Shown here one piece after another: positions 1 through 64,000 of a stretch of 64,000 bases of DNA. The notes under the pieces were generated by a model. It was not told the origin of the DNA and did no database searches. It saw only the letters and a program-made list of their open reading frames with translations. How positions within the stretch are numbered: position 1 is the first letter of the stretch; each line of letters opens with the position of its first letter. This DNA comes from Oscillatoria sp. CS-180 (GTDB taxonomy: Bacteria > Cyanobacteriota > Cyanobacteriia > Phormidesmidales > Phormidesmidaceae): assembly GCF_028330965.1 (NCBI RefSeq), contig NZ_JAQMUB010000092.1, forward strand, positions 1 to 64,000. Reading direction: 5' to 3'. The position numbers were made by a program, and so were the translations under genes.

Positions 1-268
1 CAATTGCGTTGGAGGATGGCACAACCGCACCGGAGATGATGTTGTTGCCATACATCAGAGAACCTGCAACAGGCTCACGGATGCCGTCGATGTCGACGGG
101 AGGGGCTGCGATGAACGCAATCACGTAGCAAGCGGTAGCAGTTACAAGCGTAGGAATCATAAGCGTACCGAACCAGCCTACATAGAGGCGATTCTCGGTG
201 CTGGTGACCCACTGACAGTAACGCTCCCACAGGCCCGCATCATTGCGGGTTTGAAGTGTAGAAGTCAT
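1..268 (-). CDS. psbA: Photosystem II reaction-centre protein D1, N-terminal part (cut by window edge)
   Basis: The first 89 residues of D1, the PSII core subunit that carries P680 and QB ligands, are encoded; the rest lies outside the window. The translation has the hallmark [10 protein letters not shown] at residues 25-34, the first transmembrane helix, [16 protein letters not shown] in the lumenal loop and the PSSNAI segment at its end. The ATG is at 266-268. Gly80 is retained; the low-oxygen D1' form is known for Ala there, so this looks like an oxygen-type D1. Several residues differ from the commonest D1 sequence (for example Thr35, Ala46, Tyr48, Met72), so it may be one member of a multi-copy psbA family. 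The residue usually used to separate low- and high-light D1 forms (130) is not visible. Confidence 0.97.
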
Positions 269-581
269 AGTGATGATTGCCAGATAAATACGACAAAACG
301 AGTGAAAACGTGTAGCTATTAAGTACAGTTTTTCACCTATTGAACAGCGTAAAGATTCGTATTAGGCTTCTGTTCATTTTGTATAAAAAACTTCTACTTC
401 TGACATATTCCGTAATTTCTTTCCGAGTAATAATTGATAGTCGTATGACTTCAAAGATTTCTGTCTCGATTTATTAAGGTGCTACCCACTTAAAGTGCAG
501 GTCTATATTACGAAATCGCAACAGTAAATACTAAGTCAGATACCCCAATCCGTTTATTGAAGGGTCTTTCAGGCTTTTGGT
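269..581. other. Intergenic region upstream of psbA and downstream of the HIT gene
   Basis: This 313-bp A/T-rich stretch must hold the psbA promoter and 5' leader on the minus strand. No convincing -35/-10 pair, no RpaB-type direct repeat and no RNA gene could be picked out by eye. Nothing else was recognised. Confidence 0.4.
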
Positions 582-956
<375 letters not shown>

Positions 957-1024
957 CTATTTTAAGGGCTGAAACGAAAAAGAAGATATAGCTTTAGCCC
1001 TCACCTATCCACCCTCTCCTCCCA

Positions 1025-1624
1025 TTACTCCTTCACCCAAAGTGCCAGTCCACCTCCTCGCCCACGAGCCGCTATGTAGTCATTTGCTACCGCAAAAAAG
1101 GCAAAGAAAGGCAACTGCGCGATTGTGGTTTCCTCGAAGGGTTTGTCTGCTCGTTTTTGGCGGTTGACGGTCCCTTGGTAAGCTGTCAATCCAAAGCAAG
1201 TCACACGCAAGTGGGTAAAGTCGAACATCAGCAAGTTTTTCTTACCCAGATAACGGGCAGGTCCAGTAAAGCGAATGTGTAAAGGACCTACGTTGAGCTG
1301 ATTAGCAATTGTCAACGGGGCGTCGTTGCTGTCGTCTGACGAAAAGGAGATGCGGGCGATCGCTAGCTTCGGCACATAGAAACCACTCCCTATCGGTTCA
1401 CCAGACTGAAACTTTGCCTGCTTGCCCGCACTGAAACACAGCCGCCACGTTCCCAACAGTGACTCCAGCGAAATCGCCTGTTTCGCCTGCTTTGTTGATC
1501 GCTCCTGCTCTAGCAAAGCCGCTGTCAAGGTTCGACCGTTAGGCCGCTGAACGCCTGACCGAGTGAAACCTTGAACAGCTTTGTCGAGGATGGCAGCATG
1601 ATGTAAGCCGGCAGTTGAAGACAT
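1025..1624 (-). CDS. Conserved cyanobacterial protein, possibly fibrillin/PAP-like
   Basis: A 199-residue soluble protein without signal peptide or membrane segment. The motif SLLGTWRLCF near residue 60 and the later run of beta-strand-like segments resemble the lipocalin-like PAP/fibrillin (plastid lipid-associated) family, whose members open with a 'LLGxWxLxY' strand and bind lipids at thylakoids. The match is by eye and weak elsewhere, so a specific function is not claimed. The ATG at 1624 is preferred to upstream starts because residues before it overlap the remnant HEPN gene and look non-coding. The gene lies just downstream of the broken toxin-antitoxin locus on the same strand. Confidence 0.7.
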   Translation of the reverse strand: MSSTAGLHHAAILDKAVQGFTRSGVQRPNGRTLTAALLEQERSTKQAKQAISLESLLGTWRLCFSAGKQAKFQSGEPIGSGFYVPKLAIARISFSSDDSNDAPLTIANQLNVGPLHIRFTGPARYLGKKNLLMFDFTHLRVTCFGLTAYQGTVNRQKRADKPFEETTIAQLPFFAFFAVANDYIAARGRGGGLALWVKE

Positions 1625-1635
1625 GGTTGAGATGG

Positions 1636-1831
1636 TTATGGCAGTGATCGCTCCAGTTCCATCAGAAACTGGCAAAATTTTTGAACATCCTGAATGAATA
1701 AAGGATGACAATTCGCAAGCTGTTCAACTAACTCGCTCACGCGATTAGGACGAAGCTCAAAACCATAGCGATGCATGACACTGTTTGAGTTCATTTTGTA
1801 AGCGAGCAATAAGCACACGATACTGACTCAT
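1636..1831 (-). pseudogene. Broken HepT-like HEPN-domain gene (toxin partner of MntA), internal deletion and frameshift
   Basis: Reading from the ATG at 1831, the first 24 codons give MSQYRVLIARLQNELKQ followed by a stop, a typical start of a cyanobacterial HepT-type HEPN protein. In another frame, the segment HRYGFELRPNRVSELVEQL to the FCQFLMELERSLP end (stop at 1636) looks like the C-terminus of the same family. Intact members are about 150-160 residues; the middle part, where the RX4-6H active site lies, is missing. The ATG overlaps the stop of the upstream nucleotidyltransferase gene (ATGA at 1831-1828), the usual translational coupling of these pairs. The gene is therefore read as a decayed toxin half. 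Family assignment rests on recognition by eye. Confidence 0.6.
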
Positions 1832-2169
1832 AAGAGCGTTCCTTGAGCGATCGCGGCTCGGATAGGGGGACTTGCCAACTCTACAGGCACCAAATCAATT
1901 GAAAATTCCGATAGCGCTAATAATTGGGCGACAGCGGCGAAGTAATGCTCAGGATCTAAGTTCCAGACGGCTAGATCCAAATCGGACTGCCCATGAAAGG
2001 CGGTCTCATCAAGCACTGAGCCAAACACAACAACATGGCTCACTCCGAATGCCTCCCGTAGCAGAGTAGCTGCTTCCTGAGCTACCCGTAATCCATGCAG
2101 ACGCCTCTGACGCAGCTTTTCGCGCTGTTGCTGCTGGCGTCGTCGAGCGGTTTCGATATAAGGCTGCAT
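1828..2169 (-). CDS. MntA-like minimal nucleotidyltransferase (antitoxin half of a MNT-HEPN pair)
   Basis: A 113-residue protein with a basic Gln/Arg-rich N-terminal helix and a Pol-beta-type nucleotidyltransferase core: VVVFGS around residue 50 and SDLDLAV about 12 residues on, giving the GS...DxD signature for metal and NTP binding, then SIDLVPV supplying the third acidic residue. In characterised pairs MntA AMPylates and silences the HepT HEPN RNase. Here the following HEPN gene is broken, so this copy may be an orphan antitoxin or moonlighting remnant. ATG at 2169 is taken; an in-frame GTG lies two codons upstream. Confidence 0.8.
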   Translation of the reverse strand: MQPYIETARRRQQQQREKLRQRRLHGLRVAQEAATLLREAFGVSHVVVFGSVLDETAFHGQSDLDLAVWNLDPEHYFAAVAQLLALSEFSIDLVPVELASPPIRAAIAQGTLL

Positions 2170-2338
2170 GTCCACAGGCGATCAGTTCTTGGTACACCTC
2201 AGAAGATTGGAAAACTGTTTTGATTTGACTCGAAATACAGATGAAGATAAGCGTAAAGATGAAAACCGAACTCTCTCATCAGCATCACGCCAAATGTAGA
2301 TGTTCGGTTTTCTCGCTACAGTTAGTCTCAGTTTGAAC

Positions 2339-3511
2339 CTATACCAACTGGCAGGCACCACCTAAGCCACAACTCAATTCTTCCATGGTGACCTTGCCGT
2401 CATGATCCATATCTAAGGCATCAAAAACAGCATCAGTCCCCATCCATTCTTCGCGGGTGATGAGGCCATCTCCATCCAGATCATAAGCGGCAAAAAGATC
2501 CTGAGAGGCATGGTTTGCCAACTCCTCGCCCTTGCCAAGCTGATCCAAGCGATCAGCCAACAGCCCTTCCAAAGTCTCTAAAGCCTTGCTGAAGCCCTTA
2601 ATGCCCTCGTCAAGTTTGTCAGACGCCATTCGATCTTCAGAATGCATCTTGTCGAAGGTCGCTTTGTCCATAGCAATCTTGTCGATGGCCATATCCTTGG
2701 CCTTAGCCGGATCAAGCTTGCGTTCCAGCGTGCCTTCTTTGTCCTGGAGTTGAGCTAGCAGCTTGGGGGAGATCGTCAGCAAATCGCAGCCTGCTAGTTC
2801 TTCGAGTTCGCCGACATTGCGGAAGCTGGCGCCCATCACCTCAGTCTCGTAACCAAACTTCTTGTAGTAGTTGTAGATCTGGGTAACGGACTGTACACCG
2901 GGATCTTCTGTAGGGGTATACTCCTTGCCCGTTTCTTTCTTATACCAGTCCAGGATACGACCCACGAAGGGTGAAATCAGAGTGGCTTTTGCTTCGGCAC
3001 AGGCGATCGCCTGATGCAGCCCAAACAGCAGCGTCAGGTTACAGTGAATGCCGTCCTTCTCCAAGACTTCAGCAGCTTTGATACCTTCCCAAGTCGAAGC
3101 GATTTTGATCAGAACGCGATCGCGGCTCATACCCACAGCTTCATATTGAGCAATGAGATCACGAGCCGTGGCGATCGTTGCTTCAGTGTCGTAGGACAGC
3201 CTGGCATCCACTTCAGTAGACACTCGACCCGGCACAATCTCTAGAATCTTGAGGCCAAAAGCAACCGCCAATCGCTTGAAGGCCAAGTTAGCAATTTCTT
3301 TATCTGAAGCCCCTTCTCCGGCTTCTTGCTTCGCTTTCAGCAGCGTCTCGTCGACAATGCCGTGATATTGAGGCATTTGGGCAGCGGCGGTAATCAAAGA
3401 GGGATTCGTGGTGGCATCACGCGGCGTAAATTGCTCGATCGCTTGCAGGTCGCCAGTATCAGCAACTACAACAGTCATGTCGCGCAGTTGCTCTAACAGA
3501 TTCTGAGCCAT
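2339..3511 (-). CDS. tal: Transaldolase with C-terminal EF-hand pair
   Basis: A 390-residue cytoplasmic enzyme of the pentose phosphate pathway, transferring a dihydroxyacetone unit from sedoheptulose 7-phosphate to glyceraldehyde 3-phosphate. The TalB-type barrel occupies about residues 1-320: VVADTGD near 18, DATTNPSL near 32, the Schiff-base lysine in VLIKIAST at 136, and the MGASFRN segment. Enteric TalB ends near 317; here a tail adds two canonical 12-residue EF-hand loops, [12 protein letters not shown] and [12 protein letters not shown], with acids at loop positions 1, 3, 5 and 12. Calcium control is possible but unproven. The ATG at 3511 matches the family N-terminus; a longer in-frame start exists at 3538. 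Confidence 0.95.
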
Positions 3512-3632
3512 ATCCCTTACCTCATGGTTGGAAAGCATAGATGCCTTTAATTGTAGAGACGAGGATTTAAGTTCTCATTAAACAAAAATAAGGAATCGCC
3601 GCTCAACTAACAAAAGACCATTAAGCAAAATG

Positions 3633-3683
3633 CAACTATTTGCATAAAAATAGTGGATTCGATAGGATATATGCAAATAGTTG
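3633..3683. promoter_or_regulatory. Perfect 14-bp inverted repeat in the tal / 2TM divergent promoter region
   Basis: CAACTATTTGCATA (3633-3646) is repeated exactly in reverse complement at 3670-3683, with a 23-bp A/T-rich spacer. It ends 15 bp before the ATG at 3699 and sits between two divergent genes, so it could be an operator pair or a hairpin in the leader of the plus-strand gene. No known regulator motif was recognised. Confidence 0.55.
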
Positions 3684-3698
3684 AATAAGGTGGTTTCC

Positions 3699-4151
3699 AT
3701 GGCTAACCCCTCACAACAGACTCTTCCGCAATCGGTACCGCTAGCAAGATCTCAACAGTATTCTCCTGAAGCAGTGCAAGGTATTTTAAGCAAAGCACTG
3801 GAACTACGCTCTCAAGAAAAGTATTCAGCTCAGCAGTTAGCAGAAATGGCAACTGAGCTAAACGTAACGCCGGAGTTATTGAAGCAAGCTGAAGCCGACT
3901 GGCGATCGCAGCAAATTGAAACCGCTTCTCGACAAGCCAAGAGTGCCGAACGTCAGCGCAATCGACGGGACTCTTGGCTGAAATATCTTGCTGGAAGTGC
4001 TTTGCTAGTCGGGATCAACGTCGCTACGGCTGGAACCGTTACTTGGGCAGTTTTCCCTGTGATGGGCTGGGGATTGGGCGTTGTATTCGGTGACTGCGAT
4101 CAGCCCTGTTCTAAATCTCACAGTTCCAAATCTCATAAAAAGCCCTCATGA
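3699..4151 (+). CDS. Small 2TM-domain-like membrane protein
   Basis: A 150-residue protein with a soluble N-terminal half (YSPEAVQGILSKALEL and SAQQLAEMATELNVTPELLKQAEADW, a helical SHOCT/2TM-type module), a basic stretch (SAERQRNRRDSW) and a hydrophobic hairpin at about 98-130 (YLAGSALLVGINVATAG, WAVFPVMGWGLGVVFG). It ends in a Ser/Lys-rich tail with a Cys pair. This layout matches small cyanobacterial 2TM-domain proteins of unknown role. The ATG at 3699 is chosen because the protein's regular start follows the inverted repeat; an in-frame TTG at 3681 falls inside that repeat. Confidence 0.75.
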   Translation: MANPSQQTLPQSVPLARSQQYSPEAVQGILSKALELRSQEKYSAQQLAEMATELNVTPELLKQAEADWRSQQIETASRQAKSAERQRNRRDSWLKYLAGSALLVGINVATAGTVTWAVFPVMGWGLGVVFGDCDQPCSKSHSSKSHKKPS

Positions 4152-4268
4152 GCTAACTTAGAGATGTCTAAAAATATCCGGCTATAGTGCATTACGCTGC
4201 GCTAATGAGACCTTACCAACGGTAAATTCTTTCCTGGAGATTTCCTTCTTCGTGATTTTTGGTAAGCG

Positions 4269-5060
4269 CTACAGAGAACGGCTTTCAACTTGCTCTTGCA
4301 GTTGCTCAACGCGCGTTGCCGTCACCTGGGCCAGACAAGCACTATCATCACCACTCTCAAAGGCACAGTGAGCATTGCGATAGTCAATCCAGGCAAGCTG
4401 CGCATCAGTCAACTGGTCTTGATCAGCCGCATCCAAATAGGTCTGTAACTCCTGATAGACTGCATTAAGTTCTTCGTCAGCAGCCTCATAGCTGATGGCA
4501 GCACCTTTGTTTTGCTGCAACTCTGCTGTGCGATCGCTCGTCAACCGTTCCATACAGCTGTAGTAAATAGTAGGCTGAATCGAGCCTCCCTCAAACTGGG
4601 ACTGAACAAACTCGCAGTAAGCATCCCGGTAAGCAATCCAAGCTCGCTCTGCTGCAATCAGCTGATCTTCTTTCTGTTCACTCAACGAAGCCTTAACAGC
4701 CTGATAGGCATTGTTTAGCTGCACATCGGCCTGATCGTATTCGGCCTTCGCACACTGATTCATGAGCGCTTGAGTTTGCGGCTCCGAGCATTCTGCGGGC
4801 AAAGGCGGCACTGGCTCAGGCTCGGGAGCAGCTTGTCCCGTTGTCGTTGATTCTGAGGCAGTAGGGGATGTCGTCTCTTCAGGGATTTCTTCTGGTGACT
4901 GAGCAGCGGACGGCTCCGGTGGCGTTGTCTGCTCTGGGACAGGCTCAGGAGAGACACCGGGCTGCTCAGCAGTATCAGTGGTTTGTTGACAGGCCGCGAT
5001 CGCGCCTAAACATAAGCCGACCGCCAGTCCTAACCCTATTCTTCGAGTAACTCCCTGCAT
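4269..5060 (-). CDS. Lipoprotein with two LprI-like (DUF1311) domains
   Basis: A 263-residue secreted lipoprotein. The N-terminus MQGVTRRIGLG leads to a hydrophobic segment and lipobox AIAAC with Cys24; a Pro/Glu/Thr-rich linker runs to about residue 105. The first LprI-like unit follows, with paired cysteines and the family's AERAWIAYRDAYCEF signature. A second, shorter unit carries AQLAWIDYRNAHCAF. LprI-type domains are known as periplasmic lysozyme-inhibitor-like modules, but the role in cyanobacteria is unknown. The tandem units suggest an internal duplication. It is convergent with the 2TM gene and has no obvious operon partner. Confidence 0.85.
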   Translation of the reverse strand: MQGVTRRIGLGLAVGLCLGAIAACQQTTDTAEQPGVSPEPVPEQTTPPEPSAAQSPEEIPEETTSPTASESTTTGQAAPEPEPVPPLPAECSEPQTQALMNQCAKAEYDQADVQLNNAYQAVKASLSEQKEDQLIAAERAWIAYRDAYCEFVQSQFEGGSIQPTIYYSCMERLTSDRTAELQQNKGAAISYEAADEELNAVYQELQTYLDAADQDQLTDAQLAWIDYRNAHCAFESGDDSACLAQVTATRVEQLQEQVESRSL

Positions 5061-5387
5061 GTTTTTGCCCCTTCCCACGCTGCAATGTTATCAAGCATAG
5101 CTTGGGCTTTCTGCAAACAGATGGCCTCAAGCAGGTGCAATGTCTTAATGTCTTGCGGATATTTGCAAAATGCTGACGAATAATAGTTGGTGAGTAGACA
5201 AAACCCCAGCTAGACTACATCTGGTAATGAGGTATGGCCGTCGTCAGTTCCGTGAGGACAGACAGCGAGCCATTCGGCTATTGTGCTCAGCATTCAGATG
5301 CGATGGGTGCACTAGCCTAGACAGCTAAAGCTATACGTTGCGGTCGGCGCAAATTGTGCCATCAGCACGGCACGCTAAGGAGACATT
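5061..5387. other. Intergenic region holding a dispersed repeat
   Basis: The 327-bp gap contains the promoter of the LprI-type lipoprotein on the minus strand and of the small secreted protein on the plus strand. Its main recognisable content is a repeat element at 5233-5336, described separately. No RNA gene was seen. Confidence 0.5.
5233..5336. repeat. Dispersed intergenic repeat, long copy 1
   Basis: A 49-bp unit (5233-5281, beginning TATGGCCGTCGTCAGTTC) recurs in diverged form at 26095-26142, 46231-46280 and 63008-63057. Here and at 63008 the similarity continues for about 50 bp more and ends in the block GACAGCTAAAGCTATA (compare GATGGCTAGAGCTATA at 63098-63113), so these two loci share an element of roughly 100 bp. 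All copies are intergenic. No coding potential was seen. Confidence 0.6.
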
Positions 5388-5726
5388 ATGATGACAGCTC
5401 GCATAGGATCCGCGATCGCGATCGGAGCCAGTATTGCATTCTCAGGTTTGCCTGCCCGTGCTCAATCGCCAGGGCTATATTATGCGTGGCGGTCCATTAA
5501 TGATGACGTTATGGTCTGCCTTGATCGCTCTACGGCAGCACTAAGCAGCCAGGGAGTGGGTAACATTCAAGTTGAGGGCAATAGCGTCGCAGGCACCACG
5601 GACGAAGCCACCGCCGTTTTTGTGTGCTTAGACAATGCAGACGCCACAACAGTCATGATTATGGTGTCTAGCAACGACGATGACATTGCCTTTGATCTAA
5701 GGGAGACTCTGAAGACAGTCTTCTAA
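5388..5726 (+). CDS. Small exported protein of unknown function
   Basis: A 112-residue protein with a clear signal peptide (MMTARIGSAIAIGASIAFSG, cleavage likely after LPARAQ near residue 26) and an 86-residue mature part. The mature domain has two cysteines, VMVCLD and VFVCLD, spaced about 38 residues apart, and an acidic C-terminal part (SSNDDDIAFD). The start at 5388 is supported by AAGGAG five bases upstream. The family was not recognised; the paired Cys suggest a small disulfide-bonded periplasmic fold. It is followed 83 bp later by trmB but is probably separate. Confidence 0.75.
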   Translation: MMTARIGSAIAIGASIAFSGLPARAQSPGLYYAWRSINDDVMVCLDRSTAALSSQGVGNIQVEGNSVAGTTDEATAVFVCLDNADATTVMIMVSSNDDDIAFDLRETLKTVF

Positions 5727-5809
5727 CAGGCTGCTTTGGCTCTATCGGTTTCTGCTTTTTGCTGTAAGGTGAGTATCCTGGTCAATTGTTACTGCTAGGA
5801 GCGTTATCT

Positions 5810-6448
5810 GTGGCTGCTGTTCGAGTTCGACAACATGTGAATCCGCTCAGCAATAAATATCAGACAGACTTCTCCGCACCTGATTGGGCAAAACTATACG
5901 ATAATCCAAATCAGCCATTACATATTGATATTGGCTGTGCCAAAGGCCATTTCGTGACCCAGATGGCAACGCTACAGCCTGACTGGAATTTTCTGGGATT
6001 AGAAATCCGGCTCCCCCTAGTTGATTACGCCCTACAGCAGCGGGATCAATTGGCACTGAAAAACCTGCACTTCCTATTCTGCAACGCCAACACCTCGTTA
6101 GCCGATTTGCTTGCGAACCTACCAGCAGGCGCTTTACAGCAGGTTAGTATCCAGTTTCCAGATCCGTGGTTCAAGAAACGTCACCAAAAGCGGCGGGTTG
6201 TGCAGCCTGAACTCGTCCAATCGCTTGCCCGATTTTTGCCGAATACCGGGCGAGTTATCCTCCAGTCTGATGTTGAAGAAGTCGCTCAGGACATGTGCGA
6301 TCGCTTCAGCGAAAACCCAGCCTTTCAGCGAACCCATCCAGATTGGTTACCTGACAGTCCTTTTCCCGCTCAAACTGACCGCGAAACCTTAACGTTGAGC
6401 AAAAAGCTCCCCGTCTTCCGCGCTATCTTCATTAAGCCCAAACCCTAA
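5810..6448 (+). CDS. trmB: tRNA (guanine-N7)-methyltransferase
   Basis: A 212-residue SAM-dependent enzyme that methylates G46 in the tRNA variable loop. Seen: the SAM-binding DIGCAKGHF, LGLEIR, the TrmB-specific QFPDPWFKKRHQKRR substrate-binding motif, and the C-terminal TDRE segment. The GTG at 5810 is selected because GGAG lies 9 bases upstream and the product then begins just before the conserved RVRQHVNPL; an in-frame TTG at 5786 has no comparable ribosome site. A DUF938 methyltransferase follows after 24 bp, likely in the same transcript. Confidence 0.95.
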   Translation: MAAVRVRQHVNPLSNKYQTDFSAPDWAKLYDNPNQPLHIDIGCAKGHFVTQMATLQPDWNFLGLEIRLPLVDYALQQRDQLALKNLHFLFCNANTSLADLLANLPAGALQQVSIQFPDPWFKKRHQKRRVVQPELVQSLARFLPNTGRVILQSDVEEVAQDMCDRFSENPAFQRTHPDWLPDSPFPAQTDRETLTLSKKLPVFRAIFIKPKP

Positions 6449-6472
6449 AAACCGTCCCAGCGAGAAACCGAC

Positions 6473-7132
6473 ATGTCACAACCCGATCTTCGTTGCTATG
6501 CACCTGCGACAGAACGGAACCGAGAACCTATCCTCACCATCCTTAAATCAGTCCTCCCAGCAAATGGCACAGTTCTTGAAATCGCCAGTGGCACAGGACA
6601 ACACGCCGTCTTTTTCGCCCCTCGCCTTACCCCTCGCCATTGGCTGCCCAGCGATCCCAATCCCTCCGCCCGCAATAGCATCACGAGCTGGATTGCAGCA
6701 GAGGACATAGAAACGCTGTATCCTCCTCTTGATATCAACGTCACTCAGCAAGATTGGGAACGGCAGATCATCGATTGGCAAAGCCATCATCCAAAGCAGG
6801 CCCCTGCGATCGCAGCCATCGTCAATATCAACATGATCCATATCTCCCCTTGGGCCGCCAGCGAGGGACTGTTCACGGGAGCCGAAAACCTTCTATCCCC
6901 AAATGGAGTGCTTTATCTCTATGGTCCCTTCAAGCGCAACGGGCAGCATACAGCGCCCAGCAATGAGGCTTTTGACGCATCGTTGCGATCGCAAAATTCA
7001 CAATGGGGCGTTCGGGACCTGGAGAGCGTCACAGAATTAGCCCATCAGCACCATTTTCGTTTAGCTGATGTTTTTCCCATGCCGGCCAACAACTTCTCCT
7101 TGGTCTTTCAGTATGAGGGTTCACGGTCGTAG
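6473..7132 (+). CDS. DUF938-family SAM-dependent methyltransferase
   Basis: A 219-residue class I methyltransferase-like protein of the DUF938 family. It has the family opening CYAPATERNREPIL, the SAM-binding LEIASGTGQHAVFFA, DPNPSARNSI, and the characteristic NINMIHISPWAA and LYGPFKRNG motifs. Substrate is unknown for the family. The 24-bp gap after trmB suggests cotranscription, though DUF938 proteins are not known to act on tRNA. Length and motifs are complete. Confidence 0.9.
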   Translation: MSQPDLRCYAPATERNREPILTILKSVLPANGTVLEIASGTGQHAVFFAPRLTPRHWLPSDPNPSARNSITSWIAAEDIETLYPPLDINVTQQDWERQIIDWQSHHPKQAPAIAAIVNINMIHISPWAASEGLFTGAENLLSPNGVLYLYGPFKRNGQHTAPSNEAFDASLRSQNSQWGVRDLESVTELAHQHHFRLADVFPMPANNFSLVFQYEGSRS

Positions 7133-7359
7133 AGGATTGTGGGTACCCTATCGAAGAAGATTGAGTGTGGCGATCGCGGACTTTTGCAAAATCAGAGTAA
7201 AGCTTGAGGTCTCTCTAAAAAGCGGCCAGTTTCGGTCACTATAGTTAGTGAGAATTTCTAGCCAAGGCTTGTTTTCGAAAAACGAATCTCATTCTCAGAA
7301 TTCAGGCCATTAAATAGACATTTCGTGTCACTCTGAGAACTCAAAAAAGGACTTTTAGC

Positions 7360-8418
7360 ATGAAGTTTGTGCCCCTTAAAAGACGTTTTTTAAGAGCTGC
7401 TAGATTTTGGAGTAGACCCAGTTATCAAACTATTTGTGACGAAGCTTGGGCCTTGGCACCTGCGCCTGAAGCTCGTCAGGGGTATCAATCCGTTTATTTA
7501 GAGGGGCAACTAGACCGCGTAACAGGCGTTTTTACTAGCTTTGAAAAAGAGAACGAGCGCATCAACGGTGAGTGGAAAGAGTTCAGACCTACGATGGCCT
7601 ATCGTCTGAGAAATGTGTGCTTGGCAAATGGATTTTTGTACAAAGGCGCCATGAAAGCGACGCTGTCACCGGAGAAAGAAAAGCTCATTATTTCTGCTGA
7701 CTATGAAGAGATTGATCAAGCCTTCTTAACATCTACGTACTGTAGCAATCTCTACTTCGGACATTTTGTTTACGATGAATTGCCCGCAACGATGCTTGCT
7801 GAAAGCTTGGGCACTCCCATCATGACCAAGCGGCAGCCCTACTTTCATGAACCTGAATATCGGGACTTATTTGACCTCCAGGCTCGTTCGGTAGAAAGGG
7901 CCAAAATCAAAGAAGTCGTTATGACGGATGACTTTCCCTGGAATGACTTCAAGGTCGAGCGAATTCGGAAAATGCGGGCAAAGCTGCGGGAGCAGTTGGG
8001 AGCAGCCAATCCACCCGGCATCTACTATCGCCGGGGGCGTTCAGGTGCCTCTCGATTCATGGTGAACGAGGCAGAGATCGAAGCGTGTTTGGCCAAAAGA
8101 GGGTTTGCGATCGCCGATCCCCAAACCCAATCGGCTACCGAAATGTTCAAACAGGGCATCGGCGCAGAAATTGTTGTGGGTATCGAGGGCAGTCAGATGG
8201 CCCCTAGCCTGTTTTCAGTCAAAGACGGTGGCGCTTTCCTGGCACTCCAACCGCCCAATCGGTTCAACAACCATGCCAAAGATCGAACGGATGCAATGGG
8301 ATTAACCTATGGCTTCGTTATAGGGCTACTCGAAGAAGAAGGCTTTAGGATTGACGTTGGAGAGCTAGAGCGCACACTGGATCTGCTCTACGCAAAAATA
8401 CGTCCTGCCACCGTATAG
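7360..8418 (+). CDS. GT61-family (DUF563) glycosyltransferase
   Basis: A 352-residue protein with the DUF563/GT61 C-terminal half: IYYRRGRSGASRF at about 222-234, a short variable segment, then the IVVGIEGSQMAPSLFSVKDG donor-site-like region and LALQPPNRFNNHAKD. Members transfer sugars to polysaccharides or glycans; bacterial substrates are mostly unknown. No transmembrane helix is evident, so it probably acts on the cytoplasmic face on a lipid-linked or nucleotide-sugar substrate. It stands alone, 227 bp after the methyltransferase, with no polysaccharide cluster around it. Confidence 0.8.
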   Translation: MKFVPLKRRFLRAARFWSRPSYQTICDEAWALAPAPEARQGYQSVYLEGQLDRVTGVFTSFEKENERINGEWKEFRPTMAYRLRNVCLANGFLYKGAMKATLSPEKEKLIISADYEEIDQAFLTSTYCSNLYFGHFVYDELPATMLAESLGTPIMTKRQPYFHEPEYRDLFDLQARSVERAKIKEVVMTDDFPWNDFKVERIRKMRAKLREQLGAANPPGIYYRRGRSGASRFMVNEAEIEACLAKRGFAIADPQTQSATEMFKQGIGAEIVVGIEGSQMAPSLFSVKDGGAFLALQPPNRFNNHAKDRTDAMGLTYGFVIGLLEEEGFRIDVGELERTLDLLYAKIRPATV

Positions 8419-8534
8419 CCTTAGGCAGAAGGTTGATAAGGAAACACCTACAGACATAACAGATTCATGAAGTCTCATAGAGGAAAGCACTTTCTGCCTT
8501 CACAATGAGAGTCAGCGAATTCTCAGTAACTCAC

Positions 8535-9074
8535 ATGGCGTATACCTGCGAAATCAGCTCAGGGCAGCGGCTCTATTTGGAGAACAGTGGAGAGCAAACA
8601 GCTGTAACTCTGGCTTCCAGCAGCACGGGGCAGCAGCAACAGTCCAGTAGTCAATTCACGACTGGAGCATGGACCGCACCACCTGAAGCCTTTCAAACCG
8701 CTGCAGGAGTTGTTATCAAACTCACGACGACTCAAGGTGTTCAGCATTTGCAAGTGCAGGGTAATCAAATGGGACTAGTGACGGACCATCCTGTTCCAGG
8801 CAGTGCTCAGCAGATGCAAATGAGCACCAATGTCGCTATGCCTAGCAACACTATGCCGCCGATGGAATCTATGCCGCCCATGCAGCCTATGCGAATGGGA
8901 GACATGGAAATGAGTCTGAATCCCATGCAGATGCGAATGGGCAATATGGAAATGCAGATGGGTAAGTCTGTTAAGCGTTCGCCTGGCAAAACCAACTTTT
9001 GTAGTCAGTGTGGAACGCCGGTAAAACCCAGCGATCGCTTCTGTGCTAACTGCGGCCATCAGTTACAGGACTAG
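8535..9074 (+). CDS. Zinc-ribbon protein with methionine-rich linker
   Basis: A 179-residue soluble protein in three parts. Residues 1-85 form a conserved cyanobacterial beta-rich domain (YTCEISSGQRLYLEN, GQQQQSSSQFTTGAWTAPPE). Residues about 95-145 are extremely Met-rich, with near-repeats such as MRMGDMEM and MRMGNMEM. The C-terminus is a zinc ribbon, FCSQCGTPVKPSDRFCANCG. The ATG at 8535 fits the family start; an ATG at 8505 would add ten residues. Function unknown; Met clusters plus a zinc ribbon suggest metal binding, which is an inference only. Confidence 0.8.
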   Translation: MAYTCEISSGQRLYLENSGEQTAVTLASSSTGQQQQSSSQFTTGAWTAPPEAFQTAAGVVIKLTTTQGVQHLQVQGNQMGLVTDHPVPGSAQQMQMSTNVAMPSNTMPPMESMPPMQPMRMGDMEMSLNPMQMRMGNMEMQMGKSVKRSPGKTNFCSQCGTPVKPSDRFCANCGHQLQD

Positions 9075-9077
9075 CGA

Positions 9078-9470
9078 TTAGGCGCGATCGCTCTTCATCT
9101 CTGCAATGACGGGGTCAAACCCATCGGGAAAATGAGTTTCAGCGGGATCGTAATCAGCACCGTGAAAGTCAGCATCAGTCAAGGTTGCCTGCCGCAAGTC
9201 CGTGCCAATCAACATGGACCCTCTGAGATTGGCACCGCTGAGATCAGCGCCGCTAAGCGAGGCATAGCTGAGATCAGCACCGCGCAAATTGGCTTGACTG
9301 AGGTTGGCTTCGTTCAATTCCGCGTAGCTCAAATCAGCCCCCTTTAGATTGCTTTCTTGCAAATCAGCCTGATTGAGACATAGGCCAGAAAAAGCACGTT
9401 GTCCGTAAGCGTAGGCTGCCAACAACGTTTCAGCCTCTTCAATCTCAGATACGTTTTTGAAGACAGACAT
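9078..9470 (-). CDS. Pentapeptide-repeat protein
   Basis: A 130-residue protein with a helical N-terminal segment (EIEEAETLLAAYAYGQRAFSG) followed by about fifteen consecutive A(D/N)LxxA-type pentapeptides (NLKGADLSYAELNEANLSQA and onwards) up to DADFHGADYDP. This should fold as a right-handed quadrilateral beta-helix. No signal peptide or enzyme domain. Such proteins are abundant in cyanobacteria and their roles are mostly unknown. Its stop lies 3 bp from the stop of the convergent zinc-ribbon gene. Confidence 0.93.
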   Translation of the reverse strand: MSVFKNVSEIEEAETLLAAYAYGQRAFSGLCLNQADLQESNLKGADLSYAELNEANLSQANLRGADLSYASLSGADLSGANLRGSMLIGTDLRQATLTDADFHGADYDPAETHFPDGFDPVIAEMKSDRA

Positions 9471-9544
9471 CGGAAAACCCTCACAAAACAGACTTGTTCA
9501 CTCGTTAGTAGTGATGTTTACCTCCAAGCCCGCCCCGTCCCCAG

Positions 9545-10306
9545 TTAAGGTAAATGATGAGCATAGGGCTGACTTAGAAACAGTGCTCGTTCGCCCCTGC
9601 GTCGCTTGACTAAGCCGGGCAAGGTTTGTCCACCAGCCTTGACCCACCGAGGAAACTCATCAGCCGCGCCTTGATAATCTCCGGCATTGAGCTTTCTCAA
9701 TAGCGTGGACCCTTCCAGAGCACCTACTCCCAAGTTAAAGGCAAAGGAGACTAAAGCGGAAAACTGATTGCTATTGACAGGCACTTTGACCGCATTGCGA
9801 ACGCCATTCTCAAAATACCGAAGATCTTTTCTGAGAATCGCCTCAGCTTCAGCTTCTGTGATGGTCTGTCCAGCATAGACTTGGGGATCCCCTGCCGCCG
9901 AGGTATGTCCATAACCAATCGTCCAAACGCCAACAGAGTCCTGATAAGCAGTCAGTTCCAACCCTTCAGAGCGTTTGACAATAGTCAGTCCATCATCGTT
10001 GATGCGGTCGGTTCCTGAAGTCGAGGCGGGCGGTGCCGGGGTGCTGAAAGAGTCCAGTACAGATGAAGGCGGGGGGGCAGGGGGAGGCGTTGGCGGTGTC
10101 GGCTTTTGCGGTGGCTCTGGCCCACTCAAAGAGACTGTCATCGCTCTAGGATAGTCAGGACGAGTAAACCATGAACGGATAGCGGATACGTTCAGAACTT
10201 GCTCTTGTGGGTTCGTCGAAGAGGGATATTTCGTGAGACGGGAAATCCAATAGCCGCCTTCCATTAAATAAATCGCTTTACTCGTTTCTTTAATCCAAGT
10301 ACCCAT
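9545..10306 (-). CDS. T4-type lysozyme (GH24), tandem copy 2
   Basis: A 253-residue muramidase that should cleave MurNAc-GlcNAc bonds. Residues 1-60 form a conserved N-terminal module (MGTWIKETSKAIYLMEGGYW start, AIRSWFTRPDYPRAMTVSL end), then a Pro-rich linker (about 62-100) and a GH24 domain to the C-terminus. The T4-lysozyme catalytic triad is present as Glu114 (SEGLE), Asp123 (YQDSVG) and Thr129 (WTIGYGHT). There is no signal peptide, so export would need a holin-like route, lysis or another pathway. A close paralogue lies 242 bp upstream on the same strand. No phage structural gene is nearby. Confidence 0.92.
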   Translation of the reverse strand: MGTWIKETSKAIYLMEGGYWISRLTKYPSSTNPQEQVLNVSAIRSWFTRPDYPRAMTVSLSGPEPPQKPTPPTPPPAPPPSSVLDSFSTPAPPASTSGTDRINDDGLTIVKRSEGLELTAYQDSVGVWTIGYGHTSAAGDPQVYAGQTITEAEAEAILRKDLRYFENGVRNAVKVPVNSNQFSALVSFAFNLGVGALEGSTLLRKLNAGDYQGAADEFPRWVKAGGQTLPGLVKRRRGERALFLSQPYAHHLP

Positions 10307-10548
10307 GTAATTGTCCTAACTAATAGCGAGATCTGGCATTAACTATTTTGATGAGATGTTTCAGTGACCTTTAGTCCTGGGCGCAGTATCAAAATGGTTG
10401 GCAGCCTCGTCTTAGCTAAAGAAGCGACTGCTGTAGACCATCCCTGTATGCCGCGATCGCAACAATAGCCTTAATTCTCATATCAACAAACTTTCCCGAA
10501 AACTATCTTGAAATTGCGTCCATGCCCTTCCTGGCAATCGAAGTCGCT

Positions 10549-11253
10549 CTATAGGTAAACGGTGTAGTCCTGACTCAAGAACAAAGCTCTTTCGGCGTCG
10601 CGGCGACGAACCAACCCCAACAGCGTTTCTCCTCCAGCTTTGACCCACCGGGGCAGCTGATCAGCAGCACCCTGATAGTCTCCCGTATTGAGTAACCTCA
10701 AAAGTGTTGAGGTCCGCAAAGCGCCTACTCCGACGTTAAAGCTGAAGGAGACCAAAGCAGAAAATTGGTTGCTGTTGAGCGGCACCGTAACCACATCGCG
10801 AACGCCATTCTCAAAAATCCCCAGATCTTTCTTCAGGATGGCTTCCGCTTCCGCTTCTGTGATGGTTTGTCCGGCATAAACCGTTGGCGGCCCTGCGGCT
10901 GACGTATGGCCATAGCCAATGGTCCAAACTCCCACAGAATCTTGATAGGCTCTCAGCTCTAAACCCTCAAAATGTTTGATAATTCGCAGGCCATCGCGGT
11001 TGATTTGGTCATTCCGAGACACGGGTGGTGGTGTCAGCGGAGCCGGTTTTTGCGGAGGTTCTTTAGAGCTTTGAATGGAAACTGTCATAGCTCGGGGATA
11101 ATCATCGCGGAGAAACCACGAGCGAATGGCTCCAATGTTGAGAACTTGCTCATTAGGATTTGTTGCAGAGGGATATTTGCTGAGACGCGAAATCCAATAG
11201 CCCCCCTCCATAAGGTAGATTGCTTTACTAGTCTCTTTGATCCAAGTACCCAT
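10549..11253 (-). CDS. T4-type lysozyme (GH24), tandem copy 1
   Basis: A 234-residue paralogue of the neighbouring lysozyme, with the same N-terminal module, a shorter Pro-rich linker (about 62-80) and a full GH24 domain. Catalytic residues are Glu96 (FEGLE), Asp105 (YQDSVG) and Thr111 (WTIGYGHT). The two N-terminal modules are nearly identical over 60 residues while the linkers differ, which points to a local duplication followed by linker change. No signal peptide. Separate promoters are likely given the 242-bp spacing. Confidence 0.92.
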   Translation of the reverse strand: MGTWIKETSKAIYLMEGGYWISRLSKYPSATNPNEQVLNIGAIRSWFLRDDYPRAMTVSIQSSKEPPQKPAPLTPPPVSRNDQINRDGLRIIKHFEGLELRAYQDSVGVWTIGYGHTSAAGPPTVYAGQTITEAEAEAILKKDLGIFENGVRDVVTVPLNSNQFSALVSFSFNVGVGALRTSTLLRLLNTGDYQGAADQLPRWVKAGGETLLGLVRRRDAERALFLSQDYTVYL

Positions 11254-11625
11254 GCGAATTCTCCCTGAAGCGTGTAACCAAACAAGTCGTTAGGGTTAGG
11301 ATAAATAGCTTCTAATTGGCTTAACCATTAAAAGGATAATTGCCAGTCTGCAAGTATCCCAGTGACCTGAAGCTGCCTCAGTTTAGTCCACATGCATTGC
11401 AAATAGCGCACAACTGTGGCAAAAAGGCCCTGAATTCATTAGTGGAATCTGTAGTATAGGTGGCGGTCTACGCTTCGTATAAATAAAACAGCCACATTCT
11501 TGACAAAAGCGGCTGATTCTTGAATTTGCCCTTAAGTTCCGTCTCAAAACTTATGGATGGGTAAGAGTTTCTCTTGCACAGCCGTTAAGATAATTGAAGG
11601 CCTGAAAATCTGGAGTAGTCGCCTT
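11254..11625. other. Divergent intergenic region between lysozyme and M16 peptidase genes
   Basis: About 370 bp separate the lysozyme start from the peptidase ATG. It must carry both promoters. Translation of the last 69 bp continues in frame with the peptidase but does not look conserved. No repeat or RNA gene was recognised. Confidence 0.4.
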
Positions 11626-12936
11626 ATGACTTCCGCGATCGCCGTTAATTCTCCTCAACAGTCTTTAACGGCACCGACCGTTCGACGTTTGAGCAATGGG
11701 CTAACTATCATTGCTGAGCAAATCCCCGTCGAAGCTGTCAACCTCAGTCTTTGGTTCCGCGTCGGATCGGCGATCGAATCGGGCACTATCAACGGCATGG
11801 CCCACTTTTTGGAACACATGATTTTCAAAGGGACGTCACGGCTTCCGGTAGGGGAATTTGAACGACGGATCGAGGCCCACGGCGGTATCACCAACGCGGC
11901 GACTAGTCAGGACTATACCCAGTTTTTCATCACTTCCGCCCCTCAAGATTTTGCATCCTTAGCCCCTTTGCAGATCGAACTCGTGATGAACCCGTTGCTG
12001 ACAGACGAGGAGTTCGAACGAGAGCGTTCTGTCATTTTGGAAGAAATTTCGCGAGCTAACGATAACCCGCGTCGCCGCACTTTTTATCGTTCAATGGAGG
12101 TGGCCTTTGAGCGACTGCCGTATCGTCGCCCTGTTTTGGGCCCTGAATCGGTAATCGAGCGTTTGACTGCGCAGCAGATGCGTGAGTTCCATGCTTACTG
12201 GTATCAGCCAGAGCGGATTACTGCTGTTGCTGTGGGTAACTTGCCAGTTGAAACCCTGATCCAAACCGTAGCTGATGGATTTGACCAGGCACTTGCTTTT
12301 CGCTCTGCGAACCCCATTACCCGCTACAGCGACGCCAATATCTATCGGTCTGCACCTGAAAGCCCTTTTACCACTGTGCAGCGCCATGACCACGTTGATC
12401 CGGCTTTTCAACAAGCTCGGCTAGTGCTCAACTGGCGTGTTCCTGGACTAGCGGACTTTGAGAAAACTAGCGTCCTCGACGTACTATCCTCCGTTTTAGG
12501 TCGGGGTCGTATGTCCAGACTGGTTCAAGATTTGCGTCAAGAGCAGCAGCTGGTTACCAGCATTTCCGCAAGTAATCTGGCGTATTGGCAGCAGGGTGTT
12601 TTTAGTATTGCTGCACAGCTGCCCGAAGAAAACTTAGAAGCGGTCGAGGCAGCTATTACCAACCACATTGCGGAAATCCGTGAGCGATCTATTACAGCTA
12701 CAGAGTTACAGCGGATTCAGACTCAAGTTGCGAATCGTTATATTTTTGGGAGCGAAAGTCCAAGCGATCGCGCGGGGCTTTATGGTTACTATCAAACGCT
12801 GACAGGGCAGCTTAATCACGCATTGTCCTATCCTGAAAAAGTTCAGCGCCTGACCCCAGCCGATATCCAAGCAGCCGCACAGGAATATCTATCAGCCGAT
12901 GCTTATGGTGTGGTGACGATTCGGCCAGGATCATAA
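11626..12936 (+). CDS. M16-family zinc peptidase (active subunit type)
   Basis: A 436-residue pitrilysin/MPP-like metallopeptidase. The inverted zinc motif HFLEH lies at residues 60-64, with the distal glutamate in ERERSVILEEI, and AHGGITNAATSQDYTQF follows as in active M16B enzymes. The C-terminal half is the second, non-catalytic M16 fold with the R/Y region (DRAGLYGYYQTL). Such proteins clear peptides in the cytoplasm or periplasm. The ATG at 11626 is chosen because the preceding 23 codons do not resemble the family. A fructosamine-kinase-like gene starts 25 bp after its stop, suggesting one operon. Confidence 0.93.
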   Translation: MTSAIAVNSPQQSLTAPTVRRLSNGLTIIAEQIPVEAVNLSLWFRVGSAIESGTINGMAHFLEHMIFKGTSRLPVGEFERRIEAHGGITNAATSQDYTQFFITSAPQDFASLAPLQIELVMNPLLTDEEFERERSVILEEISRANDNPRRRTFYRSMEVAFERLPYRRPVLGPESVIERLTAQQMREFHAYWYQPERITAVAVGNLPVETLIQTVADGFDQALAFRSANPITRYSDANIYRSAPESPFTTVQRHDHVDPAFQQARLVLNWRVPGLADFEKTSVLDVLSSVLGRGRMSRLVQDLRQEQQLVTSISASNLAYWQQGVFSIAAQLPEENLEAVEAAITNHIAEIRERSITATELQRIQTQVANRYIFGSESPSDRAGLYGYYQTLTGQLNHALSYPEKVQRLTPADIQAAAQEYLSADAYGVVTIRPGS

Positions 12937-12961
12937 AAATGCCTCTCCCATATCCCCGCCT

Positions 12962-13828
12962 ATGTGGAACTCTATTGCCCAAGAGATTACCCGCGCTACT
13001 AAAAACCCTTTTGACATTCAAGACCGCCGTAGCATTGGTGGTGGCAGTATCAATCAGGCCTATCGCCTATCAGACGGCGATCGCAATTACTTCGTAAAAC
13101 TCAATCGAGCAGCCCAGTACGGCATGTTTGAAGCGGAAGCTTTGGGCCTGAAGGAGATCGCTGATAGCAATACCATCCGAGTTCCCCGTCCGATCTGCTG
13201 GGGCACGGCAAACGGCTCAGCCTATATTGTGATGGAATATTTGCCGTTAGGGAATAGCAGCCGACAAGCTTGGTATCAAATGGGTCAAGATCTTGCGGCA
13301 ATGCATCGCGTAATCAGCGATCGCGGTTTCGGCTGGCAGCGAGATAATACTATTGGCGATACCCCTCAAAAAAATCCTTGGATCGAAGATTGGGTAACGT
13401 TCTATACCGAATATCGTCTGCGCTACCAGTTTCAGCTAGCTAACCGTCGAGGTCATTTTCCTCAGCAGGATGCTTTATTGGCCGCAATCCCTTCTCTCTT
13501 ATCAGGACATGACCCTGAACCATCACTCGTGCATGGCGATTTGTGGTCAGGCAATGCGTCGGTGATGGCGGATGGCACCCCAGTGATTCTGGACCCAGCT
13601 ACCTATTATGGCGATCGCGAAGTCGATTTAGCTATGACCGAAGTATTCGGCGGCTTTCCAAATGCTTTTTACGAAGGCTACCAAGCGACTTATCCCTTAG
13701 AAGACGGGTATGAAATACGCAAGATACTTTACAACCTATATCACATACTGAATCACTTCAATCTCTTTGGAGGTGGCTATGGGTCGCAGGCTAGTAGTAT
13801 GTGCGATCGTCTACTACGCTACATCTAA
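12962..13828 (+). CDS. Fructosamine kinase family protein
   Basis: A 288-residue APH-fold kinase of the fructosamine/ribulosamine-3-kinase family, which phosphorylates sugar adducts on glycated proteins so they fall off. Seen: the glycine-rich GGGSINQAYRL, the ATP-binding lysine in YFVKLN, the catalytic loop HGDLWSGN at about 191-198, the metal-binding ILDPATYYGDREVDLAM, and the C-terminal YNLYHILNHFNLFGGGY. Complete in length. It sits 25 bp downstream of the M16 peptidase, so the two may both serve protein quality control. Confidence 0.93.
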   Translation: MWNSIAQEITRATKNPFDIQDRRSIGGGSINQAYRLSDGDRNYFVKLNRAAQYGMFEAEALGLKEIADSNTIRVPRPICWGTANGSAYIVMEYLPLGNSSRQAWYQMGQDLAAMHRVISDRGFGWQRDNTIGDTPQKNPWIEDWVTFYTEYRLRYQFQLANRRGHFPQQDALLAAIPSLLSGHDPEPSLVHGDLWSGNASVMADGTPVILDPATYYGDREVDLAMTEVFGGFPNAFYEGYQATYPLEDGYEIRKILYNLYHILNHFNLFGGGYGSQASSMCDRLLRYI

Positions 13829-13913
13829 AACTCACTAGATAGAATTTCATACATCTAAACTATTGCTCTACTTGTAGAGTTGCTGAAGTAACGCAATCGT
13901 TCAGGGTTGGACT

Positions 13914-14885
13914 ATGACAAACAGCAATATGATTTCAAATAGTGAAGTATCTGAGCTAGACAAAGATCACTTATCAAAAATAGATTCTGTCAAGAAAGAC
14001 AAGAAAAAAGGGACTAAAAAGAAGAAAAGAAAAGATCACCAATACGACACTTTGAAGAATTCAGAACGCAAGGTTTTTCACCATATTTCCGAAGCAGAAG
14101 GTAGTTCAAAACTACCCAAAAAGTTTTATGAAAAAGAGCTAGCGCGGCTGCAAGTAGAACTGGTCAAAATGCAATATTGGGTGAAGCAGACAGGCACTCG
14201 CATTGTGATTTTGTTTGAAGGTCGTGATGCTGCCGGAAAGGGGGGCACTATCAAACGCATCACAGAACCCCTAAATCCCCGGGGATGCCGAATTGTGGCA
14301 CTGGGAACACCGAGCGATCGCGAAAAAACACAGTGGTATTTTCAGCGCTATATCACTCATCTTCCTGCTGGTGGTGAAATCGTTTGCTTTGACCGCAGCT
14401 GGTACAACCGGGCCGGAGTAGAGCGTGTCATGGGATTCTGCACCGACGAAGAGTACGAAGAATTCATGCAGACTTGCCCACAGTTTGAACGAATGCTCGT
14501 TAGATCCGGCATTATCCTGCTGAAATATTGGTTCTCTGTCAGCGACGAAGAACAAGAGCGTCGGTTTCAATCGCGTCTGACCGATCCAGCTCGTCGCTGG
14601 AAGCTAAGTCCAATGGATGTCGAATCTCGCAATCGATGGGTAGAGTATTCTCGGGCTAAAGACGCGATGTTTGCCCGCACAAACATTCCAGAAGCCCCTT
14701 GGTTCACGGTCGAAGCCGATGACAAAAAACGCGCTCGTCTCAACTGCATTAGCCATCTTCTCAGCAAAATACCCTACGTGGACATGACGCCCGACCCCAT
14801 AGAGCTACCTCCCCGCAAGGATGCTCCCGTCGATTACGTCCGCTCTCCCATTAACGAGCAGTTTTTCGTTCCTCGGAAATATTAA
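13914..14885 (+). CDS. ppk2: Polyphosphate kinase 2
   Basis: A 323-residue PPK2-family enzyme that transfers phosphate between polyphosphate and nucleoside di- or monophosphates. The core has Walker A GRDAAGKG at 103-110, the lid region with NPRGCRIVALGTPSDREK, and Walker B FDRSWYNR at 159-166. The first 60 residues are unusual: a Lys-dense stretch (KKDKKKGTKKKKRK, about 27-40), plausibly a polyphosphate-binding or localisation tail. It is single-domain and followed by an intrinsic terminator. Which nucleotide it prefers cannot be read from the sequence. Confidence 0.94.
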   Translation: MTNSNMISNSEVSELDKDHLSKIDSVKKDKKKGTKKKKRKDHQYDTLKNSERKVFHHISEAEGSSKLPKKFYEKELARLQVELVKMQYWVKQTGTRIVILFEGRDAAGKGGTIKRITEPLNPRGCRIVALGTPSDREKTQWYFQRYITHLPAGGEIVCFDRSWYNRAGVERVMGFCTDEEYEEFMQTCPQFERMLVRSGIILLKYWFSVSDEEQERRFQSRLTDPARRWKLSPMDVESRNRWVEYSRAKDAMFARTNIPEAPWFTVEADDKKRARLNCISHLLSKIPYVDMTPDPIELPPRKDAPVDYVRSPINEQFFVPRKY

Positions 14886-15022
14886 AAGCGCTTTACGCTT
14901 TCGCTTAATCCTAGCAGAAGAGAAATGGGATTTATATTGAAGTCAAAAAAGAGAAACAGTGGTTCCCTACTGATGCATCCAGGTCAAAATAGTGAGTCCT
15001 GTAAGTAGGTCTTAAACAAGAG

Positions 15023-15054
15023 AAACCCAACGACTTAATAGTTCCGTTGGGTTT
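15023..15054. terminator. Rho-independent-type hairpin between ppk2 and the stress-protein gene
   Basis: AAACCCAACG at 15023-15032 pairs perfectly with CGTTGGGTTT at 15045-15054 around a 12-base loop. It lies between two convergent genes and can serve both strands. Confidence 0.8.
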
Positions 15055-15107
15055 CAAAATGTCAGCTCAACCTACATTTTTGGGGCTATCGCCATCAAGT
15101 CAATTCT

Positions 15108-15662
15108 TTAGCGATAAACGTCCCAATCACGGATGCCATTGTCGTTGAGAATAGTCTCAGCCGCTCGAATCTCTTGCTCCGTCCCTTCAACCATGACGAG
15201 GTACTCATTGTTGTTGTAAACGCGATCGTTGTAGTAGTTTGCGCGATCTTCAGGAATACCCCAGCCAATGAGTGCACCCAGCAAACCACCACTCGCAGCA
15301 CCAATACCGCCACCAAGCAGCGTATTTGCTAACAAAAAGCCAATTTCAGCGGCAGGTCCAACACCCGGAATTGCCAGAATACCGAGACTACCAATTAGAC
15401 CAATCGCACCACCTGTAGCAGCACCGGCAGTAGCACCGGCACCGGCACCGCCCTTTGCTTGTTCTGCCGAAGACTTGGCCTGATTATAAGTATCGTTACT
15501 GCCAGAAATTTCTCTCAGACCTTCACCAGCCTTGGCTACGACGGAAATATGATCCATGTTGAAGCCAGAATCCCGTAAGCGATGCATTGCTTGTTCCGCC
15601 CCAGAGCGATTTGAGAACAGTCCAACTGCACGCTGTTTTTGAACAGTGTTGGTAGCTACCAT
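15108..15662 (-). CDS. YflT-type general stress protein with glycine-rich hydrophobic core
   Basis: A 184-residue protein. Residues 1-50 form a heat-stress YflT-like domain (RAVGLFSNRSGAEQAMHRLRDSGF, HISVVAKAG). The middle (about 70-150) is a Gly/Ala-rich hydrophobic region with glycine-zipper character (GAGAGATAGAATGGAIGLIG, GGGIGAASGGLLGALIGWG), which could insert in membranes. The C-terminus has an ACT-like strand-helix-strand, EYLVMVEGTEQEIRAAETIL. The ATG at 15662 has GGAGG nearby upstream; an in-frame ATG further upstream is unlikely. Members are often stress-induced. Function unknown. Confidence 0.82.
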   Translation of the reverse strand: MVATNTVQKQRAVGLFSNRSGAEQAMHRLRDSGFNMDHISVVAKAGEGLREISGSNDTYNQAKSSAEQAKGGAGAGATAGAATGGAIGLIGSLGILAIPGVGPAAEIGFLLANTLLGGGIGAASGGLLGALIGWGIPEDRANYYNDRVYNNNEYLVMVEGTEQEIRAAETILNDNGIRDWDVYR

Positions 15663-15878
15663 AAAGAGTTTCCTCCAATTGAAAACATCACATAGCAAGC
15701 GCGACTGTTCGCCGCGATCGCCTGTAGTCACACCTTGACAGGAACGCGGCTGTTATGCCTTCGCCCAACAGTTAGATGACGAATTGACCGTAAGGGGGAA
15801 ACTTTTATGCCTTTGAAAAGGCTGGCTGTGCCGATTCCGCTGAACAAGACGGCAAGCACCCGTTTGAGAATGGCCGAG

Positions 15879-16442
15879 TTATTCGTCGGCCAAACGAATG
15901 ACTCGACAGGGGTTTCCAGCCGCCACAACTCTATCAGGAATGGATTTCGTAACGACGCTGCCGGCTCCAATCGTACTGTTGGGGCCGATGGTGACACCGG
16001 GACAGATGATCGCACCACCACCAATCCAAACGTTGTCCCAAATGGTGACGGGCGCGGCCATTTCTACCCCCGTTCGGCGGATTTCAGGAACGGTCGGGTG
16101 ATAGGCCGTATAGATCTGAACGTTCGGCGCAATCAGCACATCATCGCCAATGGTGACCCAGTTGCAGTCCAAAATCGTGCAGTTGAAATTGATGTAGAGA
16201 TTTCGCCCTGCCTTAATATGGCTGCCGTAGTCACAGTAAAACGGTGGACGAATTTCGCAATTTGGCCCGATCGCACCAAATAATGCTTGAACAAGCTCAA
16301 TTCGTTCTGCCAGGCTATCAGGCGGCAAGGTATTAAAAACCTGCAAATAGCGCTGAGCCGCCAAGTTCATCTCAACCAACTCCGGATCAGATGCTAGATA
16401 AGGCTCATTGGCAAGCATCTTTTCGCGTTCTGTTTTAGCCAT
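15879..16442 (-). CDS. Sugar O-acetyltransferase, maltose/galactoside acetyltransferase type
   Basis: A 187-residue acetyl-CoA-dependent acetyltransferase with an N-terminal Mac domain (EREKMLANEPYLASDPELVE) and a left-handed beta-helix built of hexapeptides. Active-site features include NFNCTILDCNWVTIGDDVLIAP, the catalytic His in YTAYHP, and WIGGGAIICPGVTIG. Family members acetylate galactosides, maltose or related sugars; the native substrate here is unknown. ATG at 16442 gives the family's standard start. Confidence 0.92.
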   Translation of the reverse strand: MAKTEREKMLANEPYLASDPELVEMNLAAQRYLQVFNTLPPDSLAERIELVQALFGAIGPNCEIRPPFYCDYGSHIKAGRNLYINFNCTILDCNWVTIGDDVLIAPNVQIYTAYHPTVPEIRRTGVEMAAPVTIWDNVWIGGGAIICPGVTIGPNSTIGAGSVVTKSIPDRVVAAGNPCRVIRLADE

Positions 16443-16528
16443 CGTTAAAAGAGGGGCATAGTACCGACATATCACCGATATAGTATTGAAGAACCACTTA
16501 CCTTTGTCAGTGAACTGCCTACGCCTGT

Positions 16529-18112
16529 ATGTCCACTCGTTCCCAACCGCCTCAATTGCGTCCCTATCAGGTCGAACTGATTAACGACCTCTATCGCAAA
16601 ATCAACGAAGGCCATACCAAAATCGCCATCATTGCGGGAACAGGGGCAGGCAAAACCATTATCAGCGGCCAAATTTGTGCCCATGCCGAAGCTGCGGGTA
16701 AGCGGCTCATGTTTTTGGTGCATTTAGACGTCCTGGTAGGGCAAACCTACGAAAAGATGAAGGCATTCGGCTTACACTGCGGCTTCATCAAGGCTGGTTG
16801 GGAAGAAGACCGAGACGCGCCGATTCAGATCGCCAGTGTCCAGACGATGGCTCAGCGTAAGTGGTGGCGCTCCTGGCCTGCTGATGTCGTCTTTTACGAT
16901 GAAGCTCATACTACGCTGTTTAGTCGAGTGGGCAAGTCTGTTCTCTACAAAACCCATCCCCATTCTGTTCACTTGGCGATGACAGCTACGCCAGAGCGGC
17001 TAGGCAAAGACCAACTAGGCGAGCATTTAGACACGTTAGTTTCGGCTCCACCACCTGCTGAGCTACAGTCGATGGGCTTTTTATCTCAAATGAAGTACTT
17101 CAGTATGCCGCAGGATGGCATTGCTGACTTGAAAGGCGTGAAGACAGTACGGGGTGACTATGACGAAGCGGGTTTGAAGAATGCATGCGATCGCCCCGAA
17201 CTCGTCAGTAAGATTGTTCAAGAATGGCAACGTCTTACGTTAGGCAAACGAACGATCGCGTTCTGCGTTGACATTGAACATGCTCGCCACGTTGCAGAAG
17301 AATTTCGCCGGTCAGGGATTCCCTCAGACACTGTAGAAGGGGGCACCCCTATCAAAGAACGTCAGCGCATGTATGCCGACCTGAGAGAAGAGCGCATCCT
17401 AATGCTGACCTCCTGCAATGTCATTAGCATTGGGTTTGACGAACCCAGCGTCGAAGTTGGACTCCTCCTGCGACCCACTCAGTCCAGTGCGTTACACATT
17501 CAGCAGATCGGGCGCATCATGCGAATTTCGCCTCAAACGGGTAAAGCCTGTGGCATTATTCTCGACCAAGCAGGTAATTTAGAGCGATTGGGCTTTCCTG
17601 AAGACATTGACGACTATCACCTGCCAATGCGAAAAGGCGGCGGCGGCAGCAGCAAACCACCCCCCACAAAGCCTTGCCCCAGTTGCGGTCGCATTGTCCT
17701 GAGTTTTGTCGTGCGCTGCCCTGAGTGCGCTCACCAGTGGATATCTGAGCGTCCGCTCAACCTCGAAGACATGGTGCAAATTTATTCTCGCGATCAAGCC
17801 CATACCATCCGCGACATTCCTACGCTGATTGAGATTTTTCATGGACATCGCCGTCGTGTTTTCAAAAGCGGATATGCGGTCACCTTGGCGGATCACAATT
17901 TCTTTGAGCACACGGGCAGAACGGCAAAAGAATCTTGGTGTCTGGGTTCCATCTTCGGACGGCGTCCTACCTCGGAGCACAAACAAGCCTTTCTGGAATA
18001 CCTCCATCGCAGTGCTCGACGACTAGGCAAACGCGCTGATTGGATCATGCGCGAATTCGAGAAGGAGTTTGGCCCTGGCACCTGGGAACAAATGGCTCAG
18101 CAGCGACAATAG
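16529..18112 (+). CDS. Superfamily II DEAH-box helicase with zinc ribbon
   Basis: A 527-residue ATP-dependent helicase of the SSL2/RAD25 type. RecA1 has RPYQVELI, Walker A GTGAGKT at 37-43 and DEAH at 123-126, followed by TATP. RecA2 has TIAFCVDIEHARHVA, SCNVISIGFDEP and QQIGRIMRI (motif VI). After a Gly-rich hinge a zinc ribbon CPSCG...CPEC sits near 383-403, then a helical C-terminal domain of about 110 residues ending in WEQMAQQRQ. A role in DNA repair or phage-related functions is possible, but no partner genes lie beside it, and a defence role is not supported. Confidence 0.92.
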   Translation: MSTRSQPPQLRPYQVELINDLYRKINEGHTKIAIIAGTGAGKTIISGQICAHAEAAGKRLMFLVHLDVLVGQTYEKMKAFGLHCGFIKAGWEEDRDAPIQIASVQTMAQRKWWRSWPADVVFYDEAHTTLFSRVGKSVLYKTHPHSVHLAMTATPERLGKDQLGEHLDTLVSAPPPAELQSMGFLSQMKYFSMPQDGIADLKGVKTVRGDYDEAGLKNACDRPELVSKIVQEWQRLTLGKRTIAFCVDIEHARHVAEEFRRSGIPSDTVEGGTPIKERQRMYADLREERILMLTSCNVISIGFDEPSVEVGLLLRPTQSSALHIQQIGRIMRISPQTGKACGIILDQAGNLERLGFPEDIDDYHLPMRKGGGGSSKPPPTKPCPSCGRIVLSFVVRCPECAHQWISERPLNLEDMVQIYSRDQAHTIRDIPTLIEIFHGHRRRVFKSGYAVTLADHNFFEHTGRTAKESWCLGSIFGRRPTSEHKQAFLEYLHRSARRLGKRADWIMREFEKEFGPGTWEQMAQQRQ

Positions 18113-18303
18113 ACCATATCCGGTCAAAATGTAAAGATTGCGAATTCGACCGTCGAGGCAAACAAGGTGTACTGGCTGAAACAGGGGTGTAGGTTAGCTA
18201 ATAGCTGACGCGATATAGCCCCTCCAATTGATTCAGGGTAGGCATCATAGAGAAACTTCCAACATCAGGGCCTTAGATTACCCTCGTATCTCCCCGTCGT
18301 GCC

Positions 18304-19854
18304 ATGAATTCTTCTGTTCTACGACAATACTGGTCTGTGCTGCTGCTGCTCATCGGACTCAGGCTGATCTTTTGGCTAGGAGCCTTTCCGAACCCGGATG
18401 AGGCCTATTACTGGCTGTGGGGGCAACATCTCGACTGGTCCTATTTTGATCATCCCCCGTTCCATGCCTGGGTACAGGGACTCTTTGCAGCAGCGTTGGG
18501 CCGATCGCGCTTTGTTCTGCGCCTCCCCACCCTCATCAGCACCGGACTTTTGTTTGGGCTTTATTGGGTCATTTGCCATCGACTTTGTGAACGCCAGGCC
18601 AGAAACGCCTTTTGGCTAACCGTCCTGCTGTTTCTGACTTCGCCGCTGTTTTTTCTATTCTCAGCGATGGCCTGGCATGACCACTGGCTAATCTGGTTTG
18701 GCACAGCGTCAAGCTATTGTCTGATTCGCTTTCTGAGCAGCGATCGCTCTACGTCCTATCCCTGGCTCTATGCAGCTGGAGTTCTCATTGGCTTAGCGGG
18801 GTTGTGTAAGTACGTTGCTCTATTTCTGGGGCTGGGGTTCTTGGTCGCGATCGCGTCCCATCCGCGCTGGCGATTGCTGTTCAGCACTGTTCACCTATAC
18901 GGCGCGATCGTGCTGGCGCTACTGGTGCTCACGCCAGTGTTCTGGTGGAATATCCAAAACGAATTTTACTCCTTCCAGTTTTACTTAGGGCGTAGTGTGC
19001 AGTCAGAAGCTAGCGTTATTAACTGGCTAGGTCCAATCGGGTTTCTGCTGCTCAGCGCTCTCATTTTGGGTCCCATTCATGTTTGGGCGCTCTTAGCCTC
19101 CACTCGTCGAGGGTTCACCAAACCCTTCGGCATTGCTTATCAGCGGGTTGCGCTCATTGTTTTGGGCACCTCAACGGTTTTGCTTGCTCTACTGTCGCTA
19201 AGAGCGCCAGTGCTCTATTACTGGAATATTTTGGCCTACCCGTTGTCTTTTCCATTAATGGCTGTGGTTTTTCTCAATTTGCATCATCTAGCCAAACTGC
19301 GCCATCCCAGAGTTCTCAAGTCGACACTGGCATTAGGAACCTTAGCGGCTGTCGTCCTCGTGACACACTACACAGTCTTGCCGCTGTCGGCCCTAGTCTC
19401 GGAAACAGGAGATGACGATACGCGGATGCTCTACGGCTGGAACACCGTTGCCAGCGCTATCGAGCGCGAGATAGCAGCATTTTCAGAACAGCCATTACTG
19501 CTAACAACCGATTATCGGTCAGCGTCTGCTCTGGCGTACGTTCTCAACGATCCCTCTGTGATCGCTCTGTCAGGTCGAATTGACCAGTTCGATTTTTGGT
19601 ATGACTCAGCGGCGCTGAATAATCAAAGCGGGATTTTATTGGGCGATCGCTGGCATCCTATTTGCCCGGCCCACCTGGCTCTGTTTGAGCGCACAGACCC
19701 GCCCATATCCGTGGCCGTCCAAAGATGGGGAGTGTTCATCAAAACCTATGATCTGGTCAAGGGGTATGACTTTAAGTCAACGGCAACCGTGCCTCATCCC
19801 CTGTCCCCTGACTACCCCCTGTCATTTACCTCGGACGGTGAGACGTGTTCTTGA
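18304..19854 (+). CDS. GT39-family (ArnT/PMT-like) membrane glycosyltransferase
   Basis: A 516-residue polytopic membrane protein. The first lumenal loop has the catalytic acidic motif PDEAYYWLWGQ (Asp32-Glu33) and FDHPP, the signature of dolichyl/undecaprenyl-phosphate sugar transferases. About ten hydrophobic segments follow up to residue 375, then a soluble periplasmic C-terminal domain of about 140 residues. It probably transfers a sugar from a polyprenyl phosphate to a lipid or protein in the envelope; acceptor unknown. It stands alone, upstream of the phycocyanin operon but about 500 bp away. Confidence 0.9.
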   Translation: MNSSVLRQYWSVLLLLIGLRLIFWLGAFPNPDEAYYWLWGQHLDWSYFDHPPFHAWVQGLFAAALGRSRFVLRLPTLISTGLLFGLYWVICHRLCERQARNAFWLTVLLFLTSPLFFLFSAMAWHDHWLIWFGTASSYCLIRFLSSDRSTSYPWLYAAGVLIGLAGLCKYVALFLGLGFLVAIASHPRWRLLFSTVHLYGAIVLALLVLTPVFWWNIQNEFYSFQFYLGRSVQSEASVINWLGPIGFLLLSALILGPIHVWALLASTRRGFTKPFGIAYQRVALIVLGTSTVLLALLSLRAPVLYYWNILAYPLSFPLMAVVFLNLHHLAKLRHPRVLKSTLALGTLAAVVLVTHYTVLPLSALVSETGDDDTRMLYGWNTVASAIEREIAAFSEQPLLLTTDYRSASALAYVLNDPSVIALSGRIDQFDFWYDSAALNNQSGILLGDRWHPICPAHLALFERTDPPISVAVQRWGVFIKTYDLVKGYDFKSTATVPHPLSPDYPLSFTSDGETCS

Positions 19855-20359
19855 ATCAACTCATGAAGTCTTCATTTCTTGACATCTCTGGGCGTCTATC
19901 GTGTCTCATTCATGGCGGAGTGTAAAGCTATGCAACAAAAATGAAGCGTTTGTTTCGCTGGCGGAAGGCCAGAATGCCGAAAGGCTCTTATGTCGGACAC
20001 TTTCAACCGCATTTGAAACGGTATCAAGCTTAACAACTCGTAAATTGCATCTGCCTGAGGGCAGTGTATATAAATTCTGGAGGGTTTAAATTTTGGAGCT
20101 GCAAAGCGAGTCAAGGTAACGGTTTCGTTATTGCGATCGTGGCAAATCCGAAGGTCTGTCTCTCTTATTCAGGTTGAACTTCTTTACTTCTGCACAAGCC
20201 TGGCTTTGTAAGGAAGCTTGAAGAAAGTTTAAGAAAATAAGAGACGACTGTTTCCTCTCTTTAAGATCCTCTCATATACGTCGTAGGCAGCGTGAGCTGA
20301 TTAACTGCGATTCCAGTCAAGAAAAAAACGAACTCAAACTATTTAGGAGATTGAGGCGA
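19855..20359 (+). promoter_or_regulatory. Upstream region and long leader of the phycocyanin operon
   Basis: A 505-bp gap precedes cpcB. Long cpc leaders with strong promoters are usual in cyanobacteria. The 3' end has AGGAG 12 bases before the ATG. A 62-codon ORF at 19901-20089 was seen but looks non-coding. No exact promoter box is claimed. Confidence 0.5.
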
Positions 20360-20878
20360 ATGTTTGACGCATACTCCAAGGTTGTTTCCCAAGCTGATGC
20401 TCGTGGCGACTTCCTATCTATGGACCAAATCGATGCTCTTCAGAAGATGGTTTCTGATGGCAACAAGCGTTTGGACTCCGTAAACCGCATCACTAGCAGC
20501 GCTTCCAAGATCGTTTCTGATGCTGCTCGTGCATTGTTTGCTGAACAGCCCCAGCTCATCGCTCCTGGTGGTAACGCTTACACTAACCGTCGTATGGCTG
20601 CTTGCTTGCGCGACATGGAGATCATCCTGCGCTACATCACCTACGCGGTATTCACTGGCGATTCCTCCGTGCTGAACGATCGCTGCTTGAACGGTCTTCG
20701 TGAGACCTACGTTGCTCTGGGTGTTCCTGGTGCTTCCACTGCAGCTGGCATTGAGAAGATGAAGGAGTCTGCTATCTCCATCGTTAACGATCCTAACAAC
20801 ATCACTCAAGGTGATTGTTCCAGCATCGTTTCCGAAATCGGCAGCTACTTCGACCTCGCTGCTTCCGCTGTTGCCTAG
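20360..20878 (+). CDS. cpcB: C-phycocyanin beta subunit
   Basis: A 172-residue phycobiliprotein of the phycobilisome rods. It has the family start [13 protein letters not shown], the two bilin-binding cysteines Cys82 ([14 protein letters not shown]) and Cys153 (QGDCSS), Asn72 (the N-methylated position in GGNAY) and the C-terminal [11 protein letters not shown]. The first is attached by the CpcS/T- or CpcE/F-type systems depending on site. The ATG at 20360 is preceded by AGGAGATTGAGGCGA. cpcA follows after 85 bp. It is the first gene of the operon. Confidence 0.99.
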
Positions 20879-20963
20879 TCTTAGGCTGTTTTCAGTGCTT
20901 ATTGCACGAATTCTCTGACTTAAACCAAGACCAAACTTGTACATCTTTTAGGAGATAGTTCCA

Positions 20964-21452
20964 ATGAAAACTCCTCTGACTGAAGCAGTTGCTGCTGCTG
21001 ATTCTCAAGGCCGTTTCCTGAGCAACACTGAAATGCAGGCTGCTTTTGGCCGCTTGGACAAAGCTGCTTCTGGTTTGGAAGCTGCTAAGGCTCTGACTCA
21101 GAAGTCTGATTCTTTGGTCCAAGGCGCTGCTCAGGCAGTCTACAACAAGTTCCCTTACACCACTCAGATGCAGGGACCTAACTACGCTGCAGATGAGCGT
21201 GGTAAGCAAAAGTGTGCTCGTGACATCGGCTACTACCTACGCATGGTGACTTACTGCTGTGTTGCTGGTGGTACTGGCCCTATGGATGAGTACCTCATCG
21301 CTGGCCTAGATGAAATCAACAGCACTTTCGAATTGTCTCCCAGCTGGTACGTAGAAGCTCTGCGTAACATCAAGGCAAGCCACGGTTTGAGTGGTGACCC
21401 TGCTGTTATCGCTAACTCCTACCTCGACTACGCAATCAACGCTCTTAGCTAG
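20964..21452 (+). CDS. cpcA: C-phycocyanin alpha subunit
   Basis: A 162-residue alpha subunit pairing with CpcB into the (alpha-beta) monomers of rod discs. Key features are [20 protein letters not shown] at the start, the single bilin cysteine Cys84 ([14 protein letters not shown]), [12 protein letters not shown] and the ending [10 protein letters not shown]. Chromophore attachment at Cys84 is the job of the CpcE/CpcF lyase encoded downstream. The ribosome site is AGGAGATAG before the ATG. Confidence 0.99.
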
Positions 21453-21465
21453 ATTGTCCTAATTT

Positions 21466-21522
21466 GCCCGGAGGGGCAGACAGTTGTTAGCACCTGGTTA
21501 ACAGTTGTTTGCCTGTCCGGGC
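21466..21522 (+). terminator. Long hairpin between cpcA and the first rod-linker gene
   Basis: GCCCGG at 21466-21471 pairs with CCGGGC at 21517-21522, and the stem continues inward through TTGTTA/TTAACA with a few bulges around an 8-base loop. It begins 14 bp after the cpcA stop. Such hairpins commonly cause partial termination or stabilise the abundant cpcBA message relative to the linker genes; that role is inferred. Confidence 0.7.
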
Positions 21523-21558
21523 ATTGTTGTATCTGAAATATTGCCAAGGAGAAGGCAA

Positions 21559-22383
21559 ATGGCAGTGACAACTGCAGCGGGACGTCTTGGGGTGTCCCCG
21601 TTTGACGAGTCGGAAAAGGTGGAGCTACGTCAAAACTGGTCGAAGACAAACGATATTGATGCGGTTATTCGTGCCGCCTATCGTCAGGTTTTTGGCAACC
21701 AGTACATCATGGCGAGTGAGCGTCAGACCAGTGCGGAATCCCTCCTGCGTCAAGGCGACATCTCAGTCCGTGACTTTGTTCGGGCACTAGCCTTGTCGGA
21801 TCTGTATCGCGAAAAATTCTTCCAGTCAGGTCCACAAAACCGATTTATTGAGCTGAACTTCAAACATCTGTTGGGCCGTGCGCCCTATAGCCAAGATGAA
21901 GTAGCTGCTCATACTTACCTCTATCAGACTCAAGGATACGAGGCAGAAATCAATTCCTACATTGATTCTGAGGAATATTCTGAGACCTTTGGGGAAAATA
22001 CAGTCCCCAAAAATCGTGGATATCTGACTCAGCGTAGCCAGAAGACAGTCGGGTTCCCCCGCTTCTTCAAGCTGTATCGGGGATACGCGACGAGCGATCG
22101 CTCCCAGAAAACAGGTGATCGTGCTCGTCTCGTACAAGAGATTGCCAAGAACGTTGCATCCCCTATATCTGAGGCTAGCACAGGTGCCGCAATCGTAGGT
22201 AATAACGGCGGTACTCGTGAGAAGCTCTATCGCATCCGCGTAGCTCAGGCAGCTGCACCTGGGCGACTTCCTCAAGTACGTCGCAGCAACACCGAGTATC
22301 TGGTGCCTTACGAGCAGCTGTCTCGTAAGCTTCAGCAAATCAATCGTGCGGGTGGTCGCGTAACGAGCGTTACTGAGGCTTAA
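21559..22383 (+). CDS. cpcC: Phycobilisome rod linker, distal type
   Basis: A 274-residue rod linker: N-terminal PBS-linker domain (about 20-180; [60 protein letters not shown]) and a C-terminal CpcD-like domain (about 215-274; [29 protein letters not shown]). The basic surface binds inside phycocyanin hexamers and joins discs. The ATG at 21559 follows GGAGAAGGCAA. In the common order cpcB-A-C2-C1-D this is the C2 position. Confidence 0.96.
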
Positions 22384-22398
22384 ACCTGCAGACAGCTG

Positions 22399-22464
22399 GA
22401 AAACGGCCTCGGTGGGAGTGACTGTTTCTGTAAAGGAATGGTCAATTTCATTTGGGCCGTTTTC
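22399..22464 (+). terminator. Inverted repeat between the two rod-linker genes
   Basis: GAAAACGGCC at 22399-22408 is matched by GGCCGTTTTC at 22455-22464, a perfect 10-bp stem around 46 bases with minor internal pairing. It may act as a processing or attenuation site between the two linker genes. Confidence 0.5.
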
Positions 22465-22501
22465 TTGATCTTTGACGTTTTGAAAAAAGGAGGATAAGAG
22501 A

Positions 22502-23371
22502 GTGCCTATCACAACTGCCGCATCCCGTTTGGGAACGGCGCCCTTCGAGGAAACGGGTCGAGTCGAACTGAGAGCCGATTATTCTGCTGACGATGTCGAG
22601 CAGGTTATCCAAGCCGTTTATCGTCAACTGCTGGGTAACGACTATCTCATGCAGTCTGAGCGCCTTGGTAGCGCTGAGTCTTTGCTACGAAACGGTCAAA
22701 TTAACGTTCGTGAATTTGTTCGAGCAGTTGCTAAGTCTGATCTGTATAAAAACAAGTTCTTTCATGGCAATTTTCAAACTCGGGTAACTGAGCTGCACTG
22801 CAAGCATTTGCTAGGGCGCGCTCCTTACGACGAGTCTGAGGTCATCGAGCACCTTGATCGATATGAAAACGCAGGATACGACGCCGACGTTGACTCGTTT
22901 ATTGATAGTGAAGAATATCAGGCGAACTTTGGTGAGAATGTTGTGCCTTACTATCGCAGCTTTGTCTATCAGGCGGGGCAGCGGAGCGTAGGCTTCACTC
23001 GCATATTTCAACTGTATCGGGGATATGCGACAAGTGATCGCGCCCAAATGGGTAACGGCTTGTCTAAACTAGCTGAAGAATTGGGCCGTAACCAGGCCTC
23101 TTCCATCAAGCCGCCCAGCGCTGTAGGAAGCGCTACCACTCGCAAAGGCAACACAGTTCCCAACAAAGCTTTGGGAGGAACCACGCCTTTTGGTGGGCAG
23201 CCTGGTAAGGTTTATCGAGTTGAAGTTGTCGGTATGGCGGGCCCTGGATATCCTCGGATTCGTCGTGCTAATACCGCTTTTCTCGTTCCTTACGAGCAAC
23301 TTTCTAATAAGCTTCAGCAGATCAACCGCATGGGCGGACGGGTTTCAAGCGTAACGCCTGCTGGTAACTAA
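22502..23371 (+). CDS. cpcC: Phycobilisome rod linker, proximal type
   Basis: A 289-residue paralogue of the preceding linker with the same order: PBS-linker domain ([53 protein letters not shown]) then CpcD-like domain ([29 protein letters not shown]). The inter-domain region is longer and Gly/Thr-rich. Start is GTG at 22502, preceded by AAAAAAGGAGGATAAGAGA, a strong ribosome site. By position it corresponds to cpcC1. Confidence 0.96.
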
Positions 23372-23714
23372 GTTAGCTTTAGCAAGTAGTGGATTGCCCT
23401 GCCACAGGTGTCGGTTGGGTTACAACGTAACGAAATCTAGCGTAGCGACTGGATTGGCTGTGCTCGCGGCGTAGATTTCCTTTGTTAAGGGAATTTACCA
23501 TAATCCTGGCCCGCGTTGGAGTTTGTTTTGCTCAACATTAGCCGACATAAACTGCTTGGGGCTGGATCAATCCACTCCATATCTCATCTCAATCTGTACC
23601 AAGATGCTGAATTCAAAGCATGAGCCAGCATTTTGATACTGAGAAAACAAAGCTCTACCCATTCTCTCGCTAGAGTAGAAATGCTGTTTTACATCGTGTA
23701 GGAGATATCTGTAC
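23372..23714 (+). other. Intergenic region between the second rod linker and cpcD
   Basis: A 343-bp gap inside the operon. It holds an inverted repeat GAAATCTA (23432-23439) / TAGATTTC (23472-23479) around a G+C-rich loop, and a possible internal promoter region upstream of cpcD, whose ribosome site is AGGAGATA. No coding sequence was recognised. Confidence 0.5.
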
Positions 23715-23972
23715 ATGATTGGCCAGAATGCTTTTGGCACATCAACCGCTTCCCCATCTAAGGGGCGTATGTTTTTGTACGAAGTGAGCGGCATGCGTCA
23801 GACTTGGGAATCTGACAAAAATAACTTTCCCATTCGGAATAGCGGCAGCACTTTTATCAAGGTGCCTTACAGCCGTATGAACGAAGAGATGCAGCGGATC
23901 ACCCGCCTGGGCGGACAGATCGTTAGCATCAAACCGCTAAACAGTGATGGTTCTGTGGCAGAAGAAGGCTAA
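23715..23972 (+). CDS. cpcD: Phycobilisome rod-capping small linker
   Basis: An 85-residue CpcD protein that caps the outer end of phycocyanin rods. The CpcD fold is full length: FLYEVSGMRQT, SGSTFIKVPYSRMNEEMQRITRLGGQIVSI. It is homologous to the C-terminal domains of the two linkers upstream. The ATG at 23715 follows GTAGGAGATATCTGTAC. Confidence 0.96.
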   Translation: MIGQNAFGTSTASPSKGRMFLYEVSGMRQTWESDKNNFPIRNSGSTFIKVPYSRMNEEMQRITRLGGQIVSIKPLNSDGSVAEEG

Positions 23973-24149
23973 GGGCTGTGTAAGCCAGAGCTTTTAATTC
24001 TGCCCCACAATGGGTTTTTCTATCTTTCGACGAGAGACGCTGTTATGGGAATTTGAGTTTGGTAAGTGACGTCCATTGACCAGGTCGTTGCAGGCTAGAG
24101 CTTAGAATTCCATAAATGCGTCTCTTTATTTTGCTTAAGCGAATTCTTG

Positions 24150-24968
24150 ATGACTGATATTGAAATTACGAGCGACTCGTTGACGACTGAGGAGGCGATC
24201 GCGAATCTGCAACAAACAGAAGATTCCAGCCTGCGATACTACGCCGCTTGGTGGCTAGGACGGTTTCGTGTCAATCAACCCGTCGTCATTGCGGCGCTTG
24301 AAGCGGCACTGCAAGATACCGACGATCGATCTCCCGATGGTGGCTACCCGCTACGCCGCAATGCCGCCCGTGCCTTGGGAAAATTAGGCGATCGCTCCGT
24401 CGTGCCCGCACTCATAGAGTGCTTGGCCTGTGAAGACTATTATGTGCGCGAGGCAGCGGCTCAAGCCCTGGCAGAACTGGAGGATACTAGCTGTGCGTCG
24501 GCTCTACTGACCTTGCTCGAAGGGGGCTTATCAGCTGCGACCCAAGTGCCCGACAAACCTCACCTCGTGCAACCCTATGGCGCAGTCATCGAAGCCCTCG
24601 GCATGTTGGGCGTCACGGATGCCATTGCTGCCATTCAACCTTTCTTAGATCACGAGTTCGCCACCGTGCAGAATGCGGCTGCCCGCGCCTTGTATCAACT
24701 CACCGGTGATGAGCATTATGCTGAACGCTTGATTACCACCCTGCGAGGCGAGAGTCTCCAACTGCGGCGCTCGGCCCTGATGGATTTGGGGGCCGTTGGA
24801 TATTTGCCTGCCGCTGAGGCGATCGCTGCCGCTCTCACAGAAAACAGTCTCAAGCTCATTGCCATGAAGGGATTGATTGACACTCACCTCACCGCCCCTG
24901 AAGGATCGCCACCGGAACTCACAAACCCAACGATTGAAGTCATGAACCTGATGGATAATTTGCTGTAG
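24150..24968 (+). CDS. cpcE: Phycocyanin alpha-subunit phycocyanobilin lyase, CpcE subunit
   Basis: A 272-residue HEAT-like/EZ-repeat protein. With CpcF it attaches phycocyanobilin to Cys84 of CpcA. Seen: TTEEAIANLQQTEDSSLRYYAAWWLGR, repeated helical pairs such as LRRNAARALGKLGD and VREAAAQALAELED, and LQLRRSALMDLGAVGY. The ATG at 24150 is used. A GNAT-like gene follows after 22 bp, and cpcF after that. Confidence 0.97.
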   Translation: MTDIEITSDSLTTEEAIANLQQTEDSSLRYYAAWWLGRFRVNQPVVIAALEAALQDTDDRSPDGGYPLRRNAARALGKLGDRSVVPALIECLACEDYYVREAAAQALAELEDTSCASALLTLLEGGLSAATQVPDKPHLVQPYGAVIEALGMLGVTDAIAAIQPFLDHEFATVQNAAARALYQLTGDEHYAERLITTLRGESLQLRRSALMDLGAVGYLPAAEAIAAALTENSLKLIAMKGLIDTHLTAPEGSPPELTNPTIEVMNLMDNLL

Positions 24969-24990
24969 GAGTGCTGTTGCTTGGGTTGCT

Positions 24991-25446
24991 ATGTCATTTG
25001 TCCCTGATTCTTTTTCAGTTCCCACCACATTAGTCACTGAAACGTTTCGTCTGCATCCTCTGACCATTCACGATGTTGTTCGAGACTATGATGCTGTGAT
25101 GACGAGCCAGCCTGAACTGTGGGAGCGATTTGGCACACTTTGGAGCTGGCCGAAACCTGACCTCTCCTTTGAGCAAGATTTAATTGATTTAGCTTGGCAC
25201 CAGAAAGAGGCCCAGAGACGGCAAGCATTTACCTACGCTGTCCTTAATCCTCAAGGCACACAGCAGGTGGGCTGCGTATATGTAGACCCGTCGTCCACAG
25301 CCAAGTACGACGCTTCAGTGTTGTATTGGGTTCGTACCAGCGAATTATCATCTGGGATGGAGGCGGTTTTAGGAGAGGCGCTGCGTCACTGGTTCCAGAC
25401 AGAATGGCCTTTTCGCCAAATTGAGTATCCCGGCAGAACAGAGTAG
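24991..25446 (+). CDS. GNAT-like acetyltransferase inserted between cpcE and cpcF
   Basis: A 151-residue protein resembling the Acetyltransf_3 type of GNAT fold: an N-terminal strand-helix (VTETFRLHPLTIHDVVRDYDAVMTS), a central helical insert, then AFTYAVLNPQGTQQVGCVYVDP and LYWVRTSELSSGMEAVLGEAL, where the acetyl-CoA P-loop would lie. The usual QxxGxG/A loop is not obvious, so activity is uncertain. The gene is tightly packed: 22 bp after cpcE and 6 bp before cpcF, so it is cotranscribed and perhaps translationally coupled with the lyase genes. Its partner or substrate is unknown. Confidence 0.65.
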   Translation: MSFVPDSFSVPTTLVTETFRLHPLTIHDVVRDYDAVMTSQPELWERFGTLWSWPKPDLSFEQDLIDLAWHQKEAQRRQAFTYAVLNPQGTQQVGCVYVDPSSTAKYDASVLYWVRTSELSSGMEAVLGEALRHWFQTEWPFRQIEYPGRTE

Positions 25447-25452
25447 GCACAG

Positions 25453-26085
25453 GTGAACAACACACTTTCGATTCCAGAATTGCTACACGCGGTCAACACC
25501 GCCGATTCCGCTGCGGGGCTCATTGGTGCAGTGCGATCGCTGTCTGCGGTTCGATCTCCAGAAGCGGTCGAAACGCTGATCACGGTTTTAGGCTTCAACA
25601 ATCCCGGAGCTGCCGTAGCCGCCGTCGATGGCTTGGTGGCTTTAGGCGATACGTCAGTTCCAGCCCTACTAGAACAGCTAGATGGCTACAACTACGGAGC
25701 ACGAGCCTGGGCCATTCGCGCCCTGGCCATGATTGGAAACCCCCAGGCCCTAGACGTTCTGGTCGAAACGGCTAGGGGCGACTTTGCGCTCAGCGTGAGA
25801 CGAGCAGCTGCAAAAGGTCTGGGATTTATTGACTGGCAGAAACTACCTGAAAACGAGCGAGCGATCGCCCAAAACCAAGCGATCGCTGCTCTTAAGGTCG
25901 CGCTTAATGACGATGAATGGGTTGTCCGCTATGCCAGCACTGTCGGCCTCTATGGCCTGGCTACTGCCCTGCTGCATCAAAATGACAGCATTGCAGATAT
26001 TCGCGATTGCCTTTCTGCAACAGCCTGCCACGATACCGAAGTGGTAGTGAAGGCTCGGGCCAAACTCGCCCTTTCACAGCTTTGA
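25453..26085 (+). CDS. cpcF: Phycocyanin alpha-subunit phycocyanobilin lyase, CpcF subunit
   Basis: A 210-residue HEAT-like repeat protein, partner of CpcE in the bilin lyase/isomerase-type complex. Seen: VRSPEAVETLITVLGFNNPG, YNYGARAWAIRALAMIGNP, FALSVRRAAAKGLGFIDW, and VRYASTVGLYGL. GTG start at 25453 with AGGCACAG upstream, 6 bp after the GNAT-like gene. It is the last gene of the operon, followed by a dispersed repeat. Confidence 0.96.
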   Translation: MNNTLSIPELLHAVNTADSAAGLIGAVRSLSAVRSPEAVETLITVLGFNNPGAAVAAVDGLVALGDTSVPALLEQLDGYNYGARAWAIRALAMIGNPQALDVLVETARGDFALSVRRAAAKGLGFIDWQKLPENERAIAQNQAIAALKVALNDDEWVVRYASTVGLYGLATALLHQNDSIADIRDCLSATACHDTEVVVKARAKLALSQL

Positions 26086-26094
26086 AAACTGAGC

Positions 26095-26142
26095 TATGGC
26101 CGTCGTCAGTTCCGTCAGGGCAAGACGGCGAACTATATAGTC
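26095..26142. repeat. Dispersed intergenic repeat, short copy 2
   Basis: Begins TATGGCCGTCGTCAGTTCCG, identical over 20 bp to the copy at 5233, then diverges (CAGGGCAAGACGGCGAAC). Here GCCGTC near the left end pairs with GACGGC, giving a hairpin. It lies just after cpcF, so it may double as a terminator between convergent genes. Confidence 0.6.
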
Positions 26143-26162
26143 TCATCCCGAACTCAGATCAT

Positions 26163-28211
26163 CTACGGTCCAACACTCTCCATGTTGGTAAACTCCACCG
26201 TTTGATCGTCTTGCCATTCACGAATGCGGAGTTGAGCCTCAGCATAGGCCTCCGTTCTAGGGGGGATTTGGCTAGCGATACTAATTGCTTCAGCCACATC
26301 TTGAGCCGCAGCAGACTCCGCCACGTCAAGCAAATTCCAACTCCATTGATTGGCGGCCTGCTGGGCCAGCGTCCAATCAGAGCTAGACTGCGGCACCGAT
26401 TGAGCCAGAGCGATCGCACTCACCAGGCCGTCCACTGACCCAGACTGAGCCGTCACCAGCGCCGTTTGATACATCTCCTGTTCTTGCTGCGTCGATTCCC
26501 AATCCGCAATTGCACTTTGAGCCTCATCGTGGAGAGCTTGCCCCGGGGGAATTCGGGACGCAACGCTGATGGCCTGATCCAATTGACCATCCTCTGCCAA
26601 CTGTCGAGCTTGAGTGAGCAGCGGTTGATTATCCATCTGCTGCAGCTGCCAGCGCCAGTCCGCGACGAGTTCTTCAGCCTCACCCCGCAGAGCACTATTA
26701 CTGGGAACGTTTTGCGCCTCAGTGATTGCAGCCTGCAAGCTAGCGCGATCGCCCACCAACGCAGTGACTTTGGCACGGTCAATGATAGGTCGGTCTTCAA
26801 TGAAAGCAATGTCTTCACGCCAGCGCTCAATTTGGCCCTGGGTTTCATCCCACAGCGGATTGTTGGGAGCAACCTCTTCCGCCTCAGTGATTGCTGCTCG
26901 CAGACTCTCCACAGTGCCGGGTCGAGCCACCTGCTTAGCCCAGTTCAGCTGAGCAAATCCTTCCAACTCCCACTGCCACTGTCGTCTTAACTCCTGTGCC
27001 CTAGCATATAACGGGCGATCAGAACCGATACTTTGCAATCGAATCAGCGCCGACTCGTAGCCCGTGGTGCTGCCAGCCCAAGTCAATTCGTAAGCATCAA
27101 TCAGCGTCTTGAAGTCAGCAACTTCCGCCTCTAGTCCAATCCCCTTAGGAATTTTCTCCACAATATCGGTAGCCTCTGTGCTGTCTCGTCGCGTGAGGGC
27201 GGCTTCTGCCAGATCCAGCAGCTTGCGACTAATCGACTTCAACACAGTCTGAGCTTGAGCGTGAACGTAGCTTTCAGGCTTGATGGCCGCCACCTGCTCC
27301 AGTGCTTCCAGAATGTCGTCCACTGTGCCCCGCTGAGCCACTCTTTCAGCACTTGCCAAAATGTTGACTTCCTCTCGGGTCCGACTGATGAGACTCATCA
27401 AAGCTTCGTAGCGTTCGGTAGCCCAATATTCATTATCGACCGAGCGTAGCTTAATAGCCGCCGTGAACGCTTCACGAAAATTGGAGGCTTTCAGGCGTTC
27501 CTCAGCCTCTCGGAAAATAGATTCGGCTTGCTCCCATATTCTTTCCCAACCGTCGACCCGATCGCTGACCTTTTCCGCCGCCGAGGTATTGCCAGGAATT
27601 TTCTGCGCAATGGCGATCGCCTCTTCCAACTCCCCTTGATTAAACGTTTGGTCAGCAACATGAAGAATCTCATCTGCCCAAACTTCTACCCTATCGTTGA
27701 TTTCAGTTCGTAGGGGATGATCCGCAGGGAGAGCTTCAACGAGAGCGATCGCAGCCAGCAAATCATCGACCGACCCCTGATCAGCATAGGCATCAGCACA
27801 CTGCAAACGGGTGGCTGCTGAAGCCAACGGCCAAAAGATGGCGCGGCAGTTCGGCAAGTTAGGGATTCGCAACAAACTTACTGCAGAGGCCCCAGCAATG
27901 CCCCCTAAAGACGCCACCGTAAGCACGGCCCACACCATCCAACGATTGAATTTCTTCTGTTGAGTCGTCTGATGTTGAGTCGTCTGAGACGGCTCTGTCC
28001 CTGCCATGCTCTGAGTCAGAGGAGGGCCAGGCTGGGCCGCTCGGACCTCATCAGCCGGAGGTTCTCTGAAAGCCCGCAGGCGCTCACTGCTGGGGCGAGG
28101 GCGTTGATTCGATCGGCGCGGCGGTATTGCTCCTTGCCCAAATCTCCGACGGGAGGGAGGCGGAGTGGATCCTTGAGACCGATTAGGGCGTGGGTATTGG
28201 GAACTACTCAT
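26163..28211 (-). CDS. Large single-pass membrane protein with degenerate helical repeats
   Basis: A 682-residue protein of a cyanobacterial family without known function. Residues 1-85 are Pro/Arg/Ser-rich and basic, likely cytoplasmic; a membrane helix follows at about 90-112 (WMVWAVLTVASLGGIAGASAV). The rest is a long helical region of roughly nine diverged repeats of about 55-65 residues, with the pattern 'AI..A..IP......EAQ..I..W' (for example QAISVASRIPPGQALHDEAQ and EAISIASQIPPRTEAYAEAQ). It resembles TPR-like or coiled assemblies exposed to the periplasm. It is convergent with cpcF. Confidence 0.75.
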   Translation of the reverse strand: MSSSQYPRPNRSQGSTPPPSRRRFGQGAIPPRRSNQRPRPSSERLRAFREPPADEVRAAQPGPPLTQSMAGTEPSQTTQHQTTQQKKFNRWMVWAVLTVASLGGIAGASAVSLLRIPNLPNCRAIFWPLASAATRLQCADAYADQGSVDDLLAAIALVEALPADHPLRTEINDRVEVWADEILHVADQTFNQGELEEAIAIAQKIPGNTSAAEKVSDRVDGWERIWEQAESIFREAEERLKASNFREAFTAAIKLRSVDNEYWATERYEALMSLISRTREEVNILASAERVAQRGTVDDILEALEQVAAIKPESYVHAQAQTVLKSISRKLLDLAEAALTRRDSTEATDIVEKIPKGIGLEAEVADFKTLIDAYELTWAGSTTGYESALIRLQSIGSDRPLYARAQELRRQWQWELEGFAQLNWAKQVARPGTVESLRAAITEAEEVAPNNPLWDETQGQIERWREDIAFIEDRPIIDRAKVTALVGDRASLQAAITEAQNVPSNSALRGEAEELVADWRWQLQQMDNQPLLTQARQLAEDGQLDQAISVASRIPPGQALHDEAQSAIADWESTQQEQEMYQTALVTAQSGSVDGLVSAIALAQSVPQSSSDWTLAQQAANQWSWNLLDVAESAAAQDVAEAISIASQIPPRTEAYAEAQLRIREWQDDQTVEFTNMESVGP

Positions 28212-28454
28212 AAAATCCCTGGGAGAGGCGTTTCAACAAATCGCTAGCGCGATCTTCCAAAATTTGGAGGAGCCTGACGCTACATCTAGAGACATCCGTA
28301 AGACTTACATTATTCGGACAGTATATCGGTCAGTCCTGAAATTGATTTATTTCTTTAAGATCTATCGCGATTACTACTAATTTGCAAATGCAGGCGATCG
28401 CTCTGCCCCGTGCACACCCCATGTCTCACCTGATGTCTTTTGCATCATGCTTGT

Positions 28455-29936
28455 TTAAGGACTGTAATAATTCCAGGTCATTTTTTGGCGACGATACAGC
28501 GGATCATTCCATAGGCTCTGCCGATCCGGATTGGGATTGGACTGTTGATTTTGATAGATGATCAGTTCCGCATTACTGAGAACTATGATTTCCTCGCGCC
28601 AATCTCCCACCACATCGGCAACATAAAGCCGTTCAGTCCGGTTGGGAAATTGAGCAACGAGCTGTCCTGTAAGCGGATCAAAAATGCCGACATCACCGGC
28701 TTCATGCCGCTCCTTGGCAACAATATAATCTTGGTCTCCGCCTGACCAGCGAATAGGGGTAATCACCTCAAAACCTTTTTCAGTCCAGTTATCAGGACGA
28801 TGATCACGAAATTTGTAGCTGGCAATGACCTCTCCTGCAGCATCCAAAGCGGTGAAATGTTTGGATTCATCTCCCCGAAACCACATTTCAAGGCCAGCCC
28901 TGGCTGGGTCAAAATCCCCAATTGCGACCTTATCACCGTTATAATCCTCTGCCCTGCGGCGATGGCCAGAGGTCCAGACGGTTCCCTGCTCGTCAAAAAG
29001 AATGACCCGTAAATCTCCCCGTTCCTCAGGAATGACGATCTCTAGACCTGGTCGCTCAGGATCAATATCGTCAACGGCGATCGCATCAATGTGGGGGAAA
29101 TCCGTGTTTTCTAGCCCTGGATTGTACAACTCATTGCCATCGGGCCCCAAAACCATCGCGCCAACGACTTCATCCTTGCCATCCCCATCCAAGTCAAAAA
29201 CTTTGGCCGAACCGTGGGACAGAGAGACAAAATCATTCGTCCGCCACAGCGGCTCTGCGGCTGACTCTACGGACAGAAGGTCTGAAATGGCAAATGCAGC
29301 TTGAATGCTGTCCCTTACATAGCTGTCAGAGTTCGTTTCCCGGCTAGCCTGGAGCAGCAGTTCTCCATCGCCCTTATCGGTGAAGTTAGCAACAACGGCA
29401 TGTTCCCACTGGTTGTGAAGGGATTGAACCGCAGGCAGGTCCAACCGAGCTTTGACCTCTCCCGTCGTCCCATCTAAGATTTCCAAACGGTTGTTGGCAG
29501 CTACATAGAGCAAGTCAGTGTTGCCATCTCCATCCACATCAGCGGCCTGAATACCAGGAGCGTGCAGCCCCGGCAAACCTTCACTTTCAGTCTGTCCAGT
29601 TAGCCAAATGTCAGTTTCTCGCTGCCAGAGCTTGCCATCGGTCAAGCTATAGGCGGCAACGCGCCCTGGCTGGGTGACAACGATATCCAGTTGGCGATCG
29701 CCGTTCACGTCAGTTGCGATCAATCCCCCCTCTTTAGCGAACGCATCAGGCAAGTCTAAGGCAATCCGGTTAATCGTCACGTTGGGAGGAGGCATTGCGG
29801 TAAGGGAGTCACCATCAACCGTCGTCGCTAACTCCCTTGAGAAGGAAACCGTAGAGCAGCCTCCCAGAAAGATGGCGTAGGCGATCGCGGAGAGTCCCAA
29901 AGAGCATCGAAAGGGGTTGAATTGAAAATAGGCCAT
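28455..29936 (-). CDS. FG-GAP/VCBS-repeat lipoprotein
   Basis: A 493-residue putative lipoprotein: MAYFQFNPFRCSLGLSAIA signal and lipobox FLGGC with Cys27. The mature part has several beta-propeller blades with calcium-binding DxDGDG-type loops (TDVNGDRQLDIVV, ADVDGDGNTDLLYV, FDLDGDGKDEVVGA) typical of FG-GAP/VCBS repeats. It probably faces the periplasm or cell surface. The ATG at 29936 is chosen because only it places the signal peptide at the N-terminus. Ligand and role are unknown. Confidence 0.85.
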   Translation of the reverse strand: MAYFQFNPFRCSLGLSAIAYAIFLGGCSTVSFSRELATTVDGDSLTAMPPPNVTINRIALDLPDAFAKEGGLIATDVNGDRQLDIVVTQPGRVAAYSLTDGKLWQRETDIWLTGQTESEGLPGLHAPGIQAADVDGDGNTDLLYVAANNRLEILDGTTGEVKARLDLPAVQSLHNQWEHAVVANFTDKGDGELLLQASRETNSDSYVRDSIQAAFAISDLLSVESAAEPLWRTNDFVSLSHGSAKVFDLDGDGKDEVVGAMVLGPDGNELYNPGLENTDFPHIDAIAVDDIDPERPGLEIVIPEERGDLRVILFDEQGTVWTSGHRRRAEDYNGDKVAIGDFDPARAGLEMWFRGDESKHFTALDAAGEVIASYKFRDHRPDNWTEKGFEVITPIRWSGGDQDYIVAKERHEAGDVGIFDPLTGQLVAQFPNRTERLYVADVVGDWREEIIVLSNAELIIYQNQQSNPNPDRQSLWNDPLYRRQKMTWNYYSP

Positions 29937-30198
29937 CTTCTTCAGGAGAGCGATGTGAACATCGAAAACTATCCTTGCGATCCTAGCTTTCACTCCTGGG
30001 AGAGCCTGATGGTGTGCCGAACCGCCATACACAATCTGCAAATTGCATCCAGAATGTTTGTCTACTCTTCACACTCTCCACTCCTTACTCTCACTCTCTA
30101 CCTCTTATTCCCCAGCATTCTGCACAGTCCCAAATTCCTATCGAGAAAACCTGACAGCGGTATAGCCTGATGAAGGAGACTCACCGGGAGCAAAATCT

Positions 30199-31071
30199 GT
30201 GAAAGTTGCATTTATTGGCATGGGAACGATGGGTGTACCGATGGCTTTGAACTTACTTAAGGCAGGACATACCGTAATAGTCCACAATCGCACTCGTGAT
30301 CGCGAGATCCCAGTAGCCGAAGCTGGAGCACAGAGAGCAGAAACACCACAGCTGGCAGCAGCGGATGCAGAAATCACTATCACCTGCGTCAGCGACACCC
30401 CAGACGTCGAAGCGGTCATTTTAGGTGAGCACGGCGTCATCCATGGAGCCCAGCCCGGATCGGTGGTAGTCGACATGTCCACCATCAGCCCAGTCTCGAC
30501 TCAGCAACTAGCCACAGCTTTAGCTGACAAAGACATTCACATGATTGATGCTCCAGTATCAGGTGGTTCTGAAGGTGCACAAAACGGAACGTTGTCCATC
30601 ATGGTGGGTGGCGAGGCAGCCACTGTAGACAAAGTGCGTCCCGTCTTAGAAGCCATGGGGACGACTATTACCCATGTGGGTGCGATCGGGGCTGGTCAAA
30701 TGACCAAAGCTATTAACCAAATCATCGTAGCGGGCACCTATTGGGCTGTTGCCGAAGGCATGGCTCTAGGCATCAAGGCAAACCTAGATATGGAGCAAGT
30801 TGTGCAGGCTGTTGGGGGAGGTGCTGCTGGGTCTTGGGGGCTCACTAATCGCTCTGGCAACATGATTGCCAACGACTATCCGCTGGGTTTCCGAGTTCGC
30901 CTCCACCGCAAAGATCTTAATATCGCTTTGAGTGCAGCTCGTGAATTGGGCGTCACGCTCCCAGTAACCGCTTATGTCGAGCAGGTCGAAACCGGACTGA
31001 TTGGTCAAGGCTATGGCGACGAGGACATTTCAGCGATCGCCCGGAGCATTCGCCAACAGTCCGGTCTTTGA
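30199..31071 (+). CDS. Beta-hydroxyacid dehydrogenase (3-hydroxyisobutyrate/tartronate-semialdehyde type)
   Basis: A 290-residue NAD(P)-dependent enzyme. Rossmann motif GMGTMG at 8-12 with HNRT at 29-32, an arrangement favouring NADPH; substrate-binding DAPVSGGSEGA at about 118-127; the catalytic lysine Lys170 in GAGQMTKAINQ; and KDLNIAL near the C-terminus. Members reduce succinic or glyoxylic semialdehydes or oxidise 3-hydroxyisobutyrate; the exact substrate is not predictable. GTG start at 30199. Confidence 0.92.
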   Translation: MKVAFIGMGTMGVPMALNLLKAGHTVIVHNRTRDREIPVAEAGAQRAETPQLAAADAEITITCVSDTPDVEAVILGEHGVIHGAQPGSVVVDMSTISPVSTQQLATALADKDIHMIDAPVSGGSEGAQNGTLSIMVGGEAATVDKVRPVLEAMGTTITHVGAIGAGQMTKAINQIIVAGTYWAVAEGMALGIKANLDMEQVVQAVGGGAAGSWGLTNRSGNMIANDYPLGFRVRLHRKDLNIALSAARELGVTLPVTAYVEQVETGLIGQGYGDEDISAIARSIRQQSGL

Positions 31072-31115
31072 TTCCAAACCGATGTGAGAACGCAACATAT
31101 CACGTTCTCACACCC

Positions 31116-34100
31116 CTAGCCCTCTAGATCCTCTGCCTGGCAAATGGCTTTCTCATCACCATCAGGGAAATGATTCTGCAGGAGATAATTTGATAACCAC
31201 GCACAGCTGCTCTCCAACAGAGAATCAATATCGTCCATGCCCTCACGCTCCCAGATGATGACCCGAGCATCGCTACTGGCAGAAGCAACGTATCGTCCCT
31301 GAGGATCGATCGCAATATCACGGACCCCCTGTCTGTGACCTGATAGCGTTGCTAACAGATCGCCCTTTAGATTCCAGATTCGGATGGAGTTGTCGTTACT
31401 GGTGGAGATAATATATTCGCCATCAGGAGAGAAGGTGACCGACAGCACCCCGTCACCGTGTCCCTCAAAGGTTTCTAAATGTTCGCCGTCTGAGACCCGC
31501 CAAAGGTGAACCGTGTTGTCATAACTGGCGGTTACCAACTGCTGACTATCAGGACTGAATTGGGCATCTAGCACCCAACCTCGGTGGCCCATAAGGGTCA
31601 CAGGCTCAGCCGTCTCAATCTCAGCAACCGGCCAGATTCTAACTAGGTGATCCCAACCCGTGGTCACTAGGTATTGCCCATCGGGACTGAAATCGATACC
31701 AAAGGCTCCGTCCCGATGGGCGGAAAAGGTATGCAACAAAGTACCGTCTGTCTCCCACAACCGCAGCGTGTGGTCTTCACCAACCGAAGCGAGTAAATCG
31801 CCATCAGGGTGAAATTCAACACCATTGACTCGACCCTCATGGCCTTCCAAGACTGTCGAGGTTGGTGTGGTCGTATTGAACTGCCGCCAAATCCTCGTGG
31901 TTCCATCACTACTTGCCGATGCTAGGAGATCCCCTTGTGCGCTGAAGGCTATGGCATTAACTGAATCCGTATGGCCACTAATGGGCTGTAATACGGCTTC
32001 CTCTTTGTTCCACAAACGGATAGTAGAGTCCACACCACCAGAGGCGATTAAACGACTGTTGGGTGAAATCGCCACTGTGTTCACCGGTCCTTGGTGGCCC
32101 AACAGAACATGTAAGTTGTCTCGATGGAGGTCCCACAGCCGGACGGCGCGATCGCCGCCCGAAGTCGCAATCATGTCTCCATCAGGACTAACCGCTAGAG
32201 CTGCAACCAACCCCGTGTGTCCGACTAAACTGCCTGAGGAGGTTCCATCGAGCTGCCACATGCGAATTACCTTGTCATCTCCTACCGTGATGAGCTGCTG
32301 CCCGTCTGGTGTGAAGCTGACGTTGTAGATAGGTCCGTAGTGAGCCTCAAAGGTGCGAATGAGAGTTTGATTTGAGAGATCATACAACCTGACTTGGCGA
32401 TCAACGCTGACTGCCGCCAAAGTTTTCCCCTCTGGGTCAATGTCTAAAGCCGTAATCGCTGAGGACTGCTCTGTAAAGGTCGTCAGCAGTTGCCCAGAGC
32501 CTTCCCAAACGTAAATATCACCGCGTTCATCGCCAGCAATGAGTTGGCCCTGCTCGGTCCACAATAATGCTTGAAATCCACCAACTGCTCCGTCTAGGGT
32601 TGCAACCAGTTGTCCATCTAGACTCCACACCTTAACGGTGGCATCTTCGCTGGCCGTCGCAATGAAATTGCCGTCTGGAGAAAAAGCGACTGCTCGGGTG
32701 GGCTGCTGGTGGGCTGACCACTGGTTCTGAAAGGTGCCGTCGCTACTCCACGAATGAAGAGAGCCATCAGAATCAACTGCAACAATCTGTTCACCGTCGG
32801 GAGAAAAATCCAGATCTAGCAGGGGGTTACCGTTACATTCCAAAATAGCGATTTCGCTACCATCCAGCCCCCAGAGCCGAATATTACCATCAGCACTCAC
32901 CGAGGCCAGCTTCTGTTCATCGGGACTGAAGGCAACCTGCCATACGGTTCCCGTATGGCCTTCTAGTCGATTGCGCTCCTGCACCCAAAACAGTGCCTGC
33001 TGGAGAACACTCAGCACCCGAGCCTTCAGTTCAGGTGTTTGCAGGTCGGGATCTAATGATTGAAACAGTTCTCCAGCCTGCGTTGCCACAATTAAAGAAT
33101 CAAACCGCTGATCGGATAGGAAGAGTGCCTGAGCAGACTGATTCAATGCTCTTAGCTGGGCCTGCTCAGCCAGCCTTTGAGCTTGCTGCGCTCTACGGGA
33201 TTGCCCCCAACTGACGATGCCCATCACAACAGCAATGATAGAAACTGCTGTAACCAGCTGTAGCCAGCGCTGTTGTCCAGCTAACGTCGTTTTCTGGCGC
33301 TCTAGTTCAGCATCTCGAATGGCTGCTTCGGCCTCAGCACTGGCCAGGACGTATTGGTGGTGCAGAGCCGTTGGACGAGGCTCCTGATCCTTACCTTGAG
33401 CTAAGTATTGATTAGCGCGATCCAAATCGGCCCCGCGCAGAAGATAGCTGCTGTCGCGATCGCTCCGGTCCCACTCTAGGGCACGAACCAAAAGACGAGT
33501 ATGGGTGCGGACATAGTCCAGATCCTGGTCTAGGGCTTCTAAGAGACTTTGAAATCCTTTCTGAAAGTCATCTTGAGGGCGCAGGAAAATCCAGTTTAAG
33601 CGGGCCAGTTCAGGATGCACCTGATCAGGCTGAACGTCTTGACAGACAACAGGAACGAGGCGCTTGTTGTGCTTAAGGGCCTCTTCAATTTCTTGTCCAC
33701 AGACTTTTGAAGCAACTGAGTCAGGACTCAACACAAAGACAAAAGTATCCGCCAGTTCAATGCCCAACTGGATCTCTTGCCACCAATCCACAGCCACAGG
33801 AATATTTTCCCAATCCACCCAAACTTCTCTGCCAGTAGCTTCTAGGGCAATGTGTAATTCTTGAACAAATTCTTTATTTCGCCGTGAGTATGAAATAAAA
33901 ACGTTGGCTTGCTTGGTATTACCATCAAGAACCTGCCAAACGTCAGTGGGCATTTGCCGACCTGATTTTGGTGCTAGCTTGACTCGATAATAAGTACTAC
34001 CGTTTCTTTCAACCGTTTTTAATAATCCTTGATCGATCAGTTTTTTAAGATTCTCTTGAATCTGACCAATATCCTGATTCGTCTTATCAGCAATCGTTTG

Positions 34101-34253
34101 AGGAAGCGCTTCATAGTTCCGCATCAGCCAATTCACAAGGGATTGCTGCTGCGGTGGCATGGTTAGAATATCAGCCATTTTCAGACCAGGTAGGCGCGAT
34201 CGCCGTCTCCCAGACTTTCCTTTCAATAGAGAATCGAGTGCATCTTCTCCCAT
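31116..34253 (-). CDS. Winged-helix / TIR / transmembrane / WD40 protein
   Basis: A 1045-residue multidomain protein. Residues 33-95 form a winged helix (TIADKTNQDIGQIQENLKKL, LLKTVERNGSTYYRV). A TIR domain lies at about 116-240 (VFISYSRRNKEFV, WVDWENIP, FVLSPDSVASKVCGQEIEEA); Glu188 after the SK-C motif corresponds to the NADase glutamate of catalytic TIRs. A helical stretch leads to a membrane helix at 331-349. From about 430 come roughly 14 WD40 repeats (HTGTVWQVAFSPDEQ, IRLWGLDG) forming one or two propellers, then a short Cys-containing tail. The start has AGGAGA six bases upstream. TIR-WD40 proteins are known cyanobacterial signalling or immune-type architectures; a function here is inferred. 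A SLOG-domain gene lies upstream on the same strand. Confidence 0.92.
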   Translation of the reverse strand: MGEDALDSLLKGKSGRRRSRLPGLKMADILTMPPQQQSLVNWLMRNYEALPQTIADKTNQDIGQIQENLKKLIDQGLLKTVERNGSTYYRVKLAPKSGRQMPTDVWQVLDGNTKQANVFISYSRRNKEFVQELHIALEATGREVWVDWENIPVAVDWWQEIQLGIELADTFVFVLSPDSVASKVCGQEIEEALKHNKRLVPVVCQDVQPDQVHPELARLNWIFLRPQDDFQKGFQSLLEALDQDLDYVRTHTRLLVRALEWDRSDRDSSYLLRGADLDRANQYLAQGKDQEPRPTALHHQYVLASAEAEAAIRDAELERQKTTLAGQQRWLQLVTAVSIIAVVMGIVSWGQSRRAQQAQRLAEQAQLRALNQSAQALFLSDQRFDSLIVATQAGELFQSLDPDLQTPELKARVLSVLQQALFWVQERNRLEGHTGTVWQVAFSPDEQKLASVSADGNIRLWGLDGSEIAILECNGNPLLDLDFSPDGEQIVAVDSDGSLHSWSSDGTFQNQWSAHQQPTRAVAFSPDGNFIATASEDATVKVWSLDGQLVATLDGAVGGFQALLWTEQGQLIAGDERGDIYVWEGSGQLLTTFTEQSSAITALDIDPEGKTLAAVSVDRQVRLYDLSNQTLIRTFEAHYGPIYNVSFTPDGQQLITVGDDKVIRMWQLDGTSSGSLVGHTGLVAALAVSPDGDMIATSGGDRAVRLWDLHRDNLHVLLGHQGPVNTVAISPNSRLIASGGVDSTIRLWNKEEAVLQPISGHTDSVNAIAFSAQGDLLASASSDGTTRIWRQFNTTTPTSTVLEGHEGRVNGVEFHPDGDLLASVGEDHTLRLWETDGTLLHTFSAHRDGAFGIDFSPDGQYLVTTGWDHLVRIWPVAEIETAEPVTLMGHRGWVLDAQFSPDSQQLVTASYDNTVHLWRVSDGEHLETFEGHGDGVLSVTFSPDGEYIISTSNDNSIRIWNLKGDLLATLSGHRQGVRDIAIDPQGRYVASASSDARVIIWEREGMDDIDSLLESSCAWLSNYLLQNHFPDGDEKAICQAEDLEG

Positions 34254-34590
34254 TAGCTCTCCTGGCGGGTAGCAGTATGGCTAAACCCTGACTGTATCAA
34301 CTGTGCCCTTATGAGCCGTCCAGCTTCCATCATATCTAAGGAAATTAGTTGCTCAGATAGGTCATCACAACCCATGTCAGACCTTTACAAACAAGATTTA
34401 CGTGGTTAAATCCAGCTTTGGTCCATTCATTCCCAAACAGGGGGAAGCCGATTTAACGTCTCTAGAACGGGGGATGCAAGTGAGCTATGCGTAAGTCCCA
34501 ATCCAGTTCTTCCTCAACAGAACAACTTCCTTAACCTTCGTAAACCCAAGGTAGTAATCAGTCCTTATAGACAAGAACAATCCAGCCTTA
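34254..34590. other. Intergenic region between the TIR-WD40 and SLOG genes
   Basis: A 337-bp gap on the path of both minus-strand genes. It contains the ribosome site of the TIR gene and probably its own promoter. A 30-codon GTG ORF on the plus strand (34402-34494) was seen and not accepted. No terminator hairpin was evident. Confidence 0.4.
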
Positions 34591-35370
34591 TTATTCCGAC
34601 AGCAGAAGCTTCAGGTCTTGAATAAAGTCGCAGGGGCGATTATCTAGGTCGATAGCCGTCAGCAGTTCATCAGACTGATCTAACAATCGGGCGATTTTTG
34701 GATCGGCTATCTGCTTACCCTCAACAACCTTATATCTCAAGGCTTCTACAATATCGTCAGCAATTCGCCCTGTGCCAGCAATAATGACAATTTCCCGACC
34801 AGCATTGACGCTGGCATAGGCATCTTGAACGGTAACGGAGCCACCATTAATCAACACAGTCATTGATTCGCAGGAGCCAGATAGATGAGTGGCAACTTGT
34901 GAAATCCAAACGGACTCATCTCCCCATTTTTCTCCAGGAACCAAAATACAGTGCGTATGGTTAGGTTCCAAGGTAGAAGCATAAGGGTGGTCAACGGGTT
35001 GGTCAGGCAAGCTAACCAGCGATCGCGGAGCCACCCCAATTAGAGGAAACGTCCCCCCGATAGCAGTTCTAGCGTCCCCCATCAGACTCATGACCCCGGC
35101 ATCTGTCCCCCCATCAACAACATAAAGCTGCATCTCTTCTGCAAGAGGGGCAAGAACCTTATGGAACAAACTTTCAAGCTGAGCCTGTCGGGCGCTATCC
35201 AGACCACTAGCTCCGCCAACGATGACCAAAGTCATGCGTGGCTCAGTCAAGCCCACATCCTTTAAATACTGAGTCAGACCATACAACTCGTTAATAAAGC
35301 CAACTTTGACTCCTCGATGTTCAATATTTTTGGAATCAAGTAGCTGATAGATCTGGACAGGGGATGTCAT
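34591..35370 (-). CDS. LSDAT-type SLOG-domain protein (predicted nucleotide-binding)
   Basis: A 259-residue protein resembling the prokaryotic TRPM-like SLOG (LSDAT) family. Seen: LVIVGGASGLDS at about 48-59, VVDGGTDAGVMSLMGDA at 84-100, LIGVAP, LEPNHTHCILVPGEKWGDES, and VLINGGSVTVQDAYASVNAGREIVIIAGTGRIAD. SLOG domains are predicted to bind or process nucleotide-derived ligands such as NAD or ADP-ribose products. The C-terminal 50 residues are helical. It lies 337 bp upstream of, and on the same strand as, the TIR gene, whose domain class makes exactly such ligands. Linkage is suggestive but not proof of joint function. Confidence 0.75.
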   Translation of the reverse strand: MTSPVQIYQLLDSKNIEHRGVKVGFINELYGLTQYLKDVGLTEPRMTLVIVGGASGLDSARQAQLESLFHKVLAPLAEEMQLYVVDGGTDAGVMSLMGDARTAIGGTFPLIGVAPRSLVSLPDQPVDHPYASTLEPNHTHCILVPGEKWGDESVWISQVATHLSGSCESMTVLINGGSVTVQDAYASVNAGREIVIIAGTGRIADDIVEALRYKVVEGKQIADPKIARLLDQSDELLTAIDLDNRPCDFIQDLKLLLSE

Positions 35371-35852
35371 GAATAGCCGTAAAGCTGAATTTACAAAAGA
35401 ATAACCCTTTTATTGAGAGGTAGAGTCTTCTGATACGGGAAGTGTTATGAGTGGAGACACCATAAACTTGCACAATCCAGATTCCAAGTTCCCCTCTCCC
35501 ATGGGAAGCATACAAATTATCAATTTATAGAACGTCAACGCCTGCTTCAAAAAGTTGCGTTGTCGCTCATGTCCATTACATGTAATTCCTACCATAGTGG
35601 CAAAGATGAAGGCTAGAGAAGATGAAGTTCATCATCAAATCATATTAATTTCTAACGTTAATTCTTAAGGGTATGAAGCAGCTTGCGATCGCCCCTTTGA
35701 CTAGCTCGACACACGACAGAGATGACTGCTCCAACCAACCGTCCGATGGTTTTGGGAAAGCATCCAATCCCAAAGTCAGCCATTACTTACAGGGCAGAAG
35801 TTGGAGAGCACATATTATGATGACAGTGAAACCTTAATTTTTGTAAAACACT
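35371..35852. other. Intergenic region between the SLOG gene and the chorismate lyase gene
   Basis: A 482-bp A/T-rich stretch carrying the divergent promoters. A 61-codon minus-strand ORF (35410-35595) was judged non-coding. Nothing else was recognised. Confidence 0.4.
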
Positions 35853-36482
35853 TTGACTTCGGCTGCCAGACATCCTCAACACACTTCCTGTCCTCCCCCT
35901 GCCTGGTTTGCGCTGGATGTCCTTTGGCAAGGAGGAGATACGGATGTAAAGCGTGGTCTACCTCATGACCAACTTTCACCGGCTTGGCAAATCTTGATGC
36001 TGGGTGATGGCTCGCCCACCCGCCACTTACAGTTGCTCACTCGTGAGCGCACCGAGGTTGATGTCATTGATATGTCAGCAGTCGGCGTGGACTCTGATCG
36101 TGCCCCAGACATCATTCAAGCAGTCCCAGGGCCTCGCCTAAGACGACAGGTTTGGCTGCGGACCGCCTCAGGCCAGCGGTTAGCCTACGCTACGTCTTGG
36201 TGGGAAGCCAGTCATGTCGATGAGTATTTACAAAATAAGTCGCTCCCGATCTGGGCTAGCTTGACCCGTATTCGCGCAGAACTCTATCGAGATATCCGAG
36301 GCATCTACTACGGACATTCTCAACCGTTGGAAACCGCTTTTGGCGAACGCGGTCCCTTTTGGGGGCGTCACTATCTCTTTTGGCACAATGGCAAGCCATT
36401 AACCCTGATTTATGAAGTCTTCTCTCCCTACCTGACACGCTATCTTGGACCGATGCGATCAGAGACAGGGAGATGGAGTTAG
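35853..36482 (+). CDS. Chorismate pyruvate-lyase (plastoquinone pathway)
   Basis: A 209-residue protein of the cyanobacterial DUF98/chorismate-lyase family, which makes 4-hydroxybenzoate from chorismate for plastoquinone synthesis. Seen: LLTRERTEVDVIDM preceded by MLGDGSPTRHLQ, VWLRTASGQRLAYATSWW, LPIWASLTRIRAELYRDI and the C-terminal GPFWGRHYLFWHNGKPLTLIYEVFSP. Start is TTG at 35853; an upstream in-frame stop at 35844 leaves no other near choice. No clear ribosome site. Confidence 0.88.
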   Translation: MTSAARHPQHTSCPPPAWFALDVLWQGGDTDVKRGLPHDQLSPAWQILMLGDGSPTRHLQLLTRERTEVDVIDMSAVGVDSDRAPDIIQAVPGPRLRRQVWLRTASGQRLAYATSWWEASHVDEYLQNKSLPIWASLTRIRAELYRDIRGIYYGHSQPLETAFGERGPFWGRHYLFWHNGKPLTLIYEVFSPYLTRYLGPMRSETGRWS

Positions 36483-36613
36483 AGCAATAGGACTTGCACA
36501 GAATAGCGACCCGTCAGGTGGGCAGCCTCGCACCACGACCGCTCTGGGGATTGCCTGCTTTCGTATTACAGGTCCTGATATAGCTCAAGAGATCAAGGCA
36601 ATGAGGAGGACAG

Positions 36614-37003
36614 ATGGAAAGGCAACGGTTTTCATCGGGTAGCCCTTGGGAAGCCAAGGTAGGCTACTGCCGTGCGCTTAGGGTGGGCACTCAAATTTTT
36701 GTATCAGGAACAGCCCCTGCGGATGGGAAAGGCGGAACCTATGCTCCGGGCGACGCCTATGCCCAAACCAAACGATGTTTCGAGATTATTCAGACGGCTC
36801 TTCAAGAACTCGGTGCTGACCTGTCAGACATTGTCCGCACCCGACTGTACATTACAGATTTTGCTCACTGGGAAGCGTTTGCCCGTGCCCACAAAGAATT
36901 ATTTGGGGAGCATCCGCCCGCCAGCTGTATGGTTGCAATTCAAAGCCTCGTCAATCCTGACATGCTAGTGGAAATTGAGGCAGACGCCATTGTGTCCGAT
37001 TAG
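36614..37003 (+). CDS. RidA-family protein lacking the catalytic arginine
   Basis: A 129-residue YjgF/YER057c/UK114-fold protein, complete in length. Conserved features: FVSGTAPADG, YAQTKRCFEIIQTALQELGA, DIVRTRLYITD. True RidA enamine/imine deaminases carry an essential arginine two residues before the conserved Cys of the 'ARSCV' motif; here the segment is PPASCMVA, so that position is Ala. It therefore belongs with the RidA paralogue groups of unclear activity. The start has GAGGAGG upstream. Confidence 0.9.
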   Translation: MERQRFSSGSPWEAKVGYCRALRVGTQIFVSGTAPADGKGGTYAPGDAYAQTKRCFEIIQTALQELGADLSDIVRTRLYITDFAHWEAFARAHKELFGEHPPASCMVAIQSLVNPDMLVEIEADAIVSD

Positions 37004-37058
37004 TGCAATCGCATTCATGCAATCTAAGCTAATGCGATCGCATCAACTCTCGAACACA

Positions 37059-37454
37059 TCACAGAGCTTCCAAATACTGCAGCAAATCTGCCATATCTTG
37101 AGCTTCGGGCTGAAATTGAGGCATAGGGGGAGTATTGCCACTGATGACCTGTTGGATCAACCTCACCTTCGACTTACGAGCTGATACCCCTAGCAAACTA
37201 GGTCCAACCTCACCGTTAGCCTCGATTCCATGGCAAACAGCGCAATTCATCTGGAAAATCTTCTGCCCCCGATCGGCATCCCCTTCGATGGCTAAAACGT
37301 CCTGAATGTAAGGATCAGCTGCCTGAAAGTACCGTATTCCTACCACGGCAATCAGAACAACAAGCGCAATCAGCACCATCATGCTGACAAGCTGCAAAAC
37401 ACTAGCTGAATGTGTTTGAAGGTCTTTATCGAGCGCGTTTTCAGTCAAGGCCAA
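37059..37454 (-). CDS. cytM: Cytochrome cM
   Basis: A 131-residue membrane-anchored c-type cytochrome. One membrane helix at about 18-43 (VLQLVSMMVLIALVVLIAVVG); haem-binding CAVCH at 71-75; axial Met in PPMPQF near 111; and MADLLQYLEAL at the end. The sequence closely follows the known CytM pattern (NCAVCHG, GPSLLGVS, QVISGNTPPMPQFQP). CytM is an alternative electron-transfer protein repressing heterotrophic or respiratory and photosynthetic activity in some strains. Start is TTG at 37454 (another TTG two codons on). Divergent from petG. Confidence 0.96.
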   Translation of the reverse strand: MALTENALDKDLQTHSASVLQLVSMMVLIALVVLIAVVGIRYFQAADPYIQDVLAIEGDADRGQKIFQMNCAVCHGIEANGEVGPSLLGVSARKSKVRLIQQVISGNTPPMPQFQPEAQDMADLLQYLEAL

Positions 37455-37656
37455 AAGTCTGATTACGTTTCGTTATTAACATAGCTTAAAGATGTCTAAG
37501 GATTCATGACAAGTCACGTTCATTTAAGGTTTCGATATCAGGCAGGTTACTGTCAATGACTAAGAGTTTTGACATTTATCTTTAGACTTCTCAATAGAAA
37601 TGGGATAATGAAGGTCAGTTAGAATTCATTACTGTAATTGAAAGGAGCCGTTTAGC

Positions 37657-37770
37657 GTGGTTGAGCCTCTTTTGAGCGGAATCGTATTGGGTCTCATCCC
37701 TGTAACACTAGCAGGGCTGTTTGTGGCTGCTTATATGCAGTATCGTCGCGGTGACCAGCTTGGTCTCTAG
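37657..37770 (+). CDS. petG: Cytochrome b6f complex subunit V
   Basis: A 37-residue single-helix subunit of the b6f complex. The translation starts [19 protein letters not shown] after the initiator and ends [10 protein letters not shown], matching PetG along its whole length. GTG start at 37657 with AAAGGAG 10 bases upstream. The gene is monocistronic, divergent from cytM, and followed by a strong terminator. It is easily missed because of its size. Confidence 0.96.
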
Positions 37771-37836
37771 AACCTCATGCCAGGGGTTCTGACTATTTTG
37801 CAGCTGTAGCAATTGAGCTAAGGCCATTTTAGGGTG

Positions 37837-37870
37837 CAGGAATCTAGCCTGGTTGAGGACTAGATTCCTG
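37837..37870 (+). terminator. Intrinsic terminator of petG
   Basis: CAGGAATCTAG at 37837-37847 pairs exactly with CTAGATTCCTG at 37860-37870 around a 12-base loop, followed by CCTTTTGC. A smaller hairpin (GAACC/GGTTC) lies just after the petG stop. Confidence 0.8.
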
Positions 37871-37989
37871 CCTTTTGCTAGCACCGGTTTCAGCCCCTAT
37901 CTGATAGATCGAGAGCGGGTGCAGCAATGCTTATGCCACAAGACTTTTAGGCTTAGTGGAAAACGCATCTTAGGGTTCACAGTTTCAGA

Positions 37990-39261
37990 TTACTGAATTT
38001 TTAGCCAACCCTCTAAAGCCAGACAGGCACTTCCAAATGAAGCCTCCGTCGAGACGGCAGGCCGGATAGGAGAGGGCAACAAGCGCTGTCGGAGAGCTGT
38101 CCAAGCTGAATTCTGAGCACCTCCACCTGCTGTGAAGATGACTGTTGGAGCAGTAGCGCCTAAGCTCTGGAGCAAGTCATATCCTTGAGCTTCAATACGA
38201 GCAATTCCCTCCAGCAAACCATGGAGAAAATGAACCGGATCTGAGGGACGTGGGGTTAGACGGGGTGAATAGTCTGGATCATTGGTCGGAAAACGTTCTC
38301 CGGGTTTGATTAAGGGATAGTAGTCCAGCTGAGAAGGGCGATCGCTCGGTATCTGGGAGCTCAGTTTTTGTAATGCTTCGTCAGAGAAATACTGCTTGAG
38401 GACGGCCCCTCCTGTGTTCGAAGCCCCCCCTACCAGCCATAGATTTCCTAAACGATGGCTATAGATGCCATAGCGGCTGTCATCCACTCGGGTTTCACTC
38501 AGCAGCTTAATAACCAGAGTTGAGCCTAGCGAAGTCACAGCCTCTCCAGGCGATCGCGCTCCACTCGCAAGAAAAGCAGCAATACTGTCCGTCGTCCCCG
38601 CCGTTACAGCACAGGTACGAGGCAAACCGTAGCGCTCACTCGCCATCCTGGAAACATAGCCCAACAGTGAACCAGGAGCCTGAACCGTGGGCAAGGTTAC
38701 AGGCAGGTCTAGATTCGCAAGCCATTGAGGATAAGCGAGCTGTCCAACGTCATATCCTAGTTTCAGAGCATTATGATAGTCGCTCAGCCTGAGCTTGCCA
38801 TGGAGCTGAAACGCCAACCAGTCAGCCTGGTGCACCAAACAATCCGCCTGCTGTAGTGCTGAAGACGGTAACGTTTCTTGCCACCAGAGCAATTTCACCA
38901 AACTGGACGTTGCGCTGAGCACTGGACTCCCGGCTGGGGCGATCGCGGTCAGTGGTTCCCGATAGGCTTCACCACAGTCGTCGTCATAAAGCAAGGGTGG
39001 AGTAATCGGTTGGCCTACTGAGTTGCACAGCAACACCGTGGCTGATGTGCCATTGATCGCGATCGCCTTGAGCTTTGCACGAGTGGCTTCCGGCAAGTTT
39101 TGGATGAGTTGATCTAAAGCTTTTAACCAAAGCCTGTCCCAAGCAAGCTGACTTGCCGATGCATAAGGGGCTTTGTCTTCAACGATGATGGTTTGGGAAG
39201 CATCTATTACCGTAATACGTGCCCCAGAGGTCCCAAAATCCAATCCAGCAAAGTAGGCCAT
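37990..39261 (-). CDS. FGGY-family pentulose kinase (probable D-ribulose kinase)
   Basis: A 423-residue FGGY sugar kinase. N-terminal ATPase fold: FAGLDFGTSGARI, the AINGTSATVLL loop and LLYDDDCGEAYRE; C-terminal fold: VTAGTTDSIAAFLASG, SLGSTLVIKLL, GLLEGIARIEAQGY and FTAGGGAQNSAWTALRQ. It resembles the short xylulokinase-like proteins shown to be D-ribulose kinases in cyanobacteria and plants; that substrate is inferred from resemblance. ATG at 39261; a TTG at 39279 with AAGGGG upstream is an alternative inside the apcF terminator. Confidence 0.85.
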   Translation of the reverse strand: MAYFAGLDFGTSGARITVIDASQTIIVEDKAPYASASQLAWDRLWLKALDQLIQNLPEATRAKLKAIAINGTSATVLLCNSVGQPITPPLLYDDDCGEAYREPLTAIAPAGSPVLSATSSLVKLLWWQETLPSSALQQADCLVHQADWLAFQLHGKLRLSDYHNALKLGYDVGQLAYPQWLANLDLPVTLPTVQAPGSLLGYVSRMASERYGLPRTCAVTAGTTDSIAAFLASGARSPGEAVTSLGSTLVIKLLSETRVDDSRYGIYSHRLGNLWLVGGASNTGGAVLKQYFSDEALQKLSSQIPSDRPSQLDYYPLIKPGERFPTNDPDYSPRLTPRPSDPVHFLHGLLEGIARIEAQGYDLLQSLGATAPTVIFTAGGGAQNSAWTALRQRLLPSPIRPAVSTEASFGSACLALEGWLKIQ

Positions 39262-39289
39262 AAAAAAAGGGGTACTCAATGTACCCCTT
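39262..39289 (-). terminator. Intrinsic terminator of apcF abutting the kinase start codon
   Basis: On the minus strand AAGGGGTAC pairs with GTACCCCTT around a 5-base loop, followed by TTTTTTT and then immediately the ATG of the pentulose kinase. It terminates apcF transcripts while covering the kinase ribosome-binding region. Confidence 0.8.
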
Positions 39290-39322
39290 ACAGTTTCTCA
39301 AGTGGAATAAGCAAAGTTGAAG

Positions 39323-39832
39323 TTAGACGCTGACTTCGCTGAGTTCTCTCAGCATGTGGTCAAACGGCTGGTCAACAAAGCTGCTTTCCTCAATCCCAAC
39401 ATCAGCAGCTTTGCCTTTAATCATGGCCTTCATGATTTGGATGCCAACAACGGTAGGAGCAATGGGCACACCTAACGAGTTGTAAGTCTCGCGCAGACCC
39501 TGAAGGACACGCTCGTCCAACACGTTAAAATCTCCCGCCACCAGCGCATAGCTGCCATAGCGCAGGTAATAGTCCATATCGCGTAGACAAGCCGCGTAGC
39601 GACGAGTCGTATAGGCATTTCCACCCGGGCGAATGAGTTCAGGCACCGTCTCAAAAAGCTTGCTTGCAGCCCCTTTGACAATTTCAGCAGCATTTGCGCT
39701 GATCATCGTCGCCACCTGAACCCGAGCCATTCCGGTATCAAAATAACCTCGCAAAGAATCAAGAGCATCTTGATCCAGATAACGGCCCGTTGCATCGTAA
39801 TTTCGGATCAAAGTCGTTACGGCATCCCGCAT
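39323..39832 (-). CDS. apcF: Allophycocyanin beta-18 subunit (phycobilisome core)
   Basis: A 169-residue phycobiliprotein with the ApcF pattern: MRDAVTTLIRNYDATGRYLD, GGNAYTTRR with Asn72, bilin Cys82 in AACLRDMDYYLRYG, ERVLQGLRETYNSLGVPIAPTV, and DQPFDHMLRELSEVSV. ApcF pairs with the core-membrane linker ApcE in the phycobilisome core and terminal energy transfer. The ATG at 39832 matches the family. It is separated from the cpc operon by about 13 kb, as is usual. Confidence 0.96.
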   Translation of the reverse strand: MRDAVTTLIRNYDATGRYLDQDALDSLRGYFDTGMARVQVATMISANAAEIVKGAASKLFETVPELIRPGGNAYTTRRYAACLRDMDYYLRYGSYALVAGDFNVLDERVLQGLRETYNSLGVPIAPTVVGIQIMKAMIKGKAADVGIEESSFVDQPFDHMLRELSEVSV

Positions 39833-40457
39833 GAACGTTTTTCTCCCCAATCAGTCCTAAAAGGTCCCACGTTTTCTAAAAAAAGGAGTCGCGGGACAGC
39901 GATCGCGCTTATTAAAAACCACCCGTCTGCCAAAGCATTTTTGAGGTGTATCCCCGTGACAAAATCACCTAACCAAAAGTACCAAACAGCCCGTCTGGTC
40001 AGCTTTTTGAGTATCCAAGTGATCCACGAGCCAGTCTATCACGTCACCCATCGACAAAGGGGGCTCTCGTGAGAAAGATGAAGAACCTTGGCCTGTGATT
40101 GTTACATTCCGAAAACTTTTGAAACATAAGACAGCGATCGTCTCACTTAACCAGAAGTGGGGCACGGGAAAAAAGGTGTTGGGAATCTGAACGAATTCTT
40201 ACGAAAACCAGCTTCTGGGGGAAGGTTTCTATTTTCGTAAAACTTGATACAAAAGCGACCAACCCCTATCCATAGGATGAATCAGACAACTTGAGGCAAG
40301 AGACGGGACATACGGAATGTATTAGTCATTCAGGATTTAAGGGCTTTTTTCAAAAGTTGAGAGCATTCTTGGTGCTTTTGAGAGCCTTGTCTACTTCACT
40401 AGCCGACTCAACCAAAGTTGCCCTTACAAAAACTGGAGAGTATTCAAGGAGTAATTC
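39833..40457. other. Divergent intergenic region of apcF and glnA
   Basis: A 625-bp gap with apcF upstream signals on the left and the glnA NtcA promoter at 40237-40278. The glnA leader from there to the ATG is about 175 bp. ORFs in the gap were rejected as non-coding. Confidence 0.5.
40237..40278 (+). promoter_or_regulatory. NtcA-activated promoter of glnA
   Basis: GTA-N8-TAC is perfect at 40237-40250 (GTAAAACTTGATAC). A TAN3T -10 box, TAGGAT, sits at 40273-40278, exactly 22 bp downstream. This is the canonical class II NtcA promoter spacing, so glnA should be activated under nitrogen limitation. Confidence 0.9.
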
Positions 40458-41876
40458 ATGACGACTGCTGAAGAGATCTTGAAAAAGATTCAAGACGAAG
40501 ACATTCAGTTGATCGATCTAAAGTTCATCGACTTGCCTGGTGTCTGGCAACATCTGACCGTTCATAGAAGCCAGATCGATGCCGATAGCTTCACCGCCGG
40601 AGTTGCTTTCGATGGTTCGAGTATTCGGGGCTGGAAAGCCATCAACGAATCAGACATGATGATGGTGCCCGATCCTGACTCTGCTTGGATTGATCCTTTC
40701 ATGAAGGAGCCAACCCTAAGCCTGATTTGTACGATTAAAGAGCCACGCACAGGTGAACTGTACGAACGATGTCCTAGAGCGATCGCGACTAAGGCGATCG
40801 ATTACTTGAAATCAACTGGCATTGGTGACACCGCTTACTTTGGTCCTGAAGCCGAGTTCTTCGTTTTCGATGATGTCCGTTTTGATCAAACCGAGCATTC
40901 CTCCTATTACTACGTAGACAGCGTTGAAGGCCGCTGGAATACTGGCCGTGAGGAAGAGGGAGGCAACCTAGGCTATAAGCCCCGCTACAAGGAAGGCTAT
41001 TTCCCCGTATCACCAACCGATACCTTGCAAGACATGCGGAGCGAAATGCTATTGTCGATGGCCTCTCTGGGCGTTCCCATTGAAAAGCACCACCACGAAG
41101 TCGCTACGGGCGGTCAGTGTGAGTTGGGATTCCGCTTTGGTGAGTTGGTTCAGGCCGCTGACTGGCTCATGATTTATAAGTACTGCATCAAGAACGTCGG
41201 TAAGAAGTACGGTAAGTCAGTCACCTTCATGCCAAAGCCCTTGTTCAACGACAATGGTTCGGGTATGCATACTCACCAGTCCATCTGGAACGGCGGAGAG
41301 CCGACTTTTGGTGGGGACAAGTACGCAGGTTTGAGCCAGAATGCCCTGTGGTATATCGGCGGTATTTTGAAACACGCGCCTGCGCTTTTGGCGTTCACGA
41401 ACCCCACGACCAACTCCTACAAGCGTCTGGTGCCGGGTTTTGAGGCTCCGGTCAACCTGGCGTACTCCCAAGGTAACCGTTCTGCTTCCGTACGGATTCC
41501 CCTTTCCGGTGACAGTCCTAAAGCTAAGCGATTGGAGTTCCGCTGTCCCGATGCAACGTCCAATCCCTACCTAGCCTTCGCCGCAATGCTTTGTGCCGGT
41601 ATCGACGGCATCAAGAACAACATCGATCCGGGCGACCCCCTAGACGTTGATATCTACGATCTCAGCCCTGAGGAACTGTCGAAGATTCCTTCAACGCCTG
41701 GCTCTTTACTAGATGCGCTGAAGGCCCTTGAGGAAGATCACGATTTCCTCACCGTGGGAGGCGTTTTCACCGAAGACTTCATCCAAAATTGGATTGAGTA
41801 CAAGCTAGACAACGAAGTGAACCCCATGCGTCTGCGTCCTCATCCCTATGAGTTAGCCCTTTACTACGACTGCTAA
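40458..41876 (+). CDS. glnA: Glutamine synthetase type I
   Basis: A 472-residue GSI enzyme forming glutamine from glutamate, ammonia and ATP; the entry point for ammonium. Seen: [21 protein letters not shown], the metal-site [28 protein letters not shown], the ATP/metal loop [27 protein letters not shown] and [18 protein letters not shown]. Length is typical. The ribosome site is AAGGAG; transcription starts from the NtcA promoter above. Terminates at a strong hairpin shared with desC. Confidence 0.98.
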
Positions 41877-41917
41877 GTTCACTGGATGAGCTGACGGACG
41901 TCACGTATAGCTAACAC

Positions 41918-41952
41918 ATCGCCCCTGGTTGCTGCTCAGCAACCAGGGGCGA
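41918..41952. terminator. Bidirectional terminator between glnA and desC
   Basis: A near-perfect stem with ATCGCCCCTGGTTGCTG on the left and CAGCAACCAGGGGCGAT on the right, a tiny loop, followed on the plus strand by ACTTTTATTTTTTG. Convergent genes on each side can use it. Confidence 0.9.
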
Positions 41953-41979
41953 TACTTTTATTTTTTGTCAGCGCTAACG

Positions 41980-42825
41980 TTATGGTCTCTGGGTCACAGG
42001 AATTCGCTTGACCTTTGTCGCCAACCCGAACCTTTGCAATAGCTGAATCGTGTGCCAAGTAACGTCAATCTCCCACCAGCGCCAACCCGTCTGAGCCGCT
42101 TTAGGGAAAGTGTGATGGTTGTTGTGCCAGCCCTCTCCATAGGTCAAAAGAGACACCCACCAAAGATTACGGGCATTATCGTCAGTGGCAAAGTTGCGGT
42201 AGCCCCAGCAATGAGTGGCTGAGTTAACAAACCACGTAGAGTGCCATAGCAGCACAGACCGAACAAAGATGCCATAAATGACAAACGACCATCCACCCAT
42301 TGCATATAGGACGATCGCAAGTGGAACTTGCAGCAGCAGGAAGTAGCGATCGAGCCAGCGATAGTAAGCTTTTTGAGTCAAATCAGGCGCATATTTTTGA
42401 TATCGACTGAAAGTAAAAATGGCGTGTTGAGGCTTTAGAATCCAGCCCATATGGCTCCACCAAAACCCTCGTTGAGCAGAGTAGGGATCTTTTTGCACAT
42501 CTTCGGTGAAAGCGTGATGCTGACGATGCCCCGCGATCCAGAAAATAGGTCCTCCTTGTATCGCTAAAGCTCCTAACGTGGCAACGCCATACTCTAACCA
42601 CTGAGGCACCTGGAAGCTACGGTGACTCAGCAAACGGTGATAGCCTAAGCAAATACCAATGCCGCCAAATAGCCAATGTAGCAACAACGCAACTGCTAGG
42701 GCTGACCAGGAAAAGTACCTGGGAGCCAATAGAGTCATTCCGTGAAATGAGCCGAAGAAGAAAACGGCTAACCAGTTCAGGGAGGTTGCTTGCAGAGTTA
42801 AGGATCTAGGTGAATTTGCGTTCAT
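41980..42825 (-). CDS. desC: Acyl-lipid delta-9 fatty acid desaturase
   Basis: A 281-residue membrane desaturase that puts the first double bond at C9 of stearoyl groups on membrane lipids. Three histidine boxes: HRLLSH (63-68), HRQHH (100-104) and HNNHH (234-238), between four predicted membrane helices. The motifs WIAGHRQHHAFTEDVQKDP and GEGWHNNHHTFP are typical of DesC. It faces a TetR regulator across 122 bp with two palindromes, so repression by that regulator is likely. Confidence 0.95.
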   Translation of the reverse strand: MNANSPRSLTLQATSLNWLAVFFFGSFHGMTLLAPRYFSWSALAVALLLHWLFGGIGICLGYHRLLSHRSFQVPQWLEYGVATLGALAIQGGPIFWIAGHRQHHAFTEDVQKDPYSAQRGFWWSHMGWILKPQHAIFTFSRYQKYAPDLTQKAYYRWLDRYFLLLQVPLAIVLYAMGGWSFVIYGIFVRSVLLWHSTWFVNSATHCWGYRNFATDDNARNLWWVSLLTYGEGWHNNHHTFPKAAQTGWRWWEIDVTWHTIQLLQRFGLATKVKRIPVTQRP

Positions 42826-42873
42826 AGGGTGTACTGATTTAAGTGGGGTTAGAGGCCATAATGAATAGCCAAA

Positions 42874-42888
42874 GCAAGTATTACTTGC
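42874..42888. promoter_or_regulatory. Palindromic operator candidate, desC/TetR region, site 1
   Basis: GCAAGTATTACTTGC is a perfect 6-bp inverted repeat with a 3-base centre, lying in the 122-bp divergent region. TetR-family regulators bind such short palindromes. Confidence 0.65.
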
Positions 42889-42910
42889 ACCATTTAAGAT
42901 AACTTTATTG

Positions 42911-42926
42911 CTTGCTCAAATGCAAG
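42911..42926. promoter_or_regulatory. Palindromic operator candidate, desC/TetR region, site 2
   Basis: CTTGCTCAAATGCAAG has 5-bp inverted arms (CTTGC/GCAAG), the same half-site as site 1 in opposite order, 22 bp closer to the regulator start. It could serve autoregulation. Confidence 0.55.
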
Positions 42927-42947
42927 TGGCACTTTCAGATTTAATTT

Positions 42948-44135
42948 ATGTCAACTTCGTCTTCTCGTGAGCGGCTGATTCAAGCGGCCTCAGAACTCTT
43001 TCTATCCCAAGGGATAAACCACACGACGACTCGCCAGATCGCGAATCTAGCGAAGGTCAACGAAGTCACTCTATTTCGGAATTTCGGGAATAAGTACGGT
43101 TTACTGCAAGCAGTACTTGAGGAAGCTCCAACATTCCGGACTCTGGATGAAACCCTCCAACAGCAAGCGATCGCAACTGAAGATGGCCGTGAAGCCGTAC
43201 GCTTGTACGCCAGCAATCTGCTACATCTGCTAGAAGAAATTCCAGCCTTAGTGCGATCGCTGATTGGCGAAGCTGATCAATATCCCCAAGAAAACCGCCA
43301 GGCTTTGGGTCAACGGTTAGATGAAGCGAGTCACTACGTTGCTCGGTACTTAGAGCAGACAATGCCGTCCAATCTTTTCCCGCCGGTAAAGCTCGCTGGG
43401 CTTCTAGGCGCTACTTTGATCGGCTATATCGTGGTGGAATCATCCAGCGAGGAGCATCATCTATGGGAAAGCCGCGATGATTTTTTAACTGGGCTAGTTG
43501 ACTTACTGTTGAAAGCCGCTGTTTCTTCTGAAATACCCAATAGACCAGAACTCAACGCTATGACCTCCGTAACAATCGTTCAGGATTTGCCTGAGCCTTG
43601 GGTCCATCAAACCCTGCAGCAGGCCCGAGCTGTGAGTCTTCAGGCACATGCTATGGCCTATGTCTTATTTGCAGCAGGGCTAGAACCGGATGAGATGACC
43701 AAGCTCACAAGGTCGCATCATTTGAGCGACAAAACCCAGCACACAGTGCAAGTTGGATCACGTCAGGTTTCAGTCAATCAATGGATTCTAGGCAAGCGCT
43801 ATGGCTCTTTTGTCAATAATCCCCTGACCAAATGGTTGAAAAGCCGCAAAGATGAAACACCCTGGATTTTCTTAAAAGAGGGCGATATCCCCATTACGGT
43901 CAGTGATGTTCTTAAACAGTGGCAAACCTGGACAGAAGGAGTGCCGTCCGCTTCGGCAACAAGTCCCGTTCAGGCCAAGCAAACGTGGTGTGTAGAGATG
44001 CTGACGAGAGGCATAACGCTTGATAACCTCAGTATCTTGTCAGGGTGGAGTCCTGAGCAACTTAAACCTTATGTTTTGAGGGCCAAGGCTAAAGCCGCAT
44101 TAGAGCAGGCGCGATCGCTCGACCAAAAGCAATAG
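42948..44135 (+). CDS. TetR-family regulator with C-terminal integrase-like domain
   Basis: A 395-residue regulator, about twice the usual TetR length. Residues 1-60 are a TetR helix-turn-helix (TTRQIANLAKVNEVTLFRNFGNKYGLL); 60-190 the helical ligand domain. The extra 200 residues resemble a tyrosine-recombinase catalytic fold: AYVLFAAGLEPDEMTKLT in place of box I, RQVSVNQWILGKRYGSFVNNPLTKWL, and near the end GITLDNLSILSGWSPEQLKPY. The box I arginine position is Glu and no RHR set is visible, so recombinase activity is unlikely; a DNA- or protein-binding role is inferred. Divergent from desC. Confidence 0.8.
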   Translation: MSTSSSRERLIQAASELFLSQGINHTTTRQIANLAKVNEVTLFRNFGNKYGLLQAVLEEAPTFRTLDETLQQQAIATEDGREAVRLYASNLLHLLEEIPALVRSLIGEADQYPQENRQALGQRLDEASHYVARYLEQTMPSNLFPPVKLAGLLGATLIGYIVVESSSEEHHLWESRDDFLTGLVDLLLKAAVSSEIPNRPELNAMTSVTIVQDLPEPWVHQTLQQARAVSLQAHAMAYVLFAAGLEPDEMTKLTRSHHLSDKTQHTVQVGSRQVSVNQWILGKRYGSFVNNPLTKWLKSRKDETPWIFLKEGDIPITVSDVLKQWQTWTEGVPSASATSPVQAKQTWCVEMLTRGITLDNLSILSGWSPEQLKPYVLRAKAKAALEQARSLDQKQ

Positions 44136-44320
44136 CGTTCAAAAATTCATCTCTCGTCCAGGCTAGGAGTCAGCGGCTTCAATCATTACAGCTACATCAG
44201 CCACAGATACATCCGATATATCAGGGCAGAAATAAAAGCACCTCCCTGCTTGCGGCTTCAATCTTCGTTACAATTCATTCTATAGATATTCATGTTCATT
44301 CATATTCTGCATTCAATCCG

Positions 44321-45409
44321 ATGCCTGACACATTGACAAAAATGGCTTACCAAGCCTTTCAAGATGGGAAGAATTACTTTGGTCTTGGTCACAAGGCGAT
44401 CGCGACGCAACTTCGCCAGTGGCTCAGACCGGATATCAAAATAGAACTTGAGTCAATTAATCCCAATTTTTTGCAAGAAATTTCTCGCCGTCGGGATGCT
44501 TTGTTGGAAGTTGATTGGAAGGATGCAGAAGCAGGCATTTACTCAAAAAGCTTGCTGTTTGACAATCCTTGGGCGGATTTTTTCCAGTATTATCCGGCTA
44601 TCTGGCTTGATTTACCGGCTATCTGGGAGCGTGTTGGAACCAACGACGTCTACAGTTTCGATGAAGACATCAACACCTCCATCTTCCCTCGCTACTATCT
44701 GCGTAACTTTCACCATCAAACCAATGGCTACTTGAGCGACCTGTCAGCTAATTTGTATGACACTCAAGTTGAGCTGTTGTTTGGCGGCACGGCTGACGCC
44801 ATGCGGCGGCGTATTTTGGCTCCTTTACAGCAGGCTCTGCAAGTCAAGCAGGTGGTGGCTAATACGATTCAGCAGGCGCCTAGTGAACCTGTTGAGCCTT
44901 TGAAGGTGCTAGACGTGGCCTGTGGTACAGCTCGTACGCTCAAAATGTTACGAGAGGTATTTCCTGAGGTTTCCCTGTTTGGGATTGACTTATCGCCAGC
45001 CTACCTGCGAAAGGCTAACCAGCTGCTAGCAGAAACACCCGGGACCCTGCCTCAGCTTGTTCAAGGTAAGGCGGAGGACATGCCTTATCGAGAGAACTAC
45101 TTTGATGCACTCACCTGTGTGTTCCTCTTTCACGAACTGCCCGCGCCCGTTCGTCAGCAGGTCATTGATGAGGCTTATCGGGTAACCAAGCCGGGCGGTA
45201 CATTCATCATTTGCGATTCCATTCAAATGGTTGACACGCCGGAGCTAGAACCAATGATGGTGAACTTCCCAGCGCTGTTCCACGAGCCTTATTACCGCGA
45301 CTATACTTACGACGATTTGAGCGATCGCCTAGCTAAGGCGGGTTTCGTCGAGATTGAAACTGAGGTTCACTTTGTCAGCAAGTACTGGGTAGCTCGAAAG
45401 CCTGCTTAG
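44321..45409 (+). CDS. SAM-dependent methyltransferase with long N-terminal domain
   Basis: A 362-residue protein. Residues 1-185 form a cyanobacterial N-terminal domain (YQAFQDGKNYFGLGHKAI, FPRYYLRNFHHQTNGYLSD) of unknown role. The C-terminal half is a type 11 class I methyltransferase: VLDVACGTARTLK, FGIDLSPAYLRKA, AEDMPYRENYFDALTCVFLFHELP and VTKPGGTFIICDS. It could modify a lipid, quinone or pigment; not determinable here. Monocistronic, followed by a terminator. Confidence 0.88.
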   Translation: MPDTLTKMAYQAFQDGKNYFGLGHKAIATQLRQWLRPDIKIELESINPNFLQEISRRRDALLEVDWKDAEAGIYSKSLLFDNPWADFFQYYPAIWLDLPAIWERVGTNDVYSFDEDINTSIFPRYYLRNFHHQTNGYLSDLSANLYDTQVELLFGGTADAMRRRILAPLQQALQVKQVVANTIQQAPSEPVEPLKVLDVACGTARTLKMLREVFPEVSLFGIDLSPAYLRKANQLLAETPGTLPQLVQGKAEDMPYRENYFDALTCVFLFHELPAPVRQQVIDEAYRVTKPGGTFIICDSIQMVDTPELEPMMVNFPALFHEPYYRDYTYDDLSDRLAKAGFVEIETEVHFVSKYWVARKPA

Positions 45410-45442
45410 GTCCATACGGGCTAAACAGAACCCCTTAAATAG

Positions 45443-45500
45443 AGAGCGCAGGGTTTTTCCCTATCTGCGGTTAGCGATGGTGGGTTGTAATCTGCGCTCT
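45443..45500. terminator. Inverted repeat between convergent methyltransferase and flavodoxin-fold genes
   Basis: AGAGCGCAG at 45443-45451 pairs with CTGCGCTCT at 45492-45500; a shorter stem AACCC/GGGTT with a TTTTT run starts just to the left. Likely the shared end point of the two convergent genes. Confidence 0.6.
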
Positions 45501-45510
45501 TGCAAGTTCT

Positions 45511-46107
45511 TTATTCCTCAGCAGCCATCCACCGTTGGGTTGCTTTAGCGATGCGATCGCCAAAGCTGACACAGGTTAGGCGATCTCCTGCGTCAAGCTG
45601 CGCCTCTTCGTCACCCGAAACCATCGGGCTCTGCCCCATCACGCCCATAAATGCTCCCAAACGGTTGATGCCGTCTGATTTGCCTAGATAGTGGCTTGGC
45701 ATATCGCCTGCATTAATCCAAGTCATCGAGTGCTGAGCAGCATTAATTGCCATATAAATTAGCGTCCCCTGCTTATCACCACTGAGAGAGCTAGAGTGCG
45801 TGAAGCCTGCGGCGATCTTATCTTTCCAACCTTGAGCAAACCAGACCTCACTAGCCGCATCGATGAAGGCCTTGAACTGAGCTGCAACTCCTCCCATGTA
45901 GGTCGGAGAACCGAACACGATTGCATCTGCTGCATTCAATTTCTCCATCACAGCGTCATCTTTCCAGCGTCCTTCGCTCATCTGATCGCCCGTGATCCGT
46001 AACAATTCAGCCTGATGTCCTGCCTTTTGTACGCCTTCTGAAATAGCCTCCGCCATGAGATGAGTGTGATTGTTGGCTGAAAAATAGACAATTGCAACCG
46101 CTCGCAT
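45511..46107 (-). CDS. Flavodoxin-fold NAD(P)H:quinone oxidoreductase-like protein
   Basis: A 198-residue flavoprotein. The FMN phosphate loop YFSANNHTHLMAEAISEGV, the isoalloxazine-contact SPTYMGGVAAQFKAFID and the WINAGDMPSHYLGKSDGINRLGAFMGVMG segment match the WrbA/NADPH-dependent FMN reductase group. It probably does two-electron reduction of quinones under oxidative stress. ATG at 46107 chosen; the extra four codons upstream do not match the family. Confidence 0.88.
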   Translation of the reverse strand: MRAVAIVYFSANNHTHLMAEAISEGVQKAGHQAELLRITGDQMSEGRWKDDAVMEKLNAADAIVFGSPTYMGGVAAQFKAFIDAASEVWFAQGWKDKIAAGFTHSSSLSGDKQGTLIYMAINAAQHSMTWINAGDMPSHYLGKSDGINRLGAFMGVMGQSPMVSGDEEAQLDAGDRLTCVSFGDRIAKATQRWMAAEE

Positions 46108-46230
46108 ATAGAACGCCATCTATAGTTTTACAATTAAACCAATACACCAGAACTAATCTATCAGAGGTTAAACCACAAACGTAAATTCTGGGTTAAGCTC
46201 TCCTGAGGAAATTTGAGCATAAAAATCGGC

Positions 46231-46280
46231 ACATAGCCCGCCAGTTCTGTTAGGACAAAACGGTGAGCCATCTGGCCATA
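46231..46280. repeat. Dispersed intergenic repeat, short copy 3
   Basis: A diverged copy of the unit at 5233, with CAGTTCTGTTAGGACAAAAC and TGAGCCATCTGGCCAT in register. GCCAG and CTGGC at its two ends can pair. It lies between the flavodoxin-fold and YbjN genes. Confidence 0.55.
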
Positions 46281-46380
46281 CGAGGTTTTCACGGCCTTAT
46301 TTTGGAAAAAATCCTGCCTGTCTTACAAAATTGTGGAAACAACAGTTAGATTTGGATGAGCAGTTATATCGGCATTGACC

Positions 46381-46857
46381 ATGACAACGATATCGCCGGG
46401 TCAGGAAACCTTAGCAACCTTCGATGGCAATGAAGGGGAAGAAACACTGACAGCAAACCATCTTGAGGTTATCGAAACCGTGATCGGTAGCCTAGAGCAA
46501 GATCAAAGCGCGATGGTTAGCCATACCAAGGAAGGAACCTTTTGGAAATTCAAATACGGCAGTGTTGACGTTTTTGTCAAGCTGACAGGCACTAGCGATG
46601 AAGATGTCCTTACTGTCTGGTCTCCCGTTCTAGACCTACCTGCGAAGGATGAGCCAAAGCTGATGCGTCATATTCTTGAAATGAATTGTGGCGAAACCTT
46701 CGAAGCCTGCTTTGGCATTTTGGGCGAACAGGTCGTTGTCCTCGCCAGCCGTCCCCTCGCTGATATTTCCCCTGGAGAAATCTCTCGCACCATGACGATT
46801 GTTGCGACGATCGCGGACGACAACGATGAAACCCTACAGGCCGAATACGGTACCTAA
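46381..46857 (+). CDS. YbjN-domain protein
   Basis: A 158-residue soluble acidic protein of the YbjN/type-III-chaperone-like fold: LEVIETVIGSLEQDQSAM, VDVFVKLTG, DVLTVWSPVLDLPAKDEPKLMRHILEMN and the C-terminal VVVLASRPLADISPGEISR. YbjN-like proteins act as chaperone-like or signalling factors; specific role unknown. The downstream lipoate-ligase-like gene starts 3 bp after its stop, so the two are surely cotranscribed. Confidence 0.85.
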   Translation: MTTISPGQETLATFDGNEGEETLTANHLEVIETVIGSLEQDQSAMVSHTKEGTFWKFKYGSVDVFVKLTGTSDEDVLTVWSPVLDLPAKDEPKLMRHILEMNCGETFEACFGILGEQVVVLASRPLADISPGEISRTMTIVATIADDNDETLQAEYGT

Positions 46858-46860
46858 CTG

Positions 46861-47697
46861 GTGGACGAGGCTGTAACAAATCTGCAAGCCAATTTAGTTC
46901 AAGGCAACTTAGATGGACCAGTAGAGCGGGAGCAAGAAGCCCCGCCAGCCGTCTGGCATTGGATCCCTGAATACACTGCTTCCGGTGCTTTGCAGATGGC
47001 AACTGATATTGGGTTACTGGAGCAGTTGATTCAAGGCAAACAGCCGCCCACTCTGCGCTTCTATCGCTGGTCTCCGGTGGCGATTTCGTTGGGCTATCAC
47101 CAAAAACAATGGCCTGACTATTGGCGATCGCTGACTTGGCAGGGGCAACCTGTTGAAATTGTTCGAAGACCGACAGGAGGACGGGCCGTGCTGCATCAAG
47201 GCGATTTAACCTACGCAGTTGTCATGCCGATGTCGGGTCAACGCCGCCAAGACTGGTATCAAACCCTCTGTGACGCCCTGATTGAGGCTTGGGCACAATT
47301 GGGAGTGACTTTGCAATACGGTACGGCAGGGCGAGGTTATCGAGATAAAACAAACTGCTTTGACCTTGCGACGGCGGCAGATCTCGTTACGCCAACGGGC
47401 TATAAATTAGTGGGAAGTGCCCAACTACGACGCGATCGCTATCTGCTACAACATGGCTCTATTCGGTTATGGCCCGATCCACAGCTATATGCTCAGGTCT
47501 TTGGGCAGGAATCCTCCCTATTGGAACCCCCAAAGGCCATTCCAAAGAGGGGTAATCAAAGCTGGCTGGACAAGTTATCAAGCTTGATTGTCCAAGAGTT
47601 AGAGCGATCGCTCAATATATCAGTTCAAACTGCCTCATTCAGCACGGAGAACATGGCGGAGATCAAAAGCCAGGAAGCCTCCTTTCAAATCACATAA
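46861..47697 (+). CDS. Biotin/lipoate A/B protein ligase family protein
   Basis: A 278-residue LplA-like enzyme expected to attach lipoate or octanoate to 2-oxoacid dehydrogenase or glycine-cleavage proteins. Seen: ISLGYHQKQ, the ligand loop RRPTGGRAVLHQGDLTYAVV, and KLVGSAQLRRDRYLLQHGSI with the catalytic lysine. GTG start at 46861. It differs from classical LplA by lacking the C-terminal accessory domain. Coupled to the YbjN gene. Confidence 0.88.
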   Translation: MDEAVTNLQANLVQGNLDGPVEREQEAPPAVWHWIPEYTASGALQMATDIGLLEQLIQGKQPPTLRFYRWSPVAISLGYHQKQWPDYWRSLTWQGQPVEIVRRPTGGRAVLHQGDLTYAVVMPMSGQRRQDWYQTLCDALIEAWAQLGVTLQYGTAGRGYRDKTNCFDLATAADLVTPTGYKLVGSAQLRRDRYLLQHGSIRLWPDPQLYAQVFGQESSLLEPPKAIPKRGNQSWLDKLSSLIVQELERSLNISVQTASFSTENMAEIKSQEASFQIT

Positions 47698-47757
47698 ACC
47701 AGGCTTTCCCGTTTATGTAGCTGTAGCGATCTAGGCTTGTGCCCCCAACAGTCATTG

Positions 47758-48966
47758 TTAGCTACGCTTCTCTTCCAAGCCTTTGGCCAGGGCAGGCAGC
47801 TTAAGACCAGGCGGATATTCCCCCTCGTCTTTGATGCGCTGAATCACAGCATCTGAGATAGACAAATTCATTTTTTGAGCGAGCGCTCGCACAATCTCAC
47901 CGCGATCAATAACGCCAGCAACAGCATCCGTAGGTGTCAAAACGACAACGCGAGGCAGATCTTGCTTTTCTAAGAAAGTAATCACTTCGGGCAAAGAAGT
48001 TGACTCACGAACATTGGTTATCGATGTCAGCGGACGAGCAATACTCAGCAGTGTCCGACTTTCCCATTCGCTGCGCTCAACCTCTCGAACGTCGTCAATA
48101 CTAACCATGCCTCGGTAGCGACCATCAGATGCAGCAAAATACATGGGCGCACGAGACGTCTGCAGCAAGTACTCATCAGCAAACTGCCGCAGAGTCATAT
48201 TGGCATCAAGGACTCGAAAATCGCGGGCTAGGGCGTCAGCCGCTGTAAGTTCCGACAGCGTCTCTTGCAAATCTGCCACCCGACCATAATTAGACGCATT
48301 GCGGATGGCAAAGCCGCCAATCAAGACAATCCAAATGAGGTCTAAGCTAGGCTGCGCAAGATAGGCCAATAGACCAATTCCGACAGCCGACCAGCCTAAG
48401 ACTTGTCCGGCTCTTGCAGCCCAACGAACACCCTTAAGGCGACTGTCAGTTGCTTTCCACACTGCTGCTTTCAGGACTTGCCCACCATCCAGCGGCAAGC
48501 CTGGAATCAAATTAAAGAGGGTCAGGACTAAATTGATTTGAGCAACGTTGCTGAACAAAACAGCCACGGGTTCCGGCAGAGAAAGAACAGCCACGCAGAA
48601 AGTTAACAAAAGATAGAGACCAAAGCTGACCGCAGGGCCGGCGATCGCAACCTGAAAGGCTTGCCCAGGTGTTTTTGATTCCTGGTCGATAGCAGCAATG
48701 CCACCAAACAAAAACAGCGTGATTGAATTGACCTCAATCCCTTGAGATTTGGCAATCAAGCTGTGACCCAATTCGTGGAGCAGCACTGACCCAAATAACA
48801 AGAGAGCCATTGCCAAACCAATAATCCAGGAAACATCTCCCCATCGTTCTTGCCATAGAGGATTGCTGCCGTAAACGAACGTTACCAACAGCACAATGAC
48901 AAACCAGGAGGTGTCCAAGTAGAGAGGTATTCCGACAATGGAGCCAACGCGCCATCCAGACCGCAT
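47758..48966 (-). CDS. Site-2-protease-family M50 metallopeptidase with CBS domains
   Basis: A 402-residue intramembrane zinc protease. Membrane helices flank HELGH (64-68) and the second zinc motif in NLIPGLPLDGG; a third hydrophobic region follows at about 195-220. The C-terminus (about 240-385) holds two CBS modules (PMYFAASDGRYRGMVSIDDV, PRVVVLTPTDAVAGVIDRGE), which usually sense adenosyl ligands. Substrates are probably membrane-bound regulators, unknown here. Confidence 0.93.
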   Translation of the reverse strand: MRSGWRVGSIVGIPLYLDTSWFVIVLLVTFVYGSNPLWQERWGDVSWIIGLAMALLLFGSVLLHELGHSLIAKSQGIEVNSITLFLFGGIAAIDQESKTPGQAFQVAIAGPAVSFGLYLLLTFCVAVLSLPEPVAVLFSNVAQINLVLTLFNLIPGLPLDGGQVLKAAVWKATDSRLKGVRWAARAGQVLGWSAVGIGLLAYLAQPSLDLIWIVLIGGFAIRNASNYGRVADLQETLSELTAADALARDFRVLDANMTLRQFADEYLLQTSRAPMYFAASDGRYRGMVSIDDVREVERSEWESRTLLSIARPLTSITNVRESTSLPEVITFLEKQDLPRVVVLTPTDAVAGVIDRGEIVRALAQKMNLSISDAVIQRIKDEGEYPPGLKLPALAKGLEEKRS

Positions 48967-49280
48967 AGTTAAGCCATAAAAAGAGATGTGAACAATCTCC
49001 GGTAATATGTGCCAGAGACTTCTTCATTTTAGACAGGCCCTCGACCTGTTCACAGCCAAGAGTCGCGTCGCTGATGGAGAGATAACCCACCCATAAGTGA
49101 TCGTGATTAGGATTCACTTAATCTTTTGCAGCTGAATTTACACTAACTGCTTGGCCCCTCTGCCTACCAATATTTGGGGGTTCTGAGGTCGAAATCCCCC
49201 AAACTTGGGGGATTTAAGAGGGCGAATGCAGGGAATAATGCTTCAGTGCAAGATCTGAGGATGACTGGTTTATCGCCGCC
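48967..49280. other. Intergenic region between the site-2 protease gene and psaK
   Basis: A 314-bp gap. It holds the protease promoter (minus strand) and a hairpin with AAATCCCCC at 49192-49200 and GGGGGATTT at 49207-49215, with a related TTTGGGGG nearby. This looks like a REP-type or terminator element for psaK. No gene was seen. Confidence 0.55.
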
Positions 49281-49556
49281 TTAGAGCAGTCCGGCGTTGC
49301 CGAGTCCTAAAATCATGCCAGCACCCAAAATGTGCCCCAGGCTCGTAGTCGCCAGCAGTTCAGGCACACCAAACCCTTCAAATAGACCTGGCAGGCTAAA
49401 CGGCAATGTCGGGCCAGCTCCAGGCCGCTGAATTGCATAGCGCCCGATCGCAATGACAAACAAATTGCATAGGATCATAATCAGAGCAACTTGGAAAGAC
49501 CACTCAGGAGTTTGCGGAGCCTGTTGAGCTAGCACCACTAGATAAGAAGACAGCAA
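49281..49556 (-). CDS. psaK: Photosystem I subunit X
   Basis: A 91-residue two-helix PSI subunit at the complex periphery that helps connect antenna proteins. Features: WSFQVALIMILCNLFVIAIGR, the cytoplasmic loop RPGAGPTLPF, FGVPELLATTSLGHILGAGMILGL. The TTG at 49556 is the start, with GGAGG seven bases upstream. Divergent from trpF. Confidence 0.95.
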   Translation of the reverse strand: MLSSYLVVLAQQAPQTPEWSFQVALIMILCNLFVIAIGRYAIQRPGAGPTLPFSLPGLFEGFGVPELLATTSLGHILGAGMILGLGNAGLL

Positions 49557-49649
49557 CGGTTTGCCTCCGAAAAAACGCAGCAGTTTACGCTCTGGATCAT
49601 AAAGACCCGTAGAATCAAGTTTGGCGAATTGTTCAATAGAGTTAACAGG

Positions 49650-50339
49650 GTGACACTATCCCGTATAGATTCCTCTCTTTGGGTAAAGATTTGTGGATTG
49701 ATGGTACCAGAGCAAGCGATAACGATCGCGCACCTTGGTGCAAATGCCATCGGTTTTATCAGTGTGCGATCGTCTCCTCGCTACGTCACACCATTACAAA
49801 TTCGAGCCATTAGCGAATCTCTATTAGCCGAGTCACTCATACAGGTAGAGCGAGTTGGAGTTTTTGCCAATCCGACAGAGGCAGAACTGCAGGAAGCCGT
49901 CGATGTTGGACAGCTGACAACCCTGCAATTACATGGTCAGGAAACGCCTACAATCTGCCATCAGATTAGCGAAGCCTATCCGCGTCTGAGGCTTATCAAG
50001 GCCCTGCGTATTCGCTCAGATGCTGATCTAGCAATAGCCAAGACCTATGAAGATATCGTTGATGCGGTTCTACTGGACGCCTATCATCCCAAGCTTTTGG
50101 GAGGTACAGGAAAAACGTTGGATTGGCGATCGCTACACCATTTTCAGCTTTCAAAACCGTGGATTTTAGCGGGAGGGCTGACCCCTCAGAATATTGGAGA
50201 AGCTCTTGACACAGTGACCCCTCACGGAATTGATCTCTCTAGCGGCGTAGAAATCAGTCCTGGCAATAAATCCTTGGATAAGGTCAAAATTTTATTCAAG
50301 CAGCTAGCTTCAAGATCAAAAAACTCTGAGTACTCTTAG
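49650..50339 (+). CDS. trpF: Phosphoribosylanthranilate isomerase
   Basis: A 229-residue TIM-barrel enzyme of tryptophan synthesis. Seen: VKICGL with the catalytic Cys near residue 15, ANAIGFISVRSSPRYV, RVGVFANPT, LQLHGQE, VLLDAYHPKLLGGTGKTLDW and LAGGLTPQNIGEAL, GIDLSSGVE. GTG at 49650 is preferred; TTG at 49629 is an alternative. Stands alone without other trp genes, as is common in cyanobacteria. Confidence 0.95.
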   Translation: MTLSRIDSSLWVKICGLMVPEQAITIAHLGANAIGFISVRSSPRYVTPLQIRAISESLLAESLIQVERVGVFANPTEAELQEAVDVGQLTTLQLHGQETPTICHQISEAYPRLRLIKALRIRSDADLAIAKTYEDIVDAVLLDAYHPKLLGGTGKTLDWRSLHHFQLSKPWILAGGLTPQNIGEALDTVTPHGIDLSSGVEISPGNKSLDKVKILFKQLASRSKNSEYS

Positions 50340-50364
50340 GCAGCTAGAACAGCTGTAGCAATTT

Positions 50365-50446
50365 AGAGCAAAGCTCTACAAAACTAAGGCAGATAAGCTT
50401 TCCCAGTGTTTTTAATGGTGAGCCTATTTCTGCGGTGGTGTACTAG
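50365..50446 (+). repeat. 82-bp inverted repeat, left copy
   Basis: Begins AGAGCAAAGCTCTACAAAAC and ends GGTGTACTAG. Its reverse complement lies at 52437-52518 with 5 mismatches in 82 by hand count (about 94% identity). The two copies bracket folE and the SDR gene. The first 13 bases, AGAGCAAAGCTCT, are themselves palindromic. Confidence 0.8.
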
Positions 50447-50480
50447 TTATCCCCTGAGATGGTGAGTTACGTAGGTTGAT

Positions 50481-50536
50481 ATGGACACAGAGAAACCCAA
50501 CGCTGATAGATGATTGGTGAGTTTCTTAGCGTCCAT
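50481..50536. terminator. Imperfect hairpin between trpF and folE
   Basis: Nested inverted segments: ATGGAC (50481-50486) with GTCCAT (50531-50536), AGAAAC with GTTTCT, and CCAA with TTGG. Located between convergent genes; likely a transcription end structure. Its AGAAACCCAACG start matches the terminator at 15021-15032. Confidence 0.6.
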
Positions 50537-50592
50537 AGTCTACAGCTTTAGCGTAGCCAATCCACGAATAGTCAATTGACTACGCAGGCTTA

Positions 50593-51315
50593 TTAGAAAA
50601 TCGAGGGCTGATGACGGACCAAACTCAAGAACTCTTCGCGGGTCTTGGAATCTTCCTGGAAACAGCCCAACATGGCACTCGTGACGGTCCAAGATCCTGG
50701 CTTTTGAACTCCACGCATCGTCATGCACATGTGGCTTGCTTCAACCACTACCGCAACCCCTTGGGGATCCAAAATTTCCTGAATCGCTTCCGCTACTTGA
50801 CGAGTCAGACGCTCCTGAACCTGTAAGCGGCGGGAAAACATTTCGACAATACGGGCCAGCTTGCTCAGACCCACTACGCGCTGTTTAGGAATATAAGCGA
50901 CGTGAGCACGGCCCATGAATGGCAGCATATGATGCTCGCACAGACTGAATAGGTTAATGTCTCGCACAAGGACCATTTCATTGTGGCCTTCATCAAAAAT
51001 GGCGTTGTTCACCAATTCTTCCAGAGACTGACTATAACCACTGGTCAAAAATCTCATGGCCTCTGCTACTCGCTTTGGCGTTTTGAGCAGGCCCTCACGG
51101 TCAGGATCTTCCCCCAAAGAAATCAGCATCGTTCTGACGGCATCCATCATGGCTAACTGACCTTCGTCGGACGCAGGTTTTGAAGTCGTGCTCCGACCAT
51201 GGACAGTGCTGCGATCAGGACGGATGGTCGACATTCCATTTTGACGCAGGTCTACATCTGCAGGCGTACTCGACAAGCTTGCACCATTGTTGGCATTGGA
51301 AGACACGGTAGTCAT
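50593..51315 (-). CDS. folE: GTP cyclohydrolase I
   Basis: A 240-residue enzyme converting GTP to dihydroneopterin triphosphate for folate and pterins. Zinc and active-site motifs: [51 protein letters not shown], and [16 protein letters not shown]. The first 50 residues are a variable Ser/Asn-rich extension. ATG at 51315. It lies 64 bp downstream of the SDR gene on the same strand, so they may be cotranscribed, and pterin reduction by the SDR is conceivable but unproven. Confidence 0.95.
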
Positions 51316-51379
51316 AGTGAATCTATTGTTAACTCTCCTAACATCTAAAAACTCGCCGATTGATCGCTCTATCCACCGA

Positions 51380-52105
51380 TCAAAGGGCACCACCACTGGG
51401 CATCAACGTGATTTCGTCAATGACCGCAGAATCTGGAAGCTGAACAGCGTTGAGGATAGTCTGAGCAACGATCGCGGGTGTCAGCATCTGCGATCGCGCA
51501 AAGTCAGCTTGTACTGTCTCGGTATCCCATAGAGGCGTATTAACGGCTCCGGGAGACACTGTCATAACTCGAATGCCATTCTCACTTTCTTCAGCGCCCA
51601 AGATGCGGGAAAGACTAACCAAGCCCGCCTTGCTAGCACTGTAAGCTCCCCAGGTTGGGAAGGCATTGTGAGCCGCGATCGATGCCACATTGACAATGGT
51701 GCCTCCGCCTTGAGCACGCATTTCAGGAATAACGGCTTGCATGACCAAAAAAACGCTGGTCAAATTGAGGTCCATCAGCTTTTGCCAATCAGCAAGCGGC
51801 ATGCTGGCAAGCGAACCCGTATATCCCATTCCTGCGTTATTAATCAGAATATTGACAGAGCCAAAATCTTCAAGCAGAAGGCTCAAAGACGTTTGCAAAG
51901 TCTCGATCTGACTTAGATCGATGACGTATGGCTTGGCCTCAATACCCATTTGCAGAAGCTCTGAAGTCAAGGTCTCCAGTTTAGATTGAGAACGAGCAAC
52001 CAATGCAACATCAATTCCGGCTTTAGCAAACGCGATCGCAGTTTCGCGACCAATTCCACTGCTAGCACCTGTAATCAGTGCACGCCGTTGCGTTTCAGAA
52101 GTCAT
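51380..52105 (-). CDS. Short-chain dehydrogenase/reductase
   Basis: A 241-residue classical SDR. NAD(P)-binding [12 protein letters not shown] near 14-25, NNAGMGYTG, and the catalytic Ser-Tyr-Lys with [19 protein letters not shown] follows. A typical cytosolic oxidoreductase, substrate unknown. It is upstream of folE, both enclosed by the 82-bp inverted repeats. Confidence 0.93.
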
Positions 52106-52732
52106 GAGTTAATCACAATGCAAAGGGCTAACTGACAGCGGAGCAGGAGTAGCCCCTGCAAGCGTCACCTTCAAGCTGCCAGACAAAAATGAGGAACAAC
52201 TGAATAGGAGCCTAGAATTTCTGCCGAAATACATATTAACAAATGTAAATTACTTTGGGAGAATCTCTCATTTGCCATCGCCTATCATACCAGTTCAATC
52301 AGAGAGCGGGGCGATGGGTACAGGTATGCCCCCCGGGCCGCATAGCCCGAACAATCGGCTAAAGCAAACCCTGGCCAAGAGTAGACCGGAGGGGTTTCAA
52401 CTGCCCTAATTTCCTAGCTGCAATATTCACCAAAGCCTAGTACACTGCGGCAGAAATAGGCTCACCATTCAAAACACTGAGAAAGCTTATCTGCCTTAGT
52501 TTTGTAGAGCTTTGCTCTTCTCGCAGAGTATTTGAATTTTGAATTCCGCGTAGTGATACTAGTGAATAGAGACGCTTGAGTATTAGAAGCGTCCAAAAAA
52601 GAAATGACCCTAAAAAACCAAGGCGGTCGGTTGCAGTTACGTTAGGAAACCAACAAAATAGAGGCTTTGAGCATGTTAGGTCTTGTTCCTCGACACCAAC
52701 CTACAGGGGGATATTCATTGCCAGAAAACGCC
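52106..52732. other. Intergenic region between accA and the SDR gene
   Basis: A 627-bp gap with the right copy of the 82-bp inverted repeat, a small hairpin GACGCTT (52571-52577)/AAGCGTC (52587-52593), and the SDR promoter. A 101-codon ORF at 52576-52881 overlaps accA antisense and was rejected. Confidence 0.45.
52437..52518 (-). repeat. 82-bp inverted repeat, right copy
   Basis: Begins CTAGTACACTGCGGCAGAAA and ends TTTGCTCT on the plus strand; reverse-complement partner of 50365-50446. No transposase lies within or beside either copy, and no clear target-site duplication is visible. Confidence 0.8.
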
Positions 52733-53728
52733 TTAGCTCTGTCCGTTTTGGGTCATTTCTGCAAAAACACCAATTTGACGGAATTTTTGATATCGCAGTT
52801 CTTTGCGTTCAGCAGGTGACAGGGTCAACAATGTTTCCAAATTTTCTCGGAGCGCTTCTCTTAGAATTTGGGTGGCCTTAAGCGGATCGGCATGGGCGCC
52901 ACCCAGAGGTTCCGCCAGCATCACATCCAAAATGCCCAATCCTTTCAGGTCAGCAGCCGTAATTTTCAAGGCCTCGGCAGCTTCACCTGCTCGCCCAGCA
53001 TCTTTCCACAAAATAGCCGCACAGGCTTCTGGACTCGCGACAGTATAGACGGAATGTTCGAACATCATCAGGCGATCGCCGATTCCAATTCCAAGCGCAC
53101 CGCCTGACCCGCCTTCACCAATAACCGTACAAATAATAGGCACCTCTAAGGCAAACATCTCTCTGAGGTTGTAGGCGATCGCCTCTCCTTGTCCCATTTC
53201 TTCTGCTTCATAGCCCGGATAGGCCCCCGGCGTATCAATGAAGGCAAAGATTGGCATATTGAAACGATTGGCGTGATTCATCAATCGCATCGCCTTGCGA
53301 TAGCCCCCCGGAGAAGCCATACCAAAATTACGGGCAACATTATCCTTGGTGTCGCGCCCTTTCTGGTGCCCTAGCATCACCACAGGACGCCCCTCAAAGC
53401 GAGCCACTCCACCAACCAAAGCCGGATCGTCTTTCCCAGAAGCGCGATCGCCATGGAGTTCAATCCACTCGTCGCTAATGGCCTGAATGTAGTCCAACGT
53501 GCTGGGGCGACGAGGATGACGAGCCACTTGCAAACGTTGAGCAGGCGTCAAACTTGCGAAGATCTCTTGACGTAGCTGATCTGCCCGAGCCTCTAGCTGT
53601 CGCAGCTGAGTTGACACATCGACGTCATTATCCTCAGCTAAATTTCTTATTTGGCTAATCCGTTCCTCTAGCTCGACCAAAGGCTTTTCGAAATCTAGCA
53701 GAATTGCTTTCCGTTGAGTGGTGGGCAT
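52733..53728 (-). CDS. accA: Acetyl-CoA carboxylase carboxyltransferase alpha subunit
   Basis: A 331-residue AccA, part of the enzyme making malonyl-CoA. Seen: [87 protein letters not shown] and [14 protein letters not shown] at 53728 matches the family; an upstream start at 53776 exists. Divergent from the fatty-acyl olefin synthase genes that use malonyl-CoA. Confidence 0.96.
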
Positions 53729-54251
53729 AGTCTTAGCTTGCGTCAATGCAGGATGTGGAGTCTTGTGGTTTGACAATAGTATCGGTCAAGAGGGACCCCA
53801 GAGTAAAAAAACTAGACTATGGAAAGGTTTGAAAACCACTTATCAAAGCAGATGAACGCTTTACATCGAAAAGCATGGCGGTGTCGTGCAGAGACAAGGC
53901 AATGTGTAGTATTCTTAAGGTCATTTCAGATCGCGTAAACTTTCATTCAACCCTTATTCCAGAAGGTCAGTTGAGCAGCAGTCAAAAGAATTTCAGTCGA
54001 TTCATCGTTGTTTTTTAAGAAATGGGTCAAAACGGTGCACCCTATAGGAATGTGTTTTCTGGTGAGGTGCTGGCGACAGGCTATTATCTAGCAAATGTGG
54101 GTTTGAAAAAATATCGATCTTAGCGATCGCTGAGATTGTGAAGGAGAAGACCGACAGCGTTGCAATAGCAGTAAAGTCATGACTGCTTCGAGTTCGGTGT
54201 CTTAAGCGCTTAACAACAATAGTCAAGGCGCACAGTATTCATGAGTAAGGT
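53729..54251. other. Divergent intergenic region between accA and the olefin synthase genes
   Basis: A gap of about 520 bp with both promoters. A 74-codon minus-strand ORF (54002-54226) was judged non-coding. No RNA gene or repeat was recognised. Confidence 0.4.
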
Positions 54252-56495
54252 ATGAGCAAGGTTTCTTCCAAGGCATTCAATCAAGTTGCAACGCTGGTCG
54301 ATCTGCTAGAGTTCAGAGCTGATCATCAGCCCGAGGCGACTGCTTACGATTTTTTTGCTGACGGGGAAAATTGCACAGCTTCCATAACGTATCACGGTCT
54401 TGCTCAAGCTGTACGAGCTGTGGCGACCCTATTACAAGGGTTGGGTAGTAACGGAAAACCTGTCTTGCTGCTCTATCCACCGGGCATGGAGTACTTAGTT
54501 GCTTTTCTGGGCTGTAGCTATGCGGGTGCGATCGCGGTGCCAGCTTATCCCCCTCGCCCCAATCGTTCCCTAGAGCGGCTTCAGGTCATGATTCAAGACG
54601 CTGGTGCAGCCATCGCACTCACTCACAGCACTGTCTTGAACAGCCTGGAAAAACGCTTCTTAGACTATCCTTTTTTGAAGAAGCTTCACTGGCTAGCAAC
54701 CGACAGTGTCGACACCACACTGGCCGCAAGTTGGCACCATCCACAAGTGGGCGCTGATGACCTGGCCCTCCTCCAATACACTTCAGGCTCAACGGGAAAT
54801 CCCAAGGGCGTCAAAGTTAGCCAGGGCAACCTAATCCACAACTCTGCCAGAATCCATCGTTTCTTTGAGCATTCCGAAGCGAGTCGAGGCATGTCTTGGC
54901 TCCCGCCATACCACGACATGGGGCTAGTCGGTGGTATTCTGCAGCCTTTGTATGCAGGGATGAACATTGCCTTGATGCCACCCGTTGCCTTTTTGCAAAA
55001 GCCTGTACGCTGGCTTCAAATCGTTTCACGCTATGGCGCAACGACCAGTGGTGGACCCAACTTTGCCTACGACTTATGCGTCCAAAAAACCACTCCGGAG
55101 CAGCGAGCCGAACTGGACTTGAGCCAGTGGCAAGTAGCCTTTAGTGGTGCTGAACCTGTCCGCGCCAATACCCTGGAAGAATTTGCTGCGGCCTTTGAAG
55201 TCGCAGGATTTCACCCTGAAGCGTTCTATCCGTGCTACGGCATGGCAGAAACAACACTCATCGTTACTGGAGGAAATCCACGCGATATTCCAGAGGTCCA
55301 CCATATTGACGAGGTCGCTTTACAGCACGGACAGGCCACTCCTGTTCCTGATGGTGAAGGACAAACTATTGTTAGCTGCGGCTATCCTTCTGAAGATCAG
55401 GAATTGTTGATCGTCAATCCAGAGACATGTCAAGTTTGTCCAGATGGGCAGGTGGGTGAAATCTGGGTCGCGGTCTCTGGCAGTGTGACGCAGGGCTATT
55501 GGCAGCAGCCAGAGAGAACGGCTGAAACCTTTCACGCTTTTACCCAAGGGGGACAAGGACCTTTTCTGCGAACGGGCGACCTGGGTTTTGTGCAGGCCGG
55601 TGCCCTGTTCGTGACTGGGCGACGCAAAGAGCTGATCATCATTCGAGGCCGTAACTATTACCCTAAAGATATTGAAACTACGATTGAAACTTCCCATGAA
55701 GCTCTTCAACCTGGAGCAGGAGCCGCTTTTTCTGTCATGATTGATCATCAGGAAAGACTGGCGGTTGTGCAAGAGGTGAAGCGGACCTATTTACGTCATT
55801 TTGACGGAGACGAAGTTTTGGGGGAGATACGGCAAGCGATCGCTGAACAGCACGATCTCCAACTTTTTGGGCTACAGCTCATCAAAACAGGTAGTCTTCC
55901 CAAAACGTCTAGCGGTAAAATTCAGCGGTTTCAGTGTAGAACCAGCTATCTCGACGGCCAGCTCCCTGTGGTCTACAGCTGGCAGATCAAGAATGCAAAT
56001 TCCATATCCCCCCCGGCTGAAGGCGCTACCACTGAAGCGGTTGTGTCCCAGGAGGCTACACCAGAGGCTGTGCCAATTGCAGCCGATTCCCCCCAGGCTG
56101 CTGAAATGGAATCCTCGACTCATGAGGCGACAACAGTCCAATCTTCCGACGAGCTGCGTCGCCTCATGACTACTTGGCTAGCGCAGGAACTCAACATACC
56201 TGTCACTGATATTGATGTCCACCGACCCTTTGCTGAATATGGCCTGGATTCTGTGGCAGCCGTGGAGCTGACCGATGTTTTGCAGACCGCTGCTAATCGC
56301 TCCCTGTCACCAACGCTGGCATACGAATATCCAACGATTGAAGCCGTCGCAAACTACCTCGGAACGCAGTTTGAGCAGCCGATCTCTGAGGAGAAAGCAA
56401 AAGTAGAGGAGGACGACTTGGCTGCGTTGATGAATGAGTTGGAAGACCTCTCTGAGGCAGATGTCAAAAAACTGCTGGAACAGCAGGAAAGCTAA
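54252..56495 (+). CDS. Fatty acyl-AMP ligase with acyl-carrier domain (olefin synthase loading protein)
   Basis: A 747-residue loading protein for the polyketide synthase downstream. The FAAL domain (about 1-590) has adenylation motif YTSGSTGNPKG (starting at 176), YGMAETTL, RTGDLGFVQAG and the A10-type lysine Lys556 in TSSGKIQRF. After an Ala/Pro/Glu-rich linker comes an ACP (about 630-705) with pantetheine serine Ser667 in GLDSVAAVEL. The C-terminal 30 residues (DDLAALMNELEDLSEADVKK) look like a docking helix. In the known Ols system this activates a free fatty acid and loads it on the ACP. The next gene starts 17 bp later. Confidence 0.93.
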   Translation: MSKVSSKAFNQVATLVDLLEFRADHQPEATAYDFFADGENCTASITYHGLAQAVRAVATLLQGLGSNGKPVLLLYPPGMEYLVAFLGCSYAGAIAVPAYPPRPNRSLERLQVMIQDAGAAIALTHSTVLNSLEKRFLDYPFLKKLHWLATDSVDTTLAASWHHPQVGADDLALLQYTSGSTGNPKGVKVSQGNLIHNSARIHRFFEHSEASRGMSWLPPYHDMGLVGGILQPLYAGMNIALMPPVAFLQKPVRWLQIVSRYGATTSGGPNFAYDLCVQKTTPEQRAELDLSQWQVAFSGAEPVRANTLEEFAAAFEVAGFHPEAFYPCYGMAETTLIVTGGNPRDIPEVHHIDEVALQHGQATPVPDGEGQTIVSCGYPSEDQELLIVNPETCQVCPDGQVGEIWVAVSGSVTQGYWQQPERTAETFHAFTQGGQGPFLRTGDLGFVQAGALFVTGRRKELIIIRGRNYYPKDIETTIETSHEALQPGAGAAFSVMIDHQERLAVVQEVKRTYLRHFDGDEVLGEIRQAIAEQHDLQLFGLQLIKTGSLPKTSSGKIQRFQCRTSYLDGQLPVVYSWQIKNANSISPPAEGATTEAVVSQEATPEAVPIAADSPQAAEMESSTHEATTVQSSDELRRLMTTWLAQELNIPVTDIDVHRPFAEYGLDSVAAVELTDVLQTAANRSLSPTLAYEYPTIEAVANYLGTQFEQPISEEKAKVEEDDLAALMNELEDLSEADVKKLLEQQES

Positions 56496-56512
56496 ACGGT
56501 AAGGGTTGACCT

Positions 56513-59500
56513 GTGGATGATCTCGCACGGCGGATTGCGAAGTTGTCGCCCCAAAAACGGGCGCTGCTAGAAATTCAGTTACAGAAGAAGAAAGGCATAC
56601 CAGAACCGATCGCAATCGTAGGTATTGGGTGCCGATTTCCTGGTGCTAACAATCGGGATGCGTTTTGGCAACTCTTGCAGGACGGCGTGGACGCGATCGC
56701 CCCTGTGCCTACTAGCCGTTGGGACGTAGATGCCATTTACGATGCAGATCCCCATGCCCCTGGCAAAACCTACAGTCGCGAAGGAGGATTTCTCGAACAA
56801 GTCGATCAGTTCGATCCGGCTTTCTTCGGGATTGCGCCCAAAGAAGCAAACTATATTGATCCTCAACAGCGAGTTTTTCTAGAAGTGGCTTGGGAAGCCC
56901 TTGAAGATGCAGGCATTCCCGCCAGTGCCTTGAGCGGTACGCGAACAGGCGTCTTTGTCGGTATCTCAACCAATGACTATGCTCACTGGCTACTGTCTGG
57001 TCCTGAAGCTATCGGCACCTACACCACGACAGGACTCGCTTCCACGATGGTGGCTAATCGACTGTCCTATTTAATGAACCTGCGCGGTCCCAGTCTTGCC
57101 ATTGACACGGCCTGTTCGTCCTCACTGGTGACCGTACATTTAGCCTGTCAGAGCCTGCGAGAGGGTGAGTCCGACATGGCGATCGCAGGGGGCGTCAACC
57201 TAATTCTGCGCCCAGAAATCACCATCGGCTTCAGCAAACTCACAGCCCTTTCGCCTGACAGTCGCTGCAAGACGTTCGACGCCGACGCCAATGGCTTTGT
57301 TCGCTCGGAGGGAGCCGGAGCAGTCATCCTCAAACCACTATCTCAGGCTATTGAGGCCGGAGATCCGGTGTATGCCGTCATTCGGGGCACTGCGATCAAT
57401 CAAGACGGACGCTCTAACGGTCTCACAGCGCCCAATCGAGAAGCTCAGGAAAAAGTTATTCAAGCGGCTTTCGAGCAAGCCGGACTTGCGCCTCAAGAGG
57501 TCGATTACATCGAAGCTCATGGCACAGGTACTTTGCTAGGCGATCCCATTGAAGCCAAGGCCCTAGGACAAGTGCTGGGAGCCAAAACGGATAAGGTCGC
57601 GATCGGATCTGTGAAAAGTAACATTGGCCATACTGAAGCGGCAGCAGGCATTGCGGGACTTATCAAAACGGCTCTCTGCCTGCATCACAAAACGCTGGTT
57701 CCGAGTCTGCATTTCAACACGCCTAATCCACACATTCCCTTTGCTGACTTACCGCTCCAAGTCCAGAACGTTACAGAATCGTGGCAAACAACGCATCGTC
57801 AACACACAGCAGCAGTCAGCGCTTTTGCCTTCGGGGGAACGAATGCTCATGCCGTATTGCAATCAGCTCCCGCGATCGCCGCTACCCATAGCGCTCCTGA
57901 GCGGCCTGGTCATGTCTTAGCCCTAAGCGCTAAAACGCCTGAAGCAGTGGAAGCTAAAGCCCAACAGTTTGCAAGTTGGCTACAGCAGACTGAGGAAATG
58001 CCCGTCGCACATATTTGCCACACCGCAAATGTGGGACGAGATCAGTTTGCTCACCGAATTGCGGTGAAAGGCACAACGCGCGAGGAACTTATCACAGCTC
58101 TACAGCACAGTACCGTGGCTAGGGTTGAACCTAACGCTGAAGTTGTTTTTCTGTTTACCGGTCAAGGGTCTCAGTATGCCGGTATGGGTCGTGAACTCTA
58201 TGACACCCAGCCTGTTTTCCGAGACACCCTGGATCACTGTGCAGAGCTGCTGACACCCTATCTAGAAGAACCCCTCATCGAGATCCTGTTTGATGCAGGT
58301 GATCATCTACACCAGACGGCTTATACTCAGCCCGGTCTGTTTGCATTGGAATATGCGCTGGCAAAGCTGTGGCAAAGTTGGGGCATCAAGCCAGCCGCTG
58401 TTTTAGGCCATAGCGTCGGTGAATATGTCGCAGCCTGTATTGCTGGCATCATGAGCTTAGAGGATGCCTTGAGACTCATCGCCCAGCGCGGCAGGCTGAT
58501 GCAGTCTCTCCCTGCAACAGGAACCATGGCGGCAGTCTTTGCTAGCGAAGCAGCTGTGACTAACGTACTGGCGGAATTGAATGAAACTGTGGCGATCGCC
58601 ACTATTAATGGCCCTACCAATACCGTTATCGCTGGCACCACATCAGCTATTGAAATAGCTACGACTCGCTTTAAAGCCCAAGGCATTCGGACCCAACAGC
58701 TTCAGGTTTCCCATGCATTTCACTCGGCGCTAATGGAGCCTATCTTGCCGGTGTTTGAGCACATGGCCAGTCAGGTGGACTATCGTCCAGCTCAAATTCC
58801 GATTGCGCTTAACGTGACCGGAGAACTGCTAAAACCGGGTGAAACGCTGAATGCCACCTACTGGCGACAGCATGCTCGTCAGGCTGTGCGCTTCTCCCAA
58901 GGTCTGGAAACACTACAGGTGAGTGGTTTTCGTTGCTTCCTCGAATTGGGTCCGCAGCCCATTCTTTGCGGCATGGGACGGCGCTGTCTGACAGATAGTG
59001 ACATTATTTGGTTGCCGACCTTAAAGCGACAGCAGAGCGATTGGGTCGGGATACTGTCGAGTCTAACGACGCTCTACACACAAGGCTATTCCATCAACTG
59101 GGAGGAGTTCGATCGCCCCTATAGCTACCCGAGACTCAGTGGATTGCCCGCCTATCCATTTCAACGACAGCGATACTGGATTGAGATGCCTGAGCAACTC
59201 TCAGTCACGACGCCAACACTCTCAACGGCCAAAGCCGCTTACGCAGACTGTCTGTATGCAGTTGACTGGGAAGTCAGTGCTCTGCCGTCTGAGACTCCCG
59301 CTACCAATCTTGGCAACTGGCTCATCTTTACCGATCAGCAGGGATTGGGACAGGCCCTATTAGCACAGTTGAAGGCTCGGGGCGCTACGGTCACTGTGGT
59401 CGAGCGAGGGGATGTTTCTCGGCAGATTCAGGGCGATCGCTGGGTTCTTTCCCCCACAGATGCCGATGGATTTTCCCGAGTCACGGCGATCGCAACCTCT

Positions 59501-62500
59501 AAAGGCCCGTGTCAGGTCGCGTATTTGTGGAGTCTCGATCAGTCATCTCAGGACCCGAATGACCTCACAACCAGCGGACTAGCGCTGTTGCAGCTCACGC
59601 AAACGCTGGTCACACAACAGACTCAGGCAAGGACATTATCTCTCTGGATTATCACGCAAAACAGTCAAGCTGTAGCGACGGAGGGTCCGCCGCTCACGCC
59701 CATGCAGGCTCCTCTTTGGGGATTCGGTAGTGTTATTGCACTAGAACATTCAGAGCTATGGGGCGGCTTAATTGATGTGGAATCGCCAACCACAGACACT
59801 GCTAATTTGGCAAAACAACTGCTGGCCCACATCGCGGCGACAGATGCGGAAGATCGAGTAGCGTTTCGTCAGGGTCAGCGCTGGGCAGCCAGAGTGCGAT
59901 CGCTGCCTGCACCCACCGCCTCAAAATCCACCACCATCCAATCCACCGGGACCTACCTCATCACTGGAGGATTAGGCTCTTTGGGACTTAAAGTGGCCCA
60001 GTCTTTGGTTGATCAAGGAGCCAAGACGCTAGTACTGGTTAGCCGCCGAGGGGAACGTCCCCAACACGCTGAAGCCCTAGCAAAACTGCGTCAGAAAGGC
60101 GTCACAGTGCATGTCAAAATCGCTGACGTTGCCGATACCGCAGCCGTCACAGCCTTATTTGCCGATCTGCAAACCCATCTGCCACCCTTGCGCGGAGTTG
60201 TGCACGCAGCAGGAACATTGGCTGATGGTCTGTTGATTGGACAAACTTGGGAGCGATTTCAAACCGTGATGCAGCCCAAAATTCAGGGCGCGTGGAACTT
60301 GCATCAGGCAGTACAAGACAAACCACTGGACTTCTTTGTTCTATTTTCGTCCGTTGCTTCGCTGCTGGGATCACCAGGACAAAGCAATTATGCTGCTGCC
60401 AATGCCTTTCTTGACGCCCTAGCCCGTGTTCGTCATCAGCAAGGACTACCCGCTCAGTCTCTCAATTGGGGACCTTGGCAGGGAACCGGACTAGCGTTAC
60501 AGAATCAGCAAACCCTTCAACGTCTGAAGAGTCGCGGGCTTGAAAGCTGGTCTCCAGAACAGGGTATTCGTCTGTTTGAGCGATTATTAAGCAACGGAGC
60601 TGAGATACCGCCCCAAGTGGGTGTCTTCCAAGTGAATTGGGACACGCTGCTATCTCAATGGCCAACGACCGTGCCGGCCTTTTTCAAAGACCTCACGAAG
60701 AAACACTCTGCAAATCAGGATGACAGTACTCGCCAACAGATTGTGTCTCTGAAGGGACCTGAGCGCATTGAAGCGCTCCTGACCTACCTCACAACTGAAG
60801 TTGCTAAGGTTCTGGGACGCTCTGATGACATTCCAGCAACCAGTAACCTGCTGGATATTGGCCTTGATTCCCTAATGGTTATGGATTTGCTTAGTCTCTG
60901 TAAGCGAGACTTAGGGCTGACGCTATACCCCCGTGAAGTCTTCGAGCATCCAACGTTAGAGGCGCTTAGTCAATATCTAGCTCACGAGCTAGAGCGTATC
61001 CAACTAGGACAGTCTGTTCCATCGGCGTCGCCAACTGATGAACAACCCGACTTGACAATTCCGATTTGGGGTCGCGATCGCCAGTTCTCGACCGTAAAAT
61101 CCCAAAACGAATCAGCTATTTTCTTGTTAAGCAGTCCCCGCTCAGGCTCCACACTGTTGCGGGTCATGCTGGCCGGTCACTCTGATCTTTTTTGTCCGCC
61201 GGAACTTCATCTACTTCCCTTTGAAACCCTGGTTGAGCGCCAGTCTGCTTTGGCTAACAGCTATTTGGACCAAGGACTGCAACGGGCTTTGATGGAGTTG
61301 AAAGGGCTAGATGCAGACGCGAGTCAGGCTTTACTAGACGAATGGACAGCTGCAGGCATGACAGTGCCAGAGATCTACCGCAAGCTGCAAACGCTAGCAA
61401 GCGATCGCCAACTCGTCGATAAATCACCGACCTATGGCTTCAGCGCCAGCACCTTGAATCGCGCCGAGCAGATTTTTAAGGGAGCCAAATATATCCACTT
61501 GGTACGCCATCCCTACGCCGTCATCGATTCGTTCGTCCGCAATCGGATGGACAAAATCTTCGACCTGGCGGATACCGATCCCTATCGGCTAGCAGAGCGC
61601 GTATGGACGATTAGTAACCAAACCATTCTCAACTTCCTGGCAACGATCGATCCCACTCGACATCATTTCATCCGCTACGAAAATCTTGTCACTCGACCAG
61701 AAACCGTTATGAAGCGGCTCTGCAAATTTTTGAGTATCCCGTTTCGCTCTGCAGTGCTTGACCCCTATGAACAACGGGAGCAACGAATGACTGATGGCGT
61801 GAAAGCCCAGTCCAGACCGATTGACGATCCCAACTTTCATCAGCGCCGTGCGATTGACCCAGAGTTGGCTCAAGCTTGGAAGCTGGTCGCTTTGCCCCAC
61901 GAACTATCCCTCGACAGCGAAGCATTGGCTCAGCAACTGGGCTATGCCCAGCTGGAGAAGGCAGATTCTGCAATCGCGGCTGCCCTCACATCAACGGGAC
62001 ACCCACTGGCAACCCTGCAGGAGCACCAGATTCACGTGCGGGGTTTAGACCTTTGTGTTTGCACTTGGGGAGCGGATACAGGGCAACCCATCCTCTGCCT
62101 CCACGGCGTACTTAATCAGGGAGCTATTTGGGATGCGATCGCTCCGGCGCTTGTGCAGCAAGGGTATCGTGTTATCGCCCCAGACCTACGAGGACATGGT
62201 AAATCCGCCCACGTTGGACCGGAAGGCAACTATCAGCTCTTAGACCATCTTGGCGATATCGACGCCCTAGTTCAACAGTTAGGGCTAGAAACTTTTCCCG
62301 TTGTTGGACACTCGATGGGTGCGGTCATCGCAGCATCCTACGCCAGCGCCCGTCCCGAGCAAATTCAGTCGCTGACTTTAGTAGAGCCAGTGGTTCCCAG
62401 CGCTGAAACAGATTCCTCTGCTGAGCAGTTGACGACTCACCTTAACTATCTTGCAGTCCCTCCCGTTCATCCCATCTATGCCAGTTTGTCTGAAGCCGCT

Positions 62501-62872
62501 GATCGCATTCAAAGAACGATTCCAGGGCTGTCTCTAGCCTGGGCTGAAAAACTGGCCGCTCGGATCGTGGAGCCGGTTAAAGGAGGCGTCCGCTGGCGTT
62601 GGGATGCCCGATTGCAGGTGCGCACCCGCTTTGGTTTGAGCGGAGGTACTTTTACTCGCGATCGCTACGCTCAACTTTTGCAGCATATCCAAGCCGCCAC
62701 CACGCTCATCTTTGGTAAACAAAGCGATTTCAACCGCCCAGAAGACTTGACATTCCAACAGCAGAATCTACGCGGTGCCAAAGTCGTCTCCATTCCGGGC
62801 GGACACCACTTACCGCTACAGTCTCCAGCAGAAGTTGCTAGCGAGCTTCTAAAGCGGTTAGGCGACCTGTAG
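56513..62872 (+). CDS. Olefin synthase-type polyketide synthase: KS-AT-KR-ACP-ST-TE
   Basis: A 2119-residue modular PKS. An N-terminal helix (DDLARRIAKLSPQKRALLEI) is followed by KS (Cys201 in DTACSSS, His336, His373), AT (Ser634 in GHSVGE, His737 in HAFH, the malonyl-type signature), KR (GGLGSLG near 1152, Ser1280, Tyr1293; LAD in the B-type position), ACP (Ser1453), a PAPS sulfotransferase (SSPRSGSTLLR near 1540) and an alpha/beta-hydrolase thioesterase (Ser1934 in GHSMG, His near 2098). This is the CurM/Ols order: one elongation with malonyl-CoA, beta-keto reduction, sulfation, then hydrolysis with decarboxylation to a terminal alkene. GTG start at 56513. Confidence 0.95.
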   Translation: MDDLARRIAKLSPQKRALLEIQLQKKKGIPEPIAIVGIGCRFPGANNRDAFWQLLQDGVDAIAPVPTSRWDVDAIYDADPHAPGKTYSREGGFLEQVDQFDPAFFGIAPKEANYIDPQQRVFLEVAWEALEDAGIPASALSGTRTGVFVGISTNDYAHWLLSGPEAIGTYTTTGLASTMVANRLSYLMNLRGPSLAIDTACSSSLVTVHLACQSLREGESDMAIAGGVNLILRPEITIGFSKLTALSPDSRCKTFDADANGFVRSEGAGAVILKPLSQAIEAGDPVYAVIRGTAINQDGRSNGLTAPNREAQEKVIQAAFEQAGLAPQEVDYIEAHGTGTLLGDPIEAKALGQVLGAKTDKVAIGSVKSNIGHTEAAAGIAGLIKTALCLHHKTLVPSLHFNTPNPHIPFADLPLQVQNVTESWQTTHRQHTAAVSAFAFGGTNAHAVLQSAPAIAATHSAPERPGHVLALSAKTPEAVEAKAQQFASWLQQTEEMPVAHICHTANVGRDQFAHRIAVKGTTREELITALQHSTVARVEPNAEVVFLFTGQGSQYAGMGRELYDTQPVFRDTLDHCAELLTPYLEEPLIEILFDAGDHLHQTAYTQPGLFALEYALAKLWQSWGIKPAAVLGHSVGEYVAACIAGIMSLEDALRLIAQRGRLMQSLPATGTMAAVFASEAAVTNVLAELNETVAIATINGPTNTVIAGTTSAIEIATTRFKAQGIRTQQLQVSHAFHSALMEPILPVFEHMASQVDYRPAQIPIALNVTGELLKPGETLNATYWRQHARQAVRFSQGLETLQVSGFRCFLELGPQPILCGMGRRCLTDSDIIWLPTLKRQQSDWVGILSSLTTLYTQGYSINWEEFDRPYSYPRLSGLPAYPFQRQRYWIEMPEQLSVTTPTLSTAKAAYADCLYAVDWEVSALPSETPATNLGNWLIFTDQQGLGQALLAQLKARGATVTVVERGDVSRQIQGDRWVLSPTDADGFSRVTAIATSKGPCQVAYLWSLDQSSQDPNDLTTSGLALLQLTQTLVTQQTQARTLSLWIITQNSQAVATEGPPLTPMQAPLWGFGSVIALEHSELWGGLIDVESPTTDTANLAKQLLAHIAATDAEDRVAFRQGQRWAARVRSLPAPTASKSTTIQSTGTYLITGGLGSLGLKVAQSLVDQGAKTLVLVSRRGERPQHAEALAKLRQKGVTVHVKIADVADTAAVTALFADLQTHLPPLRGVVHAAGTLADGLLIGQTWERFQTVMQPKIQGAWNLHQAVQDKPLDFFVLFSSVASLLGSPGQSNYAAANAFLDALARVRHQQGLPAQSLNWGPWQGTGLALQNQQTLQRLKSRGLESWSPEQGIRLFERLLSNGAEIPPQVGVFQVNWDTLLSQWPTTVPAFFKDLTKKHSANQDDSTRQQIVSLKGPERIEALLTYLTTEVAKVLGRSDDIPATSNLLDIGLDSLMVMDLLSLCKRDLGLTLYPREVFEHPTLEALSQYLAHELERIQLGQSVPSASPTDEQPDLTIPIWGRDRQFSTVKSQNESAIFLLSSPRSGSTLLRVMLAGHSDLFCPPELHLLPFETLVERQSALANSYLDQGLQRALMELKGLDADASQALLDEWTAAGMTVPEIYRKLQTLASDRQLVDKSPTYGFSASTLNRAEQIFKGAKYIHLVRHPYAVIDSFVRNRMDKIFDLADTDPYRLAERVWTISNQTILNFLATIDPTRHHFIRYENLVTRPETVMKRLCKFLSIPFRSAVLDPYEQREQRMTDGVKAQSRPIDDPNFHQRRAIDPELAQAWKLVALPHELSLDSEALAQQLGYAQLEKADSAIAAALTSTGHPLATLQEHQIHVRGLDLCVCTWGADTGQPILCLHGVLNQGAIWDAIAPALVQQGYRVIAPDLRGHGKSAHVGPEGNYQLLDHLGDIDALVQQLGLETFPVVGHSMGAVIAASYASARPEQIQSLTLVEPVVPSAETDSSAEQLTTHLNYLAVPPVHPIYASLSEAADRIQRTIPGLSLAWAEKLAARIVEPVKGGVRWRWDARLQVRTRFGLSGGTFTRDRYAQLLQHIQAATTLIFGKQSDFNRPEDLTFQQQNLRGAKVVSIPGGHHLPLQSPAEVASELLKRLGDL

Positions 62873-62898
62873 AAAAGCAGACTTGTCACTGTTCATCA

Positions 62899-62982
62899 CT
62901 ACAGCCGCGCGAAACAGACTGCTGCTAAGACAATCAGTCCTAGCAGCACTAGGGGAACCCAAAAATCGATGGGATGAATCAT
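62899..62982 (-). CDS. Possible 27-residue single-helix membrane peptide
   Basis: The ORF starts MIHPIDFWVPLVLLGLIVLA and ends CFARL. It is a clean one-helix peptide with a polar head and basic tail, like small photosystem or respiratory subunits, but it does not match any I recognise (PetL, PetN, PsaM, Psb30). No good ribosome site was found. Offered only as a candidate. Confidence 0.3.
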   Translation of the reverse strand: MIHPIDFWVPLVLLGLIVLAAVCFARL

Positions 62983-63007
62983 AAAACAAGAGAATACAGC
63001 TTCTCAA

Positions 63008-63113
63008 TATCGCCGTCGCTAGTTTCATAAAAACAAAACGGCAGGCCGTCTGGCTATACCGCTAAGCGCCCGGATGCTATTAAGTGCCCATCGCTAGATG
63101 GCTAGAGCTATAG
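63008..63113. repeat. Dispersed intergenic repeat, long copy 4
   Basis: Starts TATCGCCGTCGCTAGTTTCA and includes ACAAAACGGC and CCGTCTGGCTAT in register with the copies at 5233 and 46231. The similarity with 5233-5336 continues to GATGGCTAGAGCTATA at 63098-63113, over about 100 bp in all. Confidence 0.6.
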
Positions 63114-63314
63114 CGGTATGCATTTGAGTCAAGCACACCCCATTTCCTATGCCCTGCTCCCTTAAGACACTGAAATGTACTTGACCAAGCTGCACAGGCT
63201 TGGATGGCTAAAGCTATAGATTTCTATCGAAGTTTGTCTAAAAGTCCCTGGATTATGGCTCGATATCCGGTGAACGGTGGTAAAACAGGGCTATAGAGCC
63301 TGTCAGTGCCTGTT

Positions 63315-64000
63315 ATGAGTTCTTCTTCCCAGCGAAAACGCAACCGATTCCGTACCCAATCCACTCTTAAAACGACATCTCACACTAGAAACAAACCGCA
63401 AGATTCTCATCAGACACACCCTTCACCAACGCTTTCAACAGCTCAGGCTGTCCCCACATTGGGGCGTCGGCTATTGGCTTGGGGATTAGAGGTTGTAGTT
63501 TTTGGTGCCAGCATTGCAGGTCCTTTTTATCTAGGAAGCCACCTCAACAGAATTAGCGAAGCACAGCGCACAGATCTTTCACCGACGCTCCAGATAGTGC
63601 AAGAAGGAGCGGCAAAGGCATTGGGACTATCGCCGCGATCGCTCCCTGAAAAAGTTCCCCCTCTAACCAATCTGTTGTGGTCGTTTTCCTTAGGCTTACC
63701 GCTGATACTAGCAGCAGGCCACATTTACAGCGTCAGCCGTTCTGGTCGCAGCCTACCCAAGCGATGGATGGGCGTTCAAGTTCTGGCACTCAATGGACAG
63801 ATGCCAGGGCTGCGGCGTACTCTGCTACGAGAAGGCATTGGGAAGTGGGGTAGTCCACTACTACTCGCTTATGGCGTTTGGCAACTGAGTGGGGCCTTTC
63901 CAGTTGTCGGTGTACTGTTTGGCTTAGGCACTTTTGCATTGCTGGGTGAAAGTCTGACAGGTTTGGGGAATCGTCCTCGGCGGGCTTGGCACGATTGGCT
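63315..64000 (+). CDS. RDD-family membrane protein (3' end beyond window)
   Basis: The first 228 residues are visible. Residues 1-45 are Ser/Thr/Arg-rich and polar. The RDD domain follows with LGRRLLAWGLEVVVFGASIA, a long loop (ISEAQRTDLSPTLQIV) and hydrophobic segments, RSLPKRWMGVQVLA and LREGIGKWGSPLLL, then the end WHDWL. RDD proteins are often ion or osmolyte transporters, and in cyanobacteria can be fused to signalling domains; nothing after the window edge can be judged. ATG at 63315. Confidence 0.88.
   Translation, partial: MSSSSQRKRNRFRTQSTLKTTSHTRNKPQDSHQTHPSPTLSTAQAVPTLGRRLLAWGLEVVVFGASIAGPFYLGSHLNRISEAQRTDLSPTLQIVQEGAAKALGLSPRSLPEKVPPLTNLLWSFSLGLPLILAAGHIYSVSRSGRSLPKRWMGVQVLALNGQMPGLRRTLLREGIGKWGSPLLLAYGVWQLSGAFPVVGVLFGLGTFALLGESLTGLGNRPRRAWHDW

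Follow-up and report, generated by a model that had tools for sequence, protein, structure and literature searches.

The gene pair at positions 54252 to 62872 of the window, the 64,000-nucleotide stretch of Oscillatoria sp. CS-180 DNA analysed here (genome G000), very probably makes odd-chain terminal alkenes from the chromosomal slot that is held in most relatives by the ado-aar genes. On balance, we favor the view that olefin synthase (OLS) and ado-aar are alternative cassettes swapped repeatedly by homologous recombination, which would explain their mutual exclusion, and that DUF6208 is a hitherto overlooked component of this olefin system. The features on which these proposals are based are the following.

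50593..51396, minus strand: folE (GTP cyclohydrolase I) of the accA-SDR-folE block; same order in ado genomes and in PMC4094844
51380..52105, minus strand: short-chain dehydrogenase (SDR) of this block; same order in ado genomes and in PMC4094844
52733..53776, minus strand: accA (PF03255), landmark of the ado-aar locus; follows AAR in family ado genomes
53777..54251, no strand: accA-FAAL intergenic region; ado relatives, G170 among them, have AAR and ADO immediately past accA
54252..56495, plus strand: OLS subunit 1, FAAL-ACP, 747 aa, intact ORF with ATG start (Pfam and motifs)
54309..55502, plus strand: FAAL adenylation domain (PF00501, E 1.6e-67), motifs YTSGSTGNPKG and RTGDLG
56178..56360, plus strand: loading ACP (ACP1; PF00550, residues 643-703), phosphopantetheine Ser in YGLDS
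56388..56492, plus strand: C-terminal tail of subunit 1, ELExLSxAExxxLL helix, putative docking element kept in 10 aligned split forms
56496..56512, plus strand: 17-bp intergenic gap between the OLS subunit genes, read directly from the DNA
56513..62872, plus strand: OLS subunit 2, KS-AT-KR-ACP-ST-TE, 2119 aa, intact ORF with GTG start (Pfam)
56513..56596, plus strand: N-terminal basic helix of subunit 2, VDDLARRIAKLSPQKRALLEIQLQKKKG, putative docking element (80% mean column identity, 8 split forms)
56603..57715, plus strand: ketosynthase (PF00109/PF02801, residues 31-401), Cys/His/His
58145..59086, plus strand: acyltransferase (PF00698, residues 545-858), GHSVG and HAFH
59948..60481, plus strand: ketoreductase (PF08659, residues 1146-1323), GGLGSLG and Tyr motif
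60785..60979, plus strand: ACP2 (PF00550, residues 1425-1489), IGLDS
61118..61744, plus strand: PAPS sulfotransferase (PF13469), matching the CurM ST 4gbm and the PCC 7002 Ols ST 4gox
62090..62842, plus strand: decarboxylating thioesterase, matching the CurM TE 3qit, with Ser, Glu, Arg and His aligned

The original prediction of a FAAL-ACP gene followed by a KS-AT-KR-ACP-ST-TE gene, with intact catalytic residues, is borne out by the two ORFs, both devoid of internal stops, and by Pfam. Subunit 1 combines AMP-binding (20-417), a DIP2-like C-terminal part (460-573) and PP-binding (ACP, 643-703), and the C-terminal half of subunit 2 contains Sulfotransfer_3 (1536-1744) and an alpha/beta hydrolase (1860-2110). 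The OLS domain order FAAL-ACP-KS-AT-KR-ACP-ST-TE is therefore complete and spread over two adjacent genes. The KS, AT and KR motifs listed above are intact, as are GLDS in both ACPs and SSPRSGST in the ST. The latter belongs to the PAPS-dependent CurM/Ols type and matches the sulfotransferases of CurM (E 2.6e-92) and PCC 7002 Ols (E 1.2e-81). In the TE (E 4.4e-72 with 3qit), the Ser, Glu, His and sulfate-binding Arg residues of the CurM TE all align. Since the catalytic residues are in place, the pair is expected to be a two-subunit olefin synthase producing odd-chain terminal alkenes. Terminal alkenes had been anticipated in the original prediction, and 1-heptadecene is made by three Moorea strains with the same split OLS, according to PMC3903477.

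In the proposed pathway, the FAAL would adenylate a fatty acid of probably 16 or 18 carbons and load it onto ACP1, and the tail of subunit 1 would meet the N-terminal helix of the KS subunit. The chain would be extended with malonyl-CoA and reduced to a 3-hydroxyacyl chain by KS-AT-KR, then sulfonated by the ST with PAPS as donor. Hydrolysis, decarboxylation and sulfate elimination by the TE, as established for CurM and PCC 7002 Ols, would finally yield the 1-alkene.

The KS-AT-KR-ACP-ST-TE order also occurs in CurM-like PKSs (L075, L081, L257-L274) and the window genome carries other large NRPS/PKS-like genes, so that the KS-TE protein could conceivably end a natural-product assembly line and play no role in membrane hydrocarbons. 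This CurM-like function is very improbable and was set aside on the basis of the FAAL-ACP partner and of the trees. Indeed, the substrate of a CurM-type module comes from an upstream PKS, whereas the upstream partner is here a FAAL-ACP protein; the N-terminus of subunit 2 is unlike that of CurM-like PKSs, and the KS-TE protein groups with split OLS. Moreover, two CurM-like genomes retain AAR, in contrast with the window genome, in which no match to PF11266 or TIGR04058, and hence neither ADO nor AAR, was found.

As described in the original prediction, the chain is interrupted after the loading ACP and before the KS, the two ORFs being 17 bp apart. That this split is unusual is not supported, since it was already published in 2014: Coates et al. 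(PMC3903477) report it in Leptolyngbya PCC 6406 and three Moorea strains, with a gap of 9-17 bp. PCC 6406 belongs to the same family as the window genome. Single-chain OLS are common in cyanobacteria and a few OLS loci show displaced, frameshift-like breaks (L220, L256), which could suggest that the split is a frameshift, genuine or due to the assembly, in an ordinary single-chain gene. Such an origin has next to no probability. All complete OLS loci found in the family break at this same position and keep both terminal helices, which excludes a sequencing error at the junction, named in the original prediction as a possible refutation. Moorena has the same architecture, and the split forms constitute one clade (support 100) in which the window protein groups with PCC 6406 and Moorena. 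A pseudogene was likewise rejected given the conservation across the family. The VxDLARRI start of subunit 2 is also conserved among homologues, with a GTG start codon in those read at the DNA level.

The two protein ends facing this break had been described as an acidic tail and a basic head. Their composition agrees, with 7 acidic and 2 basic residues in the tail of subunit 1, ELEDLSEADVKKLLEQQES, and 8 basic and 3 acidic residues in the head of subunit 2. The further suggestion that they constitute a docking pair fared less uniformly. In its favor, both helices are conserved in all the split forms aligned (tail n=10, head n=8) and absent from the ACP-KS linkers of the single-chain forms. 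On the other hand, no match to the class 2 docking domains 4MYY, 4MYZ and 6TDN was obtained with phmmer or profiles. This search, in which one 60-residue query and two profiles were compared with the CurG/H, CurK/L and Bamb_5925/5924 pairs (class 2 cis-AT PKS), returned only unrelated or chance-level matches. Judging from the sequence of the two helices, a docking pair is plausible. In the two-subunit OLS, loading and elongation are naturally separated, which sets a precedent for engineering the two halves independently of each other.

The genomic position of the pair is informative in another way. accA was found, as announced, to be its divergent neighbor; it had been viewed as a supplier of malonyl-CoA, but here it is mainly the landmark of an ado-aar locus occupied by OLS. 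In the ado genomes of the family, the gene order is ADO-AAR-accA-SDR-folE, read as folE-SDR-accA-AAR-ADO in G170. The OLS genomes of the family keep accA-SDR-folE with OLS beside this block, and both pathways adjoin the same block in nearly all readable family loci. In the window genome, OLS is directly beside it, where relatives have AAR and ADO. Collinearity with the ado relatives is restricted to the accA side: an RDD gene lies beyond OLS in the window genome, and desaturase-like genes beyond ado in G170. No convincing remnant of ADO or AAR was detected in any OLS-accA gap examined, window genome included. Within the DNA read, accA is not the neighbor of one family OLS locus (G424, L106), and the same holds for many fused OLS loci outside the family. 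A literature search of limited coverage retrieved no paper mentioning the accA neighborhood of OLS.

Among 65 genomes of the family, 21 carry OLS, 40 carry ado, none carries both and four carry neither (Fisher p 2e-13). This exclusion is not absolute, since OLS and a divergent ADO occur together in three Pseudanabaenaceae-like MAGs. Furthermore, as reported by Knoot and Pakrasi in 2019 (PMC6361979), OLS and ado-aar can be present together in PCC 7002, where each can partly substitute for the other. Why genomes carry one pathway or the other is stated as unexplained in that work and by Coates et al. (PMC3903477). A third element follows the same distribution: DUF6208 is present in 20 of the 21 OLS genomes of the family and in none of the 40 ado genomes, and accompanies OLS even when unlinked. 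Its confidently predicted structure (pLDDT 91.9) is similar to those of a handful of uncharacterised proteins (6ans, Z 11.5; 3vb9, Z 9.6; 3u07, Z 9.5), and this structure comparison names no function. DUF6208 nevertheless constitutes a new handle, its presence predicting OLS almost perfectly within the family.

Repeated exchange of the OLS and ado-aar cassettes at one site is strongly suggested by Nodosilinea and by the trees. In this genus, close relatives share otherwise collinear flanks, 88-92% identical, but an OLS cassette stands in some of them where others have ado. In the case of G425 and G414, for which breakpoints are found on both sides, DNA identity outside the exchanged segment is ~92% on the left and ~89% on the right. 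Five Nodosilinea genomes have the order OLS-AAR-accA, and an intact orphan AAR is thus sometimes retained; such orphans in OLS strains, not seen among the 181 genomes of Klahn et al. 2014 (PMC4094844), offer another new handle. The first 250 bp of the cassette-adjacent AAR are 91% identical to OLS strains and 82% to the ado strain that is the closest over most of the flanks, and a breakpoint lies inside the 5' end of AAR. On the rpoB tree, 11 changes of pathway are counted. In AU tests, AAR rejects the placement of G425 with its rpoB neighbors (p 4.7e-5), and rpoB rejects its grouping with OLS strains (p 0.0018): the history of the OLS-linked aar is different from that of rpoB. In addition, the OLS of G394 groups with that of G444, which belongs to another genus. 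The cassettes would be swapped by homologous recombination through their shared flanks. Gaining one would remove the other in a single step, and exclusivity could thus be accounted for without any biochemical incompatibility.

Two other histories have to be weighed against this exchange. In the first, OLS and ado-aar would have been neighbors at accA in the ancestor from which this part of the family descends; lineages would then have lost one or the other independently, and no exchange between them would be required. Each of the three trees (OLS, ado, aar) broadly follows rpoB, which leaves some room for long co-residence followed by reciprocal loss. The OLS-AAR-accA order of the five Nodosilinea genomes is what the loss of ado alone would leave, and Pseudanabaenaceae MAGs (L252, L254) have a divergent ADO immediately upstream of a fused OLS. 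We nonetheless hold this history to be unlikely: both pathways are found together in 0 of the 61 assignable family genomes, and the AAR placement of G425, the breakpoint in AAR and the grouping of G394 with G444 all argue against it. Alternatively, the OLS-bearing part of the family could descend vertically from an ancestor that acquired OLS next to accA a single time, some lineages later regaining ado-aar from relatives. The order of the Nodosilinea OLS subtree agrees with rpoB and, around genus g1, G444, G393, G432 and G000 carry OLS, ado being carried by the remaining g1 genomes whose state could be determined. This vertical descent is a possible but doubtful scenario, as the orientation of OLS relative to accA varies, being divergent in the window group and G391 and co-directional in Nodosilinea; it is moreover a special case of swapping in which many exchanges are still needed. 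A derivation of the g1 ado-aar genes from Nodosilinea was also considered and dropped: once rooted with outgroups, the rpoB tree shows the two parts of the family as sister groups (98), and the ado tree therefore fits without transfer. Repeated exchange at a shared locus would provide a simple genetic explanation of the OLS-or-ado pattern, testable in culturable Nodosilinea.

Compared with known systems, the pair is closest in organization to the split OLS of PCC 6406 (G432/L207) and Moorea/Moorena, described by Coates et al. (PMC3903477), with the same two ORFs, break point, gap range and domain order. PCC 6406 belongs however to another genus, with 59% identity for subunit 2, and the gene neighborhood is not discussed in the sections of that article that were covered. 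The single-chain Ols of the Synechococcus (Picosynechococcus) sp. PCC 7002 type has the same eight domains in the same order and a homologous ST (4gox), but it is one polypeptide whose ACP-KS linker lacks the two terminal helices; in Picosynechococcus PCC 7117, the Ols locus is not beside accA. CurM, from the curacin pathway, shares the KS-AT-KR-ACP-ST-TE order, and its ST and TE can be aligned over almost their full length with those of subunit 2, catalytic residues included; it differs by its N-terminus and by the PKS that feeds it. Finally, the ado-aar alkane locus (Klahn et al. 2014, PMC4094844) has the same accA, SDR and folE neighborhood but relies on unrelated enzymes, an acyl-ACP reductase (AAR) and an aldehyde deformylating oxygenase (ADO), which produce alkanes instead of 1-alkenes.

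Judged from its domains and motifs, the gene pair of the window is a two-subunit olefin synthase (OLS), the enzyme of 1-alkene formation. Two intact genes, separated by 17 bp, are flanked by a block on the opposite strand:

54252-56495, + strand: FAAL-ACP subunit, 747 aa, intact ORF
56513-62872, + strand: KS-AT-KR-ACP-ST-TE subunit, 2119 aa, intact ORF
left of OLS, - strand: accA, a short-chain dehydrogenase gene (SDR) and folE

The division of the domains between two genes and the divergent position of accA agree with the original prediction, and the catalytic residues, claimed to be intact, are borne out by the presence of every motif sought. Over almost its full length, the sulfotransferase can be aligned with its counterparts in CurM and PCC 7002 Ols; the thioesterase aligns likewise with that of CurM, with the catalytic Ser, Glu and His and the Arg at matching positions. 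The window belongs to contig C35 of a 6.5 Mb genome, in which several large ORFs on contigs C5, C6, C75 and C81 also match FAAL and ACP and are probable NRPS/PKS genes; two of their FAALs are about 50% identical to that of OLS.

According to Klahn et al. 2014 (PMC4094844), ado and aar, which encode the unrelated alkane pathway, form a cluster with accA and the dehydrogenase gene in 61% of 181 cyanobacterial genomes, in most cases followed by folE. A genome of the same genus as the window (G170) has the order M50 peptidase, trpF, folE, SDR, accA, AAR, ADO; in the window, the order is M50 peptidase, trpF, folE, SDR, accA, then OLS. Since this order is shared through accA, OLS occupies the place of AAR/ADO in its relative, in the opposite orientation. 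The collinearity is one-sided for the window genome, because an RDD gene lies beyond OLS in the window and two desaturase-like genes lie beyond ADO in G170. Outside the family, OLS followed by a DUF6208 gene (PF19713) and then accA, with SDR and/or folE, was observed in Coleofasciculus, Moorena, Symploca, Prochloraceae, the filamentous cyanobacterium ESFC-1 and Pseudanabaenaceae-like MAGs, in loci that include both split and fused OLS. In most Pleurocapsales-type and Picosynechococcus loci, accA is not adjacent to OLS. A literature search found no report of a slot shared by the two pathways; the most relevant survey, Zhu et al. 2018, was outside its reach.

Among the 65 genomes of the window genome's family, 21 carry OLS, 40 ADO, none both and four neither (Fisher p 2e-13); these four are all drafts of at most 90% completeness. 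The OLS count leaves out two partial matches: one of 42% identity to the sulfotransferase only, in G400, and a further one in G394. ADO and AAR were both sought in the window genome and neither was found. The exclusion is strict only for complete pathways, because three MAGs (L252, L254, L261) combine OLS at accA with a divergent ADO that keeps its metal ligands; AAR was not found in their genomes. Divergent ADOs, about 50% identical, in OLS genomes without AAR are:

L252:2152-2814, directly upstream of OLS
L254:2041-2694, directly upstream of OLS
L289

A CurM-like ST-TE module lies behind another PKS in L075 and L081 (genomes G300 and G262), where AAR is kept; most true-OLS genomes are without AAR. 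The exclusivity of the two pathways was called unexplained by Knoot and Pakrasi 2019 (PMC6361979), who showed that both can coexist in PCC 7002. It need not mean incompatibility and fits a shared locus with double-crossover exchange, where the arrival of one pathway would remove the other.

In the genus that includes the Nodosilinea records (g148), OLS is co-directional with the block, in the order FAAL, PKS, DUF6208, a fatty-acid desaturase in some, then accA-SDR-folE. In five of these OLS genomes (G407, G416, G417, G421, G425), an intact AAR separates the cassette from accA (L107:17210-18259, L108, L109, L112, L116), and ADO was not found. These orphan AARs retain the catalytic Cys (Cys294 of the S. 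elongatus enzyme). Their dN/dS among OLS strains is 0.08-0.11, versus 0.023-0.044 for ADO-linked AAR: constraint is relaxed about threefold, yet still present. Klahn et al. (PMC4094844) saw neither gene alone in any genome. The fatty-acid desaturase (PF00487) of some OLS cassettes, which follows DUF6208 and in part of them precedes AAR (L107:15611-16585, similarly in L109, L112, L210 and L224), may set alkene unsaturation.

Mapped onto an rpoB tree of 50 genomes, the OLS/ado state requires a minimum of 11 changes. For the ADO label alone, with genomes having neither pathway treated as non-ado, the number is 13, and well-supported branches force 10 of these. The OLS tree is congruent with rpoB for the most part. 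One exception is G394, whose OLS (L054/L205) groups with that of G444, from another genus, and whose congener G395 (L087) has ado; horizontal transfer is likely here. The OLS genome G425 and the ado genome G414 share about 92% DNA identity up to 8425 of L098, a short stretch beside the breakpoint excepted, and identity resumes at 9907, near the AAR start, at 89%; the exchanged segment is an OLS cassette of about 10 kb in G425 versus 1.5 kb holding ADO in G414. Almost throughout the flanks G414 is nearest to G425. Exceptions are the cassette and the initial 250 bp of AAR; over this AAR stretch, G425 shows 91% identity to OLS strains as against 82% to G414, which looks like a recombination breakpoint inside the gene. 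G425 is the decisive case: in AU tests on groups picked after the trees were seen, rpoB, a single gene, rejects G425 with the OLS strains G416 and G417 (p 0.0018), and AAR rejects it with the ado strains that adjoin it on rpoB (p 4.7e-5); all trees but those of these tests were quick ones. Under reciprocal loss from an ancestor that carried both pathways, AAR would be expected to share the history of the genome. Since the AAR of G425 departs from rpoB, exchange by homologous recombination is favoured instead, as the mechanism that we infer behind the observed pattern.

DUF6208 is a candidate new component of the olefin system. Its gene stands closely behind OLS in many loci. Of the 21 OLS genomes of the family 20 carry it, as against 0 of the 40 ado genomes (p 1.5e-14 over all 65). 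It can also be unlinked to OLS:

G000:C30:138004-138867 (L290:9463-10443), - strand: DUF6208 gene of the window genome, outside the window
G432:C1:22198-23061: DUF6208 gene of PCC 6406

It also follows OLS-like genes in Acidobacteria, Planctomycetota and Bacteroidota bins. OLS- or CurM-like KS to ST-TE genes precede it in six loci (L263, L277, L280, L281, L282, L283), from bins labelled Actinobacteria, Acidobacteria, Crocinitomicaceae, Planctomycetota and Phycisphaerae; L281 and L283 have almost the same sequence, so one or both of their labels could be the result of misbinning. No mention of DUF6208 was found in a literature search. Its confidently predicted structure resembles a few uncharacterised proteins, and we can only guess that it might help to release the alkene or deliver it to the membrane.

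The matching terminal helices had been proposed as a docking pair. The C-terminal tail of subunit 1 (consensus ELExLSDAEVQxLL) and the N-terminal head of subunit 2 (VDDLARRIAKLSPQKRALLELQLQKKKG) are conserved in split forms, and the ACP-KS linkers of single-chain OLS have neither helix, a distribution that a docking pair would predict. Sequence searches against solved docking domains of class 2 turned up no match. A sequencing error at the junction, the refutation named originally, is ruled out, because the break falls at the identical place in all complete OLS loci of the family and the true split forms, including Moorena, make up one clade (support 100 in a 32-sequence tree); they also group together in a 76-sequence tree. 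In Nodosilinea WJT8-NPBG4 (L061/L219), both genes share a frame, with one stop codon and eight codons between them.

Coates et al. 2014 (PMC3903477) describe OLS as consistently divided into two ORFs, 9-17 bp apart, in Leptolyngbya sp. PCC 6406 and in three strains of Moorea; in their work these split sequences cluster together, and the Moorea strains make 1-heptadecene. PCC 6406 (G432, locus L207) belongs to the family of the window genome. The interest lies in the locus, where two unrelated hydrocarbon pathways use a single slot next to accA and where Nodosilinea still shows intermediates; the split of OLS is not new, and the pair in the window is a typical representative of the split-OLS clade already known.
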